Source: Microlunatus sagamiharensis (GTDB taxonomy: Bacteria; Actinomycetota; Actinomycetes; Propionibacteriales; Propionibacteriaceae). From it: a stretch of 64,000 nucleotides of DNA. A model generated the notes under the pieces. That model was not told the DNA's origin and made no database searches. It worked only from the letters and a program-made list of their open reading frames with translations. The stretch is taken from contig NZ_LT629799.1 in NCBI RefSeq assembly GCF_900105785.1, positions 3,534,001-3,598,000 on the forward strand. Reading direction: 5' to 3'. Of this stretch, positions 1 to 64,000 are shown one piece after another (the stretch's first letter is position 1; each line of letters opens with the position of its first letter). Made by a program: the position numbers and the translations under genes.

Positions 1-464
1 TCGACGACTCCAAGGGCGACGCGGTCGACCAGATCATGGAGGCGACGCGCGGCGAGGGCGCGGACCGCGGGGTCGAAGCCGTCGGCTACCAGGCCCACGG
101 CCCGTCCGGCGAGGAGGAGCCCGGCACGACGATCAACAGCCTCGTCGCCGCCGTGCGCCCGACCGGCGGGATCGGCGTGGTCGGCGTCTTCGTGCCCGAG
201 GACCCGACCGCGAAGGACGAGCTCGCCCAGCAGGGCAGGTTCGCCTTCGACTTCGGGACGTTCTTCTTCAAGGGCCAGTCGATGGGCACCGGCCAGGCCA
301 ACGTCAAGCAGTACAACCGCGCGCTGCGCAACCTGATCCACCGCGGGCTGATCAACCCCGGCCAGATCGTGTCGCAGGAGCTGAGCCTCGAGCAGGCCGT
401 CGAGGGCTACAAGAACTTCGACGACCGGCTCGACGGCTGGACGAAGGTCGTCCTGCACCCCTGA
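1..464 (+). CDS. Glutathione-independent formaldehyde dehydrogenase-like zinc alcohol dehydrogenase, C-terminal part
   Basis: Partial gene: the frame is open from base 3, so the N-terminal catalytic zinc domain lies outside the window. The visible 153 or so residues are the end of the Rossmann fold and the C-terminal lobe of a medium-chain dehydrogenase. They include VEAVGYQAHG, the GGIGVVGVFVPED turn, and a GTGQANVKQYNRALRNLI segment typical of the glutathione-independent formaldehyde dehydrogenase group (FdhA-like). Known members oxidise formaldehyde with NAD. The substrate here is inferred from family resemblance only. The gene is followed by a strong hairpin shared with the convergent gene downstream. 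Confidence 0.8.
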   Translation, partial: DDSKGDAVDQIMEATRGEGADRGVEAVGYQAHGPSGEEEPGTTINSLVAAVRPTGGIGVVGVFVPEDPTAKDELAQQGRFAFDFGTFFFKGQSMGTGQANVKQYNRALRNLIHRGLINPGQIVSQELSLEQAVEGYKNFDDRLDGWTKVVLHP

Positions 465-482
465 GCGGGGCCGGCACCAAGG

Positions 483-525
483 ACGGGGACGATCGGGCAC
501 CTCAGCGGTGCTCGATCGTCCCCGT
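483..525. terminator. Bidirectional intrinsic-type hairpin between convergent genes
   Basis: A stem of 19 base pairs (483-501 with 507-525, one G-T wobble) closes a 5-base loop (TCAGC). It lies between the stop codon at 464 and the convergent stop at 552. There is no U-tract, as is common for actinobacterial hairpin terminators. Confidence 0.75.
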
Positions 526-551
526 CGTCGTCCGTGCGGGTGCCGCCGGCC

Positions 552-1418
552 TCAGCCGCGGCGCGCGTACGAGCCCGAGCCGAGCTCGCTGACCAGCGTC
601 GGGCCCTGCGGCGACCAGCCGAGCGCGGTCGCCTTCGCGCTGATGCCGAACTGCTGGTCGAGCAGCAGCGCGTCGGCGAAGTCCGCGCCGAGGCGGGCCC
701 GCGTGGCGTCGGCCGGCTCGCCCACGACGTCGGCGCCGCCGGCCTCGCCGAGGTCGATCACGGTCGGGTTCTCGTCGGTCACCGCGAGCACGCGGCCCTG
801 GGCCTGGCCGCTCTCGAGCACCGCGACGTAGAGCGCGGCCACGTCGTCGACGTGCGCGACACCCCAGTGCTGCGTGCCGTCGCCGATGAGCACGACCCTC
901 CCCGAACCGTCCCGCGGCGCGTCGACCAGCAGGTTGGGCAGGCCGCCGCCGTGGCCGTAGACCACGGCGGGCACGACGATCGAGGCGACGAGGTCGGCGT
1001 CGAGCACCTGCTGCTCGACGGCCGGGCGCCACGCGGTCAGCGCGGGCGGGTTCAGGGGGCTGTCCTCGTCGAGGCCCTCGCCGCTGCCGTAGATCCACAG
1101 GCCGCTGGTGTGCACGTACGGCTTGCTCGTCCCGCCGAACGCCTCGCGCACGGCCGCGACGACGGCGCCGTCGAAGTCGGGGCTGCTCGCGTCGCCCGGC
1201 GAGGCGGTGTGGATCGCGGCGTCCACCCCGGCGAGCTGCCCGGTGAGCCACGCGTGGTCGGTGAGGTCGCCGAGGGCGGCGCTCGCCCCCGCGTCGGTGA
1301 CCCGCTGCGCGGCGCTGTCGCTGCGCACGACGGCGGTCACCCGGTGCCCCGCCGCCACGAGCTGAGCGAGCACCACAGAGCCGATGTAGCCGGTTCCCCC
1401 GGTCAGAAGCACGTCCAT
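552..1418 (-). CDS. NAD(P)-dependent epimerase/dehydratase family protein (atypical SDR)
   Basis: 288 residues. The N-terminus carries the Rossmann motif TGGTGYIGS (residues about 6-14), followed by GDLTDH and IHTASPG, as in the extended/atypical short-chain dehydrogenases. The usual catalytic YxxxK is not evident: WIYGSGEG stands near the expected tyrosine without a clear lysine four residues on. It may therefore be an atypical reductase or a nucleotide-binding sensor rather than a true sugar epimerase. It starts with ATG at 1418 and is followed by an HNH gene on the same strand only 9 bases upstream, so the two may be co-transcribed. Substrate unknown. Confidence 0.75.
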   Translation of the reverse strand: MDVLLTGGTGYIGSVVLAQLVAAGHRVTAVVRSDSAAQRVTDAGASAALGDLTDHAWLTGQLAGVDAAIHTASPGDASSPDFDGAVVAAVREAFGGTSKPYVHTSGLWIYGSGEGLDEDSPLNPPALTAWRPAVEQQVLDADLVASIVVPAVVYGHGGGLPNLLVDAPRDGSGRVVLIGDGTQHWGVAHVDDVAALYVAVLESGQAQGRVLAVTDENPTVIDLGEAGGADVVGEPADATRARLGADFADALLLDQQFGISAKATALGWSPQGPTLVSELGSGSYARRG

Positions 1419-1427
1419 GCCCCCTGC

Positions 1428-1805
1428 TTACCCGCTGCGGCGAAGCCGTCGCGCCTGGGTGGCGAGGTTCACGCGCGCCCGACGCTGGCCGCCGCGCCGC
1501 GCGATCGCCTCCTCGAGCGCGGCGAGCACCCGGCGCACGCGCTCCTCGTCCGCGGGCCAGCCGCGCTGGAGGCACTCCTGCAGCCACTCGGCCGCACCAC
1601 GGTGGCCGCGCTCGCCGTTACAGCGGCGGCAGGCGGCGACCTCGTTCTCCAGCCAGGACGGCCCGCCCTTGAGGCGCGGCACGAGGTGGTCGGTGGTCGG
1701 GACGACGCGCACGTCGAACGTCCGTCCGCACCACGTGCAGGTCGGCCCGTCGCGCTCCAGGACGACCGCCATCCGCTGGACGCGGTCGAGCTGCGGCTGC
1801 TCCAT
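1428..1805 (-). CDS. HNH endonuclease domain protein
   Basis: 125 residues from the ATG at 1805, which has a GGGGGG Shine-Dalgarno-like run just upstream. An ATG at 1817 would add four residues. The core is an HNH/McrA-type zinc finger: CTWC, then TTDHLVPRLKGG and ENEVAACRRCN, giving the CxxC...DH...CxxCN pattern. The C-terminus is Arg-rich and helical (RRGGQRRARVNL). Members cut or nick DNA. Stand-alone chromosomal copies like this are common in actinobacteria and their role is unknown. It lies upstream of the epimerase-like gene on the same strand. Confidence 0.75.
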   Translation of the reverse strand: MEQPQLDRVQRMAVVLERDGPTCTWCGRTFDVRVVPTTDHLVPRLKGGPSWLENEVAACRRCNGERGHRGAAEWLQECLQRGWPADEERVRRVLAALEEAIARRGGQRRARVNLATQARRLRRSG

Positions 1806-1988
1806 GTCGCCCCCCATGCTCCGCGCCCGACTCAACCGCGCGGCGCCGGCAGTCCTGGTCCGTGCGGGCCTGGGGCAGGGTCCGTACGGTCGGGGGCCGG
1901 GGAACCGCGCCGAGGCCCGGACGCGTTCCCCCTCCGAGGCGTCTGCCCCGCGCCCGCCCACACCCCGTACGCACCAGGAGGACCGCAC

Positions 1989-2687
1989 GTGCCCGACCCG
2001 CTCGTCCCGCTACTCGCCCGGCTGCCCCGGCAGCTCTCGGCGCTGCCCGACGCCGCGAGCCGGGTCGACCTCGCCGTGGACCTGCTGCACGAGCTCGTGC
2101 CCGCCTGCGAGGCCGTCGCGGTGCTGGTCCCCGGACCCGCCGGGCCGGCGACCCGGCCCGGCCCGGCCGACCGCGACGAGGTCGGGAGCCTGGTCGCCCG
2201 GCTCGAGCAGGAGGTCGGCGAGGGACCGGCGACCGAGGCGGCCCACGGCACGGTCGTGACCTCGCCCGACCTGGTGGCCGAGGACCGCTGGCCCCGGTGG
2301 ACGCCCCGCGCCACCGCGGACCTCGGGCTCCGCTCGGTGCTCGCGGTCGCCCTGACCTCGGCGTCCCACCCGCTGGGTTCGCTGGGGCTCTACGCGCGCC
2401 GGGTCGACGCCTTCGACGACACCGACCGCGTGCTGGCCGGCAGCCTCGCGGAGCACCTCGGGCGGGCGATCGACGTCGGGCGCGACCCCGTGACCGCGCC
2501 GGCGGACCGCTCGGTCGTCGGGCAGGCCGAGGGCATCCTCGCCGACCGGCTCGGGCTGGCCCCCGGGACCGCGCCGGCCTACCTCACCGGCGTCGCCCGG
2601 GCCGCGGGGACCAGCGTCGCGGGCGCCGCCCGCGAGGTCGTGGACACCGGGCACGTGCCCGGGCCGGCAGAGGACGCCGCGGGCTGA
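1989..2687 (+). CDS. GAF and ANTAR domain protein (putative transcription antiterminator)
   Basis: 232 residues from the GTG at 1989, chosen because AGGAGG lies directly upstream (1976-1981). Residues about 20-155 form a GAF-like sensory domain (DLAVDLLHELVPACEAVAVL ... SLGLYARRVDAF). The C-terminus (about 165-220, RSVVGQAEGILADRLGLAPG) matches the ANTAR RNA-binding module, three helices that bind paired hairpins in nascent mRNA and prevent termination. The ligand of the GAF part cannot be told. No paired-hairpin ANTAR target was recognised nearby. It appears to be monocistronic. Confidence 0.85.
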   Translation: MPDPLVPLLARLPRQLSALPDAASRVDLAVDLLHELVPACEAVAVLVPGPAGPATRPGPADRDEVGSLVARLEQEVGEGPATEAAHGTVVTSPDLVAEDRWPRWTPRATADLGLRSVLAVALTSASHPLGSLGLYARRVDAFDDTDRVLAGSLAEHLGRAIDVGRDPVTAPADRSVVGQAEGILADRLGLAPGTAPAYLTGVARAAGTSVAGAAREVVDTGHVPGPAEDAAG

Positions 2688-2720
2688 CCGGTGTGGTCGC
2701 CGCGGACGTAGGTTCGGGGC

Positions 2721-3038
2721 GTGCCTCTCACGCCCGCCACCTCCGTCCGCACCGCCCCGCTCGTCGCCCTCGGGCTGCTCGGCGGCTACACCGTCGCCCG
2801 CGAGACCGGGATCCGCCCGCTCGGCGGCGTCGTCCTGGCCGCCGCGGGGGCGTAGGCGGGCCGCACCTGGGCCGTCAAGCGCGGCGCCGGCGTGACCGTC
2901 GGGCTCTCGGCGCTCTACGTGCTGGGGTTCGGCGCGTCGCACCCGCTGGCCAGGCGCATCGGCGCGTGGCCCTCGGTCCTCGCCGTCACCGCCGTCGCCA
3001 CGGCCGCGAGCTGGGCCCTGGTCGACCGCGACGCCTGA
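2721..3038 (+). pseudogene. Small actinobacterial membrane protein gene interrupted by an in-frame TAG
   Basis: Reading from the GTG at 2721 gives 44 codons (VPLTPATSVRTAPLVALG ...), then a TAG at 2853-2855, then 60 more codons in the same frame ending in TGA at 3036-3038. The part after the stop keeps protein-like composition (GRTWAVKRGAGVTVGLSAL ...), with hydrophobic helices on both sides of the break. The sequence at the stop reads GCG TAG GCG, one base from a Trp codon (TGG). The simplest reading is a recent nonsense mutation or a base-calling error. TAGGTT lies 5 bases upstream of the GTG, compatible with a leaderless promoter. Confidence 0.6.
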
Positions 3039-3074
3039 GGGTTCGCTGCTGGTCCCTTACCACCCCCGCCGGAC

Positions 3075-3138
3075 CGCCGAGAGGTAGGTTGCCGCGCCCT
3101 CCATCGGCGTGTCGGGCGCGGCAACCTACCGCTCGGCG
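3075..3138. terminator. Long bidirectional hairpin
   Basis: A perfect 17-bp stem (3083-3099 with 3114-3130) around a 14-base loop is extended by 7 more pairs (3075-3081 with 3132-3138) after one A-G mismatch. It lies between the + strand pseudogene and the convergent DoxX gene and can serve both. Confidence 0.75.
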
Positions 3139-3162
3139 AGGTCGAGGGGTGGGGTCGAGGGG

Positions 3163-3531
3163 TCAGGCCTCGCGCGCGGCGCGGAGGGCCCAGAGCACCA
3201 GCGGAACCTGAAGCGGGAGCCTCGCGAGCGTGACCGCCCGGGCCCGCGGGGTGCGCGCCAGGGTGGCCATGTGGACGTTGCCGGGGAACACCGCGACGAA
3301 CAGCGCCGCCGAGGCCAGGCCGCCGAGGTGCTGCGTCCGGGGCACGGCGACGAGGGCGCCGCAGGTGAGCTCCACCACGCCGGAGCCGAGCGCCCACGCC
3401 TTCTTGCTGCCGGGCAGCCAGTCCGGCAGCGCCGCGTCGAAGACGTGCGGCCTGACCAGGTGGATCGTCCCCGCGCTGAGCAGCAGACCCGCCAGGGCAC
3501 GGGCCGCAAGGGTTCGGCGTACGGGTCTCAT
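3163..3531 (-). CDS. DoxX-like family membrane protein
   Basis: 122 residues with four hydrophobic segments (LAGLLLSAGTIHLV; ALGSGVVELTCGALVAV; LGGLASAALFVAVFPGNVHM; LPLQVPLVLWAL). The spacing and the HxxxP/GNVHM signature are those of DoxX-type small integral membrane proteins, which in other bacteria take part in quinone-linked redox or stress responses. The specific role is unknown. The start is the ATG at 3531 behind a GGATGGGGGG purine run. It is divergent from cobG with only 51 bases between the two starts. Confidence 0.7.
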   Translation of the reverse strand: MRPVRRTLAARALAGLLLSAGTIHLVRPHVFDAALPDWLPGSKKAWALGSGVVELTCGALVAVPRTQHLGGLASAALFVAVFPGNVHMATLARTPRARAVTLARLPLQVPLVLWALRAAREA

Positions 3532-3570
3532 CCCCCCATCCTGCGCGCTGGACGGGCGCGCGACGGCTCC

Positions 3571-3576
3571 TACGAT
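3571..3576 (+). promoter_or_regulatory. Candidate -10 element for leaderless cobG transcript
   Basis: TACGAT fits the actinobacterial -10 pattern TANNNT and ends 6 bases before the cobG ATG at 3583, the spacing typical of leaderless mRNAs. No Shine-Dalgarno sequence precedes this ATG, which supports the reading. Confidence 0.45.
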
Positions 3577-3582
3577 GACCAG

Positions 3583-4686
3583 ATGCCCCCCGAAGCCCCG
3601 CGCGACGACCGCTGCCCCGGAGTCCTCCGGCCGCACGAGGCCGCCGACGGGGCGATGGTCCGGATCCGGGTGCCCGGCGGGCAGACGACCGGCACGGCGT
3701 TGCGCGAGCTGGGACGCCTGGCGACCGAGTACGGCAGCGGGCTGCTGCAGCTGACCTCGCGCGGCAGCGTCCAGGTCCGCGGGCTGCCGGAGGTGGTCCC
3801 CGAACCGTTCGAGGACGCCGTCGCCCGCGCCGGCTTCCTGCCCTCGGCCGCGCACGAGCGCGTCCGCAACATCGTCGCGTCCCCGCTGACCGGGCTGCGC
3901 GGCGGCCGGGCCGACCTGCGCCCGCTCGTCGCCCGCCTGGACCGGGCCCTGGTCGCCGAGCCGCGCCTGGCCGACCTGCCCGGCCGCTTCCTCTTCGTGC
4001 TGGACGACGGCCGCGGCGACGTGGCCGGGCTGGGGTGCGACCTCGGCTACCGCGCCCTCGACGCGGAGCGCGGCGAGCTGCTGGTCGGCGAGCGCCGCCG
4101 CGTACGCCCGGTGCGGCTCGGCGAGGCGACGGAGGCGCTGGTGGACCTGGCGCTGCGGTTCGTCGAGCGCCGCGGCGACGCCTGGCACGTGCGCCAGCTC
4201 AGCGAACCCCTCGTCGAGGCCGGCGAGGGCACCGAGACCGACCTCCGCCTGCCCTCGACCCCGCAGCCGGCCGGCGCGACCGGCCCGCACCTCGTCGTGG
4301 ACGTGCCGCTCGGCCTGCTGTCCCCGCCCCAGGTGGAGGCGGTGCACGCGGTCGCCGACGGCGGCCCGGTCGTGGTCACGCCCTGGCGCAGCCTCGTGCT
4401 CCCCGACGCCGCGGCCTCCCGGAGCGCGCTCGAGGCGGTCGGCCTGGTGACCGACCCCGACGACGCCTGGAGCCTGGTCAGCGCCTGCGTCGGCGCGCCC
4501 TGGTGCGCCAACGGCCGCTCGGACACCCGCACGCTCGCCGCGCAGCTGGTCCGCGCCGGCGGCCCCGGCGTCCGTACGCACCTCAGCGGCTGCGAGCGCC
4601 GCTGCGGCGCGCCCACCGGACCCCACACCGACCTCGTCGCCCCCACGCGGGTCGACCTCGCCGAGCTCGTGCTCGCCCGTGCCTGA
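3583..4686 (+). CDS. cobG: Precorrin-3B synthase (CobG), nitrite/sulfite reductase-like
   Basis: 367 residues. In the aerobic cobalamin pathway CobG uses O2 to convert precorrin-3A to precorrin-3B. It shows two ferredoxin-like half-domains of the nitrite/sulfite reductase family (residues about 25-90, GLLQLTSRGSVQVRGLP, and about 220-290). The cluster-binding cysteines are near the C-terminus: CVGAPWC (about 305-311) and CERRCG (about 343-348), which bind the 4Fe-4S cluster. The start is the ATG at 3583. The stop overlaps the cobH start by 8 bases, so cobG, cobH and cobIJ form one operon. No cobalamin riboswitch fits in the short upstream region. Confidence 0.9.
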   Translation: MPPEAPRDDRCPGVLRPHEAADGAMVRIRVPGGQTTGTALRELGRLATEYGSGLLQLTSRGSVQVRGLPEVVPEPFEDAVARAGFLPSAAHERVRNIVASPLTGLRGGRADLRPLVARLDRALVAEPRLADLPGRFLFVLDDGRGDVAGLGCDLGYRALDAERGELLVGERRRVRPVRLGEATEALVDLALRFVERRGDAWHVRQLSEPLVEAGEGTETDLRLPSTPQPAGATGPHLVVDVPLGLLSPPQVEAVHAVADGGPVVVTPWRSLVLPDAAASRSALEAVGLVTDPDDAWSLVSACVGAPWCANGRSDTRTLAAQLVRAGGPGVRTHLSGCERRCGAPTGPHTDLVAPTRVDLAELVLARA

Positions 4687-5371
4687 CGCGCGGACGGAGG
4701 ACGGGCCCGCGACCGGGGCGCTGCGGCCGCCCACCCGGCGCTACGTCTACGGCTCCGACCCCGGATCGATCTACCGCGACTCCTTCGCGACGATCCGCGA
4801 GGAGACCGACCTGTCGAGGTTCAGCGAGGCGGAGTCGGTCGTGGCCGTGCGGATGGTCCACGCGGCCGGCGACACCGGGCTGGTGAGCGACGTCGAGTTC
4901 CACCCGCGGCTCGTCGAGGCCGCCCGCGGCGCGCTGCGGGCCGGGGCGCCGGTCCTCACCGACGCGCAGATGATCGCCTCCGGCGTGACGCGGCGGCGCC
5001 TGCCCGCCGGCAACGACGTCCGCTGCCTGCTCGGCGATCCCCGCACCACCGAGCTCGCCCGGGCCTGGGGCACGACCCGCTCCGCCGCGGCGGTGTCGCT
5101 CTGGGGCGACGCGCTCGAGGGGGCCGTCGTGGCCATCGGCAACGCGCCCACCGCGCTGTTCCACCTGCTCGAGATCGTCGCCGACGGCGGCCCACGTCCC
5201 GCGGCCGTGCTCGGCATCCCCGTCGGGTTCATCGGCTCGGCCGAGTCCAAGGAGGCGCTGGCGGCCAACCCGTACGACCTGCCCTTCCTGGTCGTGCACG
5301 GGCGCCGTGGCGGTTCCGCGCTCTGCGTCGCCGCGGTCAACGCCCTCGCCACCGAGGACGAGCTCGCGTGA
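4679..5371 (+). CDS. cobH: Precorrin-8X methylmutase (CobH)
   Basis: 230 residues from the GTG at 4679, inside the end of cobG. It moves the methyl group of precorrin-8X from C-11 to C-12 to give hydrogenobyrinic acid. Family signatures are IYRDSFATIREE, VRMVHAAGDTGLV (containing the catalytic histidine region), VLTDAQMIASGV, AIGNAPTALFHLLE and GIPVGFIGSAESKEAL. Length and motif order are as usual for CobH/CbiC. The end overlaps the cobIJ start by 4 bases (GTGA), which suggests translational coupling. Confidence 0.95.
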   Translation: MPDARTEDGPATGALRPPTRRYVYGSDPGSIYRDSFATIREETDLSRFSEAESVVAVRMVHAAGDTGLVSDVEFHPRLVEAARGALRAGAPVLTDAQMIASGVTRRRLPAGNDVRCLLGDPRTTELARAWGTTRSAAAVSLWGDALEGAVVAIGNAPTALFHLLEIVADGGPRPAAVLGIPVGFIGSAESKEALAANPYDLPFLVVHGRRGGSALCVAAVNALATEDELA

Positions 5372-6870
5372 CCGGCCGCCTCTGGGGCGTCGGGGTCGGA
5401 CCCGGCGACCCCGAGCTGATCACGCGGCTCGGGGCCCGGCTGATCGCCGCGGCCGACGTCGTCGCCTACCACTCGGGCACCGCGGGACGCTCGATCGCGC
5501 GCAGCATCGCCGGCGACCTCGTGCGCGCCGACGCGGTCGAGGAGCTGCTCGTCTACCCCGTCACCACCGGGACGACGGACCACCCGCTCGGCTACTACGG
5601 CGCGGTGAGCGACTTCTACGACGCCTCGGCCGAGCGGCTCGCCGCGCACTTGGACGCCGGGCGCGACGTGGTCGTGCTCGCCGAGGGCGACCCGATGTTC
5701 TACAGCTCCTACTCCTACCTCCACGACCGGCTGGCCGACCGCTACCCCTGCGAGGTCGTGCCCGGGGTGACCGCGGTGAGCGCCTCGACCGCCGCGCTGG
5801 CCACCGCGGTGTCCAAGCACGAGGACGTCCTCACCGTGCTGCCCGGGACGCTGCCGGTGCCCGAGCTCGCCCGCCGCCTCGCCGGCACCGACGCCGCCGC
5901 GATCATGAAGCTCGGCCGCACCTTCGCCGGCGTGCTCGAGGCGCTGCGCCAGGCCGGCCGGCTCGACGACGCGCTGTACGTCGAGCGCGCCAGCACCGAG
6001 GCGCAGCGGGTCGTGCCGATCACGGAGGTCGACCCCGCGCAGGTGCCCTACTTCGCGATGGTCCTCGTGCCGGGGCGCGACCGGCGGGCCGACAACGCCG
6101 CGCGATCGGCAGGCCTCGCCGCGGCCCCGTCGGCAGTGACGACGGGCGGGCACCTGCTCGTCATCGGTCTCGGCCCCGGACCGGACCGCTGGGTGACGCC
6201 CGAGGTCGCCGCCGCGCTGGCCGACGTCGAGCACGTGGTCGGCTACGGCCCGTACGTCGAGCGCGTCCCGCCGCGCCCCGGCCTGACGCTGCACGCGACC
6301 GGCAACACCGTCGAGGTCGACCGGGCCCGCGACGCCTTCCGCCTCGCCGCCGACGGGGCCCGGGTGGCGATCGTCTCCGGCGGCGACGCCGGGGTGTTCG
6401 GGATGGCGGCGGCCGCGTACGAGGTGGCCGACGAGTTCCCCGACGTGACCGTCGAGGTGCTGCCCGGCCTCACCGCCGCCCAGGCCGTGGCGGCGCGGGC
6501 AGGAGCCCCGCTGGGCGCGGACTACGCGGTGCTGTCGCTCTCGGACCGGCTCAAGCCGTGGGAGCTCGTCGAGCGGCGCCTGCGCGCGGCGGCCGAGGCC
6601 GACCTCGTGCTCGCGCTCTACAACCCCGCCTCGCGCAGCCGCGACTGGCAGGTCGCCGCCGCCCGCGACCTGCTCCTCGAGGTCCGCGCGCCGGAGACCG
6701 TCGTCGTCGTCGGCCGCGACGTCGGCCGGGCCGAGGAGTCCGTCGTCGTCACCACCCTCGGCGACCTCGACCCGGCGGTCGTCGACATGAAGACGCTGCT
6801 CGTCATCGGCAGCAGCGCGACCCGCGTCAGCGCCGCCGGCCAGGTCTGGACCCCGCGCAGCACGGCCTGA
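5368..6870 (+). CDS. cobIJ: CobI-CobJ fusion: precorrin-2 C20-methyltransferase / precorrin-3B C17-methyltransferase
   Basis: 500 residues with two SAM-dependent tetrapyrrole methylase domains. Residues 1 to about 240 are CobI-like (GVGVGPGDPELITRLG, VVVLAEGDPMFYSSYSYL, VVPGVTAVSA). Residues about 260-500 are CobJ-like (HLLVIGLGPG, VVGYGPYVERV, RVAIVSGGDAGVFGMA, LYNPASRSRDWQ). Together they add the C-20 and C-17 methyl groups, the latter with ring contraction. Fusion of the two is common in actinobacteria. It starts with GTG overlapping cobH. The operon ends here. The remaining ring-methylation genes cobL and cobM lie 8 kb away on the other strand. Confidence 0.93.
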   Translation: MTGRLWGVGVGPGDPELITRLGARLIAAADVVAYHSGTAGRSIARSIAGDLVRADAVEELLVYPVTTGTTDHPLGYYGAVSDFYDASAERLAAHLDAGRDVVVLAEGDPMFYSSYSYLHDRLADRYPCEVVPGVTAVSASTAALATAVSKHEDVLTVLPGTLPVPELARRLAGTDAAAIMKLGRTFAGVLEALRQAGRLDDALYVERASTEAQRVVPITEVDPAQVPYFAMVLVPGRDRRADNAARSAGLAAAPSAVTTGGHLLVIGLGPGPDRWVTPEVAAALADVEHVVGYGPYVERVPPRPGLTLHATGNTVEVDRARDAFRLAADGARVAIVSGGDAGVFGMAAAAYEVADEFPDVTVEVLPGLTAAQAVAARAGAPLGADYAVLSLSDRLKPWELVERRLRAAAEADLVLALYNPASRSRDWQVAAARDLLLEVRAPETVVVVGRDVGRAEESVVVTTLGDLDPAVVDMKTLLVIGSSATRVSAAGQVWTPRSTA

Positions 6871-6913
6871 GCCGGGCGCCGCGGGGGTCAGGCAGGCAGC
6901 AGGTGGGCGCCGC

Positions 6914-7849
6914 TCAGCCGGCGGCCGGCTCGTCCTCCGCGTGGGCGAACGCGCGGCGCAGAGCCGCGGCGCCCTCGGGGTCGTCCCGCTCGCCCAGGTC
7001 CAGGCAGAGGTCGCCGTCCTCCGGCGCCGGGGCGGTGGCCCAGTACCTGACGAGGTGCAGGGCCTGCTGGTCGGCCGGCGTCTGAGGCTGGTCCGCGAGC
7101 CACGCGAGGGCGCGCCGAGCCGCAGCCGGGTAGTGACGGACCACGAGCAGGTCGTCCTGCTCGGGCAGCACGACGCGGTCCAGCGAGTAGCCCTCGATCT
7201 TCGACTCCTCGAAGACCGCGCGGCTGAAGTCGGCGGAGAACATGGACGGCGACACGGGGTGCTGGAGGGCCCGGCCGCTCACCAGGAGCGTGTCGAGGAC
7301 GCCGGTGAAGACGCAGTCGACGACCTCGCAGTCCTCGATGAGCAGACGCTTCGTCGTCTTCTCGAACGTGCACGCCTCGAGCAGGCAGCCCCGGAAGGTC
7401 GCCTCGCGCAGGTTGGCCCGGTCGAAGGCGACGCGCCTCCACACGGTGCGCCGACCGTGCCACTCCCCCGTGCCCAGCGCGCGGGACCGCAGGTCGGCCC
7501 GCTTGAAGGAGCAGTCGACGACCTCCGTCCCCCAGAGCTTGAGGCCGGTCAGGCTGGCGCCGTCGAAGCGGCAGTCCCGGACGGAGCCGCCGAAGAAGCG
7601 GAGCTCCTCCAGCTGGGCGCCGGACAGGTCCAGCGACTCCCAGGCCACCCCACGCGCGGGGTCGTCCGGGTCACCGATCGTCGCCGGGGTCGCCGTCAGG
7701 GGGATCCCCCGCAGGTCGACACGCCCGCCCACGACGCCGAGACCGTCGGGCTGCGGTCCCTGACCCGTCAGCCAGGTCCGCACCGCGCGGACCGACCGCG
7801 CCGCCTCGGGGTCGTCCCAACGTCGCCTCAGCTCAGCCGCACTCGGCAC
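6914..7849 (-). CDS. Pentapeptide-repeat protein, candidate immunity protein of the adjacent RHS toxin
   Basis: 311 residues from the GTG at 7849 with an AGGAGG ribosome site upstream. Residues about 75-210 contain degenerate pentapeptide repeats with A/S/C-D/N-L/F-x-x periodicity (WESLDLSGAQLEEL, CRFDGASLTGLKL, VAFDRANLREATFRG), which would form a right-handed beta-helix. The C-terminal 70 or so residues are helical and acidic. It follows the RHS gene by 22 bases on the same strand, the usual place of the immunity gene in polymorphic toxin loci. Pentapeptide helices can mimic DNA, so an immunity role against a nuclease-type toxin is attractive, but it is an inference from position. Confidence 0.75.
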   Translation of the reverse strand: MPSAAELRRRWDDPEAARSVRAVRTWLTGQGPQPDGLGVVGGRVDLRGIPLTATPATIGDPDDPARGVAWESLDLSGAQLEELRFFGGSVRDCRFDGASLTGLKLWGTEVVDCSFKRADLRSRALGTGEWHGRRTVWRRVAFDRANLREATFRGCLLEACTFEKTTKRLLIEDCEVVDCVFTGVLDTLLVSGRALQHPVSPSMFSADFSRAVFEESKIEGYSLDRVVLPEQDDLLVVRHYPAAARRALAWLADQPQTPADQQALHLVRYWATAPAPEDGDLCLDLGERDDPEGAAALRRAFAHAEDEPAAG

Positions 7850-7871
7850 GGGCGTGTCCTCCTGGTGGTCG

Positions 7872-10800
7872 CTAGTCGGTGAACACCCCGATACCGGGTC
7901 CCAGGTGCTCGTACTTGGTCTGGTGCATGTCCCATTGTCGTTGGGTGGTGATGTCCCACCAGCGACCGGTCTGGAAGTCCATCACGTCGGGCCCGTAGTG
8001 GCCGGCCGGCGTCGTGTAGAGGTGCTGCAGGTCGGGGTCCGCGTCGATGTACCCCTTGGCCTGGCGGTCGATCATCGTCCCCCGGGTCGCGGAGGCCACC
8101 CGCGGGTTGTTCAGGTTGGCCAGCTCCCTGCGCGACGCCGCGATCGCCTGGTTGTCGAAGTCGGCCTTGGCCGCCGCCACGTGGTCGGCGATCCGCGCCG
8201 TGTCGTGGTCGACCGGGCTCGGTCGCGCCGGCACCGCGGGCACGTCGTCGAGGGTGCGGACGGCGGTCGACCCCGCTCCCTGCGTGGCGGCGCTCGAGCC
8301 GGCGCCGGAGGCCGTCGCGCGGGCGCCCGAGCTCGCGAGCGTGCTGATGCCGTGGGCGGCTGCCCCGCCGGCGCCGCCCGTGACCCCGCCGACGACGGTC
8401 CCCGCGGCGGTGCTCTGCACGAAGCCGGTGACCGAGTGCGGGCCCGGCCCGACGAGGTAGCTGCCGCCGCCGTTCACCGCGCCCTCGGCGGCGCCCCCCG
8501 CGGCACCGGCCGCCATCATCCCGCGCAGGCCCGTGCCCGCTGTCCGGGCGACCGCACCGCCGACCCCGAAACCGACCGCACCGGCCGCGCCGGAGATCGC
8601 GACCTGGCCCCAGTTGACCTCGCCGGTCGTCGCCTTCTGGATGATCGTGTCGGCGCCGGCCGAGATCAGCATGACGCCGACCGGACCACCGACGCCGGTC
8701 GCGACGAGGACGCCGCCGGCGACGACCATCGCGCCGCCGGCGACGTACTCCCAGTTGTCCTTCAGCCATCCGCCGACCGCGCTGGTCGCCGCCCTGAACG
8801 TGCCCCCGATGCCGTTGTCGTCGCGGTACTGCTGCAGCTCCGCGTCGGTCACCGGTCGCAGGCCCGCCGGGTCGAGGGCGTGCACGGGGTCGTTCCCGGC
8901 GTAGGCGTACGGGTTGCCCGACCAGCCCGCACCCGTCACCGGGTCGAGCGGGTCGACGGACAGGAAGCCGTGGGTGGCCGGGTCGAAGACCCGGGCACCC
9001 ATCCACTCCAGCCCGTCCACGCTGACCTCGCCCGAGGCCCCGACGGACGTCGCCCCGAGGTCGGCCACGGTCGCGGCCGGCGCGACGGCGCTCCACGGGT
9101 CGGCGGTCGTGGCCCGGCCGGTGCGCCAGCCGGGTGCGGTCCAGGAGGACCCGTCGGGTCCGCCCACGCCGGTCACCGCACCGGTCCCGAGCACGGAGGT
9201 CTCGCCCACCAGGACCGGAGCGCCGACGAAGGCGGCCGTGTCCCAGAACAGCTCGGTGCCGTCCACCGAGGCCAGCTCCCCGAGCGCGTCGGTGTGCACC
9301 CGCGTCCGCCGGACCCCGTCACCGGAGCGCCGGACGATGCCGGTCAGGTAGCCGCTGGGGTTCCAGACGAGCTCGGTGGCCGTCCCGCGGTCGTCCCGGG
9401 TGGACGTGCGACGCCCTGAGGCGTCGTAGGTGTGGGTCGTCCGCCTCCCGGCGGCGTCCGCCGTCGCCAGCAGCTGGCCCGCCGCGTCGTGCACGTGCTC
9501 GAGCACCGAGGCCGCGTCACCGACGACGCGCGACTCGCGGGCGAGGCGGCCGGCGGCGTCGTACTCCCAGCGCTGCACGGAGGTGGTCGCGTCGGAGGTC
9601 GAGCGCACCTCGACGAGCTGGCTCGCACCGTCGTAGGTGTAGCGGGCGGTGCTGCTGCCCGCGGCGTCGGCCCGGCGGACGGCGCGCACCCGGCCGTCGT
9701 CGTCACGCTCGACCTCGGTCCGGGCCACCCCGGCTTCGTCGGTGACGCTGTGGGCGACCACGAACCCGTCGCGGTGCTCCCACGCCTGGATGAGCCCACC
9801 GGCCACCGCGGAGACGAGCCGGCCGGCCGCGTCCCGGTCGAAGGCGGCGCGCCCGAGCACCGAGTGGTCCACCGCGACGAGGCGTCCCGCGGCGTCGTAG
9901 CCGTACGAGGCCGACGCGCCGTCCGGGGTCGTCATCGACGTGCGGCGACCGTCCGCGTCGTAGGTCCAGCGGAGGGTCCGGCCGTCCCGGCTGCGGCGGA
10001 CGAGGTGGCCCCGGCCGTCCCACTCGAGCTCGTGCTCGACCCGCCGCTCGCCGGTGTCGTCGCTGACCCGGACCGTGCGCCGGCGCAGGTCGCGCGTCAG
10101 GGCGGTGACGGTGCGACCGTCGACGGCCATCGAGGCCGGTCGTCCCGCGCCGTCGTAGGTCCAGGTCGTCCGGCGCCCGTCCGGGCTCTCCTGCCAGACG
10201 AGCCGGCCGGCGGCGTCGTAGCCGGCGCGCGTCGTGCGCCCGACGGGGTCGGTCTCGGCGACGCAGCGGTTCATCGCGTCGAACACGCGCCGCGTCACGC
10301 CGCCCAGCGGGTCGGTGATCGTCGTCGCGCGGCCGTTGGCGTCGTACTCGTAGGTGGTCGTGCCGCCGTTGCCGTCGACCACGGCGACGAGCTGGCCGGC
10401 GTCGTCGTAGCGGAAGGTGCGCCGGCCGAGGCGCGGCTCCTCGGTCGCGACGACGCGGCCGGCCAGGTCGTGCTCCCAGCGCAGCGTGCCCGCGCCGGGC
10501 GCGCGGTGGAGGACGACGCGCCCGCAGACGTCGTAGGTCGTCCGCGCCACCTCACCGGTCGGCAGGGTCTGGGTCACCGGGCGGCTGTCGAGGTCGTAGC
10601 CGATGGTCGTGACGGCGCCCAGGGGGTCGGTGATGCGCGCAAGCCGGCCGCACGCGTCGTACGCCCGGCGGGTCACGGCACCCGTGGGACTGGTCACGGC
10701 CAGGACCCGGCCGGCGGCGTCGCGCTCGACCAGGGTCAGGCCGCCGTCCGCGTCGAGGGCCTCGACGGGTCGCCCGCAGCGGTCGTAGGTGTAGACGGCG

Positions 10801-13484
10801 GCCGTCCCGTCCGGCTGCCCGACGCTGGTCGCCCGACCGAGCGGGTCGACCACGAGCACGGCGGAGCCGCCCTCGTCACCGACCTCGGCGCGGCCCGCGG
10901 CGACGTCGACGTCGACCCCGGTGCGGACGCCGGTGGGGTCGATGCTCGCGAGGGCGTGGCCGGCCGCGTCGCGCTCCTCGCGCCAGACGCCCCCGGTGGG
11001 GTCGGTCGTCGCGACCAGGCGCGAGAGCGCGTCGTGGGCGAACTCCCACCGCGACCCGTCGGGGAGCGTCACCGTCGCCAGGTTGCCGAGGTCGTCGAGC
11101 TGGCGGTCGAGGCGCCGGCCGAGCGGGTCGACGGTCGCCGTCTCCTCGCCGTGCGTGCCGCGCTCGAGCGTGGTGCGCGCGCCGAGCGGGTCGACGGTCG
11201 CGACCCGGCGGCCGGCCGCCGTGTGCTCGTGGCGCCAGGTGCCGCCGTCGGGGTCGGTGCGCTCGGCGAGCAGGCCCGTCGCCTCGTCGTAGGCGTACGT
11301 CGTGCGGTGCCCCGACGGCGTGATCGCGGCGGTCACCCGGCCGAGCGCGTCCCGCTCGAGGCGCGCGGTGGCGCCGTCGGCGTTGGTCGTGCCGACCAGG
11401 TCGCCGCGCTCGTCGTAGGTGAGGCGGACCACGACGCCGGTCGGGTCGACGACCTCGGTGAGCAGGCCGTCCGTCCAGGTCAGGCGGGTGAGGCCGCCCT
11501 CGGGGTCGGTCACCGTCGACGGGTTCCGGAACCTGCCCTCGTACGCGTACCCGGTGACCGCACCCTGCTCGGCCACCACGGTGGTGACGCGGTCGAGCTC
11601 GTCGTAGCCGTAGGTGAGGTCGGCGCCCGAGGGCGTGACCGTGCGGACCCGGCGGCCGCGCTCGTCGTAGGCGTGGACCGTCGTGGCCCCGTCGCGCTCG
11701 GTGAGCAGCACCGGGTTGCCCCAGCGGTCGTACGAGGTGGACTGGCGCCGCTCCTCGGCGTCGACGACACCGACCAGGCGGCCGCGCTCGTCGTGGATCC
11801 AGGTGTTGGAGCGCGAGCCGTCCTCGTCGGAGACGACGGTGACGCGGCCGGGGAGGTAGACGAAGCGCGTCGTGCGGCCGAAGGGCGAGCGCTGGCGGGT
11901 GACCCGGCCCTGCGCGTCGTAGACGTTCTCCGCCTCCACCACGCCGTCGGCGTCGACCACGGCGGCCACCAGGCCGTCGTCGCCCCAGCGGTAGGTCCGC
12001 GTCCCGCCGGCGCCGGTCGCCGCGACCAGGCGGGCCTCGGCGTCGTAGGCGTACGCCACGCTGCGGCCGTCGGCGGTGCGGGCACCGACCACGCGGTCCG
12101 CGGCGCCTGCCTCGCCGCCCAGGCCCCAGACGAGCTCGACCCACTGACCCCTGGCGTGCGTCAGCCGGAGGACCCGGCCGGCCTCGTCGCGGGTGACCTC
12201 GACGTACGCCCGGGCCGCGCGCGGGCCGGTCCCGTACGCCCGCAGGTCGCCGCCGTCGCCGAGGCGCCACCACGAGCCCTCGTTGCCGGTGACGACCAGC
12301 TCGCCGGTGGCCTCCTCGCGCCCCAGCCACAGGCTCTCGCCGACCGCGCGGTCCCAGCCGGTGCCGAGGCGCGGGAAGAAGATCTGGCGGCCGTCGGGCA
12401 GCACCAGGCGGGCGCGCTCGTCGTCGAGCCGCAGCCCGGCCTCGACGACCGAGGACCAGCCCGGGCCGAAGGCTCCCGCACCCGGGGCCTCGGGCGTCTG
12501 CGTGGCCTCGGTGCGGAACGAGTTGTACGTGCGCGACAGCACCAGCGTCGACGCGGCGCCCGGGAACACGACGTCGGTCTCGGTCTCGACGAAGTTGCCG
12601 GTCGCGGTGTTGACGGGGTCGTCGGCGTAGCCGGACGTCGGCGGGTGGCCCTGCGCCTGGACGGCGTCGATGACGAGGTCCTGGCGGGTGACGGTGACGT
12701 TCGCGGCCTGCAGCGCGGCCTGGACGGCGCTGTTCGACAGGGTCGAGACCTCCCCCTCGCCGCCGGCGGCCTTGAAGGCGTCGGCGACCGTGGTCGCCCA
12801 GGTCACGTCGATGTCGTTGGCGCTCAGCCAGGCGTCGAAGCCGGTGAAGACGCCCGACGCGCTCAGCGTCCCCCAGCGGCAGCGGGCCTGGAAGTTCTGG
12901 TACGCGGTCCGCAGCGCGGCGGGCCGCGGGCGCAGCGTGTCGTTCGCGCCCTTCGACCCGGTGGCGAAGGTGCGCAGGTTCGACGGGCGGGCCGAGGAGG
13001 TCCCGCCGCCGCCGGAGGAGCCGCCGCCGGGCGCCGGGGTCTCGCGCGACCGGTTGACCGCGGGCGACACCGCGACCGAGATCGGGTCCGCGGGCGGGCC
13101 CACGGGCGGGTCGTCGCCGCCGGTCGCCCAGTCCCAGCCCTGCTCGAGCAGGTTGCGGTTGTCGTGCTCCTTCTTCCACTCCCGCGCCTTCTGGCGGCGC
13201 TCCTGCTCCTTGTGCGCCTCCTCCTTGAGCCGCTCGGCCGCGGTGGCGACCTCGCGCAGGCGGTTGGCGAGCTCGGTCGCGTCGCCCGCCGCGGTCTGGG
13301 CGTTCGCCTTGAAGAGCTCGGAGAAGTGCCCCTTGAAGTCGGTCATCGCCGTCGTCACCCACGACGAGCGCTGCCCGGCCTGGGCGTCGACCGCCGAGGC
13401 CGCCGAGCGGCAGGCGGTGATGAGCGCGGTGGCCGTCCCCTCGTCGAAGGGGACGTCCTCCTCGATGGCACCCAGGTCAGGCAT
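7872..13484 (-). CDS. RHS/YD-repeat polymorphic toxin with type VII-type N-terminus
   Basis: 1870 residues from the ATG at 13484, chosen for its GGAGGA site; the frame opens 12 codons earlier. Residues 1 to about 120 form a helical WXG100/LXG-like region, then a Pro/Gly-rich linker. A DUF6531-type block follows (DPVNTATGNFVETETDVVF), then more than twenty YD repeats (about 420-1500; YDAAGRL, YDERGR, DPLGR variants) building the RHS cage. The cage closes with NPYAYAGNDPVHALDPAGL, the conserved cleavage region. After it come a Gly-rich hydrophobic stretch (about 1560-1690) and a soluble tail ending in GPDVMDFQTGRWWDITT. That tail is the variable toxin domain and may be a PD-(D/E)xK-like nuclease, tentatively. 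A WXG100 gene is upstream and a candidate immunity gene downstream. Confidence 0.88.
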   Translation of the reverse strand: MPDLGAIEEDVPFDEGTATALITACRSAASAVDAQAGQRSSWVTTAMTDFKGHFSELFKANAQTAAGDATELANRLREVATAAERLKEEAHKEQERRQKAREWKKEHDNRNLLEQGWDWATGGDDPPVGPPADPISVAVSPAVNRSRETPAPGGGSSGGGGTSSARPSNLRTFATGSKGANDTLRPRPAALRTAYQNFQARCRWGTLSASGVFTGFDAWLSANDIDVTWATTVADAFKAAGGEGEVSTLSNSAVQAALQAANVTVTRQDLVIDAVQAQGHPPTSGYADDPVNTATGNFVETETDVVFPGAASTLVLSRTYNSFRTEATQTPEAPGAGAFGPGWSSVVEAGLRLDDERARLVLPDGRQIFFPRLGTGWDRAVGESLWLGREEATGELVVTGNEGSWWRLGDGGDLRAYGTGPRAARAYVEVTRDEAGRVLRLTHARGQWVELVWGLGGEAGAADRVVGARTADGRSVAYAYDAEARLVAATGAGGTRTYRWGDDGLVAAVVDADGVVEAENVYDAQGRVTRQRSPFGRTTRFVYLPGRVTVVSDEDGSRSNTWIHDERGRLVGVVDAEERRQSTSYDRWGNPVLLTERDGATTVHAYDERGRRVRTVTPSGADLTYGYDELDRVTTVVAEQGAVTGYAYEGRFRNPSTVTDPEGGLTRLTWTDGLLTEVVDPTGVVVRLTYDERGDLVGTTNADGATARLERDALGRVTAAITPSGHRTTYAYDEATGLLAERTDPDGGTWRHEHTAAGRRVATVDPLGARTTLERGTHGEETATVDPLGRRLDRQLDDLGNLATVTLPDGSRWEFAHDALSRLVATTDPTGGVWREERDAAGHALASIDPTGVRTGVDVDVAAGRAEVGDEGGSAVLVVDPLGRATSVGQPDGTAAVYTYDRCGRPVEALDADGGLTLVERDAAGRVLAVTSPTGAVTRRAYDACGRLARITDPLGAVTTIGYDLDSRPVTQTLPTGEVARTTYDVCGRVVLHRAPGAGTLRWEHDLAGRVVATEEPRLGRRTFRYDDAGQLVAVVDGNGGTTTYEYDANGRATTITDPLGGVTRRVFDAMNRCVAETDPVGRTTRAGYDAAGRLVWQESPDGRRTTWTYDGAGRPASMAVDGRTVTALTRDLRRRTVRVSDDTGERRVEHELEWDGRGHLVRRSRDGRTLRWTYDADGRRTSMTTPDGASASYGYDAAGRLVAVDHSVLGRAAFDRDAAGRLVSAVAGGLIQAWEHRDGFVVAHSVTDEAGVARTEVERDDDGRVRAVRRADAAGSSTARYTYDGASQLVEVRSTSDATTSVQRWEYDAAGRLARESRVVGDAASVLEHVHDAAGQLLATADAAGRRTTHTYDASGRRTSTRDDRGTATELVWNPSGYLTGIVRRSGDGVRRTRVHTDALGELASVDGTELFWDTAAFVGAPVLVGETSVLGTGAVTGVGGPDGSSWTAPGWRTGRATTADPWSAVAPAATVADLGATSVGASGEVSVDGLEWMGARVFDPATHGFLSVDPLDPVTGAGWSGNPYAYAGNDPVHALDPAGLRPVTDAELQQYRDDNGIGGTFRAATSAVGGWLKDNWEYVAGGAMVVAGGVLVATGVGGPVGVMLISAGADTIIQKATTGEVNWGQVAISGAAGAVGFGVGGAVARTAGTGLRGMMAAGAAGGAAEGAVNGGGSYLVGPGPHSVTGFVQSTAAGTVVGGVTGGAGGAAAHGISTLASSGARATASGAGSSAATQGAGSTAVRTLDDVPAVPARPSPVDHDTARIADHVAAAKADFDNQAIAASRRELANLNNPRVASATRGTMIDRQAKGYIDADPDLQHLYTTPAGHYGPDVMDFQTGRWWDITTQRQWDMHQTKYEHLGPGIGVFTD

Positions 13485-13628
13485 GCGGATCCTCCGAGCG
13501 GTTCGGGCGCGCAGCACCACGGGGCCGCGCGGCGGCCGGGCTGCGTCGGTGACGCGATGGCGGGTGGAGCAGAGATGGTGGAGCGAGGAGCACGGGCGGC
13601 GCGCAGAGAGGCGCTGCCTCGATGGCCG

Positions 13629-13671
13629 GGACCGGGGCCGGGTCGCAGGTGCTGCGACCCGGCCGGGGTCC
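13629..13671 (-). terminator. Intercistronic hairpin between the WXG100 and RHS genes
   Basis: A 13-bp stem (13636-13648 with 13652-13664) on a 3-base loop is extended past a GG/GG internal loop by 5 more pairs (GGACC/GGTCC). It lies in the 226-base gap after the WXG100 stop. It could terminate most transcripts there and so keep RHS expression below that of its small partner. Confidence 0.6.
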
Positions 13672-13710
13672 GGTGGCCGGGGGACGCCGCGTACGGGCGT
13701 CCCGGGCGGA

Positions 13711-13995
13711 CTAGCTGCCGCCGCCGGCGGTCATGATGTTGCTGGAGATCTGCTGGAGCTGGCCGCGGAGCTCCTCGAGCTCGGTCTTGGCCTTGTCGAG
13801 CGCCGACTTGGTCTCCGGCCAGGTGGAGCTGCGGAACCGCTCGGCGAGGGGACCGTCCCAGTTGTTGGGGTCGGACAGGGCCTGGCCCTGGGTGTTGAGG
13901 TTGTTGATCTCGTTGGTGAGGCCGCCGTTGATGATCGACTGCATCTGCGTGATGGCCGACTTGGCCTGCTCGCTGGAGAGAACGCGTCCGGACAT
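13711..13995 (-). CDS. WXG100-family (EsxA-like) protein
   Basis: 94 residues predicted to form a helical hairpin with the central WDG motif (NNWDGPLAERFRS), matching the WXG100 family in length and layout. Such proteins are secreted by, or act as chaperone partners for, type VII (ESX) secretion substrates. It sits 226 bases upstream of the RHS gene, whose own N-terminus is WXG100/LXG-like, so the two probably pair for export. No ESX machinery gene (EccC and others) lies in this window. The start is the ATG at 13995 behind GGGAAG. Confidence 0.85.
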   Translation of the reverse strand: MSGRVLSSEQAKSAITQMQSIINGGLTNEINNLNTQGQALSDPNNWDGPLAERFRSSTWPETKSALDKAKTELEELRGQLQQISSNIMTAGGGS

Positions 13996-14170
13996 GTGAA
14001 CCCACTTCCCGGCCGGCCCGTGCCGACCACCCTCGATGGACTAGTAGCCAGGCTCAGGACCCGACTTCGCCTGATCCTGGCAGAACCAGGGGTCACCCCC
14101 CGCGCCCTCAGCAGAAGCACGGGAACTCTTCATCGAGCCGCCGTACGCCCGTCATCGAGGGACCTCCGGG

Positions 14171-14860
14171 TCAGAAGCGCCGGAGCCCGTCGACGACCAG
14201 GACGAGGCCGACGAGCACGAGCACGACGGCGGTGATGGTCCGGCCGTGGGTGTCGAGCCAGTCCTGCGCCGCCTCCAGCCAGCGGCGGGTGCGTGACGGC
14301 GCCGCGTACGTCGCGAGCACCGGGAGCAGGACCGAGGACGACGCGATCGCGAGGTAGACGAGCAGCACGATCACGGCCTCGGGGATGGGCATCGACCCCG
14401 CCCGCACGACCACGCCCGACGAGAGGCCGAGCACGAGGCCCTTGGGCTGCAGGTCGACGATCACGCTGGTCAGGAAGACCGCCGGCAGCGACGCCTCCCC
14501 CAGCCGGCGCTGCCAGGCCGGCTCCTCCTTCGTGCGCGCGACCTCCCGCCGGACCCAGGTCACCGCGCCCACGACGACGAGCGCGACGCCGGCGAACACC
14601 TCCGCCCCGGCCACGACGGGCCCCTCGAGCGTCGGCGCCGATCTGGGCGTTGGCAGCGCCCGTGCGCCAGCGACGAAGGCCACGGTGATCAGCGCGAGCC
14701 CGAAGACCCGGCCCACCACGAAGGCCCACACGCGGGCCATGCCGGAACCCGCCAGCAGCAGCACGACGACCCCGGTCACCGGCAGCCAGCTGAAGGCCCC
14801 CGCCAGGCCGAGCGGGATGAGCGCCCCCAGGGTGTCCCAGAAGCCTGGCTGGTCGGTCAT
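14171..14860 (-). CDS. GAP/Sap family membrane protein (sulfolipid-1-addressing-like)
   Basis: 229 residues from the ATG at 14860 (MTDQPGFWDTL); the frame opens 20 codons earlier. Six hydrophobic segments alternate with short loops (LIPLGLAGAFSWLPVTGVVV ... VLVLVGLVLVVDGLRRF), and a charged cytoplasmic loop (VRREVARTKEEPAWQRRLGE) sits in the middle. This is the layout of the GAP/Sap family named for a mycobacterial glycolipid-addressing protein and related to small transporters. The substrate is unknown. It appears monocistronic. Confidence 0.65.
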   Translation of the reverse strand: MTDQPGFWDTLGALIPLGLAGAFSWLPVTGVVVLLLAGSGMARVWAFVVGRVFGLALITVAFVAGARALPTPRSAPTLEGPVVAGAEVFAGVALVVVGAVTWVRREVARTKEEPAWQRRLGEASLPAVFLTSVIVDLQPKGLVLGLSSGVVVRAGSMPIPEAVIVLLVYLAIASSSVLLPVLATYAAPSRTRRWLEAAQDWLDTHGRTITAVVLVLVGLVLVVDGLRRF

Positions 14861-15029
14861 GCTCGGTCCCCGTCGTGGGTCTTGGCTGCCGGAGCGGTCG
14901 CGGACCACGGCGCCGGACAACCATCCGCCCGGGCGCGTGATTCACGCCGTACCTCGTACGCGGTCGCGCCCGGGCTCCCGCCAGACCCATCCACGTCCGG
15001 CGCCGTGGCCCGCAACCCCTCCTTCGGGG

Positions 15030-15842
15030 TCACCGTCCGCTCGTTGCTGAGTCGGGCCTCGGCTCCGGCTCCTGGTCGCCGCGCTCGTCGCGCTCGGCTC
15101 CGTGGCGGGGGCGGTGGCTGTCGTAGAGGTGTGACTCGGGGAAAGTCCGCGCAGCCAACGCCCTGCCGACCATGATCACGGCGGCCTGGCGGAGGTTAGC
15201 GGCCTCGACCTGGGCACCGATGTCGGCGAGCGTGCCCTGGAGGACGGTCTCGGTCGGCTGGGAGGCGTTGCCGACGACGACGACCGGGCAGTCGGCGCCG
15301 TACGCGTCCACCAGGCTCTCGGCGAGCTCGCGGGTGCGGCGGACGGCGAGGTGGAGGACGAGGGTGGCGCGGGTCGCGGCGAAGGCGCTGAGGGCCTCGG
15401 TGTCGGGCATCGCGGTGGAGGCGGCCTGGGCGCGGGTGAGGACGACGGACTGCGCGACCTCGGGGACGGTCAGCTCGCGGCCGACGATCGCGGCCGCGGC
15501 GGCGTACGCGGGGACGCCCGGGGTGACGTCCCAGGGGACGCCGGCGGCGTCGAGACGCCGGGTCTGCTCAGCGAGGGCGGAGTAGAGCGAGGGGTCGCCG
15601 GAGCAGAGGCGGGCGACGTCGTGGCCGGCCTCGTGCGCGGCGACGAGGTGCGCGGTGATCTGGTCGAGGTCGAGGTGCTGGCTGTCGACGAGGGTGGCCC
15701 CGGGCGGGCAGTGGGAGAGGACGGCCTCGTCGAGGTAGGTGCCGGCGTAGACGCAGACGGGCGAGGTCTCGAGGAGGCGGACGGCGCGCAGGGTGAGGAG
15801 GTCGGCCGCCCCTGGGCCGGCTCCGATGAAGTGGACCGTCAC
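15030..15842 (-). CDS. cobM: Precorrin-4 C11-methyltransferase (CobM)
   Basis: 270 residues from the GTG at 15842, which overlaps the cobL stop (GTGA) and gives the expected N-terminus VTVHFIGAGPGAADLLT. Tetrapyrrole methylase motifs follow: PVCVYAGTYLDEAVL, DVARLCSGDPSLYSA, WDVTPGVPAYAAAAA and ATLVLHLAVRRT. It methylates C-11 of precorrin-4 to give precorrin-5. The last 30 or so residues are charged and low-complexity, longer than in typical CobM. It is translationally coupled to cobL. Confidence 0.93.
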   Translation of the reverse strand: MTVHFIGAGPGAADLLTLRAVRLLETSPVCVYAGTYLDEAVLSHCPPGATLVDSQHLDLDQITAHLVAAHEAGHDVARLCSGDPSLYSALAEQTRRLDAAGVPWDVTPGVPAYAAAAAIVGRELTVPEVAQSVVLTRAQAASTAMPDTEALSAFAATRATLVLHLAVRRTRELAESLVDAYGADCPVVVVGNASQPTETVLQGTLADIGAQVEAANLRQAAVIMVGRALAARTFPESHLYDSHRPRHGAERDERGDQEPEPRPDSATSGR

Positions 15843-17077
15843 CGGGCCGGGTCCTCCTGGCGCGTGCCGTCGGCGGAGGGGGTGACGAGGCTCCACTGGA
15901 CGACCGGGCGGGCCGGGACCCAGCCGCGGAACCGTCCCAGCGGGCCGAGCGACTCGACCGAGAGGCGGGCGAGCTCGCCGCCGAGGCTCGCGTGCAGGTC
16001 AAGCAGCAGGGTCTCGGTCTCCACGGTGACGGCGTGCACGACGAGCCGGCCGCCGGGCTTGATCATGCTCAGCACCGTGTGGAGGAGGTTGGTGTCCGCG
16101 CCGCCGCCGACGAAGACGGCGTCGGGGGCGGGTAGCCAGGTGAGGGCGTCGGCGTTCACGCCGCTGATGACCTGCAGGCCGGGGACGCCGAGGTGGCGGG
16201 CGTTGCGGGTGATCCGGGCGGCGCGCTCGCCGTCGCGCTCGACGGCGATGGCCCGGGAGCCGCGGACGGCACGGCACCACTCGATGGCGACGGAACCCGC
16301 ACCGGCCCCGAGGTCCCAGAGCAGCTCGTCACCGCTGGGGCGGAGGTGGGCGAGGGCGGCGGCGCGCACCACGCGCTTGGAGAGCTGGCCGTCGTTCTCG
16401 TACGCGTCGTCGGGCAGCCCGGGCACGGGCGAGCCGTCGGCCTCGGGCTGGTCGGTGGCGCAGGCGACGCAGACGACGTTCAGCGCGGGGACCTCGCCGT
16501 CGACGCCGGTCGCGGCGAGCGACTCGCGCCGCGTCTCCGCTGGCGTCCCGAGGTCGCCGAGCACGGTGACGACGCTCAGGCCGAATCCGGCCTCGCCGAG
16601 CACGCCGGCGATGGCGGCCGGGGTCCCGGCGTCACGGGACAGTGCGACGAGCCGGCGGCCGGGCGCGAGGAGCGGTCGCACCTCTTGGGCACCCTCGGAG
16701 GCGATACGGACGACGTCGAAGGTGGCGGCGTCCCAGCCCATCCGCGCCCCGGCGAGGGCGACGGAGGAGACGGCCGGGTGGACGCGGACGGCGTCGGTGC
16801 CGAGCAGGTCGACCAGCGTCGACCCGATCCCGGCGACGAGCGGGTCACCGCTGGCCAGGGCGACCACGCGACGATCGGAATAAGCGTCGAGGAAGCCGGG
16901 CAGCTGCGGGCGCAGCGGGCTCGGCCAGGCGTGCCGCTCCTGCCCCTCGACCTCGGGGACGAGACCCAGGTGGCGCGGTGCTCCGAGGAGCACCTCGGCC
17001 GAGGTGACGAGGTCGCGCTCGGCCTCCCCGAGTCCCGACCACCCCACGGCGGGCAGCCCCACCACGTCCACGACCAC
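15839..17077 (-). CDS. cobL: Precorrin-6Y C5,15-methyltransferase, decarboxylating (CobL; CbiE-CbiT fusion)
   Basis: 412 residues from the GTG at 17077; a TTG at 17104 would add nine residues and neither start has a convincing ribosome site. The N-terminal half is CbiE-like methylase (VVALASGDPLVAGIGSTL, VHPAVSSVALAGARMGWD). The C-terminal half is CbiT-like with a class I SAM motif (LLWDLGAGAGSVAIEWCRA, AIAVERDGERAARITRNA). It methylates C-5 and C-15 of precorrin-6B and removes the C-12 acetate carboxylate. It overlaps cobM by 4 bases and forms a two-gene operon with it. Confidence 0.9.
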   Translation of the reverse strand: MVVDVVGLPAVGWSGLGEAERDLVTSAEVLLGAPRHLGLVPEVEGQERHAWPSPLRPQLPGFLDAYSDRRVVALASGDPLVAGIGSTLVDLLGTDAVRVHPAVSSVALAGARMGWDAATFDVVRIASEGAQEVRPLLAPGRRLVALSRDAGTPAAIAGVLGEAGFGLSVVTVLGDLGTPAETRRESLAATGVDGEVPALNVVCVACATDQPEADGSPVPGLPDDAYENDGQLSKRVVRAAALAHLRPSGDELLWDLGAGAGSVAIEWCRAVRGSRAIAVERDGERAARITRNARHLGVPGLQVISGVNADALTWLPAPDAVFVGGGADTNLLHTVLSMIKPGGRLVVHAVTVETETLLLDLHASLGGELARLSVESLGPLGRFRGWVPARPVVQWSLVTPSADGTRQEDPAR

Positions 17078-17208
17078 CCCGTCAGGGTAAGGATCCGCGC
17101 GCAACCCGCCGTCGACCTCGGAAGGCGTGGACGCGCCCGGGCTGGTCCGAGTGCCAGGTCATCGCCGCGCCGGCGCGGGCGGCCGACCTGGACCCGGCCG
17201 CCGGAGGG

Positions 17209-20200
17209 TCAGGCGAGCCGCGCCCTCAGCCGTCCCTCCATCACCTCCTGGATGAGGTCGACGGTCGCCGGGTGGAGGTCGACGCCGAGCATCCGCGCCT
17301 GCTGAGCGAGCTGGAGGGAAAGCCGCTCGGTTTCCGCGGCGTTGCCCGCGAGGTGCTCCGTACGGATCCGCCCCGTGAGGAGCAGCTCGTCGCCGGGTGC
17401 GGCCAGCAAGGCACGGGCTGCCGCCCAGCGGGCCAGGTCGAGGTCCCGCTCCTCCAGCGCGCGCCGCGTGAGCTCGACCCCCAGGTCTCGGACGCACGAG
17501 ATCATGTCGGTGCGTAGCGACTCGGCCCAGTGCCACTGGACCGGCGCGGCGTCGGCGAGCGGCGCTCCGCGCACGAGGCGCAGACCGAGCTCGAGCACCG
17601 AGGTCGGTGCCTGGTCGACGCCGTCGGTGAGCAGGAGCCGGAGCTGGTGCCAGTCGGAGCTGACGACGGGGTCGAGGAAGATCCGGCCGCTGTAGGCGTC
17701 GGGCAGGTACGGCTCGCCGTCGGGCCCGTTGCCGAGCCAGGTACGCAGGCGGCTCATGTTGGAGCGACGGGTGCCCTCGGCGACGAGCAACCCCGAAGCC
17801 ATGGACTGCGCGGTGGTCCCGGGGTGCTCGAGCAGCCAGGCGCAGTACTCCAGGCACTGGCGTGCGGCGCGGGTCGGCGGGGTGCCGGCCGCACCCAGCA
17901 GCTCGACGGGGCCGAGGAGCTGCAGCAGCGGGTCATGCAGCGTGCCGTCGACCGCCTCGGTCATCCGTGCCTGCACCGCTGCCCTCCTCTCCTGCTCGTC
18001 CCCGTCGTCGGTCCTGCGTCGCCTGCCCAGGTAGGTCACGTTGTCGGGCGGCGCCTCCAGCGGCTCGTCGGGCGGCTCGTCCGACGACCACCACGGCGCC
18101 GGGTCGGTGTCCTCACGTCCTGTGACGCCGACCAGCGCGACGACGGGCCCGAGGCCCTCGCTCCCGAGGGCCTGCGGAACCAGCCGCACCGCGTCGGGCA
18201 GCAGGGTGGCGCGGCCGTCCTCGCCCAGCGCGAGCGTCGCCCCGGCGCCCTCCGCCTCGCCCCTGAGCACCACGGTCAGGCCGGAGCCGGGCCGGGCGGT
18301 CGCGACCCGGACGAGGCGCTCGACCTGCTCGGCCGCGACGTCGACGTCGACCACGACGACCTCGGGGGTCCAGGCCTCGGCCCGGTCACGGTCCAGGCGC
18401 AGGTCGCGAGCCGCTCGACCGTCGGCATGCCGTGCACGCGACGCGGCGGTGCGCTCGAGCCGCTCCAGGACCGCGTCGAGCTCGGGCTCGGCCCGCACGT
18501 TGTGCTGGGCCAGGGCGGGAGCGAGCGTGCTGTCCCCGACCAGGGTGAGCTGCAGCTCGTCGGTCCACGGCGAGCAGGCCAGCTCGAGGGCGGCCGCGGC
18601 CAGCACGGCGGTCGCCCTGGCGCGGTCCCCGGTGACGGCCAGGAGCCCCAGCGACTCGAGGTCGACGAGTCGCTCGGCCCCCTCGTCGTCGGTGCCGAGG
18701 GTCACGAGCAGCGGCCACGGCCGGGGGACGTCGCCGAGACCGCGGACGGCCCGAAGACCATCGACGGCGTCGGCCGCGAGGCACCAGGTCCCGCCGGTGT
18801 CGACGAAGCAGCGCGGCGCGGGCGGCGTCCGCCCGGACAGCTCGAGGACGAGCCACTCGGGTGAGAGCGTGGCCGACCGCAGCGCGGGGACCTCGACGCC
18901 GGCCTCCACGGCGGCAGCGGCGACCGCCCGGCTCGCCCGGTCCAGCGTGCGCAGGCCGATCGGACGGGCCCGCCGCGCCAGGGCGACCTCGACCGGCCTC
19001 GTCTCCGGCGGAGGCTGCGCCACCCGCCGTCCGACGGGCCGCTGCTGCAGCTGCCAACGCCGCCGTGCGGCGAGCCCGCCGACCAGGGACGCGGCCAGCA
19101 GCCCACCGACGGTCGCCAGCCCGGGGAGCAGGACACCGTCCTCGTCGTCGTCGGGGTCGTCGGCGCCCGTCCGGTCTCCCGGGGTGGCCTGGGACTCGGA
19201 CTCGGACCCCTGCGCAGCGGTCGGAGCGGGTGCGGCGCCGGTCGGGCCAGCGGCGGGTGCCGTCGGCGCCGCCCGTCCCGCTGTCTCGGCGGGCGGTGCG
19301 GGTGCTGGTACGGCGCGCAGCTCGTCCTCGGCCGGCTCCTCGTCGACCGGCTCGTCCTGGGACCGCGTGTCCTCAGCCTGCGCGTCCTCGGCCGGTACGT
19401 CCTCGCCGGCGGCGGCCTGGACCTCGTCGTCCGACGCCCGCGCTCCCTCCGCGTCCCCCGGGACGCGCAGGACCACACCGACGGGGAGCTCGTCCGGGTC
19501 GCCCAGCTGGTCGCGGTTGGCCCGGTAGAGCTCCTGCCACCGCCCGGGGTCGCCGAGGACGCGGCCGGCGATGGAGCTGAGCGTGTCCCCGACCCGGACG
19601 CGCACCCCGGCTGCGGCGGTCGAGCCGCCGCCCTCGCCCGTCTGAGCGACCTCGGGGACCACGAGACGCCAGCCCACCGTGAGGCGGTCCGGGCCGCCGG
19701 TGAGGAGCCCGGGGTTGGCCGTGGCGATGCGGCGCCACTCCTGCCCGCGGCCGTAGTAGCGCTCGGCCAAGGACCAGAGGTCGTCGCCGGCCTCGACCAC
19801 GTGCACCCGCTCCCGCCGCCCCGAGGGCGCCGCCAGCGGTACCGGCGCAGCTGACGACGTCGCGGCGGCGTCCACCGCAGGCGTCGGGGCGGCCTCGGGC
19901 CCCGAGGGCGAGGAGGTGGCGGCCGGCGTCCGCCCGGGCTCCGGCGCAGCCCGTGCGACGGTGGCCTCCGACGCCGCCGGGCCGGACGACAGCTGCGCGG
20001 CTCCGCCGATCGCCACCACCGCCAGCATCAGCCCGGCCGCCCACTGCTGGACCCCGCCCAGCCCGGGCAGGACGACGTCGTGGCGACGGTGGCGGACGAG
20101 GTTGACGAGCTCGACGACCAGGCTCAGCGTGAAGACCGCCCAGGCGAGCCAGCCGACCAGGGCCAGGAGGCGCACGAGCACGGTGCCGTCGTCGGGCTGC

Positions 20201-20352
20201 AGGAGCAGGTCCCAGAGCACGCGTGCGTCGACCGACCGCGGCAGCGGGTCGCCGCCCAGCCCGACCAGGGCGGCGGGCACCCCGACGACTAGGCCCGCCA
20301 GGAGGGCGAGCGACGCCAGGCCCCGGCACCGGCGCACCAAGCGCTCGCTCAC
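17209..20352 (-). CDS. LysM and BTAD-type domain membrane protein of the Tad pilus locus
   Basis: 1047 residues from the GTG at 20352 behind GGGGAGGG; the frame opens further upstream. Two or more transmembrane segments lie near the N-terminus (LASLALLAGLVVGVPAAL; LALVGWLAWAVFTLSLVVEL). Two LysM peptidoglycan-binding repeats follow (DDLWSLAERYYGRGQEW; GDTLSSIAGRVLGDPGRW), then a Pro/Ala/Glu-rich linker and another membrane segment (LLPGLATVGGLLAASLVGGL). The long C-terminal part ends in a BTAD-like helical-repeat region (SNMSRLRTWLG ... ALLAAPGDELLL). This architecture recurs beside actinobacterial Tad loci and may link the cell wall, pilus assembly and control. Function is inferred from context. 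Confidence 0.75.
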   Translation of the reverse strand: MSERLVRRCRGLASLALLAGLVVGVPAALVGLGGDPLPRSVDARVLWDLLLQPDDGTVLVRLLALVGWLAWAVFTLSLVVELVNLVRHRRHDVVLPGLGGVQQWAAGLMLAVVAIGGAAQLSSGPAASEATVARAAPEPGRTPAATSSPSGPEAAPTPAVDAAATSSAAPVPLAAPSGRRERVHVVEAGDDLWSLAERYYGRGQEWRRIATANPGLLTGGPDRLTVGWRLVVPEVAQTGEGGGSTAAAGVRVRVGDTLSSIAGRVLGDPGRWQELYRANRDQLGDPDELPVGVVLRVPGDAEGARASDDEVQAAAGEDVPAEDAQAEDTRSQDEPVDEEPAEDELRAVPAPAPPAETAGRAAPTAPAAGPTGAAPAPTAAQGSESESQATPGDRTGADDPDDDEDGVLLPGLATVGGLLAASLVGGLAARRRWQLQQRPVGRRVAQPPPETRPVEVALARRARPIGLRTLDRASRAVAAAAVEAGVEVPALRSATLSPEWLVLELSGRTPPAPRCFVDTGGTWCLAADAVDGLRAVRGLGDVPRPWPLLVTLGTDDEGAERLVDLESLGLLAVTGDRARATAVLAAAALELACSPWTDELQLTLVGDSTLAPALAQHNVRAEPELDAVLERLERTAASRARHADGRAARDLRLDRDRAEAWTPEVVVVDVDVAAEQVERLVRVATARPGSGLTVVLRGEAEGAGATLALGEDGRATLLPDAVRLVPQALGSEGLGPVVALVGVTGREDTDPAPWWSSDEPPDEPLEAPPDNVTYLGRRRRTDDGDEQERRAAVQARMTEAVDGTLHDPLLQLLGPVELLGAAGTPPTRAARQCLEYCAWLLEHPGTTAQSMASGLLVAEGTRRSNMSRLRTWLGNGPDGEPYLPDAYSGRIFLDPVVSSDWHQLRLLLTDGVDQAPTSVLELGLRLVRGAPLADAAPVQWHWAESLRTDMISCVRDLGVELTRRALEERDLDLARWAAARALLAAPGDELLLTGRIRTEHLAGNAAETERLSLQLAQQARMLGVDLHPATVDLIQEVMEGRLRARLA

Positions 20353-20423
20353 GTCCCTCCCCTTCCGCCGCTGCTGGTCTGGCGTCCACCCTGGCCGAAC
20401 AGGCGTCTCCGTGGGGCCGGAAA

Positions 20424-20453
20424 GTGTTGTCCGTCCGGCACGGGTGTTGTCGG
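20424..20453. promoter_or_regulatory. Two GTGTTGTCSG motifs upstream of the LysM/BTAD gene
   Basis: GTGTTGTCCG (20424-20433) and GTGTTGTCGG (20444-20453) lie 20 bases apart in the 127-base gap between tadC and the LysM/BTAD gene. The same 10-base motif occurs twice upstream of the tad operon (42186 and 42198). It may be a shared regulator site. Confidence 0.3.
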
Positions 20454-20479
20454 GCATCGCCGGTCCCCGGTGGGACCGC

Positions 20480-21373
20480 TCATCCGAGGACGATCTGCAG
20501 CAGCGCGGCGGTGAGGAGGATGAGGCCGAAGGCCATCGCGGGCAGGGTCATGTAGATGGTCATGCCCTCGGCGTCGGCGCTCGCCCGGATCTGCTCCGCC
20601 GTCAGGTGCGCGTCCCTGAGCTCGCGGACCCGTGCCCGCAGCGTCCCCGACAGCGCCGCCCCGGTCTCGTCGAGCTGCATCACGTCGGCGATGTCGGCGA
20701 GCTCGGGCAGGTCGAGGGTCTCGGCCAGCCGGCGGAGCTCGGCGTACGGGCTCTGCTGCTCGAGGGTGGCCCGCTCGAGGGCCGTACGGATCTGCACGAA
20801 GAGGGGCACCTGGCTCAGCCCGGCCGCCCGTACGAGCGCCTGGGGAGCCGACGCGTTGGCGAGGCGCTCGAGCGTGACGAGGTCGACGTAGACGAGGAGG
20901 GCCTCGAGCGCCGACGTGCGGGTCCCGGTGGCGGAACGGAGCAGGAGCAGGTCGGGGACGAAGAAGCCGAGCACCCCGCCCAGCACCGCCGCCAGCGCGG
21001 GCACCGCCGACACGTGCCCGAGCAGCGCCCAGCTGAGGCCCGATCCGAGCAGGGCCGGCAGCACCGCACCGATCACCGCCATCACGAGCTTGTCGGCGTA
21101 GAACTCGGCGACCGACTTGTCCTGCAGGCGCAGCGCCCGCCGCTGGCGTCCGGTCAGCCCGACCGGCGTGTGGCGCTGCAGCAGCGCGCCCCAGCGCTCC
21201 GAACGGCTTCCCGGCGGCGCCGCCTCCCCGTCCACCTCGACGACGCCATCGGCGCCGTCCACGCGTTCGAGCGCGGCCCTCAGCCCGGGTGTCGAGCGTC
21301 GGACACCCGCCACCACCGCGACGAGCCCGGCCGCGACCAGCACCCCGGCTAAGAGCGCCCACCCCGGTGTCAC
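20480..21373 (-). CDS. tadC: Tad pilus inner-membrane platform protein TadC (type II secretion F family)
   Basis: 297 residues with a GspF/T2SSF-type layout: an N-terminal membrane segment (ALLAGVLVAAGLVAVVAGV), a central pair (LVMAVIGAVLPALLG; ALAAVLGGVLGFFVPDLLLL), a cytoplasmic helical domain (VYVDLVTLERLANASAPQAL ... LRDAHLTAEQIRASADAEGM) and a final C-terminal segment. TadC and TadB form the base on which the TadA ATPase acts. It starts with GTG overlapping the tadB stop by 4 bases. It is part of the operon running from flp (42 kb) in the uninterrupted ancestor. Confidence 0.85.
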   Translation of the reverse strand: MTPGWALLAGVLVAAGLVAVVAGVRRSTPGLRAALERVDGADGVVEVDGEAAPPGSRSERWGALLQRHTPVGLTGRQRRALRLQDKSVAEFYADKLVMAVIGAVLPALLGSGLSWALLGHVSAVPALAAVLGGVLGFFVPDLLLLRSATGTRTSALEALLVYVDLVTLERLANASAPQALVRAAGLSQVPLFVQIRTALERATLEQQSPYAELRRLAETLDLPELADIADVMQLDETGAALSGTLRARVRELRDAHLTAEQIRASADAEGMTIYMTLPAMAFGLILLTAALLQIVLG

Positions 21374-22245
21374 GAGCCGCTCCCGACGAGGATCCGCGGC
21401 CGGTCGGGCTGGCGGGCCTTGCGACGCATCAGCAGCAGCGAGCCGAGGTAGACGGTGACGAGGACTGCGAGCACCACCTGGCCGACCGGCGTGCGGTAGC
21501 CGGCGAAGAACTCGGGCCGCAGCAGGAACAGCCCGCCCAGCGTCACCAGGGTGATGACGGTGACCTGGCGCACCACGACGTACGGCTTGGAGCGCTCGAC
21601 CTCGATCACCCGTCGCGCCCGCAGCTGCGCCTGGATGGACTCGGCGAGCGCGTGCAGCGTGGTCGACGCGCCGGCGGCTCCGCGTCCGGCCGCCAGCATC
21701 AGCGCCGCCACCACTGCGTCGGTGTCCGGGGAGTCGAGCGCGTCGGCGAACCGCTGGAGCGCGCGACGGGTCTCCCAGCGGCTGTTGAGCCGGAGCACGA
21801 GGACCTCGACCTCCTCGGCGATCGCCGCCGGAGCCGTCCGCCGGGAGACGCGGATGGCGTCGGTGACCGAGCGGCCCGTCGCGAGGGTCGAGGCCAGCGT
21901 CCGCACCCAGCGGTCCATCGCCTCGAGCAGGGCGACGTCACGGGGCCGCGGTGCCCGGAGCAGGTAGGGCAGCCCGAGCACCAGCCCCGGCACGACGATC
22001 ACCGCCGCGACCCACCCGCTCAACGCCGCGAGGGCGAAGCCGCCCAGCACGCTCCCCAGCACGAGGAGGTCGCGCCGCCGTCCGGCCGGTCCGGGCGGTC
22101 GGCGCGTCACGCGCGCCCACCGTGCCGCCAGCGAGGAGGGCCGCCGCACGGCCTCGACGACCGGCCGGCGCCGCAGGCCGGCGACGAGCGCCACCACACC
22201 GGCCGAGCCGAGCAGCCCGGCGAGCACCGCCACGAGCGCGGTCAC
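21370..22245 (-). CDS. tadB: Tad pilus inner-membrane platform protein TadB (type II secretion F family)
   Basis: 291 residues with the same T2SSF architecture as TadC: N-terminal hydrophobic helix, paired helices (LLVLGSVLGGFALAALSGWV; IVVPGLVLGLPYLL), a cytoplasmic domain (EAMDRWVRTLASTLATGRSV ... ALAESIQAQLRARRVIEVER) and two C-terminal helices. It is the partner of TadC in the pilus base. The GTG start lies 7 bases after the tadA stop. With the element inserted in tadA, its transcription must come from the element or from a promoter in the tadA remnant. Confidence 0.85.
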   Translation of the reverse strand: MTALVAVLAGLLGSAGVVALVAGLRRRPVVEAVRRPSSLAARWARVTRRPPGPAGRRRDLLVLGSVLGGFALAALSGWVAAVIVVPGLVLGLPYLLRAPRPRDVALLEAMDRWVRTLASTLATGRSVTDAIRVSRRTAPAAIAEEVEVLVLRLNSRWETRRALQRFADALDSPDTDAVVAALMLAAGRGAAGASTTLHALAESIQAQLRARRVIEVERSKPYVVVRQVTVITLVTLGGLFLLRPEFFAGYRTPVGQVVLAVLVTVYLGSLLLMRRKARQPDRPRILVGSGS

Positions 22246-22252
22246 CGAACCC

Positions 22253-22636
22253 TCACCCTGCGCGTCCGGCGGCCGGGTCCCGGTGCGACCGGAGCTCGCG
22301 ACGGAACGGCGCCAGCTCCTCGGCGAAGCCGGCGTCGGGGAAGAAGCCGGGCGCCTGCCCCGGCGTGCCCTCGGCGCTGTAGGTGAGGTGGGTGACGGGG
22401 CGGTCGTTCTCGATCGAGCCCACGACCTGGCGGATCTCGGACACGAAGCGCCGCCGCCGGCCGCCGCGCCAGGTGTCGTCGACGAGCCGCACGTGCACGA
22501 ACAGGTGGATGTTGTGGGCGATCTGGCGGTACGCCTCCTCGACGCTCAGCACGCCGCCCTGCGCCACGCGGGACGCGAGCCGGTCGACCGTCGACGCGGC
22601 CGAGTGCGAGTGCGTCGTCGAGAGGGTGCCCGTCCC
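22253..22636 (-). pseudogene. tadA: tadA 3' fragment (C-terminal 127 codons), separated from the 5' part by the integrative element
   Basis: Reading upstream from the stop at 22253, the frame stays open to the element junction. It encodes GTGTLSTTHSHSAASTVDRL, then SVEEAYRQIAHNIHLFVHV, the end of a TadA/CpaF secretion ATPase including the conserved HSHSA histidine region. The matching 5' part ends at 37,881 with EAMQAGT. Joined at the GG core the two halves read EAMQAGTGTLSTTHSHS in frame. An internal GTG (22567) could give a short product, but on its own it would lack the nucleotide site. Confidence 0.9.
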
Positions 22637-22661
22637 CGTCTGGGCAACTTGCTATACCCAT
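22611..22661 (-). other. Attachment-site junction, integrase-distal end
   Basis: On the - strand this reads ATGGGTATA (22661-22653), 16 bases, core GG (22636-22635), then tadA sequence GACGGGCACC. The P' arm is on the high-coordinate side of the core. Combined with the other junction it rebuilds attP and attB. Confidence 0.8.
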
Positions 22662-22701
22662 AGTAAGAGTCCTACAGGGGCTCCTTCACCGAGAGGTCAA
22701 C

Positions 22702-23091
22702 ATGACCGCAGCAGACCCGTTCTCGATGCCGACCACAACCCCGTGTCCGCCGTGGTGCACCCGCACGCCATTCCACGCTTATGACTGTGAGTGCCTAGAC
22801 GACCGCTGGGAACGAGAGCACGTGGCGTTCGAGTGGTCGATGAGACTGGTGTGCATCAACGAGCACGGCAACCACGAGCATCTCGAGGTCTCTGTCGTCG
22901 CCGAGGAGATGGTCGTCGGAGAGGACGTAACCCACCCGCTGCTCCGCAAGCCGACCATGTTCGTCTTCGCTGGTGATGGCAACCTGAAGCTGACGCCCGC
23001 TGAGGCTCGCCAGTGGTCTGCCGCTATGGCCGATGCGGCTGGGCACCTTGAGACCGCGCTTCTTCACTGGGATGCCGCCCGTTCCGCGTGA
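22702..23091 (+). CDS. Uncharacterised protein with N-terminal CPPWC-H motif (DUF6907-like)
   Basis: 129 residues from the ATG at 22702 with GAGAGG upstream. The N-terminus has CPPWCTRTPFHAYDCEC, a Cys/His-rich motif like the CPxWCxxxH start of small actinobacterial proteins often found on mobile elements and grouped as DUF6907. The rest is an alpha/beta domain (HEHLEVSVVAEEMVVG ... LTPAEARQWSAAMADAAGHL). Function unknown; the Cys/His cluster may bind zinc. It is the first gene inside the integrase-distal end of the element, so its upstream region is attachment-site DNA. Confidence 0.6.
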   Translation: MTAADPFSMPTTTPCPPWCTRTPFHAYDCECLDDRWEREHVAFEWSMRLVCINEHGNHEHLEVSVVAEEMVVGEDVTHPLLRKPTMFVFAGDGNLKLTPAEARQWSAAMADAAGHLETALLHWDAARSA

Positions 23092-23147
23092 AGGTGTTAA
23101 AGAAAGCGCCCTCCCGGCGGAAGAGCGGAGCGGGTCAGCACCGGAGG

Positions 23148-23636
23148 TCAAGGTGCTAGTTGCACACCGAACCGGCGGTCAAAATCATCTCGGTCGCTCA
23201 CTGCGAGCGCCTGTGCGTGACGGCTCATCGTGACCGTGAACGTTCTCATGAAAGCCACTTGACCTAGAAGCACGGGCCAAGTTGGTCTCCAGCTCCGAAG
23301 AAACCCAACCTCGTCATGCCACTCGAAGAAATCGGTCTCATCGCCGCCGGGTGCTAGCAGACGAACTCGCACATCCAGGAACCGAACGAGAACGTTTTCT
23401 CCTCCTAGACCCAGAACGATCTGCCTGTCCGAGTCGTCGGGATCTACTCCGATCTCGTCTGCCAACCAAGGCGCCGCAAGCGTGTGGCCGCAACCCGAAT
23501 CGACAAGCGCGTAGACAGGCGCTCCTGCGCCGGCGTCGCCGACGAGAGCAACGCTGACTACTGGTCGGAGCACCGCTACACCGAGGCGCGCGCTGTCTTC
23601 CTCATAGGGGTACACCCACGGGAAGGGCGTTACCAC
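23148..23636 (-). CDS. Retropepsin-like aspartic protease-fold protein
   Basis: 162 residues. The segment PVYALVDSGCGHTLAAPWLADEIGV carries the D-S-G catalytic signature and flanking beta-strands of retroviral-type aspartyl proteases, followed by IVLGLGGENVLVRFLDVRV and a second hydrophobic-hydrophobic-Gly strand (WPVLLGQVAFM). Such bacterial single-domain proteins are thought to act as homodimers, one Asp from each chain. The target is unknown. The start is 14 bases after the stop of the small gene upstream, so the two make an operon. Confidence 0.6.
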   Translation of the reverse strand: MVTPFPWVYPYEEDSARLGVAVLRPVVSVALVGDAGAGAPVYALVDSGCGHTLAAPWLADEIGVDPDDSDRQIVLGLGGENVLVRFLDVRVRLLAPGGDETDFFEWHDEVGFLRSWRPTWPVLLGQVAFMRTFTVTMSRHAQALAVSDRDDFDRRFGVQLAP

Positions 23637-23650
23637 GGGTGCTGCGAGCC

Positions 23651-23920
23651 CTACCCGAGACCAACGAGCTCCGGCTCCGAGGGGTCAGGGGCCCGCACAA
23701 CTGCGACACCGGTGATCCGGTTGGCCTTCAGCGTCGCCGACAGCTCGTAGGGCGTGCTCGCGGCCGCCATCGGCTCGTTGCTTCGGCGGTCAACTGCCAC
23801 CCAAAGCCCCGGCAGCTGAGCGAGCACCTCTGACAGCGGCCGCTTGGCGGCGACCTCTGAGTGCTTCTTTGCTGCCATAGCACGACGATAGCCGACCCTG
23901 CGTCCGACACGCCGTAGCAT
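23651..23920 (-). CDS. Small uncharacterised protein (DUF5678-like), upstream partner of the retropepsin-like gene
   Basis: 89 residues from the ATG at 23920, chosen for GTGAGG just upstream; an ATG at 23878 would give 75 residues. The core (LPGLWVAVDRRSNEPMAAAS ... LKANRITGVAVVRAPDPSEP) resembles the small DUF5678-type domain with a Trp-Val-Ala strand and an alpha-beta finish. It is divergent from the winged-helix gene at 23997, with a 76-base shared regulatory region. It may be an adaptor or substrate of the protease-fold partner, a guess from gene order only. Confidence 0.5.
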   Translation of the reverse strand: MLRRVGRRVGYRRAMAAKKHSEVAAKRPLSEVLAQLPGLWVAVDRRSNEPMAAASTPYELSATLKANRITGVAVVRAPDPSEPELVGLG

Positions 23921-23996
23921 CGACCTCACGAGAGCGTTCTCCCTTGTGCGTAGTGCAGTTGGCATAACGCACGGTAACGGACAGACAGGAGCCGGT

Positions 23997-24296
23997 GTGA
24001 GCGAACCGCCGGCACGCGGCCGCGGAGCCTCTTCTGCTCTCTTCAACAACGACAAGCTGTTCGAGGTTGTCCTGGAACTTGACCGATGGCGCGGGAGCGG
24101 TGTCACCACTCGTCAGGTGTCGCGTTCCGTCGGCATCAGCGACGACCTAGTCAAGAAGGTTCTAGTGCGGCTTGAAGCGGTGGGGTTGCTGAAGCAGATG
24201 CCTCGAATCGGCGGAAGCCGAGGAGCGCTGCCCTATGAGGTCCAAGAGGGCTCTTCGTGGTCGGCCCTCGTGGCGCTTGTCGAGTCCCTCCGCTAG
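23997..24296 (+). CDS. Winged-helix regulator
   Basis: 99 residues from the GTG at 23997 with AGGAG upstream. The central segment (LFEVVLELDRWRGSGVTTRQVSRSVGISDDLVKKVLVRLEAVGLLKQM) is a classic winged helix: helix, turn (SRSVGISDD), recognition helix (LVKKVLVRLEAVGLL), then a wing (GGSRGALPYEV). It probably controls its own divergent promoter region and the pair on the - strand. The ligand is unknown. Confidence 0.65.
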   Translation: MSEPPARGRGASSALFNNDKLFEVVLELDRWRGSGVTTRQVSRSVGISDDLVKKVLVRLEAVGLLKQMPRIGGSRGALPYEVQEGSSWSALVALVESLR

Positions 24297-24334
24297 TTGA
24301 CTTCAGCGAAGCCAGCTCTTGCGACTATGGCTTC

Positions 24335-24697
24335 GTGTCCACACTCGGCAAGCGCTGGTCCACTCTCGACCTCGAGGAGGCCCGCCGGCTCTACGAAGCC
24401 GGCATGAGTTTCCGCGAGGTTGGGGAGCGACTGGGCTTCGCCCCGAGCTACATCGCCGCGCGCTTTCGACGGGACGGCGTACCCTGCCGCGCTCCTGGTC
24501 GGCCGCTCCCGACGCCAGCGCCTGAGGTCGATCCGGCTGAGATCGTCCGGCGCAAGCAGGGTGGCGAGTCCTTCATCGCGATCGCTGCCGATCTGGGTAT
24601 CAGCCGCGATATGGCACGCGACCGGTACCTGCTCGCAAGCGGGCTGCCTAGGAGAGCCCCTAAGTCCCACGTATCACGACCGAAGCAGGGAGACTGA
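24335..24697 (+). CDS. Helix-turn-helix protein with two resolvase-like HTH motifs
   Basis: 120 residues from the GTG at 24335, with a weak ribosome site. Two HTH units are visible: LDLEEARRLYEAGMSFREVGERLGFAPSYIAARFR (about 8-42) and EIVRRKQGGESFIAIAADLGISRDMARDRYLLA (about 69-101), both with the A-x-x-LG-(I/F) turn of Hin/resolvase-type DNA-binding helices. It may be an excision or regulatory factor of the element, like recombination directionality factors, but that is speculation. The next gene starts 5 bases on. Confidence 0.55.
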   Translation: MSTLGKRWSTLDLEEARRLYEAGMSFREVGERLGFAPSYIAARFRRDGVPCRAPGRPLPTPAPEVDPAEIVRRKQGGESFIAIAADLGISRDMARDRYLLASGLPRRAPKSHVSRPKQGD

Positions 24698-24702
24698 GGG
24701 GT

Positions 24703-24966
24703 ATGGCCACAGTCTTCATTCACACACCACGCGCCGTGCTCGAACTGACAGTCACCGGCAGGGCGCTTGGCAAGATCATGAACCAGGTCTCGCTTCTCCA
24801 GCGACCTGACTTCCGAGGCGTGTGGGTGACGCCTGAGATAACCGAGCTGGACGACAGGACTAGTTACTGGGTACCGGCCGGGACGGTTTTGGAAGTCATC
24901 GACGACACCGACGAGCAGGCGGCGGCCGAGCTGAGAGCTGAGCAAGAGGAGATCTTCAAGTCCTAG
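24703..24966 (+). CDS. Small uncharacterised protein
   Basis: 87 residues with a good ribosome site (GAGGGG). Beta-rich N-terminal part (MATVFIHTPRAVLELTVTG), a short helix, a central strand region (FRGVWVTPEITELDD) and an acidic helical C-terminus (DTDEQAAAELRAEQEEIF). No family recognised. It follows the HTH gene by 5 bases and converges with the doc gene, the two stops overlapping by 4 bases. Confidence 0.5.
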   Translation: MATVFIHTPRAVLELTVTGRALGKIMNQVSLLQRPDFRGVWVTPEITELDDRTSYWVPAGTVLEVIDDTDEQAAAELRAEQEEIFKS

Positions 24967-25334
24967 GCAAGATGGTCACTGAGCCATAAGGCGAAGACTT
25001 CGCGTGGGATCCGGTGCGCTTCAAGATCACGGACGCGCCGATCAACTTCGGCGGCAGGGATGTCAACGAGTCGCTGACCGTTGAGGTCCAGAAAGACGGT
25101 GCAGAGGTCCCACGCGAGCCGCTTGTTGCCGTCGGTGAAGGCGTGCGCAGTCACGACTGCCTCGAGTAGCTTGGCGGCCTTCCCCGTGAGCGATGGGAAC
25201 GCTTCTACGCCAGCGAAGGTGGCGAAGGGTGCCAGTAGGGCGCCCTCGAGCTTGCCGCGGTCGATGAGCAGGCCTGCGCCTTCTGCCTCGTGCATCAGGA
25301 TCGCCTGACGCAGAGTGATGATCCGAAGAGTCAC
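24963..25334 (-). CDS. doc: Doc/Fic-family toxin
   Basis: 123 residues with the Fic core HAFTDGNKR (residues about 64-72), the motif of Doc toxins, which phosphorylate elongation factor Tu or otherwise modify targets. The preceding active-site helices (FPSLTGKAAKLLEAVVTA) and the C-terminal helical part fit Doc length and order. The GTG start overlaps the upstream antitoxin-type gene by 4 bases (GTGA), giving a two-gene toxin-antitoxin operon. Inside an integrative element the pair can stabilise the element or act in defence. Confidence 0.88.
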   Translation of the reverse strand: MTLRIITLRQAILMHEAEGAGLLIDRGKLEGALLAPFATFAGVEAFPSLTGKAAKLLEAVVTAHAFTDGNKRLAWDLCTVFLDLNGQRLVDIPAAEVDRRVRDLEAHRIPREVFALWLSDHLA

Positions 25335-25861
25335 TCAGCAAGGAGTGCGCGAGCGTCGGCCCATCGCAGTCGATTGCGTCGAGCCAGGGCAAGGACGGTG
25401 TCGTCAGGTGCCTCGGCTACGGGAGTGTCGGGCTTCGCGGGACCTTCGCCGCGCAGGCTCATAGCGGTGTAGAACGTGCGGATCACGGTACGAGGGATGA
25501 TCCGGCGCGACGACTCACCTGGCTGAAGATCGCCACGAGTCATAACCCAGGGCACCTCTTGGTGAGTCTGCTCGGACAGGGTCCATCCGTAATGCACGCC
25601 GTAGTAGCTGACGACAGCGGAGATGGCTTTTCTGGATTCGTCGTCGAGGCGGTAGTCGCCCGGCGCGACATCAAGCACCTTGCGGAGAGATGGGACGACG
25701 GGTCCGCCCTTCCACGCCTCGATCTCTTCGAGGAAGAGGGGGGCTCCGTTCCAGACCATGTTCCAGGCCTGGGAGTAGTAAACGAGCTTCTGGAGCTGCA
25801 CCTCACCGCTCGGCGTCATCCGCGTGCGGATGAAGTCAGCAACCTCAAGAGCAGTACTCAT
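25331..25861 (-). CDS. Panacea-domain (DUF4065/SocA-like) antitoxin
   Basis: 176 residues from the ATG at 25861 with GGAGG upstream. The Panacea signature is clear: ALEVADFIRTRMTPSGEVQLQKLVYYSQAWNMVWNGAPLFLEEIEAWKGGPVVPSL, followed by SYYGVHYGWTLSEQTHQEVPW. This domain neutralises many unrelated toxins, including Fic/Doc-type proteins. It lies directly upstream of and overlaps the Doc gene, so it is the likely antitoxin. The C-terminal 40 or so residues extend beyond the core and may help recognise the toxin. Confidence 0.88.
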   Translation of the reverse strand: MSTALEVADFIRTRMTPSGEVQLQKLVYYSQAWNMVWNGAPLFLEEIEAWKGGPVVPSLRKVLDVAPGDYRLDDESRKAISAVVSYYGVHYGWTLSEQTHQEVPWVMTRGDLQPGESSRRIIPRTVIRTFYTAMSLRGEGPAKPDTPVAEAPDDTVLALARRNRLRWADARALLAE

Positions 25862-25889
25862 GAAGGGCCTCCTTCCCGTGATGCGGCCG

Positions 25890-25918
25890 CTTATACACCT
25901 TCTCGCCGACAACACTAA
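25890..25918 (-). promoter_or_regulatory. Candidate promoter of the Panacea-Doc operon
   Basis: On the - strand TTAGTG (25918-25913) and TATAAG (25895-25890) are separated by 17 bases, and the -10 lies 28 bases before the antitoxin ATG. The -35 match is weak. Confidence 0.3.
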
Positions 25919-26219
25919 CCGCTCAGGAGCGCTCAGCCCGGCTGAAGTGGCGCGAACGGACGCGCTTGGCCCCGCACGGTCCACCCCCCCACGTGCGGGT
26001 CAAGCTCGACAACACCCCCCACGCTGCGCCCATGCAGCGATACGTGCTCGAGTGACGGCGACACAGCTACCGCTGGTGCGCGAGCGCCGTGTCAGTCCGT
26101 GTCGACGAAGCCGGGAGGCCACGGGCAGGAGTTCGATGGGTCGAAGTCGAGAGACTGACACCGGTACGCAGCGACGCAGATGACAGTGGCAGCATGCGCC
26201 GGCTGTCCTAACTGAGTTA

Positions 26220-26235
26220 TGTGATCTGTGTCACA
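26220..26235. promoter_or_regulatory. CRP/GlxR-type binding site upstream of the Abi gene
   Basis: TGTGA-TCTGTG-TCACA matches the TGTGA-N6-TCACA consensus of Crp-family regulators exactly. Its centre lies about 50 bases upstream of the TATAGC -10-like hexamer at 26273, within the range of activator sites. Confidence 0.5.
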
Positions 26236-26267
26236 CAAGACCTTCTCAAGTCGCGCTCGTCGGTGTA

Positions 26268-26281
26268 AACGCTATAGCGTT
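26268..26281. promoter_or_regulatory. 14-bp perfect palindrome over the putative Abi promoter -10
   Basis: AACGCTATAGCGTT is a perfect palindrome containing TATAGC. It lies 56 bases before the ATG at 26338. A repressor bound here would cover the -10 region. Confidence 0.45.
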
Positions 26282-26337
26282 GTCCCCATCAACACCGGCC
26301 CCTCTCTCGGCTACCGACCTCTGGTCACCAGTCGTGC

Positions 26338-27363
26338 ATGGGCCGGTTTTCGTTTGTCCGGAGAGAAGTGCCGACGGCGATGCGCTACGACAAGCCTCAT
26401 CTGACGTACCCCGAGCAGATCCGACTCCTACTTAGCCGCGGCCTCGACGTAGGCGATCCGGCCGAGGCGACTCGCACCTTGCAGAGGATCGGCTACTACC
26501 GCCTGTCCGCCTACACATACGTCCTGCGGCAACCCGGCTCCGGCGACGCGTCAGACGGACGAGTGCCAAGATCAGACCAGTTCGTCGAGGGCGCAGCCCT
26601 AGCCGACGCTACTAAATTGCATGACTTCGACCAGCGTCTCCGCCGCACGATTCTGGACGGTCTGCAAAGGGTCGAGATCGGATTACGATCGTCCGTTGCC
26701 TATCAACTAGGCAAGGCAGACCCATTCGGGCACCTCGATCCTATTTTCCTTGACGCAGAAGCTTGTTCGAAGCCACCCGAGGCCGGCGCCGGAGGGTCGG
26801 CGAATGCTTACGACGACTGGCGCCAGAAGTACGACGAGCTTCAGCATCGCAGTCGTGGCGAAGACTACGTCAAGCACTTCCTGACTGCATACGAAGGTGA
26901 GATACCTGTCTGGACCGCAACCGAGTTCATGACGATGGGCTGCCTTGTCTACCTAGTGAAACTGCTGAGCGCCACCGATGCGAGACGAGTAAGCGAGAAG
27001 TTCCGCGTCAAGAATCGCGAGGTATTGCACGGTTGGCTGAAGGCCCTTAACGTGCTGCGGAACGACTGCGCTCACAACTGTCGCATCTGGAACCGAAGTA
27101 CGATCTATCCACCGAAAAGGGTTAACGCGCGCATGGTGGAAGACGATATTCATCACCTCTCGCAGGTCGATACCGACAAGCTGTATGTCTTAGTGGCTCT
27201 ACTCGCCTACCTGCTGAAAGCTGTGGAACCGAAGAGCACGTGGATCTCGGACTTTACGACGACGATGAACAAGTTCCCTGCCAGCCATGGAATGACACCC
27301 GAGAACATGATGGGGTTTCCAACTGACTGGCGGAGATTATCAATCTGGCAGGTCGCGAAGTAA
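26338..27363 (+). CDS. Abi_2 (AbiD/F-type) abortive-infection protein with HEPN Rx4H motif
   Basis: 341 residues if it starts at the ATG at 26338; an ATG at 26380 (MRYDKPHLTYPEQIRLLLSR) fits the family N-terminus better but neither has a good ribosome site. Abi_2 features: LTYPEQIRLLLSRGL, RIGYYRLSAYTYVLR, TKLHDFDQRLRRTILDGLQRVEIGLR, and near residue 240 RNDCAHN, the Rx4H catalytic motif of HEPN RNases. Known relatives stop phage growth by killing or arresting the host, probably through RNA cleavage. Its low GC and separate promoter mark it as an acquired defence cargo gene. Confidence 0.85.
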   Translation: MGRFSFVRREVPTAMRYDKPHLTYPEQIRLLLSRGLDVGDPAEATRTLQRIGYYRLSAYTYVLRQPGSGDASDGRVPRSDQFVEGAALADATKLHDFDQRLRRTILDGLQRVEIGLRSSVAYQLGKADPFGHLDPIFLDAEACSKPPEAGAGGSANAYDDWRQKYDELQHRSRGEDYVKHFLTAYEGEIPVWTATEFMTMGCLVYLVKLLSATDARRVSEKFRVKNREVLHGWLKALNVLRNDCAHNCRIWNRSTIYPPKRVNARMVEDDIHHLSQVDTDKLYVLVALLAYLLKAVEPKSTWISDFTTTMNKFPASHGMTPENMMGFPTDWRRLSIWQVAK

Positions 27364-27524
27364 CGATCGAGTAGTCCAGTCTCATCGCGTCGGTAGGGAA
27401 AACGCGCGTCCGCTCGAAAATTAGTGGTGCGGTCACTCATCACCAGGTGGGATGTAGCGCCTGCTGCTTGGAGTAGAGGTCTTAGAACTCGCGCGCTACG
27501 TCCTTCGCGTCGAGCCGGTGCGGT

Positions 27525-27977
27525 TCAATGAGGACTGCGGGGCTGGCGCGATCCGCTGAGGTAGACACCGGCAGCTCCCGCGACTGATCCGAAGGCCCAT
27601 AAGAAGATCGCTATCAAGGGCCAGTCGCTGGTGCCGAACCAAGTAGCAGCGAAGAGGGCGAAGACTGCGAGGACGACCTCGAATCCGACTGCTTTCGCAA
27701 CCCCGGAAGTGGTGACTGCCACGAGCGTGGCGTCTCGCGCGACATTCGGTCTGACGTGGAGATCATTGCTTTGCGATGGTGTGTCCAAGTCACGGGTCAG
27801 TAGCGCGAGGTCGACGTCGGTCACGGCCGACAGGGATCTGTCGAGCCGGCCCTCGAACTCGTCGTGGGTCAGGCGCCCTGCCATGAATGCTTCGGCGAGC
27901 TGGTCAGCGCACGTCTGGCGTTCGGTGTCGCCGATCCGGTGGCCGAGGCGGGGACGAGCTGGCGACGTATCGGTCAT
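27525..27977 (-). CDS. DUF1707 (SHOCT-like) membrane protein
   Basis: 150 residues from the ATG at 27977. Residues about 15-67 form the DUF1707 domain (RIGDTERQTCADQLAEAFMAGRLTHDEFEGRLDRSLSAVTDVDLALLTRDL), a short helical module common in actinobacterial membrane proteins. Two transmembrane helices follow (VGFEVVLAVFALFAATWF; LIAIFLWAFGSVAGAAGVYL). The function of the family is unknown. It stands alone, convergent with the Abi gene across a 160-base gap in which I see no gene. Confidence 0.75.
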   Translation of the reverse strand: MTDTSPARPRLGHRIGDTERQTCADQLAEAFMAGRLTHDEFEGRLDRSLSAVTDVDLALLTRDLDTPSQSNDLHVRPNVARDATLVAVTTSGVAKAVGFEVVLAVFALFAATWFGTSDWPLIAIFLWAFGSVAGAAGVYLSGSRQPRSPH

Positions 27978-28225
27978 GGGCTCATGGTGCACCCCGACAT
28001 CGCGTGAGAACGTCACGACTCTCACGCACCCCCAGGCACTCTGCCAACCATCGTGCGGCCGTCGAGAGCGCCGGTCCCGTCTGCACCAGTGACCGCTACG
28101 GCCGACGACCACGTCCGTGTCACCCTTACGGGGGACGGATTAGTTCGCACGCCGTCCGGGATGCTTCTCGAACCCGACCACCGGGCAGGCGCTCTGACGG
28201 GGCGCCGAATACTCGAGGAGGCACA

Positions 28226-28672
28226 ATGAAGTCGATCCGAAGGACCGTCACGGGAGTCGCAGCGGGCGCTCTGCTCGCCGGGGGCATGGTCGCGTTCACC
28301 GCTCCCTCCGCCAGCGCGAACATCGAGCAGTGCACGAGCGGGCACGCCTGTGCCTGGGGTGAGAACACCTACACCGGCTGCTTCACAGACTTCACGGTGT
28401 CGAACTCGGTGATGGGCGACTGGGAGGCGTGCTCTCGCAGTGGCATCACCGCCAACAACGGCGCGAACTCGGTGAAGAACTACATCAGCGGACGCAACGT
28501 CACTTGGTACGAGGAGACCAACTACAACGGCGTCGGGATCCGCTTCCAGTCTCAGCAGTCGGGGGCCAACTACCAGGACCCGAAGCTGAGCAACGGCGGC
28601 GGCACGGGCGTCGGTGGCAACGTCGCCGGCCAGAACTGGCAGGACCGAATCAGCAGCGTTCGCGTCAGCTGA
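28226..28672 (+). CDS. Secreted peptidase-inhibitor family I36-like protein
   Basis: 148 residues from the ATG at 28226 behind GAGGAGG. A signal peptide (MKSIRRTVTGVAAGALLAGG, cleavage after ASA near residue 33) precedes a compact Cys-containing domain: CTSGHACAWGENTYTGCF ... NNGANSVKNYISGRNVTWYEE ... QDRISSVRVS. That is the crystallin-like repeat pattern of I36 (Streptomyces metalloproteinase inhibitor type) proteins. It may inhibit extracellular proteases. The lipoprotein gene starts immediately after the stop codon, so the two are co-transcribed. Confidence 0.75.
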   Translation: MKSIRRTVTGVAAGALLAGGMVAFTAPSASANIEQCTSGHACAWGENTYTGCFTDFTVSNSVMGDWEACSRSGITANNGANSVKNYISGRNVTWYEETNYNGVGIRFQSQQSGANYQDPKLSNGGGTGVGGNVAGQNWQDRISSVRVS

Positions 28673-29512
28673 GTGGGTAGAAGCGCTTCTCTGGTCAGGG
28701 CGGCCGCCGTTGCGGCTGCCCTGATCGGCCTTTGCGGGTGCTCCGGCGACCCGAGCAGGATCGAGCCAACGCCGGCGCCTACAACCATCGAGCCGCTCAT
28801 CGACCCCCAGAGAGGCCAGATCCTGCTGCCTCTCGACCAGTTCATCACCGACGAGCAGCAGGACAAGACCCTCAATCTCGCCCAACAACTTGTCGTTCGT
28901 GACTGTCTCGACGCGGCCGGGACAGTCGTGCCGGTAGTCGATGTGCGCAACACCGCGGTGTTCCAGTCCCGTCGCTACGGGCTGTGGACTTCCGAGCAAG
29001 CTGAACTCGGCTACGGGCTACCAGCTCCTACAAGGGCAGACCGCGACTACGACGCGTACCTTAAGGACATCGAGAAGATCAACAAGACCGACACCTACAA
29101 GCAGTGCGTCGCCGCACCGGACTACACCAAGTTCACCCTGCAGTTCACTGAAAGCCAGGTCGTGGCGGCCGACACCTACCACACCTTCATGGACAGTAGC
29201 CAGGCACGGCAGGTGATCAGCGAGTGGGAAGCCTGCCTGCGCGCGGGCGGCGTGGACCCCAATCCCGACCAGAACAACCTGTGGAGCCCGGTCGGGTCCA
29301 CTGGTGGCCCCTTAGCCACTCGCAAGCGTGTCGCCGAGACCGATGTCGCTTGTAAAGGCAGAACCAACCTTGTCTCACGAATGAGCGCCCTCGAGGCAAC
29401 CGCAGAACAGCCGACTGTGGCGAGATACTGGGTCAACCTGCAGCAACAGCGAGAACGTATCGACAGCACGATGGCCGACGCCGGAGCACTCATCGCTCAA
29501 CACGGCTACTGA
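28673..29512 (+). CDS. Predicted lipoprotein of unknown function
   Basis: 279 residues from the GTG at 28673, which abuts the upstream stop codon. The signal peptide ends in a lipobox (ALIGLCGC), so the mature protein would be lipid-anchored outside the membrane. The rest is soluble, Gln/Thr-rich and mainly helical, with four further cysteines (VRDCLDAAG, KQCVAAP, WEACLRAGG, DVACKGR) that could form two disulfides. No family recognised. Its position between the I36-like and GH15-like genes suggests a joint cell-surface module. Confidence 0.65.
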   Translation: MGRSASLVRAAAVAAALIGLCGCSGDPSRIEPTPAPTTIEPLIDPQRGQILLPLDQFITDEQQDKTLNLAQQLVVRDCLDAAGTVVPVVDVRNTAVFQSRRYGLWTSEQAELGYGLPAPTRADRDYDAYLKDIEKINKTDTYKQCVAAPDYTKFTLQFTESQVVAADTYHTFMDSSQARQVISEWEACLRAGGVDPNPDQNNLWSPVGSTGGPLATRKRVAETDVACKGRTNLVSRMSALEATAEQPTVARYWVNLQQQRERIDSTMADAGALIAQHGY

Positions 29513-29534
29513 GCCCGACGATCTAGGGAGTCAA

Positions 29535-29573
29535 GTGAGCGCCGTCTACGTGTCGACAAGGTACGAGGAGTGA
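29535..29573 (+). CDS. Twelve-codon leader ORF overlapping the GH15-like gene
   Basis: GTG at 29535 with GGGAG 8 bases upstream encodes VSAVYVSTRYEE and ends in a TGA at 29571-29573. That stop overlaps the GTG start of the next gene (29570) by 4 bases. The next gene has no correctly spaced ribosome site of its own, so the leader probably feeds ribosomes into it. Confidence 0.4.
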   Translation: MSAVYVSTRYEE

Positions 29574-30925
29574 CTCTGCATCACTCCGAGACTGCTTCGT
29601 GGCTCTCGAAAGCGGTCCGGAATCGACGGGCTTGGAGCGGCTTTTTTGCTCTCGTGATCTTCGCAGCGATGATCCCGCTCGCGGTCCGGTTTCACAACCA
29701 AGCCAACGTGGCGCTGCACGACGAAACCGTGGCTATAGGCCCAGGCGGGCAGACCATATTTGTCACCGACGCCAGCCGGCTAGTCCCCGGATACCGCGTC
29801 ACCGTAGACAACGAGGACGCTGCTGCAGCAGTCCGCGAGCAGCAGGCCTGGCTCGACCGGGGCACCATACCTTCCGCCGCTAGCGTGCCCAGCCCAGACT
29901 TGGCACGGCTCGCGCTGCTTGACCTGCATGTGCTTAGCCGCGACCACAACGTGGCCGTCGCCGGCTGGAGCCCAAAGTGGCGTTACGTCTGGCCTCGCGA
30001 CCTCGCCTTCGTTGCTAGCGCCTTCTCCAGGACCGGTCACTACGACGACGCCGTGAGCGGGCTGGCCTTCCTGCAGCGGGTGCAGCCCAACGACGGCGTG
30101 TTCATGGCTCGGTACCTCCCCGACGGTAGCGGCGTTCCTGACGCCCGTGGGCCGCAGCTAGACGGGTCTGGTTGGTCGCTCTGGGCGATCGGTCAGGTCC
30201 TGCAGGAGGCCCCATCTGCGGAAGTCCGTCGCGCTACTGCCGCGCAGTTCCGTCCAATGCTCGACCGTTCGACACAAGCCACGCTTGCGGCGGTACGCAC
30301 CTCTAATGGGCTACCGCCTAGTACGTCGGACTACTGGGAGGTCAAGCCGGCCGGGACCACCCTGGCCACCTCTGCGGTGCTGCTCGCTGGCTTGCGCAAC
30401 AGCGCCTATGCCTACAGCGTCCTCGCGGACCCCGACAGGAGTCAAGAGGCTGCTGATGCGGCGAACAAGCTACAGGCGGCGATCGCCGAAGGCTTTGGTC
30501 CGGACGGATATCCGCGCTACCTCGGAGGGTCACACACCTCGGTCGACCTCGGAGTTTCGTTCCTGCTGCCGCCTTTCGGCAACGACACCGATCCGGAAGC
30601 GCTAACTAGCTGGCGCCGGGCCCCTAGATACATGCACAGGCCCGCAGGCGGACTCGCTCCTGGCGGGTCGTGGCGGAGGGATGGCATCAGCTGGACTCCG
30701 ACCGTTGGGACCGTGGCCGTTACCGCCGCATGCGTCGATCCGCCAACGGCTGCGACGTGGCTAACCTGGATCGCGAGCCACCGCACCTCAGCAGGATCCA
30801 TCCCGGAGAAGGTCCTTGACGACGGGCAGCCGGCGTCCGTAACTCCGCTCGGATGGAGCGCGGCGTCTGTGGTTATTGCCCTCGACGAGCTGAGTCACGG
30901 CTGCAACTCAATCAAGTCAGACTAA
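29570..30925 (+). CDS. Membrane-anchored GH15-like (glucoamylase-type) glycoside hydrolase
   Basis: 451 residues from the GTG at 29570. A single N-terminal membrane anchor (FFALVIFAAMIPLAV, about 26-40) is followed by an alpha/alpha-barrel glycosidase. Family landmarks are WRYVWPRDLAFVASAF (substrate-binding Trp-Pro-Arg-Asp), SDYWEVKPAG (candidate catalytic acid Glu), and GSIPEKVLDDGQPASVTPLGWSAA (candidate catalytic base Glu in PE and the closing WSxA motif). GH15 enzymes hydrolyse alpha-linked glucans, dextran or trehalose. An enzyme of this kind on a mobile element is unusual and may act on surface or competitor polysaccharide. Confidence 0.75.
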   Translation: MTLHHSETASWLSKAVRNRRAWSGFFALVIFAAMIPLAVRFHNQANVALHDETVAIGPGGQTIFVTDASRLVPGYRVTVDNEDAAAAVREQQAWLDRGTIPSAASVPSPDLARLALLDLHVLSRDHNVAVAGWSPKWRYVWPRDLAFVASAFSRTGHYDDAVSGLAFLQRVQPNDGVFMARYLPDGSGVPDARGPQLDGSGWSLWAIGQVLQEAPSAEVRRATAAQFRPMLDRSTQATLAAVRTSNGLPPSTSDYWEVKPAGTTLATSAVLLAGLRNSAYAYSVLADPDRSQEAADAANKLQAAIAEGFGPDGYPRYLGGSHTSVDLGVSFLLPPFGNDTDPEALTSWRRAPRYMHRPAGGLAPGGSWRRDGISWTPTVGTVAVTAACVDPPTAATWLTWIASHRTSAGSIPEKVLDDGQPASVTPLGWSAASVVIALDELSHGCNSIKSD

Positions 30926-31112
30926 GGCGCCCTGTCGCTAGCTCACTGAGCGCGCAGATGCACCCGACCCGTGCGTGCCTAGGGTTGCGACCGCCCTCAA
31001 AGAGTGGCTGCCACTGGCGGCGCTTCATGCATCCTCCTTAGTCCTAATCTGGCAATCTGCCGTTCACCTTGTGTGCGTTCAACTGAATCTCAGATTTTCC
31101 TAGGCTGACGAC

Positions 31113-31583
31113 ATGGCCTCCACCCTTAAGCGCCTCGCGCGTCTGTCCCTCCGTCTCGCTACCTGCACTGTTGTGGCTAGTGCTGCGGCGACAGGCGTCG
31201 TTCACTCTGCCGAGGCCGCGACCAAGCTGTCCCCAATCAACGTCTACAGCACCGACCTTGGCGCCCGCGGCACCTTCACGATCACCTGGTACGGCGCCAA
31301 TCACGCCTACGTCGACTGGACGAACACCGACCGCAAAGCCGACGGTCGTGGCGCTTACCTCGAGATCGAGTCCACGGCCGCCGGTACCGGCAGCGACTAC
31401 ACCAAGGGATGGGCGACCGACCACCTCACCGCCGGCAACGGCTCCACGACCTACTTCCACACCGACATCGTCGACAGCGGCGGCATCAAGAATCTGATCC
31501 TTACCGAGTGCAACGGCATGACTGGCCCCTTCAACTCCCCTGATCGCTGCGATCACGTCACCAGCAAGAACCCCTACGCCTGA
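31113..31583 (+). CDS. Small secreted protein of unknown function
   Basis: 156 residues from the ATG at 31113. A Sec-type signal peptide (LATCTVVASAAATGVVHSAEA, cleavage near residue 35) is followed by a beta-rich domain (GTFTITWYGANHAYVDWTN ... GRGAYLEIESTAA ... STTYFHTDIVD) and two C-terminal cysteines (LTECNGMTGPFNSPDRCDH) able to form a disulfide. No family recognised. A hairpin terminator follows the stop by 19 bases. With the I36-like, lipoprotein and GH15-like genes it forms a run of exported cargo proteins. Confidence 0.6.
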   Translation: MASTLKRLARLSLRLATCTVVASAAATGVVHSAEAATKLSPINVYSTDLGARGTFTITWYGANHAYVDWTNTDRKADGRGAYLEIESTAAGTGSDYTKGWATDHLTAGNGSTTYFHTDIVDSGGIKNLILTECNGMTGPFNSPDRCDHVTSKNPYA

Positions 31584-31601
31584 GCGATCTCAAACTCGCC
31601 C

Positions 31602-31627
31602 GGCCGGCTGCCCTAAAGCAGCCGGCC
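31602..31627 (+). terminator. Hairpin terminator after the secreted-protein gene
   Basis: A perfect 10-bp stem GGCCGGCTGC / GCAGCCGGCC closes a 6-base loop (CCTAAA). It lies 19 bases after the stop codon at 31583 and is followed by CTTTCGG. Confidence 0.75.
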
Positions 31628-31742
31628 AGGCTTTCGGTCGTCGCCCTACTTCATCAGTAGCGTTTGAAATTGCCCGTGCTTACATTGGTATCGGGGTGCC
31701 AAACTCCCACCTAGAAGAGACTTGGCACGAGGAGTTCTAGCG

Positions 31743-32036
31743 ATGGTGTGGTCGAAGAATCGTCAGCGCCCGTACGAGCAGCGCAAAGGTCGAGCGGACG
31801 TATTGAGTCGAGCAGCTGGCCAGTGCCAGATCAAGGGCCCCGGCTGCACGCGCCTAGCCACGATCGATGACCATGTCGTGCCCTTGAGCCTCGGCGGATC
31901 GCTAGGACTCCACAACCGGCAAGCTGCGTGCAAGACCTGCCACGACCTCAAGACTGCACGCGACGCCCGTTCCGCAAAGACAGCCATACAGGCGAAGGCC
32001 AAGCCGCCAGCGCGAAAGCATCCAGGACTGAAGTGA
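31743..32036 (+). CDS. Small phage-type HNH endonuclease
   Basis: 97 residues from the ATG at 31743 (MVWSKNRQRPYEQRKG). The HNH core is C-x5-C (CQIKGPGC), then ATIDDHVVPLSLGG, HNRQAACKTCHDLKT, giving DH...N...CxxC. Short HNH proteins of this shape usually sit beside terminase genes in phages, where they help DNA packaging, and they also occur in satellites that borrow phage functions. No terminase gene was found nearby. Its stop overlaps the next gene by 4 bases. The basic Ala/Lys-rich tail (KAKPPARKHPGLK) may bind DNA. Confidence 0.8.
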   Translation: MVWSKNRQRPYEQRKGRADVLSRAAGQCQIKGPGCTRLATIDDHVVPLSLGGSLGLHNRQAACKTCHDLKTARDARSAKTAIQAKAKPPARKHPGLK

Positions 32037-32404
32037 CGTCGACCCCCAGGCCTGGGACCCCCCTCCCCGGTGGTCGAGCATCACCGGAACGTACTGCTTC
32101 TGCCAATCTGCGCGACTCTGGGACTTTTGGTCAGGAGCTTTCTGAGGGTCTGCCGTGCCCCAGTTGCGGTGCCCTGGTCGACCGCTCAGCCTCCCGTGGG
32201 ACCCCTCGCGTCTACTGCTCGACGGCCTGCCGACGTCAAGCAGAGCAGCCCCGCCGTCAGCTGCAACGCGAGATCGTGAGAGCCCGCGAGCATGTGGCCG
32301 AGACTGAGCAGTGGATACGGAATTGGGATACGCCTTACGCCCGCAGAGAAGCCGCTGAGGCCCGCGAGCACCTGGAGCAGCTGGAGGCTCAGGCGGCAGC
32401 CTGA
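32033..32404 (+). CDS. Zinc-ribbon protein with coiled-coil C-terminus
   Basis: 123 residues from the GTG at 32033, coupled by a GTGA overlap to the HNH gene. The middle part holds CPSCGALVDRSASRGTPRVYCSTACRR, a four-cysteine zinc-ribbon (CxxC...CxxxC). The C-terminal 45 residues form a charged helix or coiled coil (QREIVRAREHVAETEQWIRN ... REAAEAREHLEQLEAQ). The N-terminal 45 residues are Pro/Gly/Thr-rich and probably disordered. No named family; it may be a DNA-binding partner of the HNH enzyme. Confidence 0.55.
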   Translation: MTSTPRPGTPLPGGRASPERTASANLRDSGTFGQELSEGLPCPSCGALVDRSASRGTPRVYCSTACRRQAEQPRRQLQREIVRAREHVAETEQWIRNWDTPYARREAAEAREHLEQLEAQAAA

Positions 32405-32412
32405 GACGCACG

Positions 32413-32451
32413 AGAGCCCGGCACGCCACCCCCGTGGACGTGCCGGGCTCT
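32413..32451. terminator. Bidirectional hairpin between convergent element modules
   Basis: A perfect 13-bp stem AGAGCCCGGCACG / CGTGCCGGGCTCT closes a 13-base loop. It lies 8 bases after the + strand stop and 127 bases before the convergent stop at 32578. The right arm is followed by ACTTGT. Confidence 0.75.
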
Positions 32452-32577
32452 ACTTGTGTGTGGCGCAGGTCAGGTCACTGTGGGGGAAAGGAGCGCGTGA
32501 CCCCACTCGCCGACCTTGGCTCGACAACGCCTGCGCCCTACGAACATGGCGTGTCGTGACTTTGACGCCACAGGAAC

Positions 32578-33189
32578 TCAGGCCGCCGCTGCGCGGGCCT
32601 CGGCCACCTGGTCCAAGTGCAGGTCTCGACGGTGGTTTACAGCATCACGAACCATGGCGCTGGCCCTGCTATACCGCTCGTCGTCCCGAAGGTCAGGCAC
32701 CTCACGCGCCAGGATCGCGGACAAGGCGTCAGCTGCGTTAGCCGGAATCTGCGTAAGGGGCCGAGACAGGTTCGCCAGGTTCGCCTCAGCCTCCCGCTTG
32801 GCGTGGTAGGTCTCGACCGGTCCCAGGACCGCACGAATGAGGCGGTGGTCACTGGTACCCATGGCAGCCTGCGAGGCCATGCCCTTGAGCGCCTGCACGT
32901 CCTCCGGGCTGATCTTGGCCGGGTCGGCAGGAAGCCGCTGGATCCAGGCCAGGTCTGCGGCGTCCAGCGGCCTCGCCTTGCCCGGTCGGATGCTCACCCG
33001 CCGAACGGGGTTGTCGTAGTTCGTCACCTGTGCGGTGGTGGCGGTGGTGTCCCACATGCTCTCCCAGAACTGCTTCTCTGCCACCGTGGTCGCCGAGGCC
33101 CGCAGCTGACGGAACCGGCCCCGATCGGTGCCCTTGTTCGTCGTGCCCTTCGTGAGCACGTCAACGAACTCTCGTGAAGTCATGGCCAT
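32578..33189 (-). CDS. Uncharacterised element protein
   Basis: 203 residues from the ATG at 33189; a second ATG at 33183 is possible. Soluble, mixed charge, largely helical: a basic N-terminus (TKGTTNKGTDRGRFRQLRAS), a central part with PVRRVSIRPGKARPLDAADLAWI, and a long helical C-terminus (ETYHAKREAEANLANL ... DLHLDQVAEARAAAA). No family recognised. It is separated by one base from the 222-residue gene upstream, so both belong to one transcription unit with the RepA-like gene or its downstream read-through. Confidence 0.55.
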   Translation of the reverse strand: MAMTSREFVDVLTKGTTNKGTDRGRFRQLRASATTVAEKQFWESMWDTTATTAQVTNYDNPVRRVSIRPGKARPLDAADLAWIQRLPADPAKISPEDVQALKGMASQAAMGTSDHRLIRAVLGPVETYHAKREAEANLANLSRPLTQIPANAADALSAILAREVPDLRDDERYSRASAMVRDAVNHRRDLHLDQVAEARAAAA

Positions 33190-33190
33190 G

Positions 33191-33859
33191 TCAGCGGATT
33201 CCCTTCGGCTTGCGAACGGTGGTCTGCGCCTTGCGGACCTGCTGCCCGGTCAGCCCGGGGCCGGTAAGCAGGTTGGACAGTTCTGCGACCTTCGGTGCGG
33301 TGCTCGGGTTCTGCCGGACGTACTCCTCGACGATGCCGGCCCAAACCGGTGACGTGAGCCGGCTGTCCTCGCGGCTCTTCTCCCACGCTCGGGCGAAGCC
33401 GGCTCGCAGCAGCGTGCGGTCGCCCAGGGCTTCGGCCTCGTCCATCAGATCGCACAGGGCCTGCGGGTCTGCCTTAGCCACTCGAGCCCGAGCATCTCGG
33501 AAGCTCGTCTCGTCCATGCTCGACGTGATGCCGAAAAGGCTGCGGGTCAGTTCGTTGGTGCGGCTTGAAACGATCTCGTCGGAGGCCGCACGCATCGCGC
33601 CGACCTTGGCCTGCGCTTCCTCGTAGATCCTGGCCTTGAGTTCGAGCTTGCCCTCGTCGGACAGGCCTCGGTCCTCCTCGACCTCGCGGATTCGCTGGTT
33701 ATAGCGACTGACGTAGTCGCCTATCTCGTCGGCGTGCTCATCGGTTGCATTGCGCTCAGGCTCAGGAAGCGGGTTCCAGGCCGGGTGGCTTGCGCGCTCG
33801 AGGCGGTAGGCCTCCAGCTGCTCGCGATGCCCTGCGAGTTCGATTCCATTCAGACTCAC
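33191..33859 (-). CDS. Uncharacterised coiled-coil element protein
   Basis: 222 residues from the GTG at 33859 with GAAAGG upstream. Almost entirely helical with heptad-like charge patterns (NGIELAGHREQLEAYRLERA; VSRYNQRIREVEEDRGLSDEGKLELKARIYEEAQAKVGAMRAA; RARVAKADPQALCDLMDEAEAL). Phage scaffold and minor virion proteins can look like this, but nothing here is diagnostic. It lies between the iteron-like repeats and the 203-residue gene on the same strand. Confidence 0.55.
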   Translation of the reverse strand: MSLNGIELAGHREQLEAYRLERASHPAWNPLPEPERNATDEHADEIGDYVSRYNQRIREVEEDRGLSDEGKLELKARIYEEAQAKVGAMRAASDEIVSSRTNELTRSLFGITSSMDETSFRDARARVAKADPQALCDLMDEAEALGDRTLLRAGFARAWEKSREDSRLTSPVWAGIVEEYVRQNPSTAPKVAELSNLLTGPGLTGQQVRKAQTTVRKPKGIR

Positions 33860-33998
33860 TGGTTTGCCTTTCTGTTGGTTTGGATCATGTTTGCGACTCG
33901 TTGGGGTCTGGCTCTCCCGGATGTTGCGTCCTCGACTGGAGGCGCCCTGCGCCGGGTGCCACTCGAACTCAAACGCGGCCCGAGTCGATCCGGACACA

Positions 33999-34027
33999 CG
34001 CGGGGTTCTTCTAAAGAACCCCCCGCG
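33999..34027. other. Hairpin at the edge of the iteron-like region
   Basis: A perfect 9-bp stem (GGGGTTCTT / AAGAACCCC, 34002-34010 with 34014-34022) on a CTA loop has further G+C pairing outside. It may terminate transcripts from the RepA-like gene or be part of a replication origin. Confidence 0.5.
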
Positions 34028-34028
34028 C

Positions 34029-34160
34029 GTGAAGGGTCCTGCCGCGTGATGCCCGTGAAGGGGTCCGTGAAGGGGTTTAAGAGCGCGAGACGTGTAGGTC
34101 GTGGAGGGGTCGTGAAGGGTCGGCGTCGAAAGGCACCCGTGAAGGGGTCCGTGAAGGGTC
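34029..34160 (+). repeat. Iteron-like direct repeats, GTGAAGGG(G)TC
   Basis: Six exact copies of GTGAAGGG start at 34029, 34055, 34067, 34112, 34139 and 34151, plus one variant GTGGAGGG at 34101, all in the same orientation within 132 bases. Several are paired at 11-12-base spacing, about one helical turn. Direct repeats beside a RepA-like gene are the layout of plasmid origins. No coding sequence crosses this 310-base gap (33860-34169). Confidence 0.7.
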
Positions 34161-34169
34161 TGGTGGGGT

Positions 34170-35189
34170 TCACGCGGCCTCCCAACGGGCGGCCTTGCTC
34201 GACGTTTTATCGCCGTGATCGAGCACCATCAGAGACCCAGCGGAGACGAGCCGCTCGAGCCGCCGACGCGCCTTCTCCCGCTCGGCTGGTGACGGCTTGT
34301 CGGTATCGAAAAGGGCGCTGGCAGCGTCTTGCGCCGTGATACCTCCGGGCTGCTTGGCAAGCACCACCAGATCCGCGGCATGCCAGACCTGCGAGCGACC
34401 GGCGCCGTGATCGTGAACGATCTGCAAAGGGCCAACCTCAGAGGCAGGCTGCTTAAGGTGCCGAACACCGACTACTGGGTCGCCGGGGTTGCCGGTCAGG
34501 AGCAGGACAGACCCAGCACCTGAGGGCAGCCACGTCGAGCCGTACAGGTCGTCGATTCCGGTCGTCTCGCCACCCTTACCGCTGACTGACTTGCGCTGGT
34601 GGTGCAGCTCGATGACCTCGACTCCGCTGGCGATGGCGGTCTGGCGGGCGCGGTTGTAGCCGGCGCCCACCTCGTCATCGGTCAGGCCTATCGCTGCATC
34701 CTTGAGGCTGTCGACAACGACGGTGTCGGCCCCGGCCTGCTCGCACAGTCGAAGCAGGATCGCCGGGTGGCGAGCCATGTCGTACGGCGGCGGGCCGGGC
34801 CAGACCGCAAGGCGTGCATCCAGCTCTGACCGCCACGCCTCACCCACCATGCGTCGGAACGACCGCGCGGCCTGCTGCGGCCGGTCCATCGCCAGGTACA
34901 GGGTGCGGCGCTTGCCAGGAGCAACGGGGAAGCCGAGGAGTTCGGCGTACTCCGGGAAGCCGCAGCGACCTAGTGCGAGTTGCTGAGCGAGGGTCGTCTT
35001 ACCGGTGCCCTGCCCTCCAGCGATGATCAACGCCTCGCCTGAAGAAAGCAGTACCTGGTCGTCGATGCCCCAGAGCGGTCGCGGGTTGGGGTCGGCGTCG
35101 AGGATGAACGACCCGCCTGAAGTGAACTGGTACGCAGCCGCACCCGCTGCGAGCACTTGTTCGAGCTCATCGTCGATACGGCTACTCAT
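34170..35189 (-). CDS. RepA-like AAA/RecA-fold ATPase, probable replication helicase or loader
   Basis: 339 residues from the ATG at 35189. The Walker A motif IIAGGQGTGKTTLAQQL (about residues 55-70) and Walker B DTVVVDSLKDAAIGLTDDEV (about 154) enclose LYLAMDRPQQAARSFRRMV, an arrangement seen in RepA/RSF1010-type hexameric helicases encoded by plasmids and phages. IELHHQRKS is the likely sensor motif. The C-terminal 75 residues look like a winged-helix (ITAQDAASALFD ... EKARRRLERLVSAGSLMV). It directly borders the GTGAAGGG repeats, which supports a replication role for the excised element. Confidence 0.72.
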   Translation of the reverse strand: MSSRIDDELEQVLAAGAAAYQFTSGGSFILDADPNPRPLWGIDDQVLLSSGEALIIAGGQGTGKTTLAQQLALGRCGFPEYAELLGFPVAPGKRRTLYLAMDRPQQAARSFRRMVGEAWRSELDARLAVWPGPPPYDMARHPAILLRLCEQAGADTVVVDSLKDAAIGLTDDEVGAGYNRARQTAIASGVEVIELHHQRKSVSGKGGETTGIDDLYGSTWLPSGAGSVLLLTGNPGDPVVGVRHLKQPASEVGPLQIVHDHGAGRSQVWHAADLVVLAKQPGGITAQDAASALFDTDKPSPAEREKARRRLERLVSAGSLMVLDHGDKTSSKAARWEAA

Positions 35190-35473
35190 GCGGCCTCCAG
35201 CAGGACGCCAATGACCTGAGGAGAAGGGCTTGTGGGCTCTGCCTCATGTAGCAGCCGAGCGTGACGGCGACAGGACTCAGCCATGTCTCGGCAGCGCTCA
35301 TCGCGATCGCGCAGTTCGACGCTCGACGCGCGACCGTTGAAGTCGCTCTGACGAGGACGCGCAGCCTCCCAGGCTTGCGCCCGTCGCTCCCAGACGCTGG
35401 GCAACGCCGACGAAAGGCACTCCTGGAGCATCCGCGCCCGGAAGCCGAACTCGAACGCTTGCGTGACCCTCAC
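35186..35473 (-). CDS. Small uncharacterised protein upstream of the RepA-like gene
   Basis: 95 residues from the GTG at 35473, overlapping the previous stop (GTGA). Helical and Arg-rich (MLQECLSSALPSVWERRAQAWEAARPRQSD ... RDRDERCRDMAESCRRHARLLHEA). The 4-base overlaps on both sides place it in one translationally coupled chain with its neighbours. No family recognised. Confidence 0.55.
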   Translation of the reverse strand: MRVTQAFEFGFRARMLQECLSSALPSVWERRAQAWEAARPRQSDFNGRASSVELRDRDERCRDMAESCRRHARLLHEAEPTSPSPQVIGVLLEAA

Positions 35474-35769
35474 TCGGCCACCTCCAGCCCCTTGAGTAGC
35501 CACAGAGGCTTCAGCTCGGCTAGGTAGACGCTGGGGTTGTGACCGGCAGCGAGAGCGCGAGCAGCGGCCTTCTCCGCGGCCGCCGCTGTGAGGAAGCATT
35601 GCCTCCGTAAACGACCGTTCTGTAGCTCGACGACGATCACGAAAGTGCCAGCCACAACCGAAGCGAGTTCGTCAAGTGCGTCAAGCTCAGCGGGCGGTAG
35701 CATTGGTTCTGCGAGCAATGCAGAGGCGGTTTCCTGGCCGGGGCCGCCTCTTCGCATGTCAGGACTCAT
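35470..35769 (-). CDS. Small uncharacterised element protein
   Basis: 99 residues from the ATG at 35769, overlapping the previous stop (ATGA). The core (AGTFVIVVELQNGRLRRQCFLTAAAAEKAAARALAAGHNPSVYLAELKPLW) looks like a small alpha/beta domain with two strands, a helix and a strand. No family recognised. It is part of a chain of four overlapping small genes between the recombinase and the RepA-like ATPase. Confidence 0.55.
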   Translation of the reverse strand: MSPDMRRGGPGQETASALLAEPMLPPAELDALDELASVVAGTFVIVVELQNGRLRRQCFLTAAAAEKAAARALAAGHNPSVYLAELKPLWLLKGLEVAE

Positions 35770-35975
35770 TCGGCACCGCCGTCCGAACGCAGCAGCGATG
35801 CGATACGCGCGCGCTGCTCAGTTGTCAGCGGCGGCGCCGATTCGACGACGCTACGGATGTGATCTGCAAGCCGACTGGCCTTGAGAGATTGCCTTGCGGC
35901 AATCAAATCAGGATCGTTAGCCGGTCGCGATCGGGTAAGCGATGCAACACGTGCTCTGTCTTGGGTCCAAGACAC
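35766..35975 (-). CDS. Small helical element protein
   Basis: 69 residues from the GTG at 35975 with GGAGG upstream. Predicted helices (DPDLIAARQSLKASRLADHIRSVVESA; TTEQRARIASLLRSDG) and basic character suggest a DNA-binding or protein-interaction peptide; excision factors are often of this size. No family recognised. Its ribosome site lies in one arm of a hairpin (35979-36017). Confidence 0.5.
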   Translation of the reverse strand: MSWTQDRARVASLTRSRPANDPDLIAARQSLKASRLADHIRSVVESAPPLTTEQRARIASLLRSDGGAE

Positions 35976-35978
35976 AAG

Positions 35979-36017
35979 AACCTCCGGGCAGGGTCAAGCA
36001 CCCTCTGCTCGGAGGTT
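35979..36017 (-). promoter_or_regulatory. Hairpin that pairs the ribosome site of the 69-residue gene
   Basis: AACCTCCG and CGGAGGTT (8 pairs) enclose further pairing (GCAG/CTGC, GGT/ACC). On the - strand transcript the GGAGG that should bind ribosomes is in the 3' arm of the stem. The hairpin also follows the 140-residue gene stop and could act as a terminator. Confidence 0.5.
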
Positions 36018-36031
36018 GAACCACGAAGCAA

Positions 36032-36454
36032 CTAACGCCGCGTGCTGCTTTCGACAATAGCACGACGGACCATCGGTAATGGAACCTCAGGACCGACTAG
36101 ACGCAGAAACTGAAGAACCCGCTGGGCTGACTCTTGTCGCAACTCGACGCTATCGCCGCAAAGATGGCACTTGAGCTTGTACCGGAGCCGTAGATCGGGG
36201 TCGAAGATATTCGCGCTCCGCTCGTCGATCTGACGAGGTTCGTCGCCCCCAGCAATCGACTGGAGGCTTCCGCGGCCCTTCCGCTCAGCTACGCGAAATC
36301 CTTTCTCTACGTACCACGGCGACTCAGTCCAACGCTCCATCAGGACGAACGTGGCGATTGACCACGGCGTCGACTCGTGGCTCCGAGCTTGGCAGCCGAT
36401 GGAGACGTAAGGTCGATCTTCGCGCCGCGGCCGTGGAACTCTCCGGAAGCTCAT
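36032..36454 (-). CDS. Uncharacterised protein coupled to the recombinase gene
   Basis: 140 residues from the ATG at 36454, overlapping the recombinase stop (ATGA); an ATG at 36466 is also open. The C-terminal half has KLKCHLCGDSVELRQESAQRVLQFLRLVG, one CxxC pair that could bind metal in a dimer. The N-terminal half is polar and basic. No family recognised. The tight coupling to the integrase suggests a role linked to integration or excision. Confidence 0.55.
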   Translation of the reverse strand: MSFRRVPRPRREDRPYVSIGCQARSHESTPWSIATFVLMERWTESPWYVEKGFRVAERKGRGSLQSIAGGDEPRQIDERSANIFDPDLRLRYKLKCHLCGDSVELRQESAQRVLQFLRLVGPEVPLPMVRRAIVESSTRR

Positions 36455-37857
36455 CAGACCCTCCACGCGATTTGGACCGTCTCGGGATTTACGATCCGCG
36501 CTTCAACGTCCAGATAAGCACGCTCTTTCGTCCCGACGGGTACGAGCCGAACAACCATCAGGACGTCGATCACCTGACGACGCACGTCGATATCCAACGA
36601 CCCCCAGACCTCTCGCGGATCTCGGGCAGTCGCCAAGTGAGCCAGGGCCGGCAGTCCGGGAGTTGGAACCTTCGCCTCCAGCTCTTGCATCCGCGCTGAC
36701 AGCCTCGCGTTGGCCGCCTTGAATTGCGACAGGGAGACGCTCCCATCAGCAAAACCCTCAGCGATCGCGTCACGTCGCACGTTGAGCGCTCTGATATCGC
36801 GCTGCACCTCAGACACATCGTTGGCATCAGCGGAGGAGATCAACTCGATCGCGTCGGGTCTGTTTAGCCTGGCGATAACAACCTCACCGACATAGTTGTC
36901 GACTGGTTCTGCCTCCCGGTACGCGTGCCCGCCCTTCTGCGAGCAGCGGTAACGACGGCGACCGTTGCGCGCACCGCCCGAGTGAATGGGTGCGTCGCAG
37001 GCGCCACACCGCGCAACGCCGGAGAGCAACTGGCGCGAGGCGCCCGGCCAGCTGGGCGCCCGTGCGGACAGGACTGCCTGCACCGAGCGCCAGGTCTCAA
37101 GGTCAACAAGTGCAGGCCACGCGGCCTCTACCGGCTCCCCGCTGGAGTCACGCACAACTTCGCCTCGATAGGTCTTGATCCCTGCAAGGCGCTCGGTGCT
37201 CAGCGTTCGGCGAAGCACCGTCGAGGTCCAGGGGTTGCCAGCCTGGGGCGTCACTAACCCCCTCGAGTTCCAGCCACGGGCGATGCTCGCCAAAGACTTG
37301 CCAGCAAGAACGTCGGCACAGCCAGAGCGGATCGCCTCGACCTCGTCCGGCCGAGGGGTGACGCCATCAAGCTCGAAGCCGAACGGACGACGCGTGCCGA
37401 AGTGACGACCCGCCTCGGCTCTCTGCTGGTTCGCGCGGCGCTGGCGCTCCGCTTTCTGCTCGCTTTCGTACTGCGAAACGCTGCCCAGCGTGCGCGCCAC
37501 CATGCGACCCGACGGCGTAGCGAGGTCGAGAGGACCCGACTGCACGGTGTACGTCGGCACGTTGCGCGGCTGGCAGATCGCAATGAACTCCTCTAGCTCG
37601 GTCGTGCGTCGGTACAGGCGATCGACGTGCCACACGAGGACGGCTTCGATTGCGCCGGCCTCGATGTCAGCGAGCATCCGCCGATATCCGGGTCGCGGGG
37701 TGCCCGAGTAGGCAGAGGTGTCGTTGTCGCTGTACACGCGCCCGACCGTCCAGCCGTTGGCGTCGGCCTTGGCTCGGCAGTCCTGCTCCTGGCGCGCGAC
37801 ACCCGCGCCTTGGCCCGTGGAGTCTTTCGAGATCCGGGTGTACAAGCCGACTCGCAT
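36454..37857 (-). CDS. int: Large serine recombinase (integrase) of the element
   Basis: 467 residues. The N-terminal resolvase domain starts MRVGLYTRISKDSTG, with the catalytic serine at residue 10 and the VLVWHVDRLYRRTTELEEF helix. The recombinase domain follows (about 155-260, RRPFGFELDGVTPRPDEVEA ... NSRGLVTPQAG). A zinc-ribbon (VARCGACDAPIHS, YRCSQKGGHA) and a coiled coil (SEVQRDIRALNVRRDAIAE ... ARLSARMQELEAKV) come next. These are the parts of phiC31-type serine integrases, which recombine attP with attB. The ATG lies at the outer edge of the attP arm, 23 bases from the GG core, so integration changes the DNA upstream of the gene from element to tadA sequence. Confidence 0.93.
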   Translation of the reverse strand: MRVGLYTRISKDSTGQGAGVARQEQDCRAKADANGWTVGRVYSDNDTSAYSGTPRPGYRRMLADIEAGAIEAVLVWHVDRLYRRTTELEEFIAICQPRNVPTYTVQSGPLDLATPSGRMVARTLGSVSQYESEQKAERQRRANQQRAEAGRHFGTRRPFGFELDGVTPRPDEVEAIRSGCADVLAGKSLASIARGWNSRGLVTPQAGNPWTSTVLRRTLSTERLAGIKTYRGEVVRDSSGEPVEAAWPALVDLETWRSVQAVLSARAPSWPGASRQLLSGVARCGACDAPIHSGGARNGRRRYRCSQKGGHAYREAEPVDNYVGEVVIARLNRPDAIELISSADANDVSEVQRDIRALNVRRDAIAEGFADGSVSLSQFKAANARLSARMQELEAKVPTPGLPALAHLATARDPREVWGSLDIDVRRQVIDVLMVVRLVPVGTKERAYLDVEARIVNPETVQIAWRV

Positions 37858-39031
37858 GGGTATATCTTCTCATGCAGGTGCCGGCCTGCATGGCCTCGAA
37901 CATCGAGGCCGCCTCCACCCCGCGGACCTCGCCGACGACGAGGCGCGAGAGGTTCTGGCGCAGTGCCTCGGGCATGAGGTCGGCGATGGTGAACTCGCCG
38001 ACCGCGCGGCCGCCGGTCGACTCCCCGTGCCCCACGCGGGCCTGGAGGGCGAGGATGTTCTGCCGCCCGGGCTGGAGGTGGGTCATCAGCTCGTAGTCGG
38101 TCTCGAGGGTGCCGAACCGCTCGTCGGCGGGGATCGCGTCGATCAGCGCCCGCAGCAGCGTCGTCTTGCCCGCGCCCTGGTCACCGGAGATGACGATCGA
38201 GCGGCGCGCGAGGACGGCCGCGTCGAGGAACGCCGCCACCTCGGGCGGCATCAGGCCGCCGTCGGCCAGGTCGGCGAGCGACACCGAGGTCATGGTGTGC
38301 TGCCGGATCACCACGCTCGGCCGGTAGGACAGGCCGAAGCCGATCGCGTGCAGCCGGAACCGCTCGCCCAGGGCCAGCGTCATCGTCGGGTGCAGGTCGT
38401 CGAACGGGCGGGCGGGCTCGGCGTTCTGGCCGAGGAAGCGGATCGCCTCGACCAGCTCGGCGTCGTCGTCGGCGACCGGGGCCATGACCTCGCGCCGGCC
38501 GTCGCCGTGCTGCACGACGACCGAGTCCCAGCCGTGGATCTCGATGTTCTCGACGTCGGGCAGGGCGAGCAGCGGCTGCAGCCGGCCGTAGCCGAAGACC
38601 GCGTCCTCGACCGCCTCCACGTACGCCTGCTCCTGCGAGGGCGACCAGAGCGCGGCGCCCTCGCGGTGCAGCGTCCGGACGTGCTCGGCCACGACCCGGC
38701 GGATGACCGAGCGACCGAGCAGCAGCCGGTCGTCACCGACGATCGGCGTGCCCGTGGTGCGGAGCTGGTGCTCGCTCTCCCCCGCGATCTCCTCCGACGC
38801 CCGCCGCCGGAGCTGGACGACCGTGGGCCAGTCGAGCTCCGCCGTGGGCAGGGGCAGGGTCGCGGCCCGCAGCTCCTCGCGCCGGAAGGCGCCGTACGAC
38901 TGGAGCGCGCGCCGGGTGACCGGGCTCGAGGCCTCGCCGACCTCCTCCACGGTGTCGACGAACAGCGGCACCTCCTGCAGCGACGGCGCCTCGGCCTGGG
39001 GCCGCAGCTCCGCGGTCTCCTCGACGCTCAC
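37667..39031 (-). CDS. tadA: TadA/CpaF secretion ATPase, cut off by the integrative element
   Basis: The authentic tadA part runs from the GTG at 39031 to about 37881 (383 codons). After EAMQAGT the frame continues about 70 codons into element DNA, antiparallel to nothing and out of frame with the recombinase, giving a foreign tail. Domains: N-terminal helical region, PAS-like/nucleotide-binding N-domain (VFGYGRLQPLLALPDVENIEIHG), Walker A SGDQGAGKTTLLRAL (about 282-296), ETDYELMTHLQ, Walker B region RLVVGEVRGVEAASMFEAM. The missing end holds the HSHSA histidine region and the C-terminal domain. The protein would probably be inactive, so pilus assembly should be off unless the element excises. 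Confidence 0.9.
   Translation of the reverse strand: MSVEETAELRPQAEAPSLQEVPLFVDTVEEVGEASSPVTRRALQSYGAFRREELRAATLPLPTAELDWPTVVQLRRRASEEIAGESEHQLRTTGTPIVGDDRLLLGRSVIRRVVAEHVRTLHREGAALWSPSQEQAYVEAVEDAVFGYGRLQPLLALPDVENIEIHGWDSVVVQHGDGRREVMAPVADDDAELVEAIRFLGQNAEPARPFDDLHPTMTLALGERFRLHAIGFGLSYRPSVVIRQHTMTSVSLADLADGGLMPPEVAAFLDAAVLARRSIVISGDQGAGKTTLLRALIDAIPADERFGTLETDYELMTHLQPGRQNILALQARVGHGESTGGRAVGEFTIADLMPEALRQNLSRLVVGEVRGVEAASMFEAMQAGTCMRRYTHASRLVHPDLERLHGPRRGCRAPGAGLPSQGRRQRLDGRARVQRQRHLCLLGHPATRISADAR
37856..37905 (-). other. Attachment-site junction, integrase-proximal end
   Basis: On the - strand tadA reads ATGCAGGCC up to the GG core (37882-37881), followed by 16 bases and TATACCCAT (37864-37856). 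The last bases of the arm contain the recombinase start codon. Confidence 0.8.
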
Positions 39032-39807
39032 CGGCCGACCGTCTCTGTCGTGCGGGCCATGCGTCCGGCGAGCACGCCGGCGGCCGCGCGCAGGCTCCGC
39101 ACCAGGGGCGACGCCTCGAACCGGCGCGGGCGGACCGCGCCGTCGGACAGGTGCGCGGCCGCCTGCGGGTCGTCGGCGACGACCGCGTGCACGCCGACGC
39201 CGAGCGCCTTGGCCACCTCCCGACGGCCGTAGGGCTCGCCCTCGCCGACGAGCACGAGCCCGGTGCGTCCCGCGGTGCTCAGCCGCTCGTGCTCGGTCAG
39301 CGACGGCAGGTGGACCCGGGCCGCCATTACCGCCCGCAGGCTCGTCCGGAGCACCAGGCCGGTCACCGCGCTGCGCTCGACCAGCGGGCCGGGCAGCCCG
39401 TGGGGGCCGAGGCGTCCGGCGTCGACGATGACGTCGTAGCCGACCTCGCCGAGGCGGTCGAACGCGTCGGCCAGGTCGTCCCAGACGCCGCCGAACAGCC
39501 CGGCGCTGGCGGCGCGGCTGAAGCCCGGCAGGAAGAGGTGCCGCTCGCCGTCCTCGCCGGACACCGGCAGCGTCTGGTCGAGGACCGCCTCGCGGAGCGG
39601 GCGGCGGTCGCGGTGGGCCTCCGCGACGCGCAGCAGGCCCTTGCCGCCGGCGCTCTGCCCGGCGAGGAAGCCGGCGAGGACGGCCTGGTGCGCGCCGGGG
39701 TCGCAGTCGGCGAGCAGCACGGGCCGGGGCCAGGACAGCGTCAGCCCGACCGCGAGCGTCGTCACCCCGGGCGCCCCGGCGGCAGAGGTGAGCAGCAGGA
39801 TCGCCAC
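39028..39807 (-). CDS. TadZ/CpaE-like MinD-type pilus-localisation protein
   Basis: 259 residues from the GTG at 39807. N-terminal MAILLLTSAAGAPGVTTLAVGL is a deviant Walker A (GAPGVTT, without the usual lysines), then VLLADCDPGAH and YDVIVDAGRLG as in MinD/ParA-fold proteins. CpaE/TadZ relatives place the Tad secretion complex at a cell pole. Loss of the lysines is common in this subgroup and suggests weak or no ATP hydrolysis. The stop overlaps the tadA start by 4 bases. Confidence 0.75.
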   Translation of the reverse strand: MAILLLTSAAGAPGVTTLAVGLTLSWPRPVLLADCDPGAHQAVLAGFLAGQSAGGKGLLRVAEAHRDRRPLREAVLDQTLPVSGEDGERHLFLPGFSRAASAGLFGGVWDDLADAFDRLGEVGYDVIVDAGRLGPHGLPGPLVERSAVTGLVLRTSLRAVMAARVHLPSLTEHERLSTAGRTGLVLVGEGEPYGRREVAKALGVGVHAVVADDPQAAAHLSDGAVRPRRFEASPLVRSLRAAAGVLAGRMARTTETVGR

Positions 39808-39810
39808 GGC

Positions 39811-40518
39811 TCAGCTCCCGGCGTCGCGCACCAGCGCGATGCGGTCCTGCGCGGCGAGCGAGGCGATCGTCGGCGCCTGACCGGCGTCGACCTCGAGGTC
39901 GACCACGGTCGAGGTCCCGTCCGCGCCCGGGGTCGAGCCCACGACCCGACCGGCGTACGTCTTCCCGACGAGGGAGTCGCGGGCGCCGGAACCGTTGGCG
40001 GGTGCCGGCAGCGCCACGACCCGCACCGGCGACGAGGGGTCCAGCAGGGTGGCGGGCGCGCGGCCCGTGGCGAGCCGGAGGCCGACCACCGAGCGCCCGT
40101 CGCCGGGCAGGGCGGTGTCGGTGACCGAACCGGGGGCGACCAGCGAGCCGGCGGGCAGGTCGAACGCGGCGCGCTTGCCGACCACCCCGGCCTGGTCGGC
40201 GACGCTCACCGTCGGGCCCGGCGGCTGCCCGTGCAGCACGACGCTCGTGAGGTCGCCGGCCTCGACCACCTCGCCGCGGTAGAGGGTGGAGGCGAGCGCC
40301 AGGACGCGCGTCTCGGTGCTGATCCGGGCGTAGACGGCGTACGACAGCAGACCGCCGAGGCAGATGGCGACGACCCCGAGCGCGATCCAGCGCGGGTTGC
40401 GCCTCCCGGGGAGGCGGGGCGGCACCGGGGTGCTCGGTGCGGCGTCCGGAGACGGACGTGACGGTCGCCGGCGGGACGGCCCGCTGCCGTTCCGTGTCGC
40501 TTCGACGTCGAGGCTCAT
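39811..40518 (-). CDS. SAF-domain CpaB/RcpC-like pilus assembly protein
   Basis: 235 residues. A Pro/Arg-rich cytoplasmic start is followed by one membrane helix (WIALGVVAICLGGLLSYAVYA) and an extracellular SAF domain (VLALASTLYRGEVVEAGDLTSV ... VGKRAAFDLPAGSLVAPGSV), as in CpaB/RcpC and Flp-pilus assembly proteins that organise the pilus or cell-wall passage. It sits 3 bases before the TadZ-like gene in the tad operon. Confidence 0.8.
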   Translation of the reverse strand: MSLDVEATRNGSGPSRRRPSRPSPDAAPSTPVPPRLPGRRNPRWIALGVVAICLGGLLSYAVYARISTETRVLALASTLYRGEVVEAGDLTSVVLHGQPPGPTVSVADQAGVVGKRAAFDLPAGSLVAPGSVTDTALPGDGRSVVGLRLATGRAPATLLDPSSPVRVVALPAPANGSGARDSLVGKTYAGRVVGSTPGADGTSTVVDLEVDAGQAPTIASLAAQDRIALVRDAGS

Positions 40519-40522
40519 GCGC

Positions 40523-40954
40523 TCAGCGCTCCTGCCCGGTGGGGACGACGGAGGCCGTCGCCGTGCCTGTGCCCGTCACCGCGTCGATCCCGATCGCGGT
40601 GAGGAAGAGGGTGGGGGCGTCCGCGGACGTGTCGACCGTGACCACGCCGCCCACCAGCCGTACGGAGCCGGTCACGCCCGGCTGTCCCGCCAGGTACGCC
40701 TTCGCCGCCAGCACCGCCGTCCCCGCCCCGTCACGTCCGGCCAGCCGCTGCGTGGCCGCGGCGTTGCCGGCTGCCCGCGCGGCCCCGTCCGCGGCCGCCT
40801 CGGCCTGGCTCGCAGCCGTCACCTTCTGCCCGCCGTCGATGACCAGCCCCGCCGTGGCGACGAGGGCGGCGAGGATCACGAGCACGAAGACGCTGACCGT
40901 GAGCCCGCGCTCGTCGCGCCCGACCCCGGTCCGGGCCGTTCCGCTGCTGCTCAT
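40523..40954 (-). CDS. TadG-like minor pilin
   Basis: 143 residues from the ATG at 40954, overlapping the preceding stop. A short basic start ends in DERGL, then one hydrophobic helix (VSVFVLVILAALVATAGLVIDGG) with the DGG turn and a TAASQAEAAADGAARAA helix. This is the N-terminal signature of TadE/TadG-type pseudopilins, processed by a prepilin peptidase. The C-terminal half is beta-rich and extracellular. Confidence 0.78.
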   Translation of the reverse strand: MSSSGTARTGVGRDERGLTVSVFVLVILAALVATAGLVIDGGQKVTAASQAEAAADGAARAAGNAAATQRLAGRDGAGTAVLAAKAYLAGQPGVTGSVRLVGGVVTVDTSADAPTLFLTAIGIDAVTGTGTATASVVPTGQER

Positions 40955-41394
40955 CGCGCGCGGTAGGTGTCGAGGGCCGCGCTGCCGCGGCCGGTGAGGT
41001 GGAGGGAGCCCGGCATGCCGGGGAGGAGGACGTCGCCGAACGGGACGTCGCAGGTGATGTCGGAGGTGAGCGTCGCCGGCGTGCCGACCGGGACCGCGAA
41101 CGCCGCCGTCGACACCTGCACCGAGCTCGTCGCGCAACGGAGGCCGGCCGTGATCATCGACTGGCGACCCGCATCGGTGCCGACCGCCGCCGCTTCGCCG
41201 GCACCCCGGGCGAGCGAGGCGGCTCGCGCGGAGGCCTGCGCCGCCTCCACGACCGTCGTCCGGGCGAACCACAGCCGCCCGCCGGCCACGAGGAGCCCGA
41301 GCACCAGCACCAGGGCGGGTGCGAGCAGGGCGATCTCGACGGCCACCGAGCCGGCCTCCCCACGCCGTCTCGCGCCCGGGCGGGTGCTCCTCAC
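40951..41394 (-). CDS. TadE-like minor pilin
   Basis: 147 residues from the GTG at 41394, overlapping the preceding stop (GTGA). The N-terminus RRRGEAGSVAVEIALLAPALVLVLGLLVAGGRLWFART has the prepilin-like cleavage region (GxxxVE, with Glu at position 5) and membrane helix of TadE pseudopilins. Two or more cysteines in the C-terminal part (LRCATSS, ITCDVPFG) may form a disulfide outside the cell. Confidence 0.82.
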   Translation of the reverse strand: MRSTRPGARRRGEAGSVAVEIALLAPALVLVLGLLVAGGRLWFARTTVVEAAQASARAASLARGAGEAAAVGTDAGRQSMITAGLRCATSSVQVSTAAFAVPVGTPATLTSDITCDVPFGDVLLPGMPGSLHLTGRGSAALDTYRAR

Positions 41395-41801
41395 GGCGTG
41401 CTCACCCGCTCCCGCGGGCCGGACGCGGTCTCCTCGATGGTCCCGAGGCCCAGGTCGAGCACGAGCGTCGCGTGCGCCGAGACGCGTGCCGTCACCTGCT
41501 GCGGACCGCGGTCCACCCGCACGACCACCTCGCTCAGGCCCGCGGCCGCCGCCAGGTCCCGCGCTCGCGCCTCGCCCTCGCCGGCGGTGCCGTAGCTGCC
41601 CCGGGCGACGTCGACCGCCGCCGTCGCCGCGCGCTGGGCGACGTTGCGGGCGTGGAGCCACAGACCCGCCTCGACGATGCCGAGGGTGAGCAGCATGAGC
41701 AGGGGGAAGACGACGGCCAGCTGGGTGGAGGAGCTCAGCCCACGCTGGTCCGACCGGCCGGGCAGACCCCGGCCGGACCCGCTGGACCGACGACCGTGCA
41801 C
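41391..41801 (-). CDS. TadE-like minor pilin
   Basis: 136 residues from the GTG at 41801. RSDQRGLSSSTQLAVVFPLLMLLTLGIVEAGLWLHARNVAQRAATAA is the TadE pattern: processing site, hydrophobic helix, then an amphipathic Ala-rich helix. It is the second gene of the operon after the pilin and is coupled to the next one by a 4-base overlap. Confidence 0.82.
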   Translation of the reverse strand: MHGRRSSGSGRGLPGRSDQRGLSSSTQLAVVFPLLMLLTLGIVEAGLWLHARNVAQRAATAAVDVARGSYGTAGEGEARARDLAAAAGLSEVVVRVDRGPQQVTARVSAHATLVLDLGLGTIEETASGPRERVSTP

Positions 41802-41803
41802 GG

Positions 41804-42025
41804 CTACTTGGGCAGCTTGGACTTGACGAAGGCGGTGATCACCGTGACGACGATCCCGGCCACGACGACCGCGCCGGCCAGCAGGATCGCGGTCTCGGCC
41901 GACTGGCTCAGCCCGCGCTCGTCGTGGGCGCGGCGCGTACGGGTCGACGCCGGGGCGCGCAGGCCGACCTGCAGCACGACGAGCACGCCGACGACGAGCG
42001 CCGCCACGTTCTTGATCTTCATCAC
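41804..42025 (-). CDS. flp: Flp-type pilin-like protein
   Basis: 73 residues (ATG at 42025, second ATG at 42022) with GGAAGGA upstream. A first hydrophobic stretch (VAALVVGVLVVLQVGL) precedes a basic linker, then DERGLSQSAETAILLAGAVVVAGIVVTVITAFV, the prepilin processing region (G|LSQSAE, Glu near position 5) and the pilin helix. It is the first gene of the tad operon, as expected for the major pilin, although the sequence before the processing site is longer than in classic Flp. Some doubt remains whether it is the major pilin. Confidence 0.7.
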   Translation of the reverse strand: MMKIKNVAALVVGVLVVLQVGLRAPASTRTRRAHDERGLSQSAETAILLAGAVVVAGIVVTVITAFVKSKLPK

Positions 42026-42396
42026 GGTCCTTCCGGGCAGGGGAAGGTGTGCCGGGCCGGCGCCGCGTCGCGCCCTACCATCCGCACTCCCCCGAGGCTG
42101 ACATCGACACGCTATAGGTGACGGCGGGCGCGAGCAGGGTGTTTGTCGATCTTGGGGACGTTCACAGGATCAGTCTGGTCAACGGGTGTTGTCCGAGGTG
42201 TTGTCCGAGCCAGCCCAGGTGTCGTCCGTCGCGGGGCGGCCGGACCGTACCGCTGGTCAAGAGCGACCAGTGGTCAGCAGTGGGCGGTCAGCAGCCCGAA
42301 CACCGACCACAGGTGACCAGTGGTCGGTCGAGCGGAACCGGGCGCCGGCGAGGGAGCTGCGCTCTGCCCTTCGACAAGCTCAGGGCGCGTGGGCGC
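42026..42396. promoter_or_regulatory. 371-bp regulatory region upstream of the tad operon
   Basis: No gene seen. It holds tandem GTGTTGTCCGAG repeats (42186-42197 and 42198-42209, with a degenerate third copy near 42219) and two copies of the near-palindrome GACCAGTGGTC (42265-42275 and 42315-42325), exactly 50 bases apart. The Flp gene is the first gene read leftward from here. Confidence 0.45.
42366..42386. repeat. Dispersed REP-like palindrome GCCCTTCGACAAGCTCAGGGC
   Basis: A 21-base unit with inverted ends GCCCT / AGGGC and the CTTCGACAAGCTCAGG core seen in many high-GC bacterial genomes as a dispersed intergenic repeat. Related copies form an array at 45083-45170. Confidence 0.6.
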
Positions 42397-43212
42397 TCAG
42401 CGCGGGGAGGCGCTCGAGTCGAGGGGCTGGGCGTGCTGGAGGTCCAGCGAACCCTCGTGGGCCGGGAACGTCACCGAACCCTCACGCCCCTCGTCGTAGA
42501 CCAGCCCGTACGCGTCGACGTACTGGCGGTAGATCTGCACCGAGGTCGACGTGGCCAGGGCGGTCTCGAGGCGGCCCTGGTCGCCGATCGCGCTGATGAC
42601 GTACGGCGGGGCGTACGGGACGCCGTGCAGGACGACGGTGTTGCCCACGCACTTGATGCCCGTGGTGGAGATGACGCGCTGGCCCTGGATGGTCATCGCC
42701 TCCGCACCGCCGGACCACAGGGCGTTGACGACGGACTGGATGTCCTGCTGGTGCACGACGAGCAGGTCGGCGTCGACGCCGTTGGCGGCCACCGAGGACG
42801 GGGCGTCGTTGAGGGTGACCGACACGGCCGGGCCGATGACCGGGGTCAGCCCGGCCTCCTGCTCCTGGCGCTCGAGCTCGGTCGAGAGCCCGGAGCCGTT
42901 CGCCTCGTTCTCGGCGGCGGCGAGCGCGTCGACCTGGGTGCGCAGGTCGGTGACCTGCCGGGTGAGGTCGGTGTTGCGGCGCGACTGGTCGGCCACCAGG
43001 CTCGTCAGGTCGGTGTTGCGCCCGGGGCGCAGGTCGCTGCCGCGGGCGTTGACCGTGCTGAGCACGATGAGGAAGGCCGCGACCGCGCAGACCGCCGCCG
43101 TGAGCACCCGGGCGGCGGGCCTACGACCGGCCCGGCGACGCCGGGACGCCTCGCGACCACGCAGCAGCGCGGCGACGACGCGGTCGCCCCACGTGTGCTG
43201 GTCCTCGCGCAA
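42397..43212 (-). CDS. DUF881 family membrane-anchored protein
   Basis: 271 residues from a TTG at 43212 with GGAGGA upstream; the frame is open to an ATG at 43320, which lies too close to crgA. One membrane helix (ARVLTAAVCAVAAFLIVLSTV) is followed by a coiled coil (LTSLVADQSRRNTDLTRQVTDLRTQVDALAAAENEA) and the DUF881 domain (GPAVSVTLNDAP ... VHQQDIQSVVNALWSGGAEAMTIQGQRV ... GVPYAPPYVISAIG). The family occurs beside cell-division genes in actinobacteria. It is divergent from crgA. Confidence 0.85.
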   Translation of the reverse strand: MREDQHTWGDRVVAALLRGREASRRRRAGRRPAARVLTAAVCAVAAFLIVLSTVNARGSDLRPGRNTDLTSLVADQSRRNTDLTRQVTDLRTQVDALAAAENEANGSGLSTELERQEQEAGLTPVIGPAVSVTLNDAPSSVAANGVDADLLVVHQQDIQSVVNALWSGGAEAMTIQGQRVISTTGIKCVGNTVVLHGVPYAPPYVISAIGDQGRLETALATSTSVQIYRQYVDAYGLVYDEGREGSVTFPAHEGSLDLQHAQPLDSSASPR

Positions 43213-43355
43213 CTCCGGTGCTCCTCCGCCTCGCCTGGTCGCCGACGGGGGACCAGCAACTACGCTAACGGCTCGTAGTCCAGGCGCGGCCCAGTCACGG
43301 GTCCGCCCGTCGGGCGGCATCTCCCAGGCCTCCCCCGAGCCCGAGGAAGTTGGTC

Positions 43356-43631
43356 GTGCCCGAGTCCCGCACGCGGAAGTCCGCCGACGAGAAGAAGGTC
43401 CGCAAGCAGCGGGCCGACGCCGAGACCAAGAAGAAGGTCAAGGCGCCGACCAGCCGTCGCTGGGTGCCGCCGACCTTCATCACCGTCGGCCTGCTCGGGG
43501 TCGCCTGGCTGATCGTCTACTACGTCGCCGGCCAGGACGTGCCGCTGATGAGCGACCTCGGCAACTGGAACATCCTCATCGGCATGGGCGGCATGGCCGC
43601 CGCGTTCGGCCTCGCGACCCTCTGGCGCTAG
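43356..43631 (+). CDS. crgA: Cell division protein CrgA
   Basis: 91 residues from the GTG at 43356, which gives the family N-terminus VPESRTRKSADEKK; a TTG at 43350 is the alternative. A basic N-terminal half precedes two transmembrane helices (WVPPTFITVGLLGVAWLIVYYV; NWNILIGMGGMAAAFGLATLW). CrgA binds FtsZ, FtsQ, FtsI and FtsW-type partners and coordinates septum formation in actinobacteria. It is divergent from the DUF881 gene, the usual neighbourhood. Confidence 0.92.
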   Translation: MPESRTRKSADEKKVRKQRADAETKKKVKAPTSRRWVPPTFITVGLLGVAWLIVYYVAGQDVPLMSDLGNWNILIGMGGMAAAFGLATLWR

Positions 43632-43670
43632 GCCCGAACCGGCTCGTCCGACCCGGAGAGCTCGCCGACT

Positions 43671-43682
43671 TACACCGGTGTA
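43671..43682. promoter_or_regulatory. 12-bp perfect palindrome TACACCGGTGTA
   Basis: It lies in the 76-base gap between crgA and the MATE gene, 26 bases before the MATE start. The site could bind a TetR- or MarR-like repressor. Confidence 0.35.
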
Positions 43683-43707
43683 GTTCTCCACACTGGGGAC
43701 AACTCCT

Positions 43708-45249
43708 GTGGACAACTCCGCTCCGGCGGCACCGTCGGGTGCGCGGGCGCTCGACCGGCGCATCCTGGCGCTGGCCCTGCCCACCTTCGCGACCCTGGTC
43801 TCGGAGCCGCTGCTGCTGCTCGCCGACTCCGCCGTCGTCGGCCACCTGGGCACCGAGCCGCTCGCCGCGCTCGGCCTCTGCTCCAACGTGCTCAACGTCC
43901 TCGTCGGGCTGTCGATCTTCCTGGCGTACGGGACGACGGGCACGGTCGCGCGCCGGCTCGGGGCCGGTGACCGTCTCGCCGCGCTGAGCGGCGGGATCGA
44001 CGGGCTCGTCCTCGCCGTGCTCGTCGGGGTGGTCCTCGCCGTCGCGCTCGAGCTGGCGCTGCCCTTCGTGGTCGGGCTCTACGGCGTGGACCCGGCCATC
44101 GAGACGCTGGCTCTCCGCTACCTCCGCGTCGCCGCGCTCGGCCTGCCGTCGGTGCTCGTCCTGCTCGCGGGGACGGGCGTGCTCCGCGGGCTGCAGGACG
44201 CGCGGACGCCGCTGGTGGTCGTCGTCGCCACCAACCTCGTCAACATCGCCCTCAACGTCACGCTCGTCTACGGCGCCGGGCTCGGCATCGCCGGCTCCGC
44301 GCTCGGCACGCTGATCGCCCAGACCGGCGCCGCCGTCGCGGTGGTCGTCGTCGTGGTGCGGCGTACGCGGGCCGCGGGTGCCACCGTCGCGTTCCGGCCG
44401 CGGGGCGTCGCCGCGGTCGCCCGCTCGGGCGGTTGGCTCGTCGTGCGCACGGCGCTGCTGCAGGCCGCCGTCACCACCAACACCGTGGTCGCGGCCGCGC
44501 TCGGGGCCACGGCGCTCGCCGCGCACCAGGTCATCGGCGGGCTGTGGGTGCTGCTCGCCTTCGCCCTCGACGCCGTGGCCATCGCCGGGCAGGCGCTGAT
44601 CGGCTCCGCCCTCGGCGCCGGCGACGTCGCCCTCGGCCGGGCCCTGACCCGGCGGATGCTCGGCTGGGGCGTGGTGTCCGGGCTCGTCTTCGGCCTCGCG
44701 CTGGTCGTGGCGCGGCCGGCGTACGTCGGGCTCTTCACCCCCGACCCCGCCGTGCAGGAGCTCGTCGGCAGGGTCGTGCTCGTGGTCGCCGCCCAGGCCG
44801 CGCTGGCCGGCGTCGTCTACGTCCTCGACGGCGTCCTCATCGGCGCCGGCGACGCCCGCTACCTCGCGCTGGCCGGGCTCGTCTCCCTCGCCCTCTACCT
44901 CCCCGTCGCCCTGCTCGTGCGCCACCTCGGCGTCGGGTTGGCGTGGGTCTGGGCCTCGTACGCGGTGTTCATGGCCGCGCGGGCGCTCACCCTGGGGTTC
45001 CGGGCGCGGGGGATCGCTGGGTTCGAGTGGGGGCCTGAGGGTTCCGGTCCCGGGGTCGTGAGAGACGCCGACCCGTTCCGGGCCCTTCGACAGGCTCAGG
45101 GAGCGTCTCGGGCGCAGGCCCTCCAACAAGCTCAGGGAGCGTCTCGGCGCAAGCCCTTCGGCGGGCTCGGAAATCGCGAGCCGTCCGGATGCAGCCTGTT
45201 CGGCTTGTCACACCTGGTTGCCGAGCAAGGCGAGCCTGCCTTAACTTAG
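43708..45249 (+). CDS. MATE-family efflux transporter (DinF-like) with repeat-encoded C-terminal tail
   Basis: 513 residues from the GTG at 43708. Twelve hydrophobic segments follow the MATE layout (RRILALALPTFATLVSEPLLLLADSAVVGHLGTEPLAALGL as helix 1-2 with the VGHLGT turn). The DinF-like subgroup exports organic cations or small toxic compounds by Na+ or H+ antiport. The transporter fold appears complete near residue 435 (ALTLGFRARG). The remaining 75 or so residues (DADPFRALRQAQGASRAQALQQAQGASRRKPFGGLGN ...) are translated from a REP-type repeat array. The original stop codon was probably lost, or the array was inserted before it. Confidence 0.85.
   Translation: MDNSAPAAPSGARALDRRILALALPTFATLVSEPLLLLADSAVVGHLGTEPLAALGLCSNVLNVLVGLSIFLAYGTTGTVARRLGAGDRLAALSGGIDGLVLAVLVGVVLAVALELALPFVVGLYGVDPAIETLALRYLRVAALGLPSVLVLLAGTGVLRGLQDARTPLVVVVATNLVNIALNVTLVYGAGLGIAGSALGTLIAQTGAAVAVVVVVVRRTRAAGATVAFRPRGVAAVARSGGWLVVRTALLQAAVTTNTVVAAALGATALAAHQVIGGLWVLLAFALDAVAIAGQALIGSALGAGDVALGRALTRRMLGWGVVSGLVFGLALVVARPAYVGLFTPDPAVQELVGRVVLVVAAQAALAGVVYVLDGVLIGAGDARYLALAGLVSLALYLPVALLVRHLGVGLAWVWASYAVFMAARALTLGFRARGIAGFEWGPEGSGPGVVRDADPFRALRQAQGASRAQALQQAQGASRRKPFGGLGNREPSGCSLFGLSHLVAEQGEPALT
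45083..45170 (+). repeat. Three-copy REP-like array inside the MATE gene end
   Basis: Related units begin at 45083 (CCCTTCGACAGGCTCAGGG), 45119 (CCCTCCAACAAGCTCAGGG) and 45154 (CCCTTCGGCGGGCTCGG), at 35-36-base spacing. The first two are followed by GAGCGTCTCG. They match the single unit at 42366. The upstream GAGACGC (45063) mirrors GCGTCTC. Confidence 0.7.
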
Positions 45250-45264
45250 GCGAGGCTCACCTAC
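45226..45264. promoter_or_regulatory. Tandem IdeR/DtxR-type iron boxes before efeU
   Basis: TTAGGCGAGGCTCACCTAC (45246-45264) matches 15 of 19 positions of the TTAGGTTAGGCTAACCTAA consensus. A weaker site on the other strand (45226-45244) matches about 12 of 19. Both overlap the MATE stop region, 62 bases and more before the efeU start. Iron-loaded IdeR would repress the efe operon here. Confidence 0.7.
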
Positions 45265-45325
45265 GAGCCGCGTCGACGACCAGCACGGGCCGCCGAGCAC
45301 CACGGCAACGAGGAGCGCCTGCAGC

Positions 45326-46201
45326 ATGGTCGCCAACTTCCTCATCGGCCTGCGCGAGGGCCTCGAGGCCGCGCTCGTCGTCAGCATCCTCATCGCCTAC
45401 CTCGTCAAGACCGGCCGCCAGCACCTGCTGCCCCGCGTCTGGCTCGGCGTCGGGATCGCCGTCGTCGTGTCCCTCGGCTTCGGTGCCGCGCTGACCTTCG
45501 GCCCCCGCGGGCTCACCTTCACCGCGCAGGAGGCGATCGGCGGCTCGCTGTCCATCGTCGCCGTCGCGCTGGTGACCTGGATGATCTTCTGGATGGCCCG
45601 CACCGCCCGCTCGATGTCGACCGGGCTGCGCTCGGCCGTCGACCGGGCGGCGGACGGCAGCGCCTGGTCGCTCGCCGTCGTCGCCATGCTGGCCGTCGGG
45701 CGCGAGGGCCTGGAGACCGCGATCTTCCTCTGGGCCGCCACCTCGGCCGCGACCGGGACGACCGGCAGCACGGTCGAGCCGCTCCTCGGCGCCGTCCTCG
45801 GGCTCGCCGTCGCCGTCGCGCTCGGCTACCTCATCTACCGCGGCGCCATCAAGATCAACCTGAGTCGGTTCTTCTTCTGGACCGGCGTCTTCCTGATCTT
45901 CGTCGCCGCGGGCGTCCTCTCCTACGGGGTCCACGACCTCCAGGAGGCGGGCATCCTGCCGGGCCTCAACACCCTGGCCTTCGACGTCTCCACGGTCGTG
46001 CCGCCGACCTCCTGGTACGGCACCGTCCTCAAGGGCGTCTTCAACTTCTCCCCCGCCACCACGGTGCTCGAGGCGGTCGCGTGGACCTGCTACCTCGTGC
46101 CCGTGCTGGCCGTCTTCATCACCAAGGCCCGGCACCGCGCCGCGCCCCCTCGTCCCGTCGCCGCTGCGCCCGCGCAGCCGGTGGCCTCCGGAAGGAACTG
46201 A
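45326..46201 (+). CDS. efeU: Iron permease EfeU/FTR1
   Basis: 291 residues with seven transmembrane helices. Two REGLE motifs (FLIGLREGLEAALVVSIL near residue 12 and VGREGLETAIFLW near 133) are the iron-binding signatures of FTR1-type ferric/ferrous permeases. The C-terminus is cytoplasmic and Pro/Ala-rich. It is the first gene of efeUOB. The iron boxes 62 bases upstream indicate repression in iron-rich conditions. The EfeO gene starts 2 bases after the stop. Confidence 0.94.
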   Translation: MVANFLIGLREGLEAALVVSILIAYLVKTGRQHLLPRVWLGVGIAVVVSLGFGAALTFGPRGLTFTAQEAIGGSLSIVAVALVTWMIFWMARTARSMSTGLRSAVDRAADGSAWSLAVVAMLAVGREGLETAIFLWAATSAATGTTGSTVEPLLGAVLGLAVAVALGYLIYRGAIKINLSRFFFWTGVFLIFVAAGVLSYGVHDLQEAGILPGLNTLAFDVSTVVPPTSWYGTVLKGVFNFSPATTVLEAVAWTCYLVPVLAVFITKARHRAAPPRPVAAAPAQPVASGRN

Positions 46202-46203
46202 CC

Positions 46204-47403
46204 GTGCTCGTCCCGACCCGCCGTCCTGCGGCGCGCCGCCTCGTGCCCCTCGCCGCGGCGGGCGCGCTCCTCGCCCTGCCCGTGCTGAGCGGCTGCACCG
46301 ACAACACGACGACGTCCTCCACGGAGGGCTCGGCCGACCCGCGCGCCCTGACGGTCGCCGCGAGCGACACCGCGTGCGCAGTTTCGGGCACCGAGGCCCC
46401 CTCGGGCAAGCTGACCTTCAGCGTCACCAACAGCGGCTCCAAGATCAACGAGTTCTACCTGCTCGCCGGCGACGGCCTGCGGATCCTCGGCGAGGTCGAG
46501 AACATCGGCCCCGGCATCACCCGCGACCTCGTCCTCACCGCCCCCGCCGGCAGCTACTTCACCGCCTGCAAGCCGGGCATGGTCGGCGACGGCATCCGGG
46601 CGCCCTTCACCGTGGCCGAGTCGAGCGACGGCGCGGCCGCCAGCACCGACGACGGCGAGCTCGTCGCCGCGGCCAACGCCAACTACGCCTCCTACGTGCG
46701 CGACCAGACCGACCAGCTGCTCAGCAAGACCGAGGAGTTCGCGGCGGCGTACGAGGCCGGGGACGACGCGAAGGCCCGCGCCCTCTACCCCGTCGCCCGG
46801 ACCCACTGGGAGCGCATCGAGACGGTGGCGGAGTCGTTCGGCGACCTCGACCCCAAGATGGACCTGCGCGAGGCCGACCTCGAGCAGGGCCAGAAGTGGA
46901 CCGGCTGGCACCGCATCGAGAAGGACCTGTGGCCGGCCCGCGCCAAGGGCTACACCGCACTCTCGACCGCGCAGCGCACGACCTACGCCGACGACCTCGT
47001 GAAGAACACCAAGACGCTGCACGAGCGCACCCGCGACATGACCTTCACCGTCGACCAGATCGCCAACGGCTCGCGCGGCCTGCTCGACGAGGTCGCCACG
47101 GGCAAGGTCACCGGCGAGGAGGAGTACTGGTCGCGCACCGACCTCTACGACTTCCAGGCCAACGTCGACGGCGCGCGCATCGGCTTCGAGGGGCTGCGCC
47201 CGATCCTGGCGACCAAGGACAAGGCGCTCGACAGCCAGCTCGAGACGCGCTTCACCGCGCTGCAGACGCTGCTCGACCAGCAGAAGTCGGGCGACGGCTT
47301 CAAGAACTACGACGACGTGAGCAAGAGCGACATCAAGGCCCTCTCCGACGCGGTGAACGCGCTCGCCGAGCCGCTGTCCAAGCTCACCGCCGCCGTCTCC
47401 TGA
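46204..47403 (+). CDS. efeO: Iron uptake lipoprotein EfeO (cupredoxin and M75 peptidase-like domains)
   Basis: 399 residues from the GTG at 46204 with GGAAGGA upstream. The signal peptide ends in a lipobox (VLSGC). The N-terminal part is a cupredoxin-like domain (KLTFSVTNSGSKINEFYLLAGDGLRILGEVENIGPGITRDLVLTAPAGSYFTACKPGM). The C-terminal M75 imelysin-like domain has ARTHWERIETVAESFGDLDPKMD and WTGWHRIEKDLWP, with conserved His/Glu metal ligands. EfeO presents iron to EfeU. It is followed by efeB in the same operon. Confidence 0.94.
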   Translation: MLVPTRRPAARRLVPLAAAGALLALPVLSGCTDNTTTSSTEGSADPRALTVAASDTACAVSGTEAPSGKLTFSVTNSGSKINEFYLLAGDGLRILGEVENIGPGITRDLVLTAPAGSYFTACKPGMVGDGIRAPFTVAESSDGAAASTDDGELVAAANANYASYVRDQTDQLLSKTEEFAAAYEAGDDAKARALYPVARTHWERIETVAESFGDLDPKMDLREADLEQGQKWTGWHRIEKDLWPARAKGYTALSTAQRTTYADDLVKNTKTLHERTRDMTFTVDQIANGSRGLLDEVATGKVTGEEEYWSRTDLYDFQANVDGARIGFEGLRPILATKDKALDSQLETRFTALQTLLDQQKSGDGFKNYDDVSKSDIKALSDAVNALAEPLSKLTAAVS

Positions 47404-47435
47404 GCCCCGAGACCCACCGAGAGAGCTCCCTGACC

Positions 47436-48779
47436 GTGACCGACGCCCCGTCCCCCTCCGACCCCCAGGCCCCCGGCACCGCGCCGGCGGCCGGGACGGG
47501 CGCGCCCCGGCGCGGGCTGTTCTCCCGGCGCCGTGCACTCGGGGTTGCCGGGGCGGGCGTCGCGGGGACCGCGGTCGGGCTGGCCGGAGGCATCGGCGTC
47601 GCGCGCGCCTCGACGGTGGAGACGCCCGCGCCGAGCGGGCCGAAGGTCTACGACTTCTACGGCGAGCACCAGGCGGGGATCACGACGCCGGCGCAGGACC
47701 GGCTGCACTTCGCCGCGTTCGACGTCACCACGACGGACCGCGCCGAGCTCGTCTCGCTGCTCCAGGACTGGACCGAGGCCGCGGCGCGGATGACCGCGGG
47801 CCAGGGCGCCGGCGAGTACGGACCGACGTCGGGCCCGTATGACGCGCCGCCGGACGACACCGGCGAGGCCATCGGGCTGCCGGCGTCGGGTCTCACGCTG
47901 ACCTTCGGCTTCGGCCCGTCGCTGTTCCGCGAGTCGGGGCGCGACCGCTTCGGCCTCGCCGCGCGCCAGCCCGCCGCGCTCAAGCGGCTGCCGCTCTTCC
48001 CCGGCGACAACCTCGACGAAGCCCGTTCGGACGGCGACCTCTGCGTGCAGGCCTGCGCCGACGACCCGCAGGTCGCCGTGCACGCCATCCGCAACCTCTC
48101 CCGGATCGCCTTCGGCCGCGCCGCCCTGCGCTGGTCGCAGCTCGGTTTCGGGCGCACGTCGTCCACCTCGACGAGCCAGGCCACAGCCCGGAACCTCTTC
48201 GGGTTCAAGGACGGCACCATGAACCTCAAGGCGGAGGACCCCGCCGGCGTCGGCGCCCACGTGTGGGTGCCCGGCGGCGCCGACCCGCGCGCGGGCTGGC
48301 TGACCGGCGGCTCCTACCTCGTCACCCGCCGCATCAGCATGACCATCGAGACCTGGGACCGCCAGCCGCTGAGCGAGCAGGAGCGGGTCGTCGGTCGGAC
48401 CAAGGCCGAGGGCGCCCCGCTGTCCGGCGGCGGCGAGTTCAGCCAGCCGGACTTCACCATGGCCGGTCGCGGCGACCAGCCGATGATCGCCACCGACGCG
48501 CACGTGCGGCTCGCCCACCCCGACAACAACAAGGGCGTGCAGCTGCTGCGCCGGGGCTACAACTTCGTCGACGGCTCGACCGGGCTCGGCCGGCTCGACG
48601 CGGGGCTGTTCTTCATGGCGTACGTGACCGACCCCCGCACGCACTACATCCCGATGCAGACCAAGCTCAGCAAGTCGGACGGCCTGCAGGAGTACCTCCA
48701 GCACACCGGCTCGGCGCTGTTCGCGGTGCCGCCGGGGGCCAAGCCGGGCGAGCACATCGGCCAGGCGCTCTTCGCCTAG
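47436..48779 (+). CDS. efeB: Dye-decolourising heme peroxidase EfeB, Tat-exported
   Basis: 447 residues from the GTG at 47436. A Tat-type signal is present (GLFSRRRALGVAGAGVAG). DyP-peroxidase motifs: FGFGPSLF, RIAFGRAALRW, NLFGFKDGTMN (GxxDG distal heme motif), and near the end RLAHPDNNKGVQLLRRGYNF with the proximal histidine. EfeB oxidises ferrous iron or removes iron from heme outside the cell for EfeUO. The stop codon TAG shares the CTAG tetranucleotide with the convergent gene's stop. Confidence 0.94.
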   Translation: MTDAPSPSDPQAPGTAPAAGTGAPRRGLFSRRRALGVAGAGVAGTAVGLAGGIGVARASTVETPAPSGPKVYDFYGEHQAGITTPAQDRLHFAAFDVTTTDRAELVSLLQDWTEAAARMTAGQGAGEYGPTSGPYDAPPDDTGEAIGLPASGLTLTFGFGPSLFRESGRDRFGLAARQPAALKRLPLFPGDNLDEARSDGDLCVQACADDPQVAVHAIRNLSRIAFGRAALRWSQLGFGRTSSTSTSQATARNLFGFKDGTMNLKAEDPAGVGAHVWVPGGADPRAGWLTGGSYLVTRRISMTIETWDRQPLSEQERVVGRTKAEGAPLSGGGEFSQPDFTMAGRGDQPMIATDAHVRLAHPDNNKGVQLLRRGYNFVDGSTGLGRLDAGLFFMAYVTDPRTHYIPMQTKLSKSDGLQEYLQHTGSALFAVPPGAKPGEHIGQALFA

Positions 48780-49390
48780 GACGCCCCGGTGCGTCCGTCA
48801 GGACCGTCGATGGTCGTCACCAGCCGCGTCAGCGACGGGCGGCGCAGCGTGGAGGAGAAGCCGAAGGTGACGGGCGGGTCCACGTCGGCCAGCCCGCCCA
48901 GGTCCTGACCCTGCCAGCGACCCGAGGCCGAGGTGACGGCGAACGCGTCGTACGCGCCGTAGGACTCCGTGCGCCCGCCGCCGGCCGAGCCGTGCGTCGT
49001 CACGCCGCGCAGCCGCGCCACGGGGGCCAGCAGCGCCAGCCAGCGCGGGTCGGTCGCCAGGCGCCGCGGGACCAGGCGCAGCAGCCCGCCGAGCAGCGTC
49101 CGGGCGCCGATCCCGACGTGCAGCTCGAGCCCGGGCGCGCTCACGACCCGGCTCGTCGGGCTCGTGGTCATGCGCACGGGACCGATGACGGTCTCGTCGA
49201 AGGAGTAGACCTCGCCGACCAGCGCGGCGTGCGCGTCGCCGGGCGCGAGCAGCACCCGGTGCCCGTCGGGCTCCTGGACCATCACGTCGGTGAAGCGGCC
49301 GAGCGGGCTGTCGTACCAGTCGCCGACGACGAACCGCGTGCCCGCAGTGGTGCCGACGCCGGTGATCTCGCCCGTGAAGCGCTGCCTCAC
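48776..49390 (-). CDS. Uncharacterised conserved actinobacterial protein
   Basis: 204 residues from the GTG at 49390, overlapping the SGNH gene's stop (GTGA). The predicted fold is beta-rich at the N-terminus (RFTGEITGVGTTAGTRFVVGDWYDSPLGRFTDVMVQEPDGHRVLLAP) with a second half ending in a strand-rich region (YGAYDAFAVTSASGRWQG). No recognised motif. The coupling with the SGNH hydrolase suggests a common role in lipid or ester metabolism, as a guess. It converges with efeB, sharing 4 bases, with no hairpin between. Confidence 0.6.
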   Translation of the reverse strand: MRQRFTGEITGVGTTAGTRFVVGDWYDSPLGRFTDVMVQEPDGHRVLLAPGDAHAALVGEVYSFDETVIGPVRMTTSPTSRVVSAPGLELHVGIGARTLLGGLLRLVPRRLATDPRWLALLAPVARLRGVTTHGSAGGGRTESYGAYDAFAVTSASGRWQGQDLGGLADVDPPVTFGFSSTLRRPSLTRLVTTIDGPDGRTGAS

Positions 49391-50214
49391 CGGTCGCTCT
49401 CGGCGAGCCTCGTGCCGGCGCCCTCGGTCCGTACCGAGGAGCGCGGGACCACCGTCGGCTCGGGCCGCTTGGCCGTAACGCCGAGCCCGTGCGGCACGTG
49501 GCGGACCGCCTTGCCCAGCCACGGGGAGAAGTGGTGCACGACCCAGTCGAGGTCGCCGGCGAGCGTGTCGCGCGCCGAGCGGGTCGGGGGGTCCTCCTCG
49601 AGCGGGTCGGACCAGCTCGCGTCGGAGCCCGGCAGCCCGAGGCCCCAGGCCAGGGCGGCGGCGATCCGGGCGTGGCCGAGCGCGCTGTTGTGCAGCCGGT
49701 CGGGGCACCACAGCCGGGGGTCCACCGCGACCGGGTAGGCCTCGAAGTCGACGAGCACCGCCCCGTGACGCAGCGCGGCCGAGCGCAGCAGCCGGTTGAG
49801 GCGGAAGACGCGGCCGCGGACGTGGCGCACGAGCGGGTTCACCGCGCCGGGGTCGACCATCGTGAAGGTCGCCAGCGTCGCCCCGCTCGTCGCCGCCCCC
49901 GCGAACAGGGCCTCCAGCTCGGCCTCGAGCGCCGCGAAGTCGCAGCGCACCGAGATGACGTCGTTGACGCCGGCGAAGACGGTCAGCAGGTCGGGCTGCA
50001 GCTCCAGCGCCCGCGGCAGCTGGGTCTCGCGGATCTCGCCGGCGTGCAGGCCGCGCACCGCGAGGTTGGCGTACTCCACCGGCTCGTCCTGGCTGTCGGC
50101 CACGTGCTGCGCCAGCCGGTCGGCCCACCCGCGGTAGCCGCCCGCGTCGTCGAGGTCCATCAGCCCCTCGGTCGAGGAGTCGCCGATCGCCACGTAACGC
50201 CGGAAGCCCGTCAC
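49387..50214 (-). CDS. SGNH/GDSL-family hydrolase
   Basis: 275 residues from the GTG at 50214 (VTGFRRYVAIGDSSTEG). Catalytic blocks: block I GDSS (Ser about residue 14), block II ANLAVRGL with the Gly of the oxyanion hole, block III FAGVNDV (Asn), block V DRLHNSALGH (Asp and His). This set defines SGNH esterases/lipases that hydrolyse acyl or acetyl esters. No signal peptide, so it is probably cytoplasmic. It is divergent from the sigma-like gene and coupled to the 204-residue gene. Confidence 0.88.
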   Translation of the reverse strand: MTGFRRYVAIGDSSTEGLMDLDDAGGYRGWADRLAQHVADSQDEPVEYANLAVRGLHAGEIRETQLPRALELQPDLLTVFAGVNDVISVRCDFAALEAELEALFAGAATSGATLATFTMVDPGAVNPLVRHVRGRVFRLNRLLRSAALRHGAVLVDFEAYPVAVDPRLWCPDRLHNSALGHARIAAALAWGLGLPGSDASWSDPLEEDPPTRSARDTLAGDLDWVVHHFSPWLGKAVRHVPHGLGVTAKRPEPTVVPRSSVRTEGAGTRLAESDR

Positions 50215-50314
50215 GCCCCGATTCTGCGACGCCCGAGCACGCTGCCTCGAGCCGGGGCATCGGCCGGGGCCGACGGCTCCGAATAGGCTCCGACGAGGGG
50301 GTGGCGCCGAGGCC

Positions 50315-51538
50315 ATGACCAGCCTGACGCGGGACCGCGACTACGCGACGTTCGTCGAGGACGAGCGGGCGCTGCTGCAGCGCTGCGCCTACCTGCTCGT
50401 GGGGCGCCGCGACGCGGCCGACGAGCTCGTCCAGGCCACCCTCGCCGACCTGTACGCCCGCTGGCGCCAGGTGCGGAACCCACGGCTGGTCGCGCTGCGG
50501 CTGCTCTACACGACCGACCTCGGCGCGCTGCCCGCGTGGTCGCTGCGCGCCCGCTTCGAGCTGGTCGACTCCCGGCCGGCCCACGAGCCGGTCGACCCGG
50601 TCGTGGGCATGCTCGGCCACCTGTCCGCCCGCCAGCGGATGGTCGTCGTGCTCGAGTGGGTGGCCCGCGTGCCCCGCGTCGAGATGGCCGCGGTGCTCGA
50701 CTCCTCGGCCGCGACCGTCGCCGACGTGGCGCGCGACGCCCGCGCGGCCCTGGTCCGGCAGGCCCCCGAGCTCGCCGACGACGCCGTCCTGGTCGCCCGC
50801 CTCGACGCCGCGGTCCCCGCCGAGATGCGCGCGGTCCGCCGCTACGACGACCTGACCCACGGCCAGGAGCTCGTCCGGCGCCGCCGGCTCCGGCGCTCGG
50901 GGGTCGCCGCCGCGGCCCTCGTGCTGCTCGTGCTCGTCGTCACCCAGCTGCGGCCCGCGGCGCCGACCCCGGCGAGCGGTCCCGCCCCGAGCGTGCCGGT
51001 CGTGACCCCAACGGTGACCGTCACCCCGAGCCCGACGACGCCCTGCGACCGCACGCTGCGCACCTGCCAGGCGTCGCTGACCCGGGCCTGGCGGGCGACG
51101 GTCTTCGAGGTGGTCGCGACCTACCTCGACCCCGAGGGCACCTACTTCAACGCCTCCAGCTACTACGCCCGCGACGAGACCGACGACCTGTGGACCACCA
51201 AGCAGGGCGCGCTGGCGATGGAGGTCTTCAAGGTCGGCGACGGCGGCGGCTCGACCGAGGTCTACGTCCAGATCGCGACGAGCCGCGCGTACGCCCCCCG
51301 CTGCGGCGAGGCGACCGGCAACGCCTGCGCCTCGATCCGCTTCCTCGACGGCAACCGCTTCGTCCTCAGCGACGGGCTCGACACCAACGACGGGCTCGAG
51401 GGGCAGTACCGGCCCGAGGGAACGCAGGTCATCACCGTCGTCGCCCGCAACACCGCGTCCGGCCGCCCGCTCGACATCAGCCGCGCGGACGTCGTCCGGA
51501 TGCTGCAGGACGACCGCCTGCGCCTGCCCACTCTCTAG
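50315..51538 (+). CDS. Sigma-70-like domain protein fused to a membrane-anchored extracellular domain
   Basis: 407 residues from the ATG at 50315. Residues about 10-75 resemble sigma region 2 (YATFVEDERALLQRCAYLLVGRRDAADELVQATLADLYARW). Residues about 95-150 resemble region 4 (LSARQRMVVVLEWVARVPRVEMAAVLDSSAATVADVARDARAAL). One transmembrane helix (GVAAAALVLLVLVVTQL, about 194-210) follows, then a Pro/Thr-rich linker and a 165-residue extracellular domain with cysteines (CDRTLRTC, CGEATGNAC). A sigma factor that is a membrane protein is unusual. It may be a one-component signal receptor or a degenerate regulator. Confidence 0.7.
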   Translation: MTSLTRDRDYATFVEDERALLQRCAYLLVGRRDAADELVQATLADLYARWRQVRNPRLVALRLLYTTDLGALPAWSLRARFELVDSRPAHEPVDPVVGMLGHLSARQRMVVVLEWVARVPRVEMAAVLDSSAATVADVARDARAALVRQAPELADDAVLVARLDAAVPAEMRAVRRYDDLTHGQELVRRRRLRRSGVAAAALVLLVLVVTQLRPAAPTPASGPAPSVPVVTPTVTVTPSPTTPCDRTLRTCQASLTRAWRATVFEVVATYLDPEGTYFNASSYYARDETDDLWTTKQGALAMEVFKVGDGGGSTEVYVQIATSRAYAPRCGEATGNACASIRFLDGNRFVLSDGLDTNDGLEGQYRPEGTQVITVVARNTASGRPLDISRADVVRMLQDDRLRLPTL

Positions 51539-51586
51539 GGGCGCTCGGGCGCCGGTCTCCCGTCAGTCGCCCGCCTCGCCCCGTCG

Positions 51587-51697
51587 TCAGTGGGCGCCCT
51601 GCTCCAGGTCCATGACGTGGGGGACGACGGCGACGAGGGCCACGACGACGACCCCGATCAGCGTCACGAGGGCCGTGGCCAGCTGCGTGATCTCCAT
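51587..51697 (-). CDS. 36-residue single-pass membrane peptide
   Basis: ATG at 51697 with a strong GGAGG ribosome site 4 bases upstream; stop TGA at 51587-51589. It encodes MEITQLATALVTLIGVVVVA followed by LVAVVPHVMDLEQGAH, one membrane helix with acidic ends. It is below the usual length cut-off for gene calling. It stands between the sigma-like gene and mmuM. Confidence 0.55.
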   Translation of the reverse strand: MEITQLATALVTLIGVVVVALVAVVPHVMDLEQGAH

Positions 51698-51787
51698 GTC
51701 CTCCAGGCTGCGTCGGCGCGGTGTGCCTCACATCAGCCCGCGGTGTGCGTCTGCTGTGCGCCGGCGGAGCGCGGGTCTGGACCCCGG

Positions 51788-52705
51788 TCAGACCGCGGTC
51801 GGAGCCGGGTGCCGTCCGATCGCCGCCGCGACCGCGCCGATCTCCTCCGGGCCCACCCGGCAGCAGCCGCCGACCAGCCGTGCGCCGGCCTCGACCCAGC
51901 TCGGCACGAGCCCGGCGACGGCGGTCCGGTCGCCCGTCCAGCGCCGCGCCGCGGCGTCCCAGCGCTCGCCGGCGTTGGGGTAGACGACGACGGGCTTGCC
52001 GCTCGTGCTCGCCGCGAGCGCGACCAGCTCCGGGGTGTCGGCGGGGTCGAGGCAGTTCACGCCGACGGCGATGACCTCGTCGACCTCGGCCGCCATCGCG
52101 AAGGCCTCGGCGACCGGCTCGCCGGCCCGGGTGCGGTCGCCGTCGCAGGTCATCGAGAGCCAGGCCGGCTTGGGCAGTCCGCGCACCTCGGCGAGCAGCG
52201 CCTCGGCCTCGGCGAGGCAGGGAACCGTCTCCAGGGCGAGGACGTCGGGGCCCACGTCGGCCAGCACCTGGATCCCGAACTTGTGCCAGCGTCGCAGCTG
52301 CGCGACGGTCAGCCCGTAGTCGCCGCGGTACTCCGACCCGTCGCCGAGCGCCGCGCCGTACGGGCCGACGCTCGCCGCCACCCACGCGTCGCCGTCGACC
52401 TCGTCGGCGGCCTGCCGGGCGATCCGCACGCTGCGGCGCAGCAGCCGGCTGATGTGGAGGCTGTCCTGGCCCACGCTGGCGAAGCCGCGCGAGGACACCT
52501 GGTACGACGCGGTGGTCGCGACCTGCGCACCCGCGGCGAAGAAGGCTCGGTGCGCGGCGAGGACCGCGTCGGGGTCGTCGGCGAGGACCTGCGCGGACCA
52601 GACCGAGGAGGAGAGGTCGCGGCCCTGGGCCTCGAGCTGCGTCGCGAGGCCGCCGTCGAGGACGACCGGGCCGTCGGCCATCGCCTCGGTGATCGTCCGT
52701 GCCAC
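51788..52705 (-). CDS. mmuM: Homocysteine S-methyltransferase (MmuM-like)
   Basis: 305 residues from the GTG at 52705. Motifs of the zinc-dependent homocysteine methyltransferase barrel: VVLDGGLATQLEAQGRDL, ATTASYQVSSRGF, ASVGPYGAALGDGSEYRGDYG, GVNCLDP (first zinc Cys) and VGGCCRVGPEEI (the two C-terminal zinc Cys). It transfers a methyl group from S-methylmethionine or SAM to homocysteine. Complete, usual length, no partner permease next to it. Confidence 0.92.
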   Translation of the reverse strand: MARTITEAMADGPVVLDGGLATQLEAQGRDLSSSVWSAQVLADDPDAVLAAHRAFFAAGAQVATTASYQVSSRGFASVGQDSLHISRLLRRSVRIARQAADEVDGDAWVAASVGPYGAALGDGSEYRGDYGLTVAQLRRWHKFGIQVLADVGPDVLALETVPCLAEAEALLAEVRGLPKPAWLSMTCDGDRTRAGEPVAEAFAMAAEVDEVIAVGVNCLDPADTPELVALAASTSGKPVVVYPNAGERWDAAARRWTGDRTAVAGLVPSWVEAGARLVGGCCRVGPEEIGAVAAAIGRHPAPTAV

Positions 52706-52803
52706 GCAGCCAGGGTAGGGCGGGCCCGCCCGCGGGTCGGCAGCGCACGACCCGCGGGGGCACCGCATACCGTTGACGACCCGACGCACCTGGAGGCCCG
52801 CCC

Positions 52804-53214
52804 ATGAGCCCGTACGCCCGTCCCGTCAGCCGCCGCACCGTCCTCGGCGCCACCGGTCTCGCCGCCGCTGCCCTCGGTGGGCTCGCCGCCTGCGGCGGGG
52901 GTCCGGACGCGTCGGGTGCAGGTTCCGCGGCGCCGGTCACCGCCAAGACCAGCGACATCGAGGTCGGCGGCGGCAAGGTCTTCGCCGACGCCCAGGCCGT
53001 CGTGACCCAGCCGACGGCGGGCCAGTTCAAGGCCTTCTCCTCGATCTGCACGCACGCCGGCTGCCCCGTCGCCGACGTGACGGACACGATCAACTGCAAC
53101 TGCCACGGCAGCAAGTTCTCCATCACCGACGGCTCGGTGGTCAACGGCCCGGCGACCCAGCCCCTCGCGGCCCGCACCGCCACCGTCTCGGGCGACTCCG
53201 TCTCGGTCGCCTAG
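52804..53214 (+). CDS. Rieske (2Fe-2S) lipoprotein
   Basis: 136 residues from the ATG at 52804. The N-terminus VSRRTVLGATGLAAAALGGLAACG combines a twin-arginine motif with a lipobox, so it is likely a folded, lipid-anchored exported protein. The Rieske motifs are CTHAGC and CNCHGS, supplying two Cys and two His to the cluster. Stand-alone proteins of this kind carry electrons for uncharacterised partners; it is not linked to cytochrome bc genes here. Confidence 0.92.
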   Translation: MSPYARPVSRRTVLGATGLAAAALGGLAACGGGPDASGAGSAAPVTAKTSDIEVGGGKVFADAQAVVTQPTAGQFKAFSSICTHAGCPVADVTDTINCNCHGSKFSITDGSVVNGPATQPLAARTATVSGDSVSVA

Positions 53215-53609
53215 CCCGGAGCCTGCCCGTCGGACGGGTCCAGCCGCCGCAGCCGCTCTCCCGTGGTCGGGCCGTCTTCGCCGACGGCCGGGTCACGCCA
53301 GGGCGCGCCCGCGGTGAGCCACGCCTCCCCGGAACCGGGCTACCCCGGAAGGCGAGGAGTCCTGGTAGGCCCGCTCCACGCCGCAGCACGGGCAACGCGA
53401 ACGTCGGGGTGCGCCGTCCGGGTCCCAGGGCGGTTCGGCATCCCGCAAGCACGAGCCCCCGGCCGGCCGAGCTGCTGCGAAGGCCTCCACGCGAGGGCAC
53501 GAGGTACGAGGAGACCGCTCGTCGCCATCGTTCTTGGGCATATGGACCACCGGGTGGCACGAGAGGCACCCGGAGGAGGGTTCAGGCAGACCGCCGCCGC
53601 AGCCCTCGC
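53215..53609. other. 395-bp stretch without a supported gene
   Basis: Short open frames on both strands lack ribosome sites and protein-like composition. I see no hairpin or repeat of note. Confidence 0.5.
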
Positions 53610-54791
53610 CTACCGGTCCGGCGCAGGAGCGAGCCACGCCTGGGCGACGCGTCTTCCTGCCTGCTCGAGCAGCGAGGCAGCCATGGCCATGCTGCGTGCC
53701 GGGTCAGGCTCGACCTCCGACAAGGCGTAGACCTCGGCGAACCCGGTGTCGCCGGCCTGCGCGGGCGTCAGGTGGCTCCTGCCGGCGACCACGACGACCG
53801 GCGCGCCGTGCCGCCCGGCGGCTCGGGCCACGCCCACAGGTGCCTTTCCGCTGAGCGACTGCCCGTCCAGAGAGCCCTCCCCGGTGATCACGAGCTGCGC
53901 GTCGAGGAGGGCCTCGTGGAAGCCGACCAGGTCGAGGACCAGGTCGATCCCCGGGCGGACCTCGGCCCCGAGCAGGGCCAGTGCAGCGAACCCCGTGCCG
54001 CCGGCCGCACCGGCTCCGGGCTCGTCCGCCCACGGCACCCCGGTCGACCTGGTGACGTGGGTGGCCCAGACCCCGAGCGCCCGGTCGAGCGCCCGCACCT
54101 GCGCGGCGTCGGCACCCTTCTGCGGACCGAAGACGGCTGCCGCTCCCCGCTCGCCCAGCAGGGGGTGGTCGACGTCGCTCGCGACGACGACCTCGACGTG
54201 ATCGGTCCGGACGAACTCCCTGAGGTCGAGCTCCGCGAGTCTCGCGAGCTCGCCGCCCCCGCGTCCGAGCTCGCAGCCGTGCTCGTCGAGCAGACGTGCG
54301 CCGAGCGCCTGGACCATGCCCGCGCCGCCGTCGGTCGAGGCGCTTCCACCCAGCCCCAGCACGACCCGTTCGACGCCTGCCTCGAGCGCGTGCCGCAGGA
54401 GCTGTCCGACCCCGAACGTCGATGCCCTCGTCGGCGCGCGCAGGCCGTCGGGCAGACGATCCAGCCCGCCGGCCTTCGCCAGCTCGACGACCGCATCCCG
54501 GCCCCGACGGGCGTACGGAGCGAGCAGAGGTCCGCCGGTGGGTCCTTCCACCTCCACCTCGACCCTCGAGAACCCGGCGGCGAGTGCGGCCTCGACGGTG
54601 CCCTCCCCGCCGTCGGCGACCGGCATCTGCACCAGCGGCAGATCTGGTCGAACCTGCTCGATGCCCCGCGCGAGGGCCCGTGCGACGTCGGCCGCGGCCA
54701 GCGAGCCCTTGAACTTGTCGGGGGCGATGAGAACCGCGAGCCTGGTCCCCGACGGCGCGGTGAGCCGCGGCGACCTTCCGGGGGTCGTCAC
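53610..54791 (-). CDS. Glycerate kinase
   Basis: 393 residues from the GTG at 54791, overlapping the MaoC gene stop by 4 bases. Family motifs: LIAPDKFKGSLAAADVARAL, MPVADGGEGTVEAAL, VVLGLGGSASTDGGAGMVQALG, VASDVDHPLLGERGAAAVFGPQKGA and LVITGEGSLDGQSLSGKAPVGVA, as in the GarK/GlxK type that phosphorylates D-glycerate to 2-phosphoglycerate. It should feed the end product of the surrounding catabolic route into glycolysis. Confidence 0.93.
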   Translation of the reverse strand: MTTPGRSPRLTAPSGTRLAVLIAPDKFKGSLAAADVARALARGIEQVRPDLPLVQMPVADGGEGTVEAALAAGFSRVEVEVEGPTGGPLLAPYARRGRDAVVELAKAGGLDRLPDGLRAPTRASTFGVGQLLRHALEAGVERVVLGLGGSASTDGGAGMVQALGARLLDEHGCELGRGGGELARLAELDLREFVRTDHVEVVVASDVDHPLLGERGAAAVFGPQKGADAAQVRALDRALGVWATHVTRSTGVPWADEPGAGAAGGTGFAALALLGAEVRPGIDLVLDLVGFHEALLDAQLVITGEGSLDGQSLSGKAPVGVARAAGRHGAPVVVVAGRSHLTPAQAGDTGFAEVYALSEVEPDPARSMAMAASLLEQAGRRVAQAWLAPAPDR

Positions 54792-55261
54792 GCGCCGAGG
54801 TCGGCCGAAGGCTGGTCGACGTGCATGAGGATGGCCTTGCGCCCCGACTGGGTGACGGTCCCGTGCTGGTTCAGCACCCGCGCGGCGAAGGTGACGATCC
54901 CCTGGCTCGGGTCCTTGCGCCGCAGCCGTAGCTCGGCGACCTCGAACTCGACGTGGATGGTGTCGCCGAGCATGATCGGCGCGGAGAAGCTCCACTCCGA
55001 GAGGCCGAGGAACGCGATGGCGTTGCTGCCCAGGAGCCGGCCGCCGAGCATGAGCCCGTGGGCGAGCCCCAGCCCGAGGAGCCCGTGCGCGATCCTCCCC
55101 CCGAACTGCGACGCCCGGGCGAACTCGTCGTCGACGTGCATCGGGGAGAAGTCAGCGGTGAGGCCCGCGAAGGAGAGCACGTCGCTCTCGGTCACCGTCC
55201 GCCCGGGCGAGACGAAGCCCTGCCCGACCCGCAGGTCGCTCCAGGTGAGGTCGCTGGGCAC
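54788..55261 (-). CDS. MaoC-family (R)-hydratase
   Basis: 157 residues from the GTG at 55261. The hot-dog fold hydratase motif is FAGLTADFSPMHVDDEFARASQFGGRIAHGLLGLG, with the catalytic Asp and His (D...H of the MaoC hydratase 2 signature). These enzymes hydrate enoyl-CoA thioesters. It is divergent from the DUF993 gene, and the shared 88-base gap holds a LacI-type operator. It is coupled to the glycerate kinase gene downstream. Confidence 0.88.
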   Translation of the reverse strand: MPSDLTWSDLRVGQGFVSPGRTVTESDVLSFAGLTADFSPMHVDDEFARASQFGGRIAHGLLGLGLAHGLMLGGRLLGSNAIAFLGLSEWSFSAPIMLGDTIHVEFEVAELRLRRKDPSQGIVTFAARVLNQHGTVTQSGRKAILMHVDQPSADLGA

Positions 55262-55319
55262 TCGTTCTCCCTTCGTCGAGGCGCCGTCGTGGCGCCTCCG
55301 GGTGGTACCGATAGTCTAG

Positions 55320-55335
55320 AGGTAATCGCTTACCT
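55320..55335. promoter_or_regulatory. LacI-type operator AGGTAATCGCTTACCT
   Basis: AGGTAA and TTACCT inverted arms flank TCGC. The site is in the divergent promoter region of the MaoC and DUF993 genes, 14 bases before the latter's start. The exact reverse complement occurs at 63019-63034 before the enoyl-CoA hydratase gene. Confidence 0.8.
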
Positions 55336-55349
55336 GCACAGGAGCCGGC

Positions 55350-56513
55350 ATGCCTCTCACCCTTCCCGACCTCGACGGGGCCCCACGAGCCCTCGAGTGG
55401 CGACGTCCGGCAGAGCTGACGCCCGCGTCGGCGCCGCCCACCTCGCGCCGCGTCTTCGCGGCCGCGCACGTCGTGCCCGACCCCTGGCGGTCCTCGCGTG
55501 CGGGGACGTACGGCGGAGAGGCGGCGATCGACCTCGACACCACGCTCGCCCTGCGGCACCGGTTGTGGTCCTACGGCCTGGGGGTCGCGGAGGCCATGGA
55601 CACCGCGCAGCGGGGGATGGGGCTCCCGGCCGCGGCGGCGATGGAGCTCGCGCGCCGGACCATGGCCGACGACCCCCGGGGCGGCGCCGGGGTCGCGGTG
55701 GGCGTCACGACCGACGCGCTGACCAGCACCGCGCCCACGCTGCAGGAGGTGGCCGACGCCTACCGTCGCCAGGTCGCCGTGGTCGCCTCCGGCGGCGGCA
55801 CGCCGGTCGTCATGGCCAGCCGCCACCTGGCCCGGGTCGCGCAGACCCCGGCGGACTACCGCCTCGTCTACGACCAGGTCATCAGCGAGGCGCCGGGACC
55901 CGTGTTCCTGCACTGGCTGGGTCCCGCCTTCGACGACACGCTCGCCGGCTACTGGGGGACCACGGACACCGGGCAGGCCCTGGACACGGTCGTCGACCTC
56001 CTCCACGCCTGGCCCGGGCGCGTGCAGGGGATCAAGGTCTCCCTGCTCGACCCGGTCCTGGAGGTCAGGCTCCGGCAGCGCGCTCCCGAGGGGGTCGACG
56101 TCTTCACCGGCGACGACTTCCACTACACCGACATGATCGCCGGGGACGGCCGTACGCACTCGCACGCCCTGCTCGGGGCGTTCGCGGCGCTGGCGCCCTG
56201 GGCCTCGACGGCGTTCCGCCACCTCGACGCCGGCGACGAAGCCGCCTTCCGGGCGGTGCTCGAGCCCACCCAGGCCGTGAGCCGGGTGGTGTTCGAGGCG
56301 CCGACGCAGTTCTACAAGACCGGCATCGCCTGGCTGTCCTACCTCGACGGGCTCCAGCCGCACTTCCGCATGCTCGACGGTCTCGAGTCCGGCCGTTCGC
56401 TGCTCCACCTCGTCGAGGTGGTGCGCCGGGCCAACACGATCGGGTACTTCACCGACCCGGACCGGACCGAGGAGCGGCTCAGGTCGTTCCTGCGCGCCCA
56501 GGGCGTCGACTGA
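55350..56513 (+). CDS. DUF993 family protein (aldolase-like TIM barrel)
   Basis: 387 residues from the ATG at 55350 behind AGGAG. The start region (RRVFAAAHVVPDPW) and long TIM-barrel body (LALRHRLWSYGLGVAEAMDTAQRGMGL ... GIKVSLLD, FTGDDFHYTDMIAGDG) match the DUF993 family, related to dihydrodipicolinate synthase-type aldolases. An active-site lysine is plausible in GIKVSLLD (compare the Schiff-base Lys of that superfamily). The substrate is unknown. It forms an operon with the isomerase gene one base downstream. Confidence 0.85.
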   Translation: MPLTLPDLDGAPRALEWRRPAELTPASAPPTSRRVFAAAHVVPDPWRSSRAGTYGGEAAIDLDTTLALRHRLWSYGLGVAEAMDTAQRGMGLPAAAAMELARRTMADDPRGGAGVAVGVTTDALTSTAPTLQEVADAYRRQVAVVASGGGTPVVMASRHLARVAQTPADYRLVYDQVISEAPGPVFLHWLGPAFDDTLAGYWGTTDTGQALDTVVDLLHAWPGRVQGIKVSLLDPVLEVRLRQRAPEGVDVFTGDDFHYTDMIAGDGRTHSHALLGAFAALAPWASTAFRHLDAGDEAAFRAVLEPTQAVSRVVFEAPTQFYKTGIAWLSYLDGLQPHFRMLDGLESGRSLLHLVEVVRRANTIGYFTDPDRTEERLRSFLRAQGVD

Positions 56514-56514
56514 C

Positions 56515-57354
56515 GTGGAGCGTGGACGTGCAGGGCTGAGCTCGGTGACCGTCCCGTCGATGGCGTTGCCCGAGCTCGTCGACCGGAGCAGCGCGGCGGG
56601 CCTGGGCGGGATCGGGCTGTGGTCCTCCTCCTGGGAGACCCTCGGCGTGGACGAGGCCGCCCGGCTGGTCCGGACGGCAGGGCTGCGGGTCAGCTCGGTG
56701 TGCCGGGCCGGGATGTTCCCCGCCCGCGACGACGCGGCGAGGGAGGCGGGCCGGAGCGACAACCACCTCCTCGTGGAGGCAGCCCGGGTCCTCGACGCCG
56801 AGGCGCTGGTCGTCGTGTGCGGCGCCGCGGTCGGCACGGACCTGACCCGCGCGCGTCGCGAGGTCGCCGAGGGGCTGGCCGGGCTCGCCGACCACGCACG
56901 CGCCCACGGCGTGCGGCTGGCCGTGGAACCGATGCACCCGATGATGATCGCGGACCGGTCCGTGGTGACGAGCCTGCGCGAGGCCGTGGACCTGGTCGAG
57001 ACGCTGGACCACCCCGCCGTCGGTCTGGCGCTCGACGCCTACCACGTGTGGTGGGACGCCTACTGGCGCGAGGAGCTCGCCCGGGCGCCGCACCGGCTCC
57101 TCGCCGTCCAGGTCTCCGACTGGGTCACGCCCGTCGTGCACCAGCTCCGCAGCCGCGGCATGCCCGGCGAGGGGGTGGTCGACCTCGACGGCTTCCTCCA
57201 GACCGTGACGGGCAGCGGCTTCGACGGCGTCGTCGAGGTCGAGGTGCTCAGCGACGCCTGGGACGCGCGGCCCGCGGACGTCGCCTTCGCGGCTGCCCTC
57301 GCCGGGGTCGACGCGCTCGGCGCCCTGGCGGGGGCGCGCGCCGAGGACGGCTGA
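56515..57354 (+). CDS. Sugar phosphate isomerase/epimerase-type TIM barrel protein
   Basis: 279 residues from the GTG at 56515, one base after the DUF993 stop. It has the AP-endonuclease 2/xylose isomerase-like barrel: ARAHGVRLAVEPMHPM (Glu metal ligand), VGLALDAYHVWWD (Asp-His ligands), LLAVQVSDW, and FDGVVEVEVLSD (C-terminal Glu). Such enzymes isomerise or epimerise ketoses or their acids. Its coupling with DUF993 points to sugar-acid or polyol breakdown. Confidence 0.85.
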   Translation: MERGRAGLSSVTVPSMALPELVDRSSAAGLGGIGLWSSSWETLGVDEAARLVRTAGLRVSSVCRAGMFPARDDAAREAGRSDNHLLVEAARVLDAEALVVVCGAAVGTDLTRARREVAEGLAGLADHARAHGVRLAVEPMHPMMIADRSVVTSLREAVDLVETLDHPAVGLALDAYHVWWDAYWREELARAPHRLLAVQVSDWVTPVVHQLRSRGMPGEGVVDLDGFLQTVTGSGFDGVVEVEVLSDAWDARPADVAFAAALAGVDALGALAGARAEDG

Positions 57355-57364
57355 CGACCTCGGC

Positions 57365-58408
57365 TCAGGAAGCGCGGTGGGCGGCCGGGTGCGGGGCCGG
57401 TCCCGTCGAGTCGCGGAAGATCGCCGACGTGTCGAACGTGACGTGCGTGACGTCGTCGGGGTCCTCCAGCAGCCGCACCAGCGCCTCCCAGGCTGCCGCC
57501 CCGAGCCGGCCCTCGTGCATCCGGGCCGTGGTGAGCCTCGGGGTCAGCCAGTGCGCGAGCCGCGTGTCGTCGAAGCCGGTCACCGAGACGTCGTCCGGGA
57601 CCTTGACCGACAGGTCACGCAGCACGGCCACGACCTCTGCGGCGGTCAGGTCGTTGGCCGCCAGGACCGCGGTGCAGCCCCGGCCGAGGAGGGTGACGAG
57701 GGCCTCCGCGAGACCTGACGCCGCGTCGTCGAGGGGGAGCTCCCAGACCTCGCCGCCGTGAGAGCGGACCAGCTGCTCGATCAGGGTCCAGCGGTGCCGG
57801 TTCTGCTCCGACGCCAGGCGGGCCCCGAGGAAGGCGAAGCGCTGGTGGCCACTCGCCAGCAGCGCCTCGACGTGCTCCCGCGTCGCGCCGAGGACGTCGG
57901 TCTCCACGCTCGCCACGGCAGGGAGGTCGACGAAGCGGCGGTTGACCGTGACCAACGGCTTGCGCGCGCCGAGCAGCCGGCCCAGGTCGGGCGGGCCGCA
58001 GCGCGGGCTGCACATGATCAGCCCGTCGGCGCGCTGGAGGAGGGCGGCGGCCAGGCCGAGCTCCTCCTCGACCCGGTCGGAGGAGTCGCCGATCAAGGTG
58101 TGGAAGCCGGCCGCACCCGCGTCGCGCACCACGGCGTGGACCATCGCCGTGAAGTGCTGGTTGCCGAGGTCGGGCACCAGCACCGCGATGTTGCCGGCCC
58201 GGCCGGTGACCAGCGCCTGGGCGGCGACGTTGGTGGAGTAGCCGAGGTGCGCGGCCGCGTCCAGGACCCGCGTGCGCGTCTCGTCCGAGACGAACTTGGG
58301 CGAGCCGCTGAGGACCCGCGAGACGCTCGCGACCGAGACCCCTGCCGTCGCGGCGACCTCCTTCACGGTCGGCCGGTGGCGGTCGGGCGGCGGGCTCACC
58401 GCCGACAC
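57365..58408 (-). CDS. LacI-family transcriptional regulator
   Basis: 347 residues from the GTG at 58408; a GTG at 58399 is also possible. The N-terminal helix-turn-helix TVKEVAATAGVSVASVSRVLSGSPKFVSDETRTRVLDAAAHLGYSTN is the classic LacI/PurR DNA-binding unit with hinge. The effector domain follows (GNIAVLVPDLGNQHFTAMVHAV ... VSVTGFDDTRLAHWLTPRLTT). The two identical palindromes at 55320 and 63019 are of LacI type and flank the cluster, so this regulator very likely controls it. The likely inducer is a pathway metabolite. Confidence 0.93.
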   Translation of the reverse strand: MSAVSPPPDRHRPTVKEVAATAGVSVASVSRVLSGSPKFVSDETRTRVLDAAAHLGYSTNVAAQALVTGRAGNIAVLVPDLGNQHFTAMVHAVVRDAGAAGFHTLIGDSSDRVEEELGLAAALLQRADGLIMCSPRCGPPDLGRLLGARKPLVTVNRRFVDLPAVASVETDVLGATREHVEALLASGHQRFAFLGARLASEQNRHRWTLIEQLVRSHGGEVWELPLDDAASGLAEALVTLLGRGCTAVLAANDLTAAEVVAVLRDLSVKVPDDVSVTGFDDTRLAHWLTPRLTTARMHEGRLGAAAWEALVRLLEDPDDVTHVTFDTSAIFRDSTGPAPHPAAHRAS

Positions 58409-58418
58409 ACTAAACCGC

Positions 58419-59201
58419 TCAGAACATGACCCCGCCCCCGTTGAGGTGCAGCGTCTGCCCGTGCAGGAGGGAGGCCGCGGGGGACGCGAGGAACACCACC
58501 GCCGGGGCGATCTGGTCCGGCTCGTGGAGGGTCCCGGTGACCGAGCCCCCCGTCCGGTCGCGGACCCAGGCCTCGTCGTCGACCAGGTCGGCGATGAGCG
58601 GGGTGACCACAGGACCCGGGGCCACCGCGTTGACGCGGATGCGCGGACCGATCTCCCGGGCCAGCGAGCGGGTGAGACCGACGAGCCCCGCCTTCGCCGC
58701 GACGTACGCCGAGAAGCCACGCGCACCCTTGAAGGCGAGCTGGGAGGCGACGTTGACGACCGAGCCGACCTCGAGGTCCTGCGCCGCGAACCGCTGGGTC
58801 ATCGTCATCGGGCTCGTGAGGTCGCTGGCGAGGGTGGCCTCCCACTGCGCGCGCGTCATGTCCGCGAGGTCGGCCTGCACCATCATCCCGGCGTTGTTGA
58901 CCAGGCACGTGCAGCGGCCGAAGCGCCGAGCCACCGCCTCGAACACCGCGTCGACCTCGGCGTCGAGCGTCAGGTCGCCCTCGACGACGAGCGCCGAGCA
59001 CCCGAGGCCCTCGACCCCGGCCCGCACCTCCTCGGCGACGGCGGGCTGGTCGAGGTGGTGCACGACCACGTCCGCCCCGGCCCGGGCGGCCGCGATCGCG
59101 ATGGGACGACCGAGGCCGCCCGTCGCGCCGCTGACCAGGACCGTCTCCCCGCGCAGGCTGAAGTCCGGGTTGACGGCGCCCACGCGGTCCACGGGACTCA
59201 C
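58419..59201 (-). CDS. SDR-family oxidoreductase
   Basis: 260 residues from the GTG at 59201, overlapping the transporter stop by 4 bases. TVLVSGATGGLGRPIAIA is the TGxxxGxG cofactor loop, LVNNAGMM the NNAG motif, NVASQ supplies the catalytic Ser and SAYVAAKAG the YxxxK. C-terminal LHLNGGGVMF is typical. It oxidises or reduces a hydroxyl/keto group of the pathway intermediate, with NAD(P) preference not clear. It belongs to the - strand operon starting at 63006. Confidence 0.9.
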   Translation of the reverse strand: MSPVDRVGAVNPDFSLRGETVLVSGATGGLGRPIAIAAARAGADVVVHHLDQPAVAEEVRAGVEGLGCSALVVEGDLTLDAEVDAVFEAVARRFGRCTCLVNNAGMMVQADLADMTRAQWEATLASDLTSPMTMTQRFAAQDLEVGSVVNVASQLAFKGARGFSAYVAAKAGLVGLTRSLAREIGPRIRVNAVAPGPVVTPLIADLVDDEAWVRDRTGGSVTGTLHEPDQIAPAVVFLASPAASLLHGQTLHLNGGGVMF

Positions 59202-60553
59202 CGGGCCGCTCCACGAGCAGCCGGCTGCGTGACGACCATGTCGCCGACGCGGGCCCGGGCGACCAGCAGGCAGACGACCGAGACGGCGCAGACCACCGCG
59301 AGGAACGCGGCCACGAGCCACGGCTGGCCGCCGCTCGCCGCGACCAGGGCGGCCGCGATCAGCGGGGCCGGCCCACCGACGATGGTGCCGGCGAGCTCGC
59401 GCGAGATCGCGACCCCCGAGTAGCGCACCTCCGGGGGGAAGAGGTTGACCAGGAAGGCGCCCTGGGCCCCGCCCATCGCCCCGAAGGAGATCGAGTACGT
59501 CACCACCAGCCCGAGCACGATCAGCAGCGGCGCGCGGGTGTCGATGAGGAGGAAGAACGGGAAGGCCATCATCAGGCACCAGGCAGCACCGGCCAGGAAA
59601 ACCCGGGGCGCGCCGATCCTGTCCGCGAGGTGGCCGAAGCCCGCCGCGAGCACGGCGCCGACGAGCGAGGCCGTCAGCGAGGCGGCGAGCGTCACCGACC
59701 GCCCGACGTCCAGGGTGCCGGTCAGGTAGCTGATGGCGAACGTGGTGGTGATGTACGACATCGCCTGGTGGCCGGACATGGCCCCGAAGCCGAGGAGGAC
59801 CTCGCGCCAGTGGGTCCGGAGCAGCCCGAAGAGCGGCACCCGGACGGTGGTGGCCACCCGCTCGGTGCGCTCCTGGGCCGCGAGGAACTCGGGCGTCTCC
59901 TCGATGCGGCGCCGGATGAAGACGGCGACGACGAAGATCACCGCGCTGAACCAGAAGGGGACGCGCCAGCCCCAGCTCAGGAACTGCTCATCGGGCAGCT
60001 GCGAGACCACGAGGAAGGTGACGACCCCGAGCGCCGAGCCGACCGCGGTCGCGCCGTTGGGCACGGCGGTCCCGAAGGCGCGGCGCGAGGGCCGGACCGT
60101 CTCGGCGATGATCGTCATGACCCCGGCGAGCTCGGCCCCGGCCCCGGCCCCCTGGCACAGCCGCAGCAGCACGAGCAGGACGGGCGCCCAGAGGCCGATC
60201 GAGGCGTAGGTCGGCAGGCAGCCCATGAGGAAGGTCGAGCCGCCCATCAGGAACAGGGTGAAGACCAGGGCGGGCTTGCGCCCCAGCCGGTCGCCGAAGT
60301 TCGCGATGAGCAGCCCGCCGACCGGTCGGGCGAAGAAGCCGATGGCGAAGGTGGCGAAGGAGGCCAGCGTCGCCGCCGCCGGCGAGAGGTCGCTGGAGAA
60401 GAAGAGCGGCCCGATGACCAGCGCGGACGCCGCCCCGAAGAGGCCGAAGTCGTACCACTCGACGACCGAGCCGACGACGCCGGCCCAGAGGACGCGGCGC
60501 TCCTGCGTCGGGTCGACGTCGCGCTCGGGGTCGAGCGTGCTCGGACTGCTCAT
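59198..60553 (-). CDS. MHS-type MFS transporter (metabolite:H+ symporter)
   Basis: 451 residues from the ATG at 60553 with AAGGAG upstream. Twelve transmembrane helices. The start VVGSVVEWYDFGLFGAASALVIGPLFF and the loop FATFAIGFFARPVGGLLIANFGDRLGRK are the MHS-family signatures (shikimate, alpha-ketoglutarate and betaine symporters). CLPTYASIGLWAPVLLVLLR follows. It probably imports the organic acid that the cluster degrades. Coupled to the SDR gene downstream. Confidence 0.9.
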   Translation of the reverse strand: MSSPSTLDPERDVDPTQERRVLWAGVVGSVVEWYDFGLFGAASALVIGPLFFSSDLSPAAATLASFATFAIGFFARPVGGLLIANFGDRLGRKPALVFTLFLMGGSTFLMGCLPTYASIGLWAPVLLVLLRLCQGAGAGAELAGVMTIIAETVRPSRRAFGTAVPNGATAVGSALGVVTFLVVSQLPDEQFLSWGWRVPFWFSAVIFVVAVFIRRRIEETPEFLAAQERTERVATTVRVPLFGLLRTHWREVLLGFGAMSGHQAMSYITTTFAISYLTGTLDVGRSVTLAASLTASLVGAVLAAGFGHLADRIGAPRVFLAGAAWCLMMAFPFFLLIDTRAPLLIVLGLVVTYSISFGAMGGAQGAFLVNLFPPEVRYSGVAISRELAGTIVGGPAPLIAAALVAASGGQPWLVAAFLAVVCAVSVVCLLVARARVGDMVVTQPAARGAAR

Positions 60554-60611
60554 GGAGGACTCCTTCGTCACAGGCGGGTGGTGGGTGCGGCAGCCGTGGT
60601 TGCAGCGGGTC

Positions 60612-62153
60612 TCAGGCGGGGTAGGACCGGTCGAACAGGGACCGGTCCATGACGCGGAGGGTCGGTGCTCGGCGGAGGTCGAAGCCGACGTGCGCGGCGA
60701 CGTCACGCTCGACGTCGATCCCGGGGGCGACCTCGACGAGCACCAGGCGGCCCTCGTCGTCGACCTCGAACACGGCGCGCTCGGTGACGAAGACGACCCT
60801 CTGGCCACGGGCGTGGGCGAGGACGCCGTTGAAGCAGACCTGCTCGACGGTGTCCACGAACCGTTGCGAACGACCCTCGCGGACGATGCGCAGCGCGCCG
60901 GCCTCGTGGTCCCAACCGGTCTCCAGCCCGCCCGCGGTGAGGGTGCCGCTGAACACGACGGCGTGCGCGCCCTGGCTGATGTTCACGAACCCGCCGACGC
61001 CGACGATGCGACCGCCGAAGCGGCTGATGTTGACGTCGCCGCGGCCGGACACCTCGGCGAAGGACAGGAAGGCGAGGTCGAGCCCGCCGCCGTCGTAGAG
61101 GTCGAACTGGTACGGCTGGTCGACCATCGCGTCGAAGTTCACGGCCGCGCCGGCGTCGAGCCCGCTCATCGGCAGCCCGCCGACGAGGCCCTGCTCGTTC
61201 GTCAGCACGACCTGGTCGAGCATCCCGTCCTCCGCCGCGGCCAGGGCGACGCCGGTGGAGATCCCCGAGCCGAGGTTGCACACGGCGCCGGCGCGCAGCT
61301 CCTGCGCGGCGCGCCGGGCGATGAGGGCCCGCGGACCGGCGACGAGCGGCGGCAGCGAGGTGACCTCCACGCGGGCCTGCCCGGCGTACGCGGGGCTGTC
61401 CGCGGTGAGGTAGGTCGTGGGCTGGTCGGGGACGAGGACCACGAGGTCGACCAGGAAGTGCGGGATCTTGACCTGCTTCGGAGGCAGCTCCCCCGCCCCG
61501 GCCTGCCGGGCGACCTGCACGACCACGGTCCCGCCGCGGTTGTGCACCAGCTGGGCCATCGAGAGCATCTCGCCGAAGTAGGCCTCGCCCTCCATGGAGA
61601 CGTTGCCGGCGGCGTCCACCGTGGTGCCCCGCAGCAGGGCGACCTGGGCGTGGACCGCCGGGTAGAAGACGTAGGGCCGTCCCTCCAGCTCGACGGCGCG
61701 CGACGGCGGGTCGTCGCTCGGCCGCCCCTGGCTGCCGCCGCCCTCGCGCGGGTCGACGTAGGTGCCGAGGCCGACCTCGGTGAGCAGACCGGGACGGCCT
61801 CCGGCCGACTCGCGCATGAGCTGCGACAACGAGCCCTGGGGGACGCAGAAGAGCTCGATCTCCTCCTCCGCCGCCGCCTGGGCGATGCCGGGTGCGTCCA
61901 CGACGGTCCCGCACACGACCCGGCGCAGGAGACCGCGGTGCCTCAGCCGGTGCGCACCCAGGGTCGCCTTGTCGCCGAGACCCACGGGGTGGACCGCGGT
62001 CAGCGCCGTGGGCGACGCCGTGGCGAGGAAGCGTGCCTCGAGGGCGGCGATCAGGGCCTCGGGCACGGCGTGGCCGCCCCCGCTGCCGCCGATGACGACG
62101 GTGTCGCCGTCGGCGACGTGGCGCGCGGCCTCCTCGGCGGTCACGATCTGCAT
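60612..62153 (-). CDS. Acyl-CoA:acetate/3-ketoacid CoA-transferase (fused alpha-beta)
   Basis: 513 residues from the ATG at 62153. The alpha-type half has DGDTVVIGGSGGGHAVPEALI and GTYVDPREGGG; the beta-type half has GAVCNLGSGISTGVA and VLTNEQGLVGGLPMSG, where the conserved Glu of (T/E)xEQG forms the thioester-anhydride with CoA. Single-chain members include propionate and oxalate CoA-transferases. It probably activates the pathway acid as a CoA thioester before hydration. Confidence 0.9.
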   Translation of the reverse strand: MQIVTAEEAARHVADGDTVVIGGSGGGHAVPEALIAALEARFLATASPTALTAVHPVGLGDKATLGAHRLRHRGLLRRVVCGTVVDAPGIAQAAAEEEIELFCVPQGSLSQLMRESAGGRPGLLTEVGLGTYVDPREGGGSQGRPSDDPPSRAVELEGRPYVFYPAVHAQVALLRGTTVDAAGNVSMEGEAYFGEMLSMAQLVHNRGGTVVVQVARQAGAGELPPKQVKIPHFLVDLVVLVPDQPTTYLTADSPAYAGQARVEVTSLPPLVAGPRALIARRAAQELRAGAVCNLGSGISTGVALAAAEDGMLDQVVLTNEQGLVGGLPMSGLDAGAAVNFDAMVDQPYQFDLYDGGGLDLAFLSFAEVSGRGDVNISRFGGRIVGVGGFVNISQGAHAVVFSGTLTAGGLETGWDHEAGALRIVREGRSQRFVDTVEQVCFNGVLAHARGQRVVFVTERAVFEVDDEGRLVLVEVAPGIDVERDVAAHVGFDLRRAPTLRVMDRSLFDRSYPA

Positions 62154-62214
62154 GCTTGGCTCCTTGGCGTCGGTCCGTGGTGGGCAGGGCAGGGCGAGGA
62201 CCGCCCGTCGCGCC

Positions 62215-63006
62215 TCAGTCGTGGGTGAAGACCGCGGGCCGCTTGCCGAGGAAGGCGGCGACCCCCTCGCGCACGTCCCGGGTCGGGTAGAGCGCCGCGA
62301 TGCGGGTCGCCTCCTCGGCGTGGCCCGCGGCGGCCCCGTGCAGCAGTCCGGTGCGCAGGCAGTGCTTGGTCGCCTGGACGCCACCCCGGGGCAGCACCGC
62401 GAGTCGGCGCGCGAGCGCCATCGCCACGGCCTCGCCCTCGCCGGTCGCGGCCGGCTCGGTCGCCAGCCCCCAGTCGAGGGCGGTGGCGGCGTCGATGCTC
62501 TCGCCGAGCAGCAGGAGGCGTGCCGCGCGTCCGGCTCCCACCAGGGCAGGCAGGCGCTGCGTGCCGCCGCCCGAGGCGAACACCCCGACGGCGACCTCGG
62601 GGAAGCCGAGGACGGCGTCCTGCTCGACCACGCGGACGTCCGCGGTGAGGGAGAGCTCGAGGCCACCGCCCAGCGTGTGGCCCCGGAGGACCGCGACGAC
62701 CGGCTGCGGGAGCTCCGCCCAGGCCGCGTACGCCTCGTGCTCGACCTGGGAGACCCGCAGTCCCGCCTCGGTGTCGGTGGGGAAGCCGTTCAGGTCCGAA
62801 CCCACCGACAGCGACGCCGCCGACGCGGACGACAGGACCACGGCGCGGACGTCGGGGTCGTCGCCGAGCTCGTCAGCGACCTCGCGGAGCCGGGCCCGCA
62901 TGGCGTCCGTGATCGGGCTGAGGCGCCCGTTCTCCAGCCGGACCACCGCGACCGCGCGATCAGGGCCTCGGCCGCGGCTGAGGCTCACAGAACCGGGAGC
63001 CGACAC
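62215..63006 (-). CDS. Enoyl-CoA hydratase/isomerase family protein
   Basis: 263 residues from the GTG at 63006 with AAGGAGGG upstream. Crotonase motifs: VLRGHTLGGGLELSLTADVRVVEQDAVLGFPEVAVGVFASGGGTQRLPALVG, with the oxyanion-hole Gly and candidate catalytic Glu. It hydrates or isomerises an acyl-CoA. It is the first gene of the - strand part of the cluster, and an operator lies 13 bases before the start codon. Confidence 0.9.
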   Translation of the reverse strand: MSAPGSVSLSRGRGPDRAVAVVRLENGRLSPITDAMRARLREVADELGDDPDVRAVVLSSASAASLSVGSDLNGFPTDTEAGLRVSQVEHEAYAAWAELPQPVVAVLRGHTLGGGLELSLTADVRVVEQDAVLGFPEVAVGVFASGGGTQRLPALVGAGRAARLLLLGESIDAATALDWGLATEPAATGEGEAVAMALARRLAVLPRGGVQATKHCLRTGLLHGAAAGHAEEATRIAALYPTRDVREGVAAFLGKRPAVFTHD

Positions 63007-63018
63007 TGGCCCTCCTTC

Positions 63019-63034
63019 AGGTAAGCGATTACCT
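63019..63034. promoter_or_regulatory. LacI-type operator AGGTAAGCGATTACCT
   Basis: Exact reverse complement of the 55320-55335 site, 13 bases upstream of the enoyl-CoA hydratase GTG. The match extends to an 18-base palindrome-like unit with C and G at the ends. Its position would block transcription or translation initiation. Confidence 0.8.
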
Positions 63035-63292
63035 GACCATAGGGGGCCGGTCGGACGTACGCAAGCTCGCCCGGCTCGTGGCGGCTTCGCCAGGCTGCAG
63101 GAGGTTCTCGGACGTCCGCCCCGGCACCCGTGGGACACCACTCCGCATGGGGCTGGGCGTTCGACGTCCCGCGCCGGTCGGGCCCGAGCACGACGCCGTT
63201 CGGCCGAGCCGTGGAGCAATAGGGCGAAAGCCCCACGCGGAACCTGAAGGACGCCTAAGGTCAGCGCACCCCCGAACTCAGAAAGGGCCCTC

Positions 63293-64000
63293 ATGCGCCC
63301 CGCTCTGCCCGTCCTGGCCGCCGGCACCCTCGCCGCTGCCGCGCTCCTCGTCCCCACCGCGGCCTCGGCCGACACGCAGTCGCCGTGGCTCCGGCAGCAC
63401 CACCAGACGCAGTCCCAGAAGCGGGTCAACGACCCGAACTTCGCCCTGCGGTGGCACGTCGTGAACCACAAGGTCACCGTGCTGGCGCGCGACCGTGTCG
63501 CCGTGCCGTTCGTCTACAGCTGCGGCGACGCGCAGAACCCCACGACCATCGCGGTGAGTCCCGGTGTCTTCCAGGACACGTACAGCGAGGACGACAAGGC
63601 CAGTGCCTACTTCGAGAGCTCCGACGACGACACGGTGCCCTTCCCCGTCTTCACCTGCGACAGCAAGGAGCACACCCTGAAGACCGTTCTGACGGCCGAC
63701 CCCGAGGACAGCGCGAAGGGCTTCGAGAACGGCACCGTCGAGGTCGGGATCCTCGTGCTCGGCCCGTTCAACCCCATCCCTCCCGTCCCTCCCGTCCAGG
63801 GCGCGAGGACCAGCCCCAGCGGGGACGAGACGATCGTGCCGGTCGAGGACGGGATCCCCGACGAGTTCGGTCCGAGGTTCGAGCACGCCGTCGTCGGCAC
63901 CAACAAGGTGCGCGACGCGCGGGCGAAGGTGGCGGTCACCGTCAACGCCACGCCCGAGACGACGCCGCCCGGGTCGAAGATCACCGTCAAGGGCACCGTC
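63293..64000 (+). CDS. Secreted protein of unknown function, partial
   Basis: Open from the ATG at 63293 to the window edge (236 codons). The signal peptide MRPALPVLAAGTLAAAALLV is cleaved near TAASA (residue 26). The mature part is Asp/Thr/Pro-rich, beta-type (FALRWHVVNHKVTVLARDRV ... VPFVYSCGDAQ), with two cysteines and a Pro-rich linker (NPIPPVPPVQG) before what looks like an immunoglobulin-like domain (VAVTVNATPETTPPG). No family recognised. The C-terminus lies outside the window. Confidence 0.65.
   Translation, partial: MRPALPVLAAGTLAAAALLVPTAASADTQSPWLRQHHQTQSQKRVNDPNFALRWHVVNHKVTVLARDRVAVPFVYSCGDAQNPTTIAVSPGVFQDTYSEDDKASAYFESSDDDTVPFPVFTCDSKEHTLKTVLTADPEDSAKGFENGTVEVGILVLGPFNPIPPVPPVQGARTSPSGDETIVPVEDGIPDEFGPRFEHAVVGTNKVRDARAKVAVTVNATPETTPPGSKITVKGTV

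What the first reader, a model, noticed from the sequence alone, without database searches (positions are those of the whole stretch)
6914..13995. Three-gene type VII-type polymorphic toxin locus with a pentapeptide-repeat candidate immunity protein
The order is WXG100 gene, RHS protein with an N-terminal WXG100/LXG-like region, then a pentapeptide-repeat gene 22 bases after the toxin. Known immunity genes sit in this slot, but pentapeptide proteins as immunity factors are not standard. DNA mimicry by a pentapeptide helix would suit a DNA-cleaving toxin.
Basis: inference. Interest (0 to 1): 0.72.

Follow-up and report, generated by a model that had tools for sequence, protein, structure and literature searches.

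The report
Pentapeptide-repeat immunity to RHS toxin
A GC-rich actinobacterium carries a large secreted-type toxin whose tip resembles a DNA- or RNA-cutting enzyme, and the gene right behind it encodes a coil-shaped repeat protein that accompanies this tip in several bacterial phyla and is therefore probably its antidote, though nobody has tested it.

Summary
Three minus-strand genes are real: WXG100-like (13995-13711), RHS (13484-7872) and a pentapeptide-repeat protein, PRP (7849-6914), 22 bases behind the RHS stop with an AGGAGG. The block is absent from the closest relative found. The toxin is the last ~117 residues: no Pfam or NCBIfam match; AlphaFold gives a restriction-endonuclease-like topology with invariant PD...DxT, W, H, Y. 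The K of PD-(D/E)XK is missing and fold matches are weak (Z up to 5). I found nine loci with this tip in five phyla; in eight the next gene is a PRP of one family, on T7SS-type RHS, other RHS, or T6SS PAAR-like carriers. The ninth has none. Three RHS relatives with the same body but other tips have other genes there. Tip and PRP trees share their main splits. Four PRP copies exist apart from the tip, one intact, three broken. The PRP is therefore very probably the tip's immunity protein rather than a carrier part. DNA mimicry is not supported: the repeats are near neutral, and one member has net charge +2. Toxicity, protection and binding are untested. Eight paper searches listed no PRP described as immunity protein of a polymorphic toxin.

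The parts
13711..13995 (-). WXG100-like putative secretion partner, 94 aa
   Evidence: PF06013 23.8 bits, cut-off 27.3; a 63% identical gene stands before the RHS gene in same-genus genome G010
7872..13484 (-). RHS protein, 1870 aa: N-terminal region, RHS repeats, Rhs core ending at DPAGL, pre-toxin region, toxin domain
13125..13484 (-). N-terminal 120 residues, weakly WXG100-like
   Evidence: PF25547 E 0.048, below cut-off; aligned with L010 and L011
8226..8858 (-). Glycine-rich pre-toxin region after the DPAGL motif; its first part is shared with three RHS relatives that bear other tips
   Evidence: Alignment
7872..8225 (-). Toxin domain, about 117 residues, restriction-endonuclease-like predicted fold; conserved PD, DxT, W, H, Y (D1833, D1844, T1846, W1851, H1854, Y1858 of the RHS protein)
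   Evidence: 57% identical over 115 residues in L009; alignments A6 and A8; AF2 pLDDT 92.8; fold matches
7858..7863 (-). Shine-Dalgarno-like AGGAGG of the PRP gene, in the 22-base gap
   Evidence: Sequence printed
6914..7849 (-). Pentapeptide-repeat protein, 311 aa, proposed immunity protein: short N-terminal helices, right-handed beta-helix, C-terminal alpha/beta cap
   Evidence: PF00805 42.5 bits; AF2 pLDDT 89.7; AlbG Z 17.7, HetL 17.1, EfsQnr 16.7, MfpA 15.9
6871..14170 (.). Accessory block of about 7.3 kb between a cobIJ-like gene and a GAP-like gene
   Evidence: In G005 cobIJ (93% identical), GAP, cobM and cobL are contiguous and the WXG, RHS and PRP queries found nothing

Best explanation
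This is an accessory interbacterial toxin-immunity module. The RHS protein is probably exported by a type VII-type system with its WXG100-like partner; the RHS shell encloses the C-terminal ~117 residues, which are released after the DPAGL end of the core and reach the inside of a rival cell (all inferred from RHS biology). The toxin domain is most likely a metal-dependent nuclease with a restriction-endonuclease-like fold and a variant PD...DxT active site. The PRP gene follows in the same operon and its product most likely binds the toxin domain directly and blocks it, protecting the producer and its kin. Shown here: gene order, swapped tips on a constant carrier, co-occurrence of this tip with this PRP family on unrelated carriers in five phyla, shared main splits of the two trees, orphan PRP copies, absence of the block in the closest relative found. 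Inferred: export route, toxicity, nuclease chemistry, neutralisation, direct binding.
For: Eight of nine loci found with this domain have a same-family PRP as the next gene on the same strand: window; L009 = L019 Propionibacteriaceae UBA6122; L018 = L022 Agromyces subbeticus; L020 Actinobacteria MAG; L021 Armatimonadetes MAG; L023 Phycisphaerae MAG; L024 Flavobacteriaceae; L027 Rhizobium leguminosarum pRLN1, where the carrier is a Tox-PAAR-like protein beside DUF2169. Carriers of L009, L020, L021, L023, L024 pass the Rhs core cut-off, that of L018 the RHS_repeat cut-off. Gaps are 22, 5, 25, 6, 3 and 0 bases, one overlap of 4; the PRP start in L020 is unsure. The carrier body does not explain it: in L009 the tip is 57% identical, RHS stretches only 33-34%. 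Three RHS relatives with other tips (second RHS of the own genome L046, L010, L011) are followed by genes without a Pfam match and not by a PRP. Leave-one-out profiles: the seven PRPs score 153-245 bits, generic PRP YjcF 26-32; the seven tips 78-121.5 bits. Not in those profiles: Rhizobium PRP 101 bits, YjcF 35; Rhizobium tip 87, G218 tip 67, the three other tips under 0. Distances of tip and PRP: r 0.71, 59 of 40,320 permutations as high. Both trees hold {L020, L021, L023, L024} and {window, L019}; the actinobacterial L020 groups with other phyla in both. PRP copies apart from the tip: intact in L010; internal deletion plus a fragment in L011; split by a frameshift in R. sophoriradicis; fragment in R. 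gallicum. AF2 toxin model pLDDT 92.8; structural matches Cas4, EcoRV, PspGI, a Spirosoma endonuclease-like protein, influenza PA endonuclease.
Against: No experiment. The ninth locus (G218, L014), on a DUF6861 carrier, has no PRP: the next gene is on the other strand, and the PRP profile found nothing in the 9.0 kb held; the rest of that genome was not searched. Fold matches are weak: no Foldseek E under 0.001, best 0.34; best VIA Z 5.0, in the range that the tool warns may be only a common arrangement; the lists are dominated by many entries of one protein, influenza PA. The K of PD-(D/E)XK is absent. The window's tip is acidic (net -5) as is its PRP (net -11), so simple charge pairing does not explain binding here. 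Shared history alone could give the correlated distances. The PRP tree is flagged for a long Rhizobium branch and uneven composition of three rows. Nine loci are few, and the contig scan could only find tips that match its two patterns. A complex could not be modelled.
Confidence: 0.72

Rival explanations
1. The PRP is an immunity factor but works by protecting the target, as McbG, AlbG and Qnr protect DNA gyrase, and does not bind the toxin.
For: Among the closest solved folds are AlbG, EfsQnr and MfpA. McbG, a PRP, is the immunity protein for microcin B17 and protects gyrase (PMC10926693 passages).
Against: The toxin model is nuclease-like, not a small gyrase poison. MfpA and Qnr models score 27.8 and 27.3 bits against cut-offs of 360 and 240. 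Tip and PRP distances correlate, as expected of binding partners but also of mere shared history.
Confidence: 0.12
2. The PRP is a tip-specific chaperone or loading factor for secretion, not an immunity protein, comparable to T6SS PRP accessories (TagAB, TvpB).
For: PRPs are part of T6SS spike assembly (TvpB, PMC13373197 passages; tagAB/tagB, PMC3942780 passages); the Rhizobium carrier is a T6SS PAAR-like protein, and in R. sophoriradicis a PRP relative stands behind a PAAR gene without this tip.
Against: The PRP follows the tip across T7SS-type RHS, other RHS and T6SS carriers and is absent directly behind three RHS relatives with other tips. An intact copy persists without the tip in L010, in a row with other small genes, as orphan immunity genes do. 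The slot directly behind the toxin is the usual immunity slot (recalled).
Confidence: 0.12
3. The toxin domain is an enzyme of another kind, not a nuclease, with only a superficial restriction-endonuclease-like arrangement; the PRP may still be its antidote.
For: Best Z only 5.0, Foldseek E 0.34; the motif K is missing; a conserved W, H and Y are not part of the classical motif.
Against: Helix, strands, helix, strand in the right order, with PD before one strand and DxT in the next, as in EcoRV (recalled motif); of the 50 matches shown in each list, nearly all are nucleases of this fold or polymerases that contain one (one phosphoribosyltransferase), though mostly influenza PA.
Confidence: 0.25
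4. The PRP is an unrelated neighbour placed there by chance.
For: None found beyond the small number of loci.
Against: 8 of 9 loci in five phyla.
Confidence: 0.01

Closest known systems
RHS/YD polymorphic toxins with T7SS-type trafficking (Zhang et al. 2012, PMC3482391, passages seen)
   Same: Constant body, swapped C-terminal toxin, small gene directly behind it, displaced immunity-like genes in arrays
   Different: The toxin domain has no match in Pfam or NCBIfam; the word 'pentapeptide' does not occur in the held text of that catalogue (first 300,000 of 357,715 characters)
Tox-REase families of the same catalogue
   Same: Restriction-endonuclease-like fold (predicted here)
   Different: The motif rows seen (Tox-REase-2 to -6, -9, -10) carry a K (for example [DE]xK, ExK, EAK, ELK), here the motif is DxT with W, H, Y; the immunity partners seen in those passages include SUKH, Imm7, Imm49, Imm52, Imm54 and HEAT repeats, not PRP
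McbG, AlbG, Qnr, MfpA pentapeptide proteins
   Same: Right-handed PRP beta-helix; McbG is a self-protection protein against microcin B17
   Different: They act on gyrase; here the partner is a protein toxin domain and the PRP has its own N- and C-terminal caps; NCBIfam cut-offs are far from met
T6SS PRP accessories TagAB/TvpB
   Same: PRP genes near effector genes
   Different: Described as spike accessories tied to the carrier, whereas this PRP follows the toxin tip over unrelated carriers; no direct sequence comparison was made

Membership tests
RHS polymorphic toxin | RHS repeats and Rhs core ending before a variable tip | tested here: met
   PF05593 394 bits, TIGR03696 39.9 bits over its 32.5 cut-off, to residue 1542
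RHS polymorphic toxin | Same body, different tips in relatives, each with its own next gene | tested here: met
   Window, L046, L010, L011
RHS polymorphic toxin | Tip is toxic and the next gene neutralises it | not testable with these tools
   Needs expression experiments
Type VII secretion substrate | WXG100 partner over the family cut-off | tested here: inconclusive
   23.8 bits against 27.3; WDG motif present
Type VII secretion substrate | WXG100/LXG domain at the RHS N-terminus | tested here: inconclusive
   PF25547 E 0.048, under cut-off; LXG not matched
Type VII secretion substrate | EssC/EccC-type ATPase in the genome | tested here: inconclusive
   1418-aa FHA + FtsK/SpoIIIE protein in L047 fits an EssC (recalled architecture); EccC_a model 333.6 bits, under its 509 cut-off, and that model also rings in 9 of 14 control genomes
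PD-(D/E)XK nuclease superfamily | alpha-beta-beta-beta-alpha-beta core | tested here: inconclusive
   Predicted order fits; Cas4 Z 5.0 (rmsd 4.2, 102 aligned), EcoRV 4.8 (3.4, 97)
PD-(D/E)XK nuclease superfamily | PD and (D/E)xK residues | tested here: not met
   The two D are invariant (L024 has AD for PD), but K is T in all 7 rows of A8 and in the Rhizobium and G218 members; filed as like, not as a member
Pentapeptide-repeat proteins | Pfam PRP model and beta-helix | tested here: met
   PF00805 over cut-off; AlbG Z 17.7 (rmsd 3.7, 188 aligned)
Qnr/MfpA topoisomerase-protecting PRPs | Curated NCBIfam score | tested here: not met
   27.8 of 360 and 27.3 of 240 bits
DNA-mimic protein | Strongly acidic character kept in the family | tested here: not met
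   Net charges only, no surface: repeats 21 K+R against 23 D+E; members net -15 to +2
T6SS TagAB/TvpB accessory | Sequence membership of that family | not tested
   No model or sequence of that family was compared

The most novel reading that the evidence does not exclude
Pentapeptide-repeat beta-helices are a general immunity class that directly neutralises one undescribed nuclease toxin family carried by T7SS-type RHS, other RHS and T6SS effectors from Actinomycetota, Armatimonadota, Planctomycetota, Bacteroidota and Pseudomonadota, so that PRP self-protection reaches beyond gyrase poisons to protein toxins.
Probability: 0.55. Interest if true: 0.75.

Novelty: new variant of a known kind. 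Interest (0 to 1): 0.64.

Why it matters
PRPs are abundant and mostly of unknown function; the understood ones act on gyrase. A PRP family tied to one toxin tip across five phyla and several carrier types would give a whole group of them a testable function, add an immunity fold, and define a toxin domain that Pfam and NCBIfam do not match. It also offers a clean test of whether the PRP helix neutralises nucleases by mimicry or by ordinary interface binding.

Tried and rejected
DNA mimicry: net charges do not support it. Chance neighbour: disfavoured by the eight loci. Carrier accessory: disfavoured by RHS relatives with other tips. G221 (L013, L015), an order-level match of E 3.2e-4, was dropped: the tip profile finds nothing in L013 even at E 1e4. 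The first genome-contig scan with the single tip found nothing. Viral contigs with the tip alignment: no relative; phages with the L024 tip: no match. Plasmids with the window's PRP and the L024 PRP: no match at 1e-10; these also missed the Rhizobium PRP, so BLAST does not reach across the family. Plasmids with tips from the window, L024, L027 and G218: only R. leguminosarum. A phylum-wide search with A8 found only the own genome among 396. The PDB sequence search with A8 gave two unrelated sub-significant matches. Pfam on the seven tips gave one stray match, E 0.16. PF00805 against the own genome found nothing and so also missed P0001; I draw no rarity from it. The VIA lists are second looks at Foldseek matches, so absences there mean nothing. 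The contig scan with a PRP alignment could not be run. Eight paper searches listed no paper that I could see to describe a PRP as immunity protein of a polymorphic toxin; of the listed papers I saw passages of ten, the rest as listings only. The library lacks most subscription journals and all bioRxiv preprints, so this is no proof of novelty.
Full report
What is there. On the minus strand lie a 94-aa WXG100-like gene (13995-13711), an RHS gene (13484-7872, 1870 aa) and a PRP gene (7849-6914, 311 aa). The RHS protein carries RHS repeats and a Rhs core that ends at a DPAGL motif (read from the sequence; core match to residue 1542). The PRP gene starts 22 bases after the RHS stop with AGGAGG 8 bases before its GTG. 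GC3 of the three genes is 0.94-0.97; the tip has a lower GC (0.686) than the RHS body (0.766).

The block is accessory. It sits between a cobIJ-like gene and a GAP-like gene followed by cobM- and cobL-like genes (names from reading). In the closest relative found, G005 (cobIJ 93% identical), these genes are contiguous; in G007, G002, G011, G004 and G014 cobIJ and cobM are contiguous too. Eight of the eleven other genomes with a cobIJ match were fetched; the remaining two of the eight are G010, where neither cobM nor cobL was found within the 13 kb fetched, and G018, where the contig ends. None of the eight stretches gave a match to our PRP, RHS or WXG protein at 1e-8.

The tip is swappable. 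Three RHS proteins of the same carrier type, one more in this genome (L046) and one each in G011 (L010) and G010 (L011), align with ours through the RHS core and a glycine-rich pre-toxin region and then diverge. L011 has a weak PIN match, E 2.5e-4, under its cut-off. Behind them stand genes of 177, 131 and 169 aa without a Pfam match. The profile of our tip gives the three other tips scores below zero, and the PRP profile finds no member in the 6.5 kb around L046.

The tip and the PRP travel together. Tip matches: 2 of 198 family genomes (own, G138), 3 of 293 order genomes (own, G218, G221), 2 of 394 class genomes with a two-row alignment (own, G629), 1 of 396 phylum genomes with the seven-row alignment (own), six loci from a scan of the contigs of 84,980 species, two of them G138 and G629 again, and 1 of 72,556 plasmid records. 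The contig scan sees only tips that match one of two short patterns, so this is a lower bound. G221 was dropped as not a member. That leaves nine loci, G138/L019 and G629/L022 counted once each. In eight the next gene on the same strand is a PRP, 0 to 25 bases away or overlapping; the start of the L020 PRP is unsure. The ninth, G218, has a different carrier (DUF6861; an SH3 match under its cut-off), an opposite-strand neighbour and no PRP in 9.0 kb.

The PRPs are one family, not just any PRP. Left out one at a time, each of the seven PRPs of alignment A9 scores 153-245 bits against a profile of the other six; the unrelated PRP YjcF scores 26-32 bits. The Rhizobium PRP scores 101 bits, YjcF 35, against the full profile. 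Only this one generic PRP was used as control. Among 394 class genomes a four-member PRP profile found the own genome and G629 at 1e-20 (five candidates scored per genome), the same two that the tip found. In the genus the PRP is found in 3 of 20 genomes (own, G010, G011), in the family in 4 of 198 (G138 added).

Co-evolution. Pairwise distances of the eight tips and eight PRPs correlate (r 0.71; 59 of 40,320 permutations as high). Maximum-likelihood trees share the splits {L020, L021, L023, L024} (95/95 and 97/97) and {window, L019} (94/95 and 98/96); L020, an actinobacterium, groups with Armatimonadota, Planctomycetota and Bacteroidota in both. Agromyces joins window and L019 in the PRP tree, whereas the tip tree leaves it open next to Rhizobium. 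The program warns of the long Rhizobium branch and of uneven composition in three PRP rows. Joint transfer of a pair predicts this; shared history without contact would give the same picture.

Copies apart from the tip. G011 keeps an intact PRP (55% identical) two genes behind another RHS gene, next to a KptA-like gene. G010 keeps one with an internal deletion and a further fragment. R. sophoriradicis has one split by a frameshift behind a PAAR gene; R. gallicum has a fragment. This is the pattern of displaced immunity genes. It also shows that a PRP relative can sit next to a PAAR gene without this tip, which a reader may count for the accessory rival.

What the tip may do. AF2 with seven sequences gave pLDDT 92.8, pTM 0.85. 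The order is helices, a short strand, strand 80-82, strand 87-92, helix 94-103, strand 110-114. P78-D79 stands before one strand and D90-x-T92 in the next, with W97, H100 and Y104 invariant in the seven rows (L024 has A for P78). Foldseek found no match under E 0.001; most of the 50 shown of 103 are influenza PA or influenza polymerase, with a few restriction-enzyme-like proteins and one phosphoribosyltransferase. VIA: Cas4 Z 5.0, EcoRV 4.8, PspGI 4.3, a Spirosoma endonuclease-like protein 4.2, influenza PA about 4. This agrees with a restriction-endonuclease-like nuclease but is weak by the tool's own warning, and the K of the motif is absent. I therefore call it nuclease-like, not a member.

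What the PRP may do. AF2 with seven sequences gave pLDDT 89.7: N-terminal helices, a PRP beta-helix, a C-terminal alpha/beta cap. AlbG, HetL, EfsQnr and a Clostridium PRP are the nearest natural solved folds, tied with designed solenoids; MfpA follows at 15.9. Direct binding and blocking of the tip is the simplest reading. Net charge does not support mimicry of DNA. Target protection in the manner of McbG is possible but less likely for a nuclease.

Secretion. The genome has an EssC-like protein with FHA and FtsK/SpoIIIE domains about 250 kb away; the EccC model stays under its cut-off there and also rings in 9 of 14 control genomes. The WXG100-like partner falls just under its Pfam cut-off and the RHS N-terminus well under. 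Type VII export is inferred.

Known work. Zhang et al. 2012 list many toxin and immunity families; the held part does not use the word pentapeptide (passages). McbG, a PRP, is the microcin B17 immunity protein (PMC10926693 passages). QnrB1 data speak against simple G-segment DNA mimicry (PMC7897471 passages). T6SS PRPs are spike accessories (PMC13373197, PMC3942780 passages). Searches listed no paper that I could see to name a PRP as the immunity protein of a polymorphic toxin.

I re-scanned the carriers and the dropped match, gaps and neighbourhoods.

Verdict. A real, accessory toxin-immunity module of known general kind, with a toxin domain that Pfam and NCBIfam do not match and an immunity fold not found in the catalogue text I could search. 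The pairing is well supported by comparison; the mechanism is inferred.

Noticed in passing
L046 (own genome, C1 372000-378500), RHS ORF ending at 3831 on the minus strand: Second RHS gene of the same carrier type with another tip and a 177-aa gene (3355-3888) behind it; neither tip nor gene has a Pfam match
   Followed up: partly
L010 5524-6075: KptA/Tpt1-like RNA 2'-phosphotransferase gene (PF01885) between the gene behind another RHS toxin and the orphan PRP
   Followed up: no
L011 3405-3809 and 6913-7335: Two similar-looking 134/140-aa genes stand in the row of genes behind an RHS with a PIN-like tip, one near each PRP remnant
   Followed up: no
L014 3357-5570: The same toxin tip on a DUF6861 protein in another family of the order, without a PRP; neighbours look by eye like phage-tail or contractile-injection genes (the two scanned have no Pfam match)
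   Followed up: partly
L057 5643-6871: R. sophoriradicis plasmid: PRP relative split by a frameshift, behind a short PAAR gene, without the toxin tip
   Followed up: partly
window 9432-13736 (+) and other antisense ORFs: Very long open frames opposite the RHS gene, probably a by-product of GC-rich third positions rather than genes
   Followed up: no
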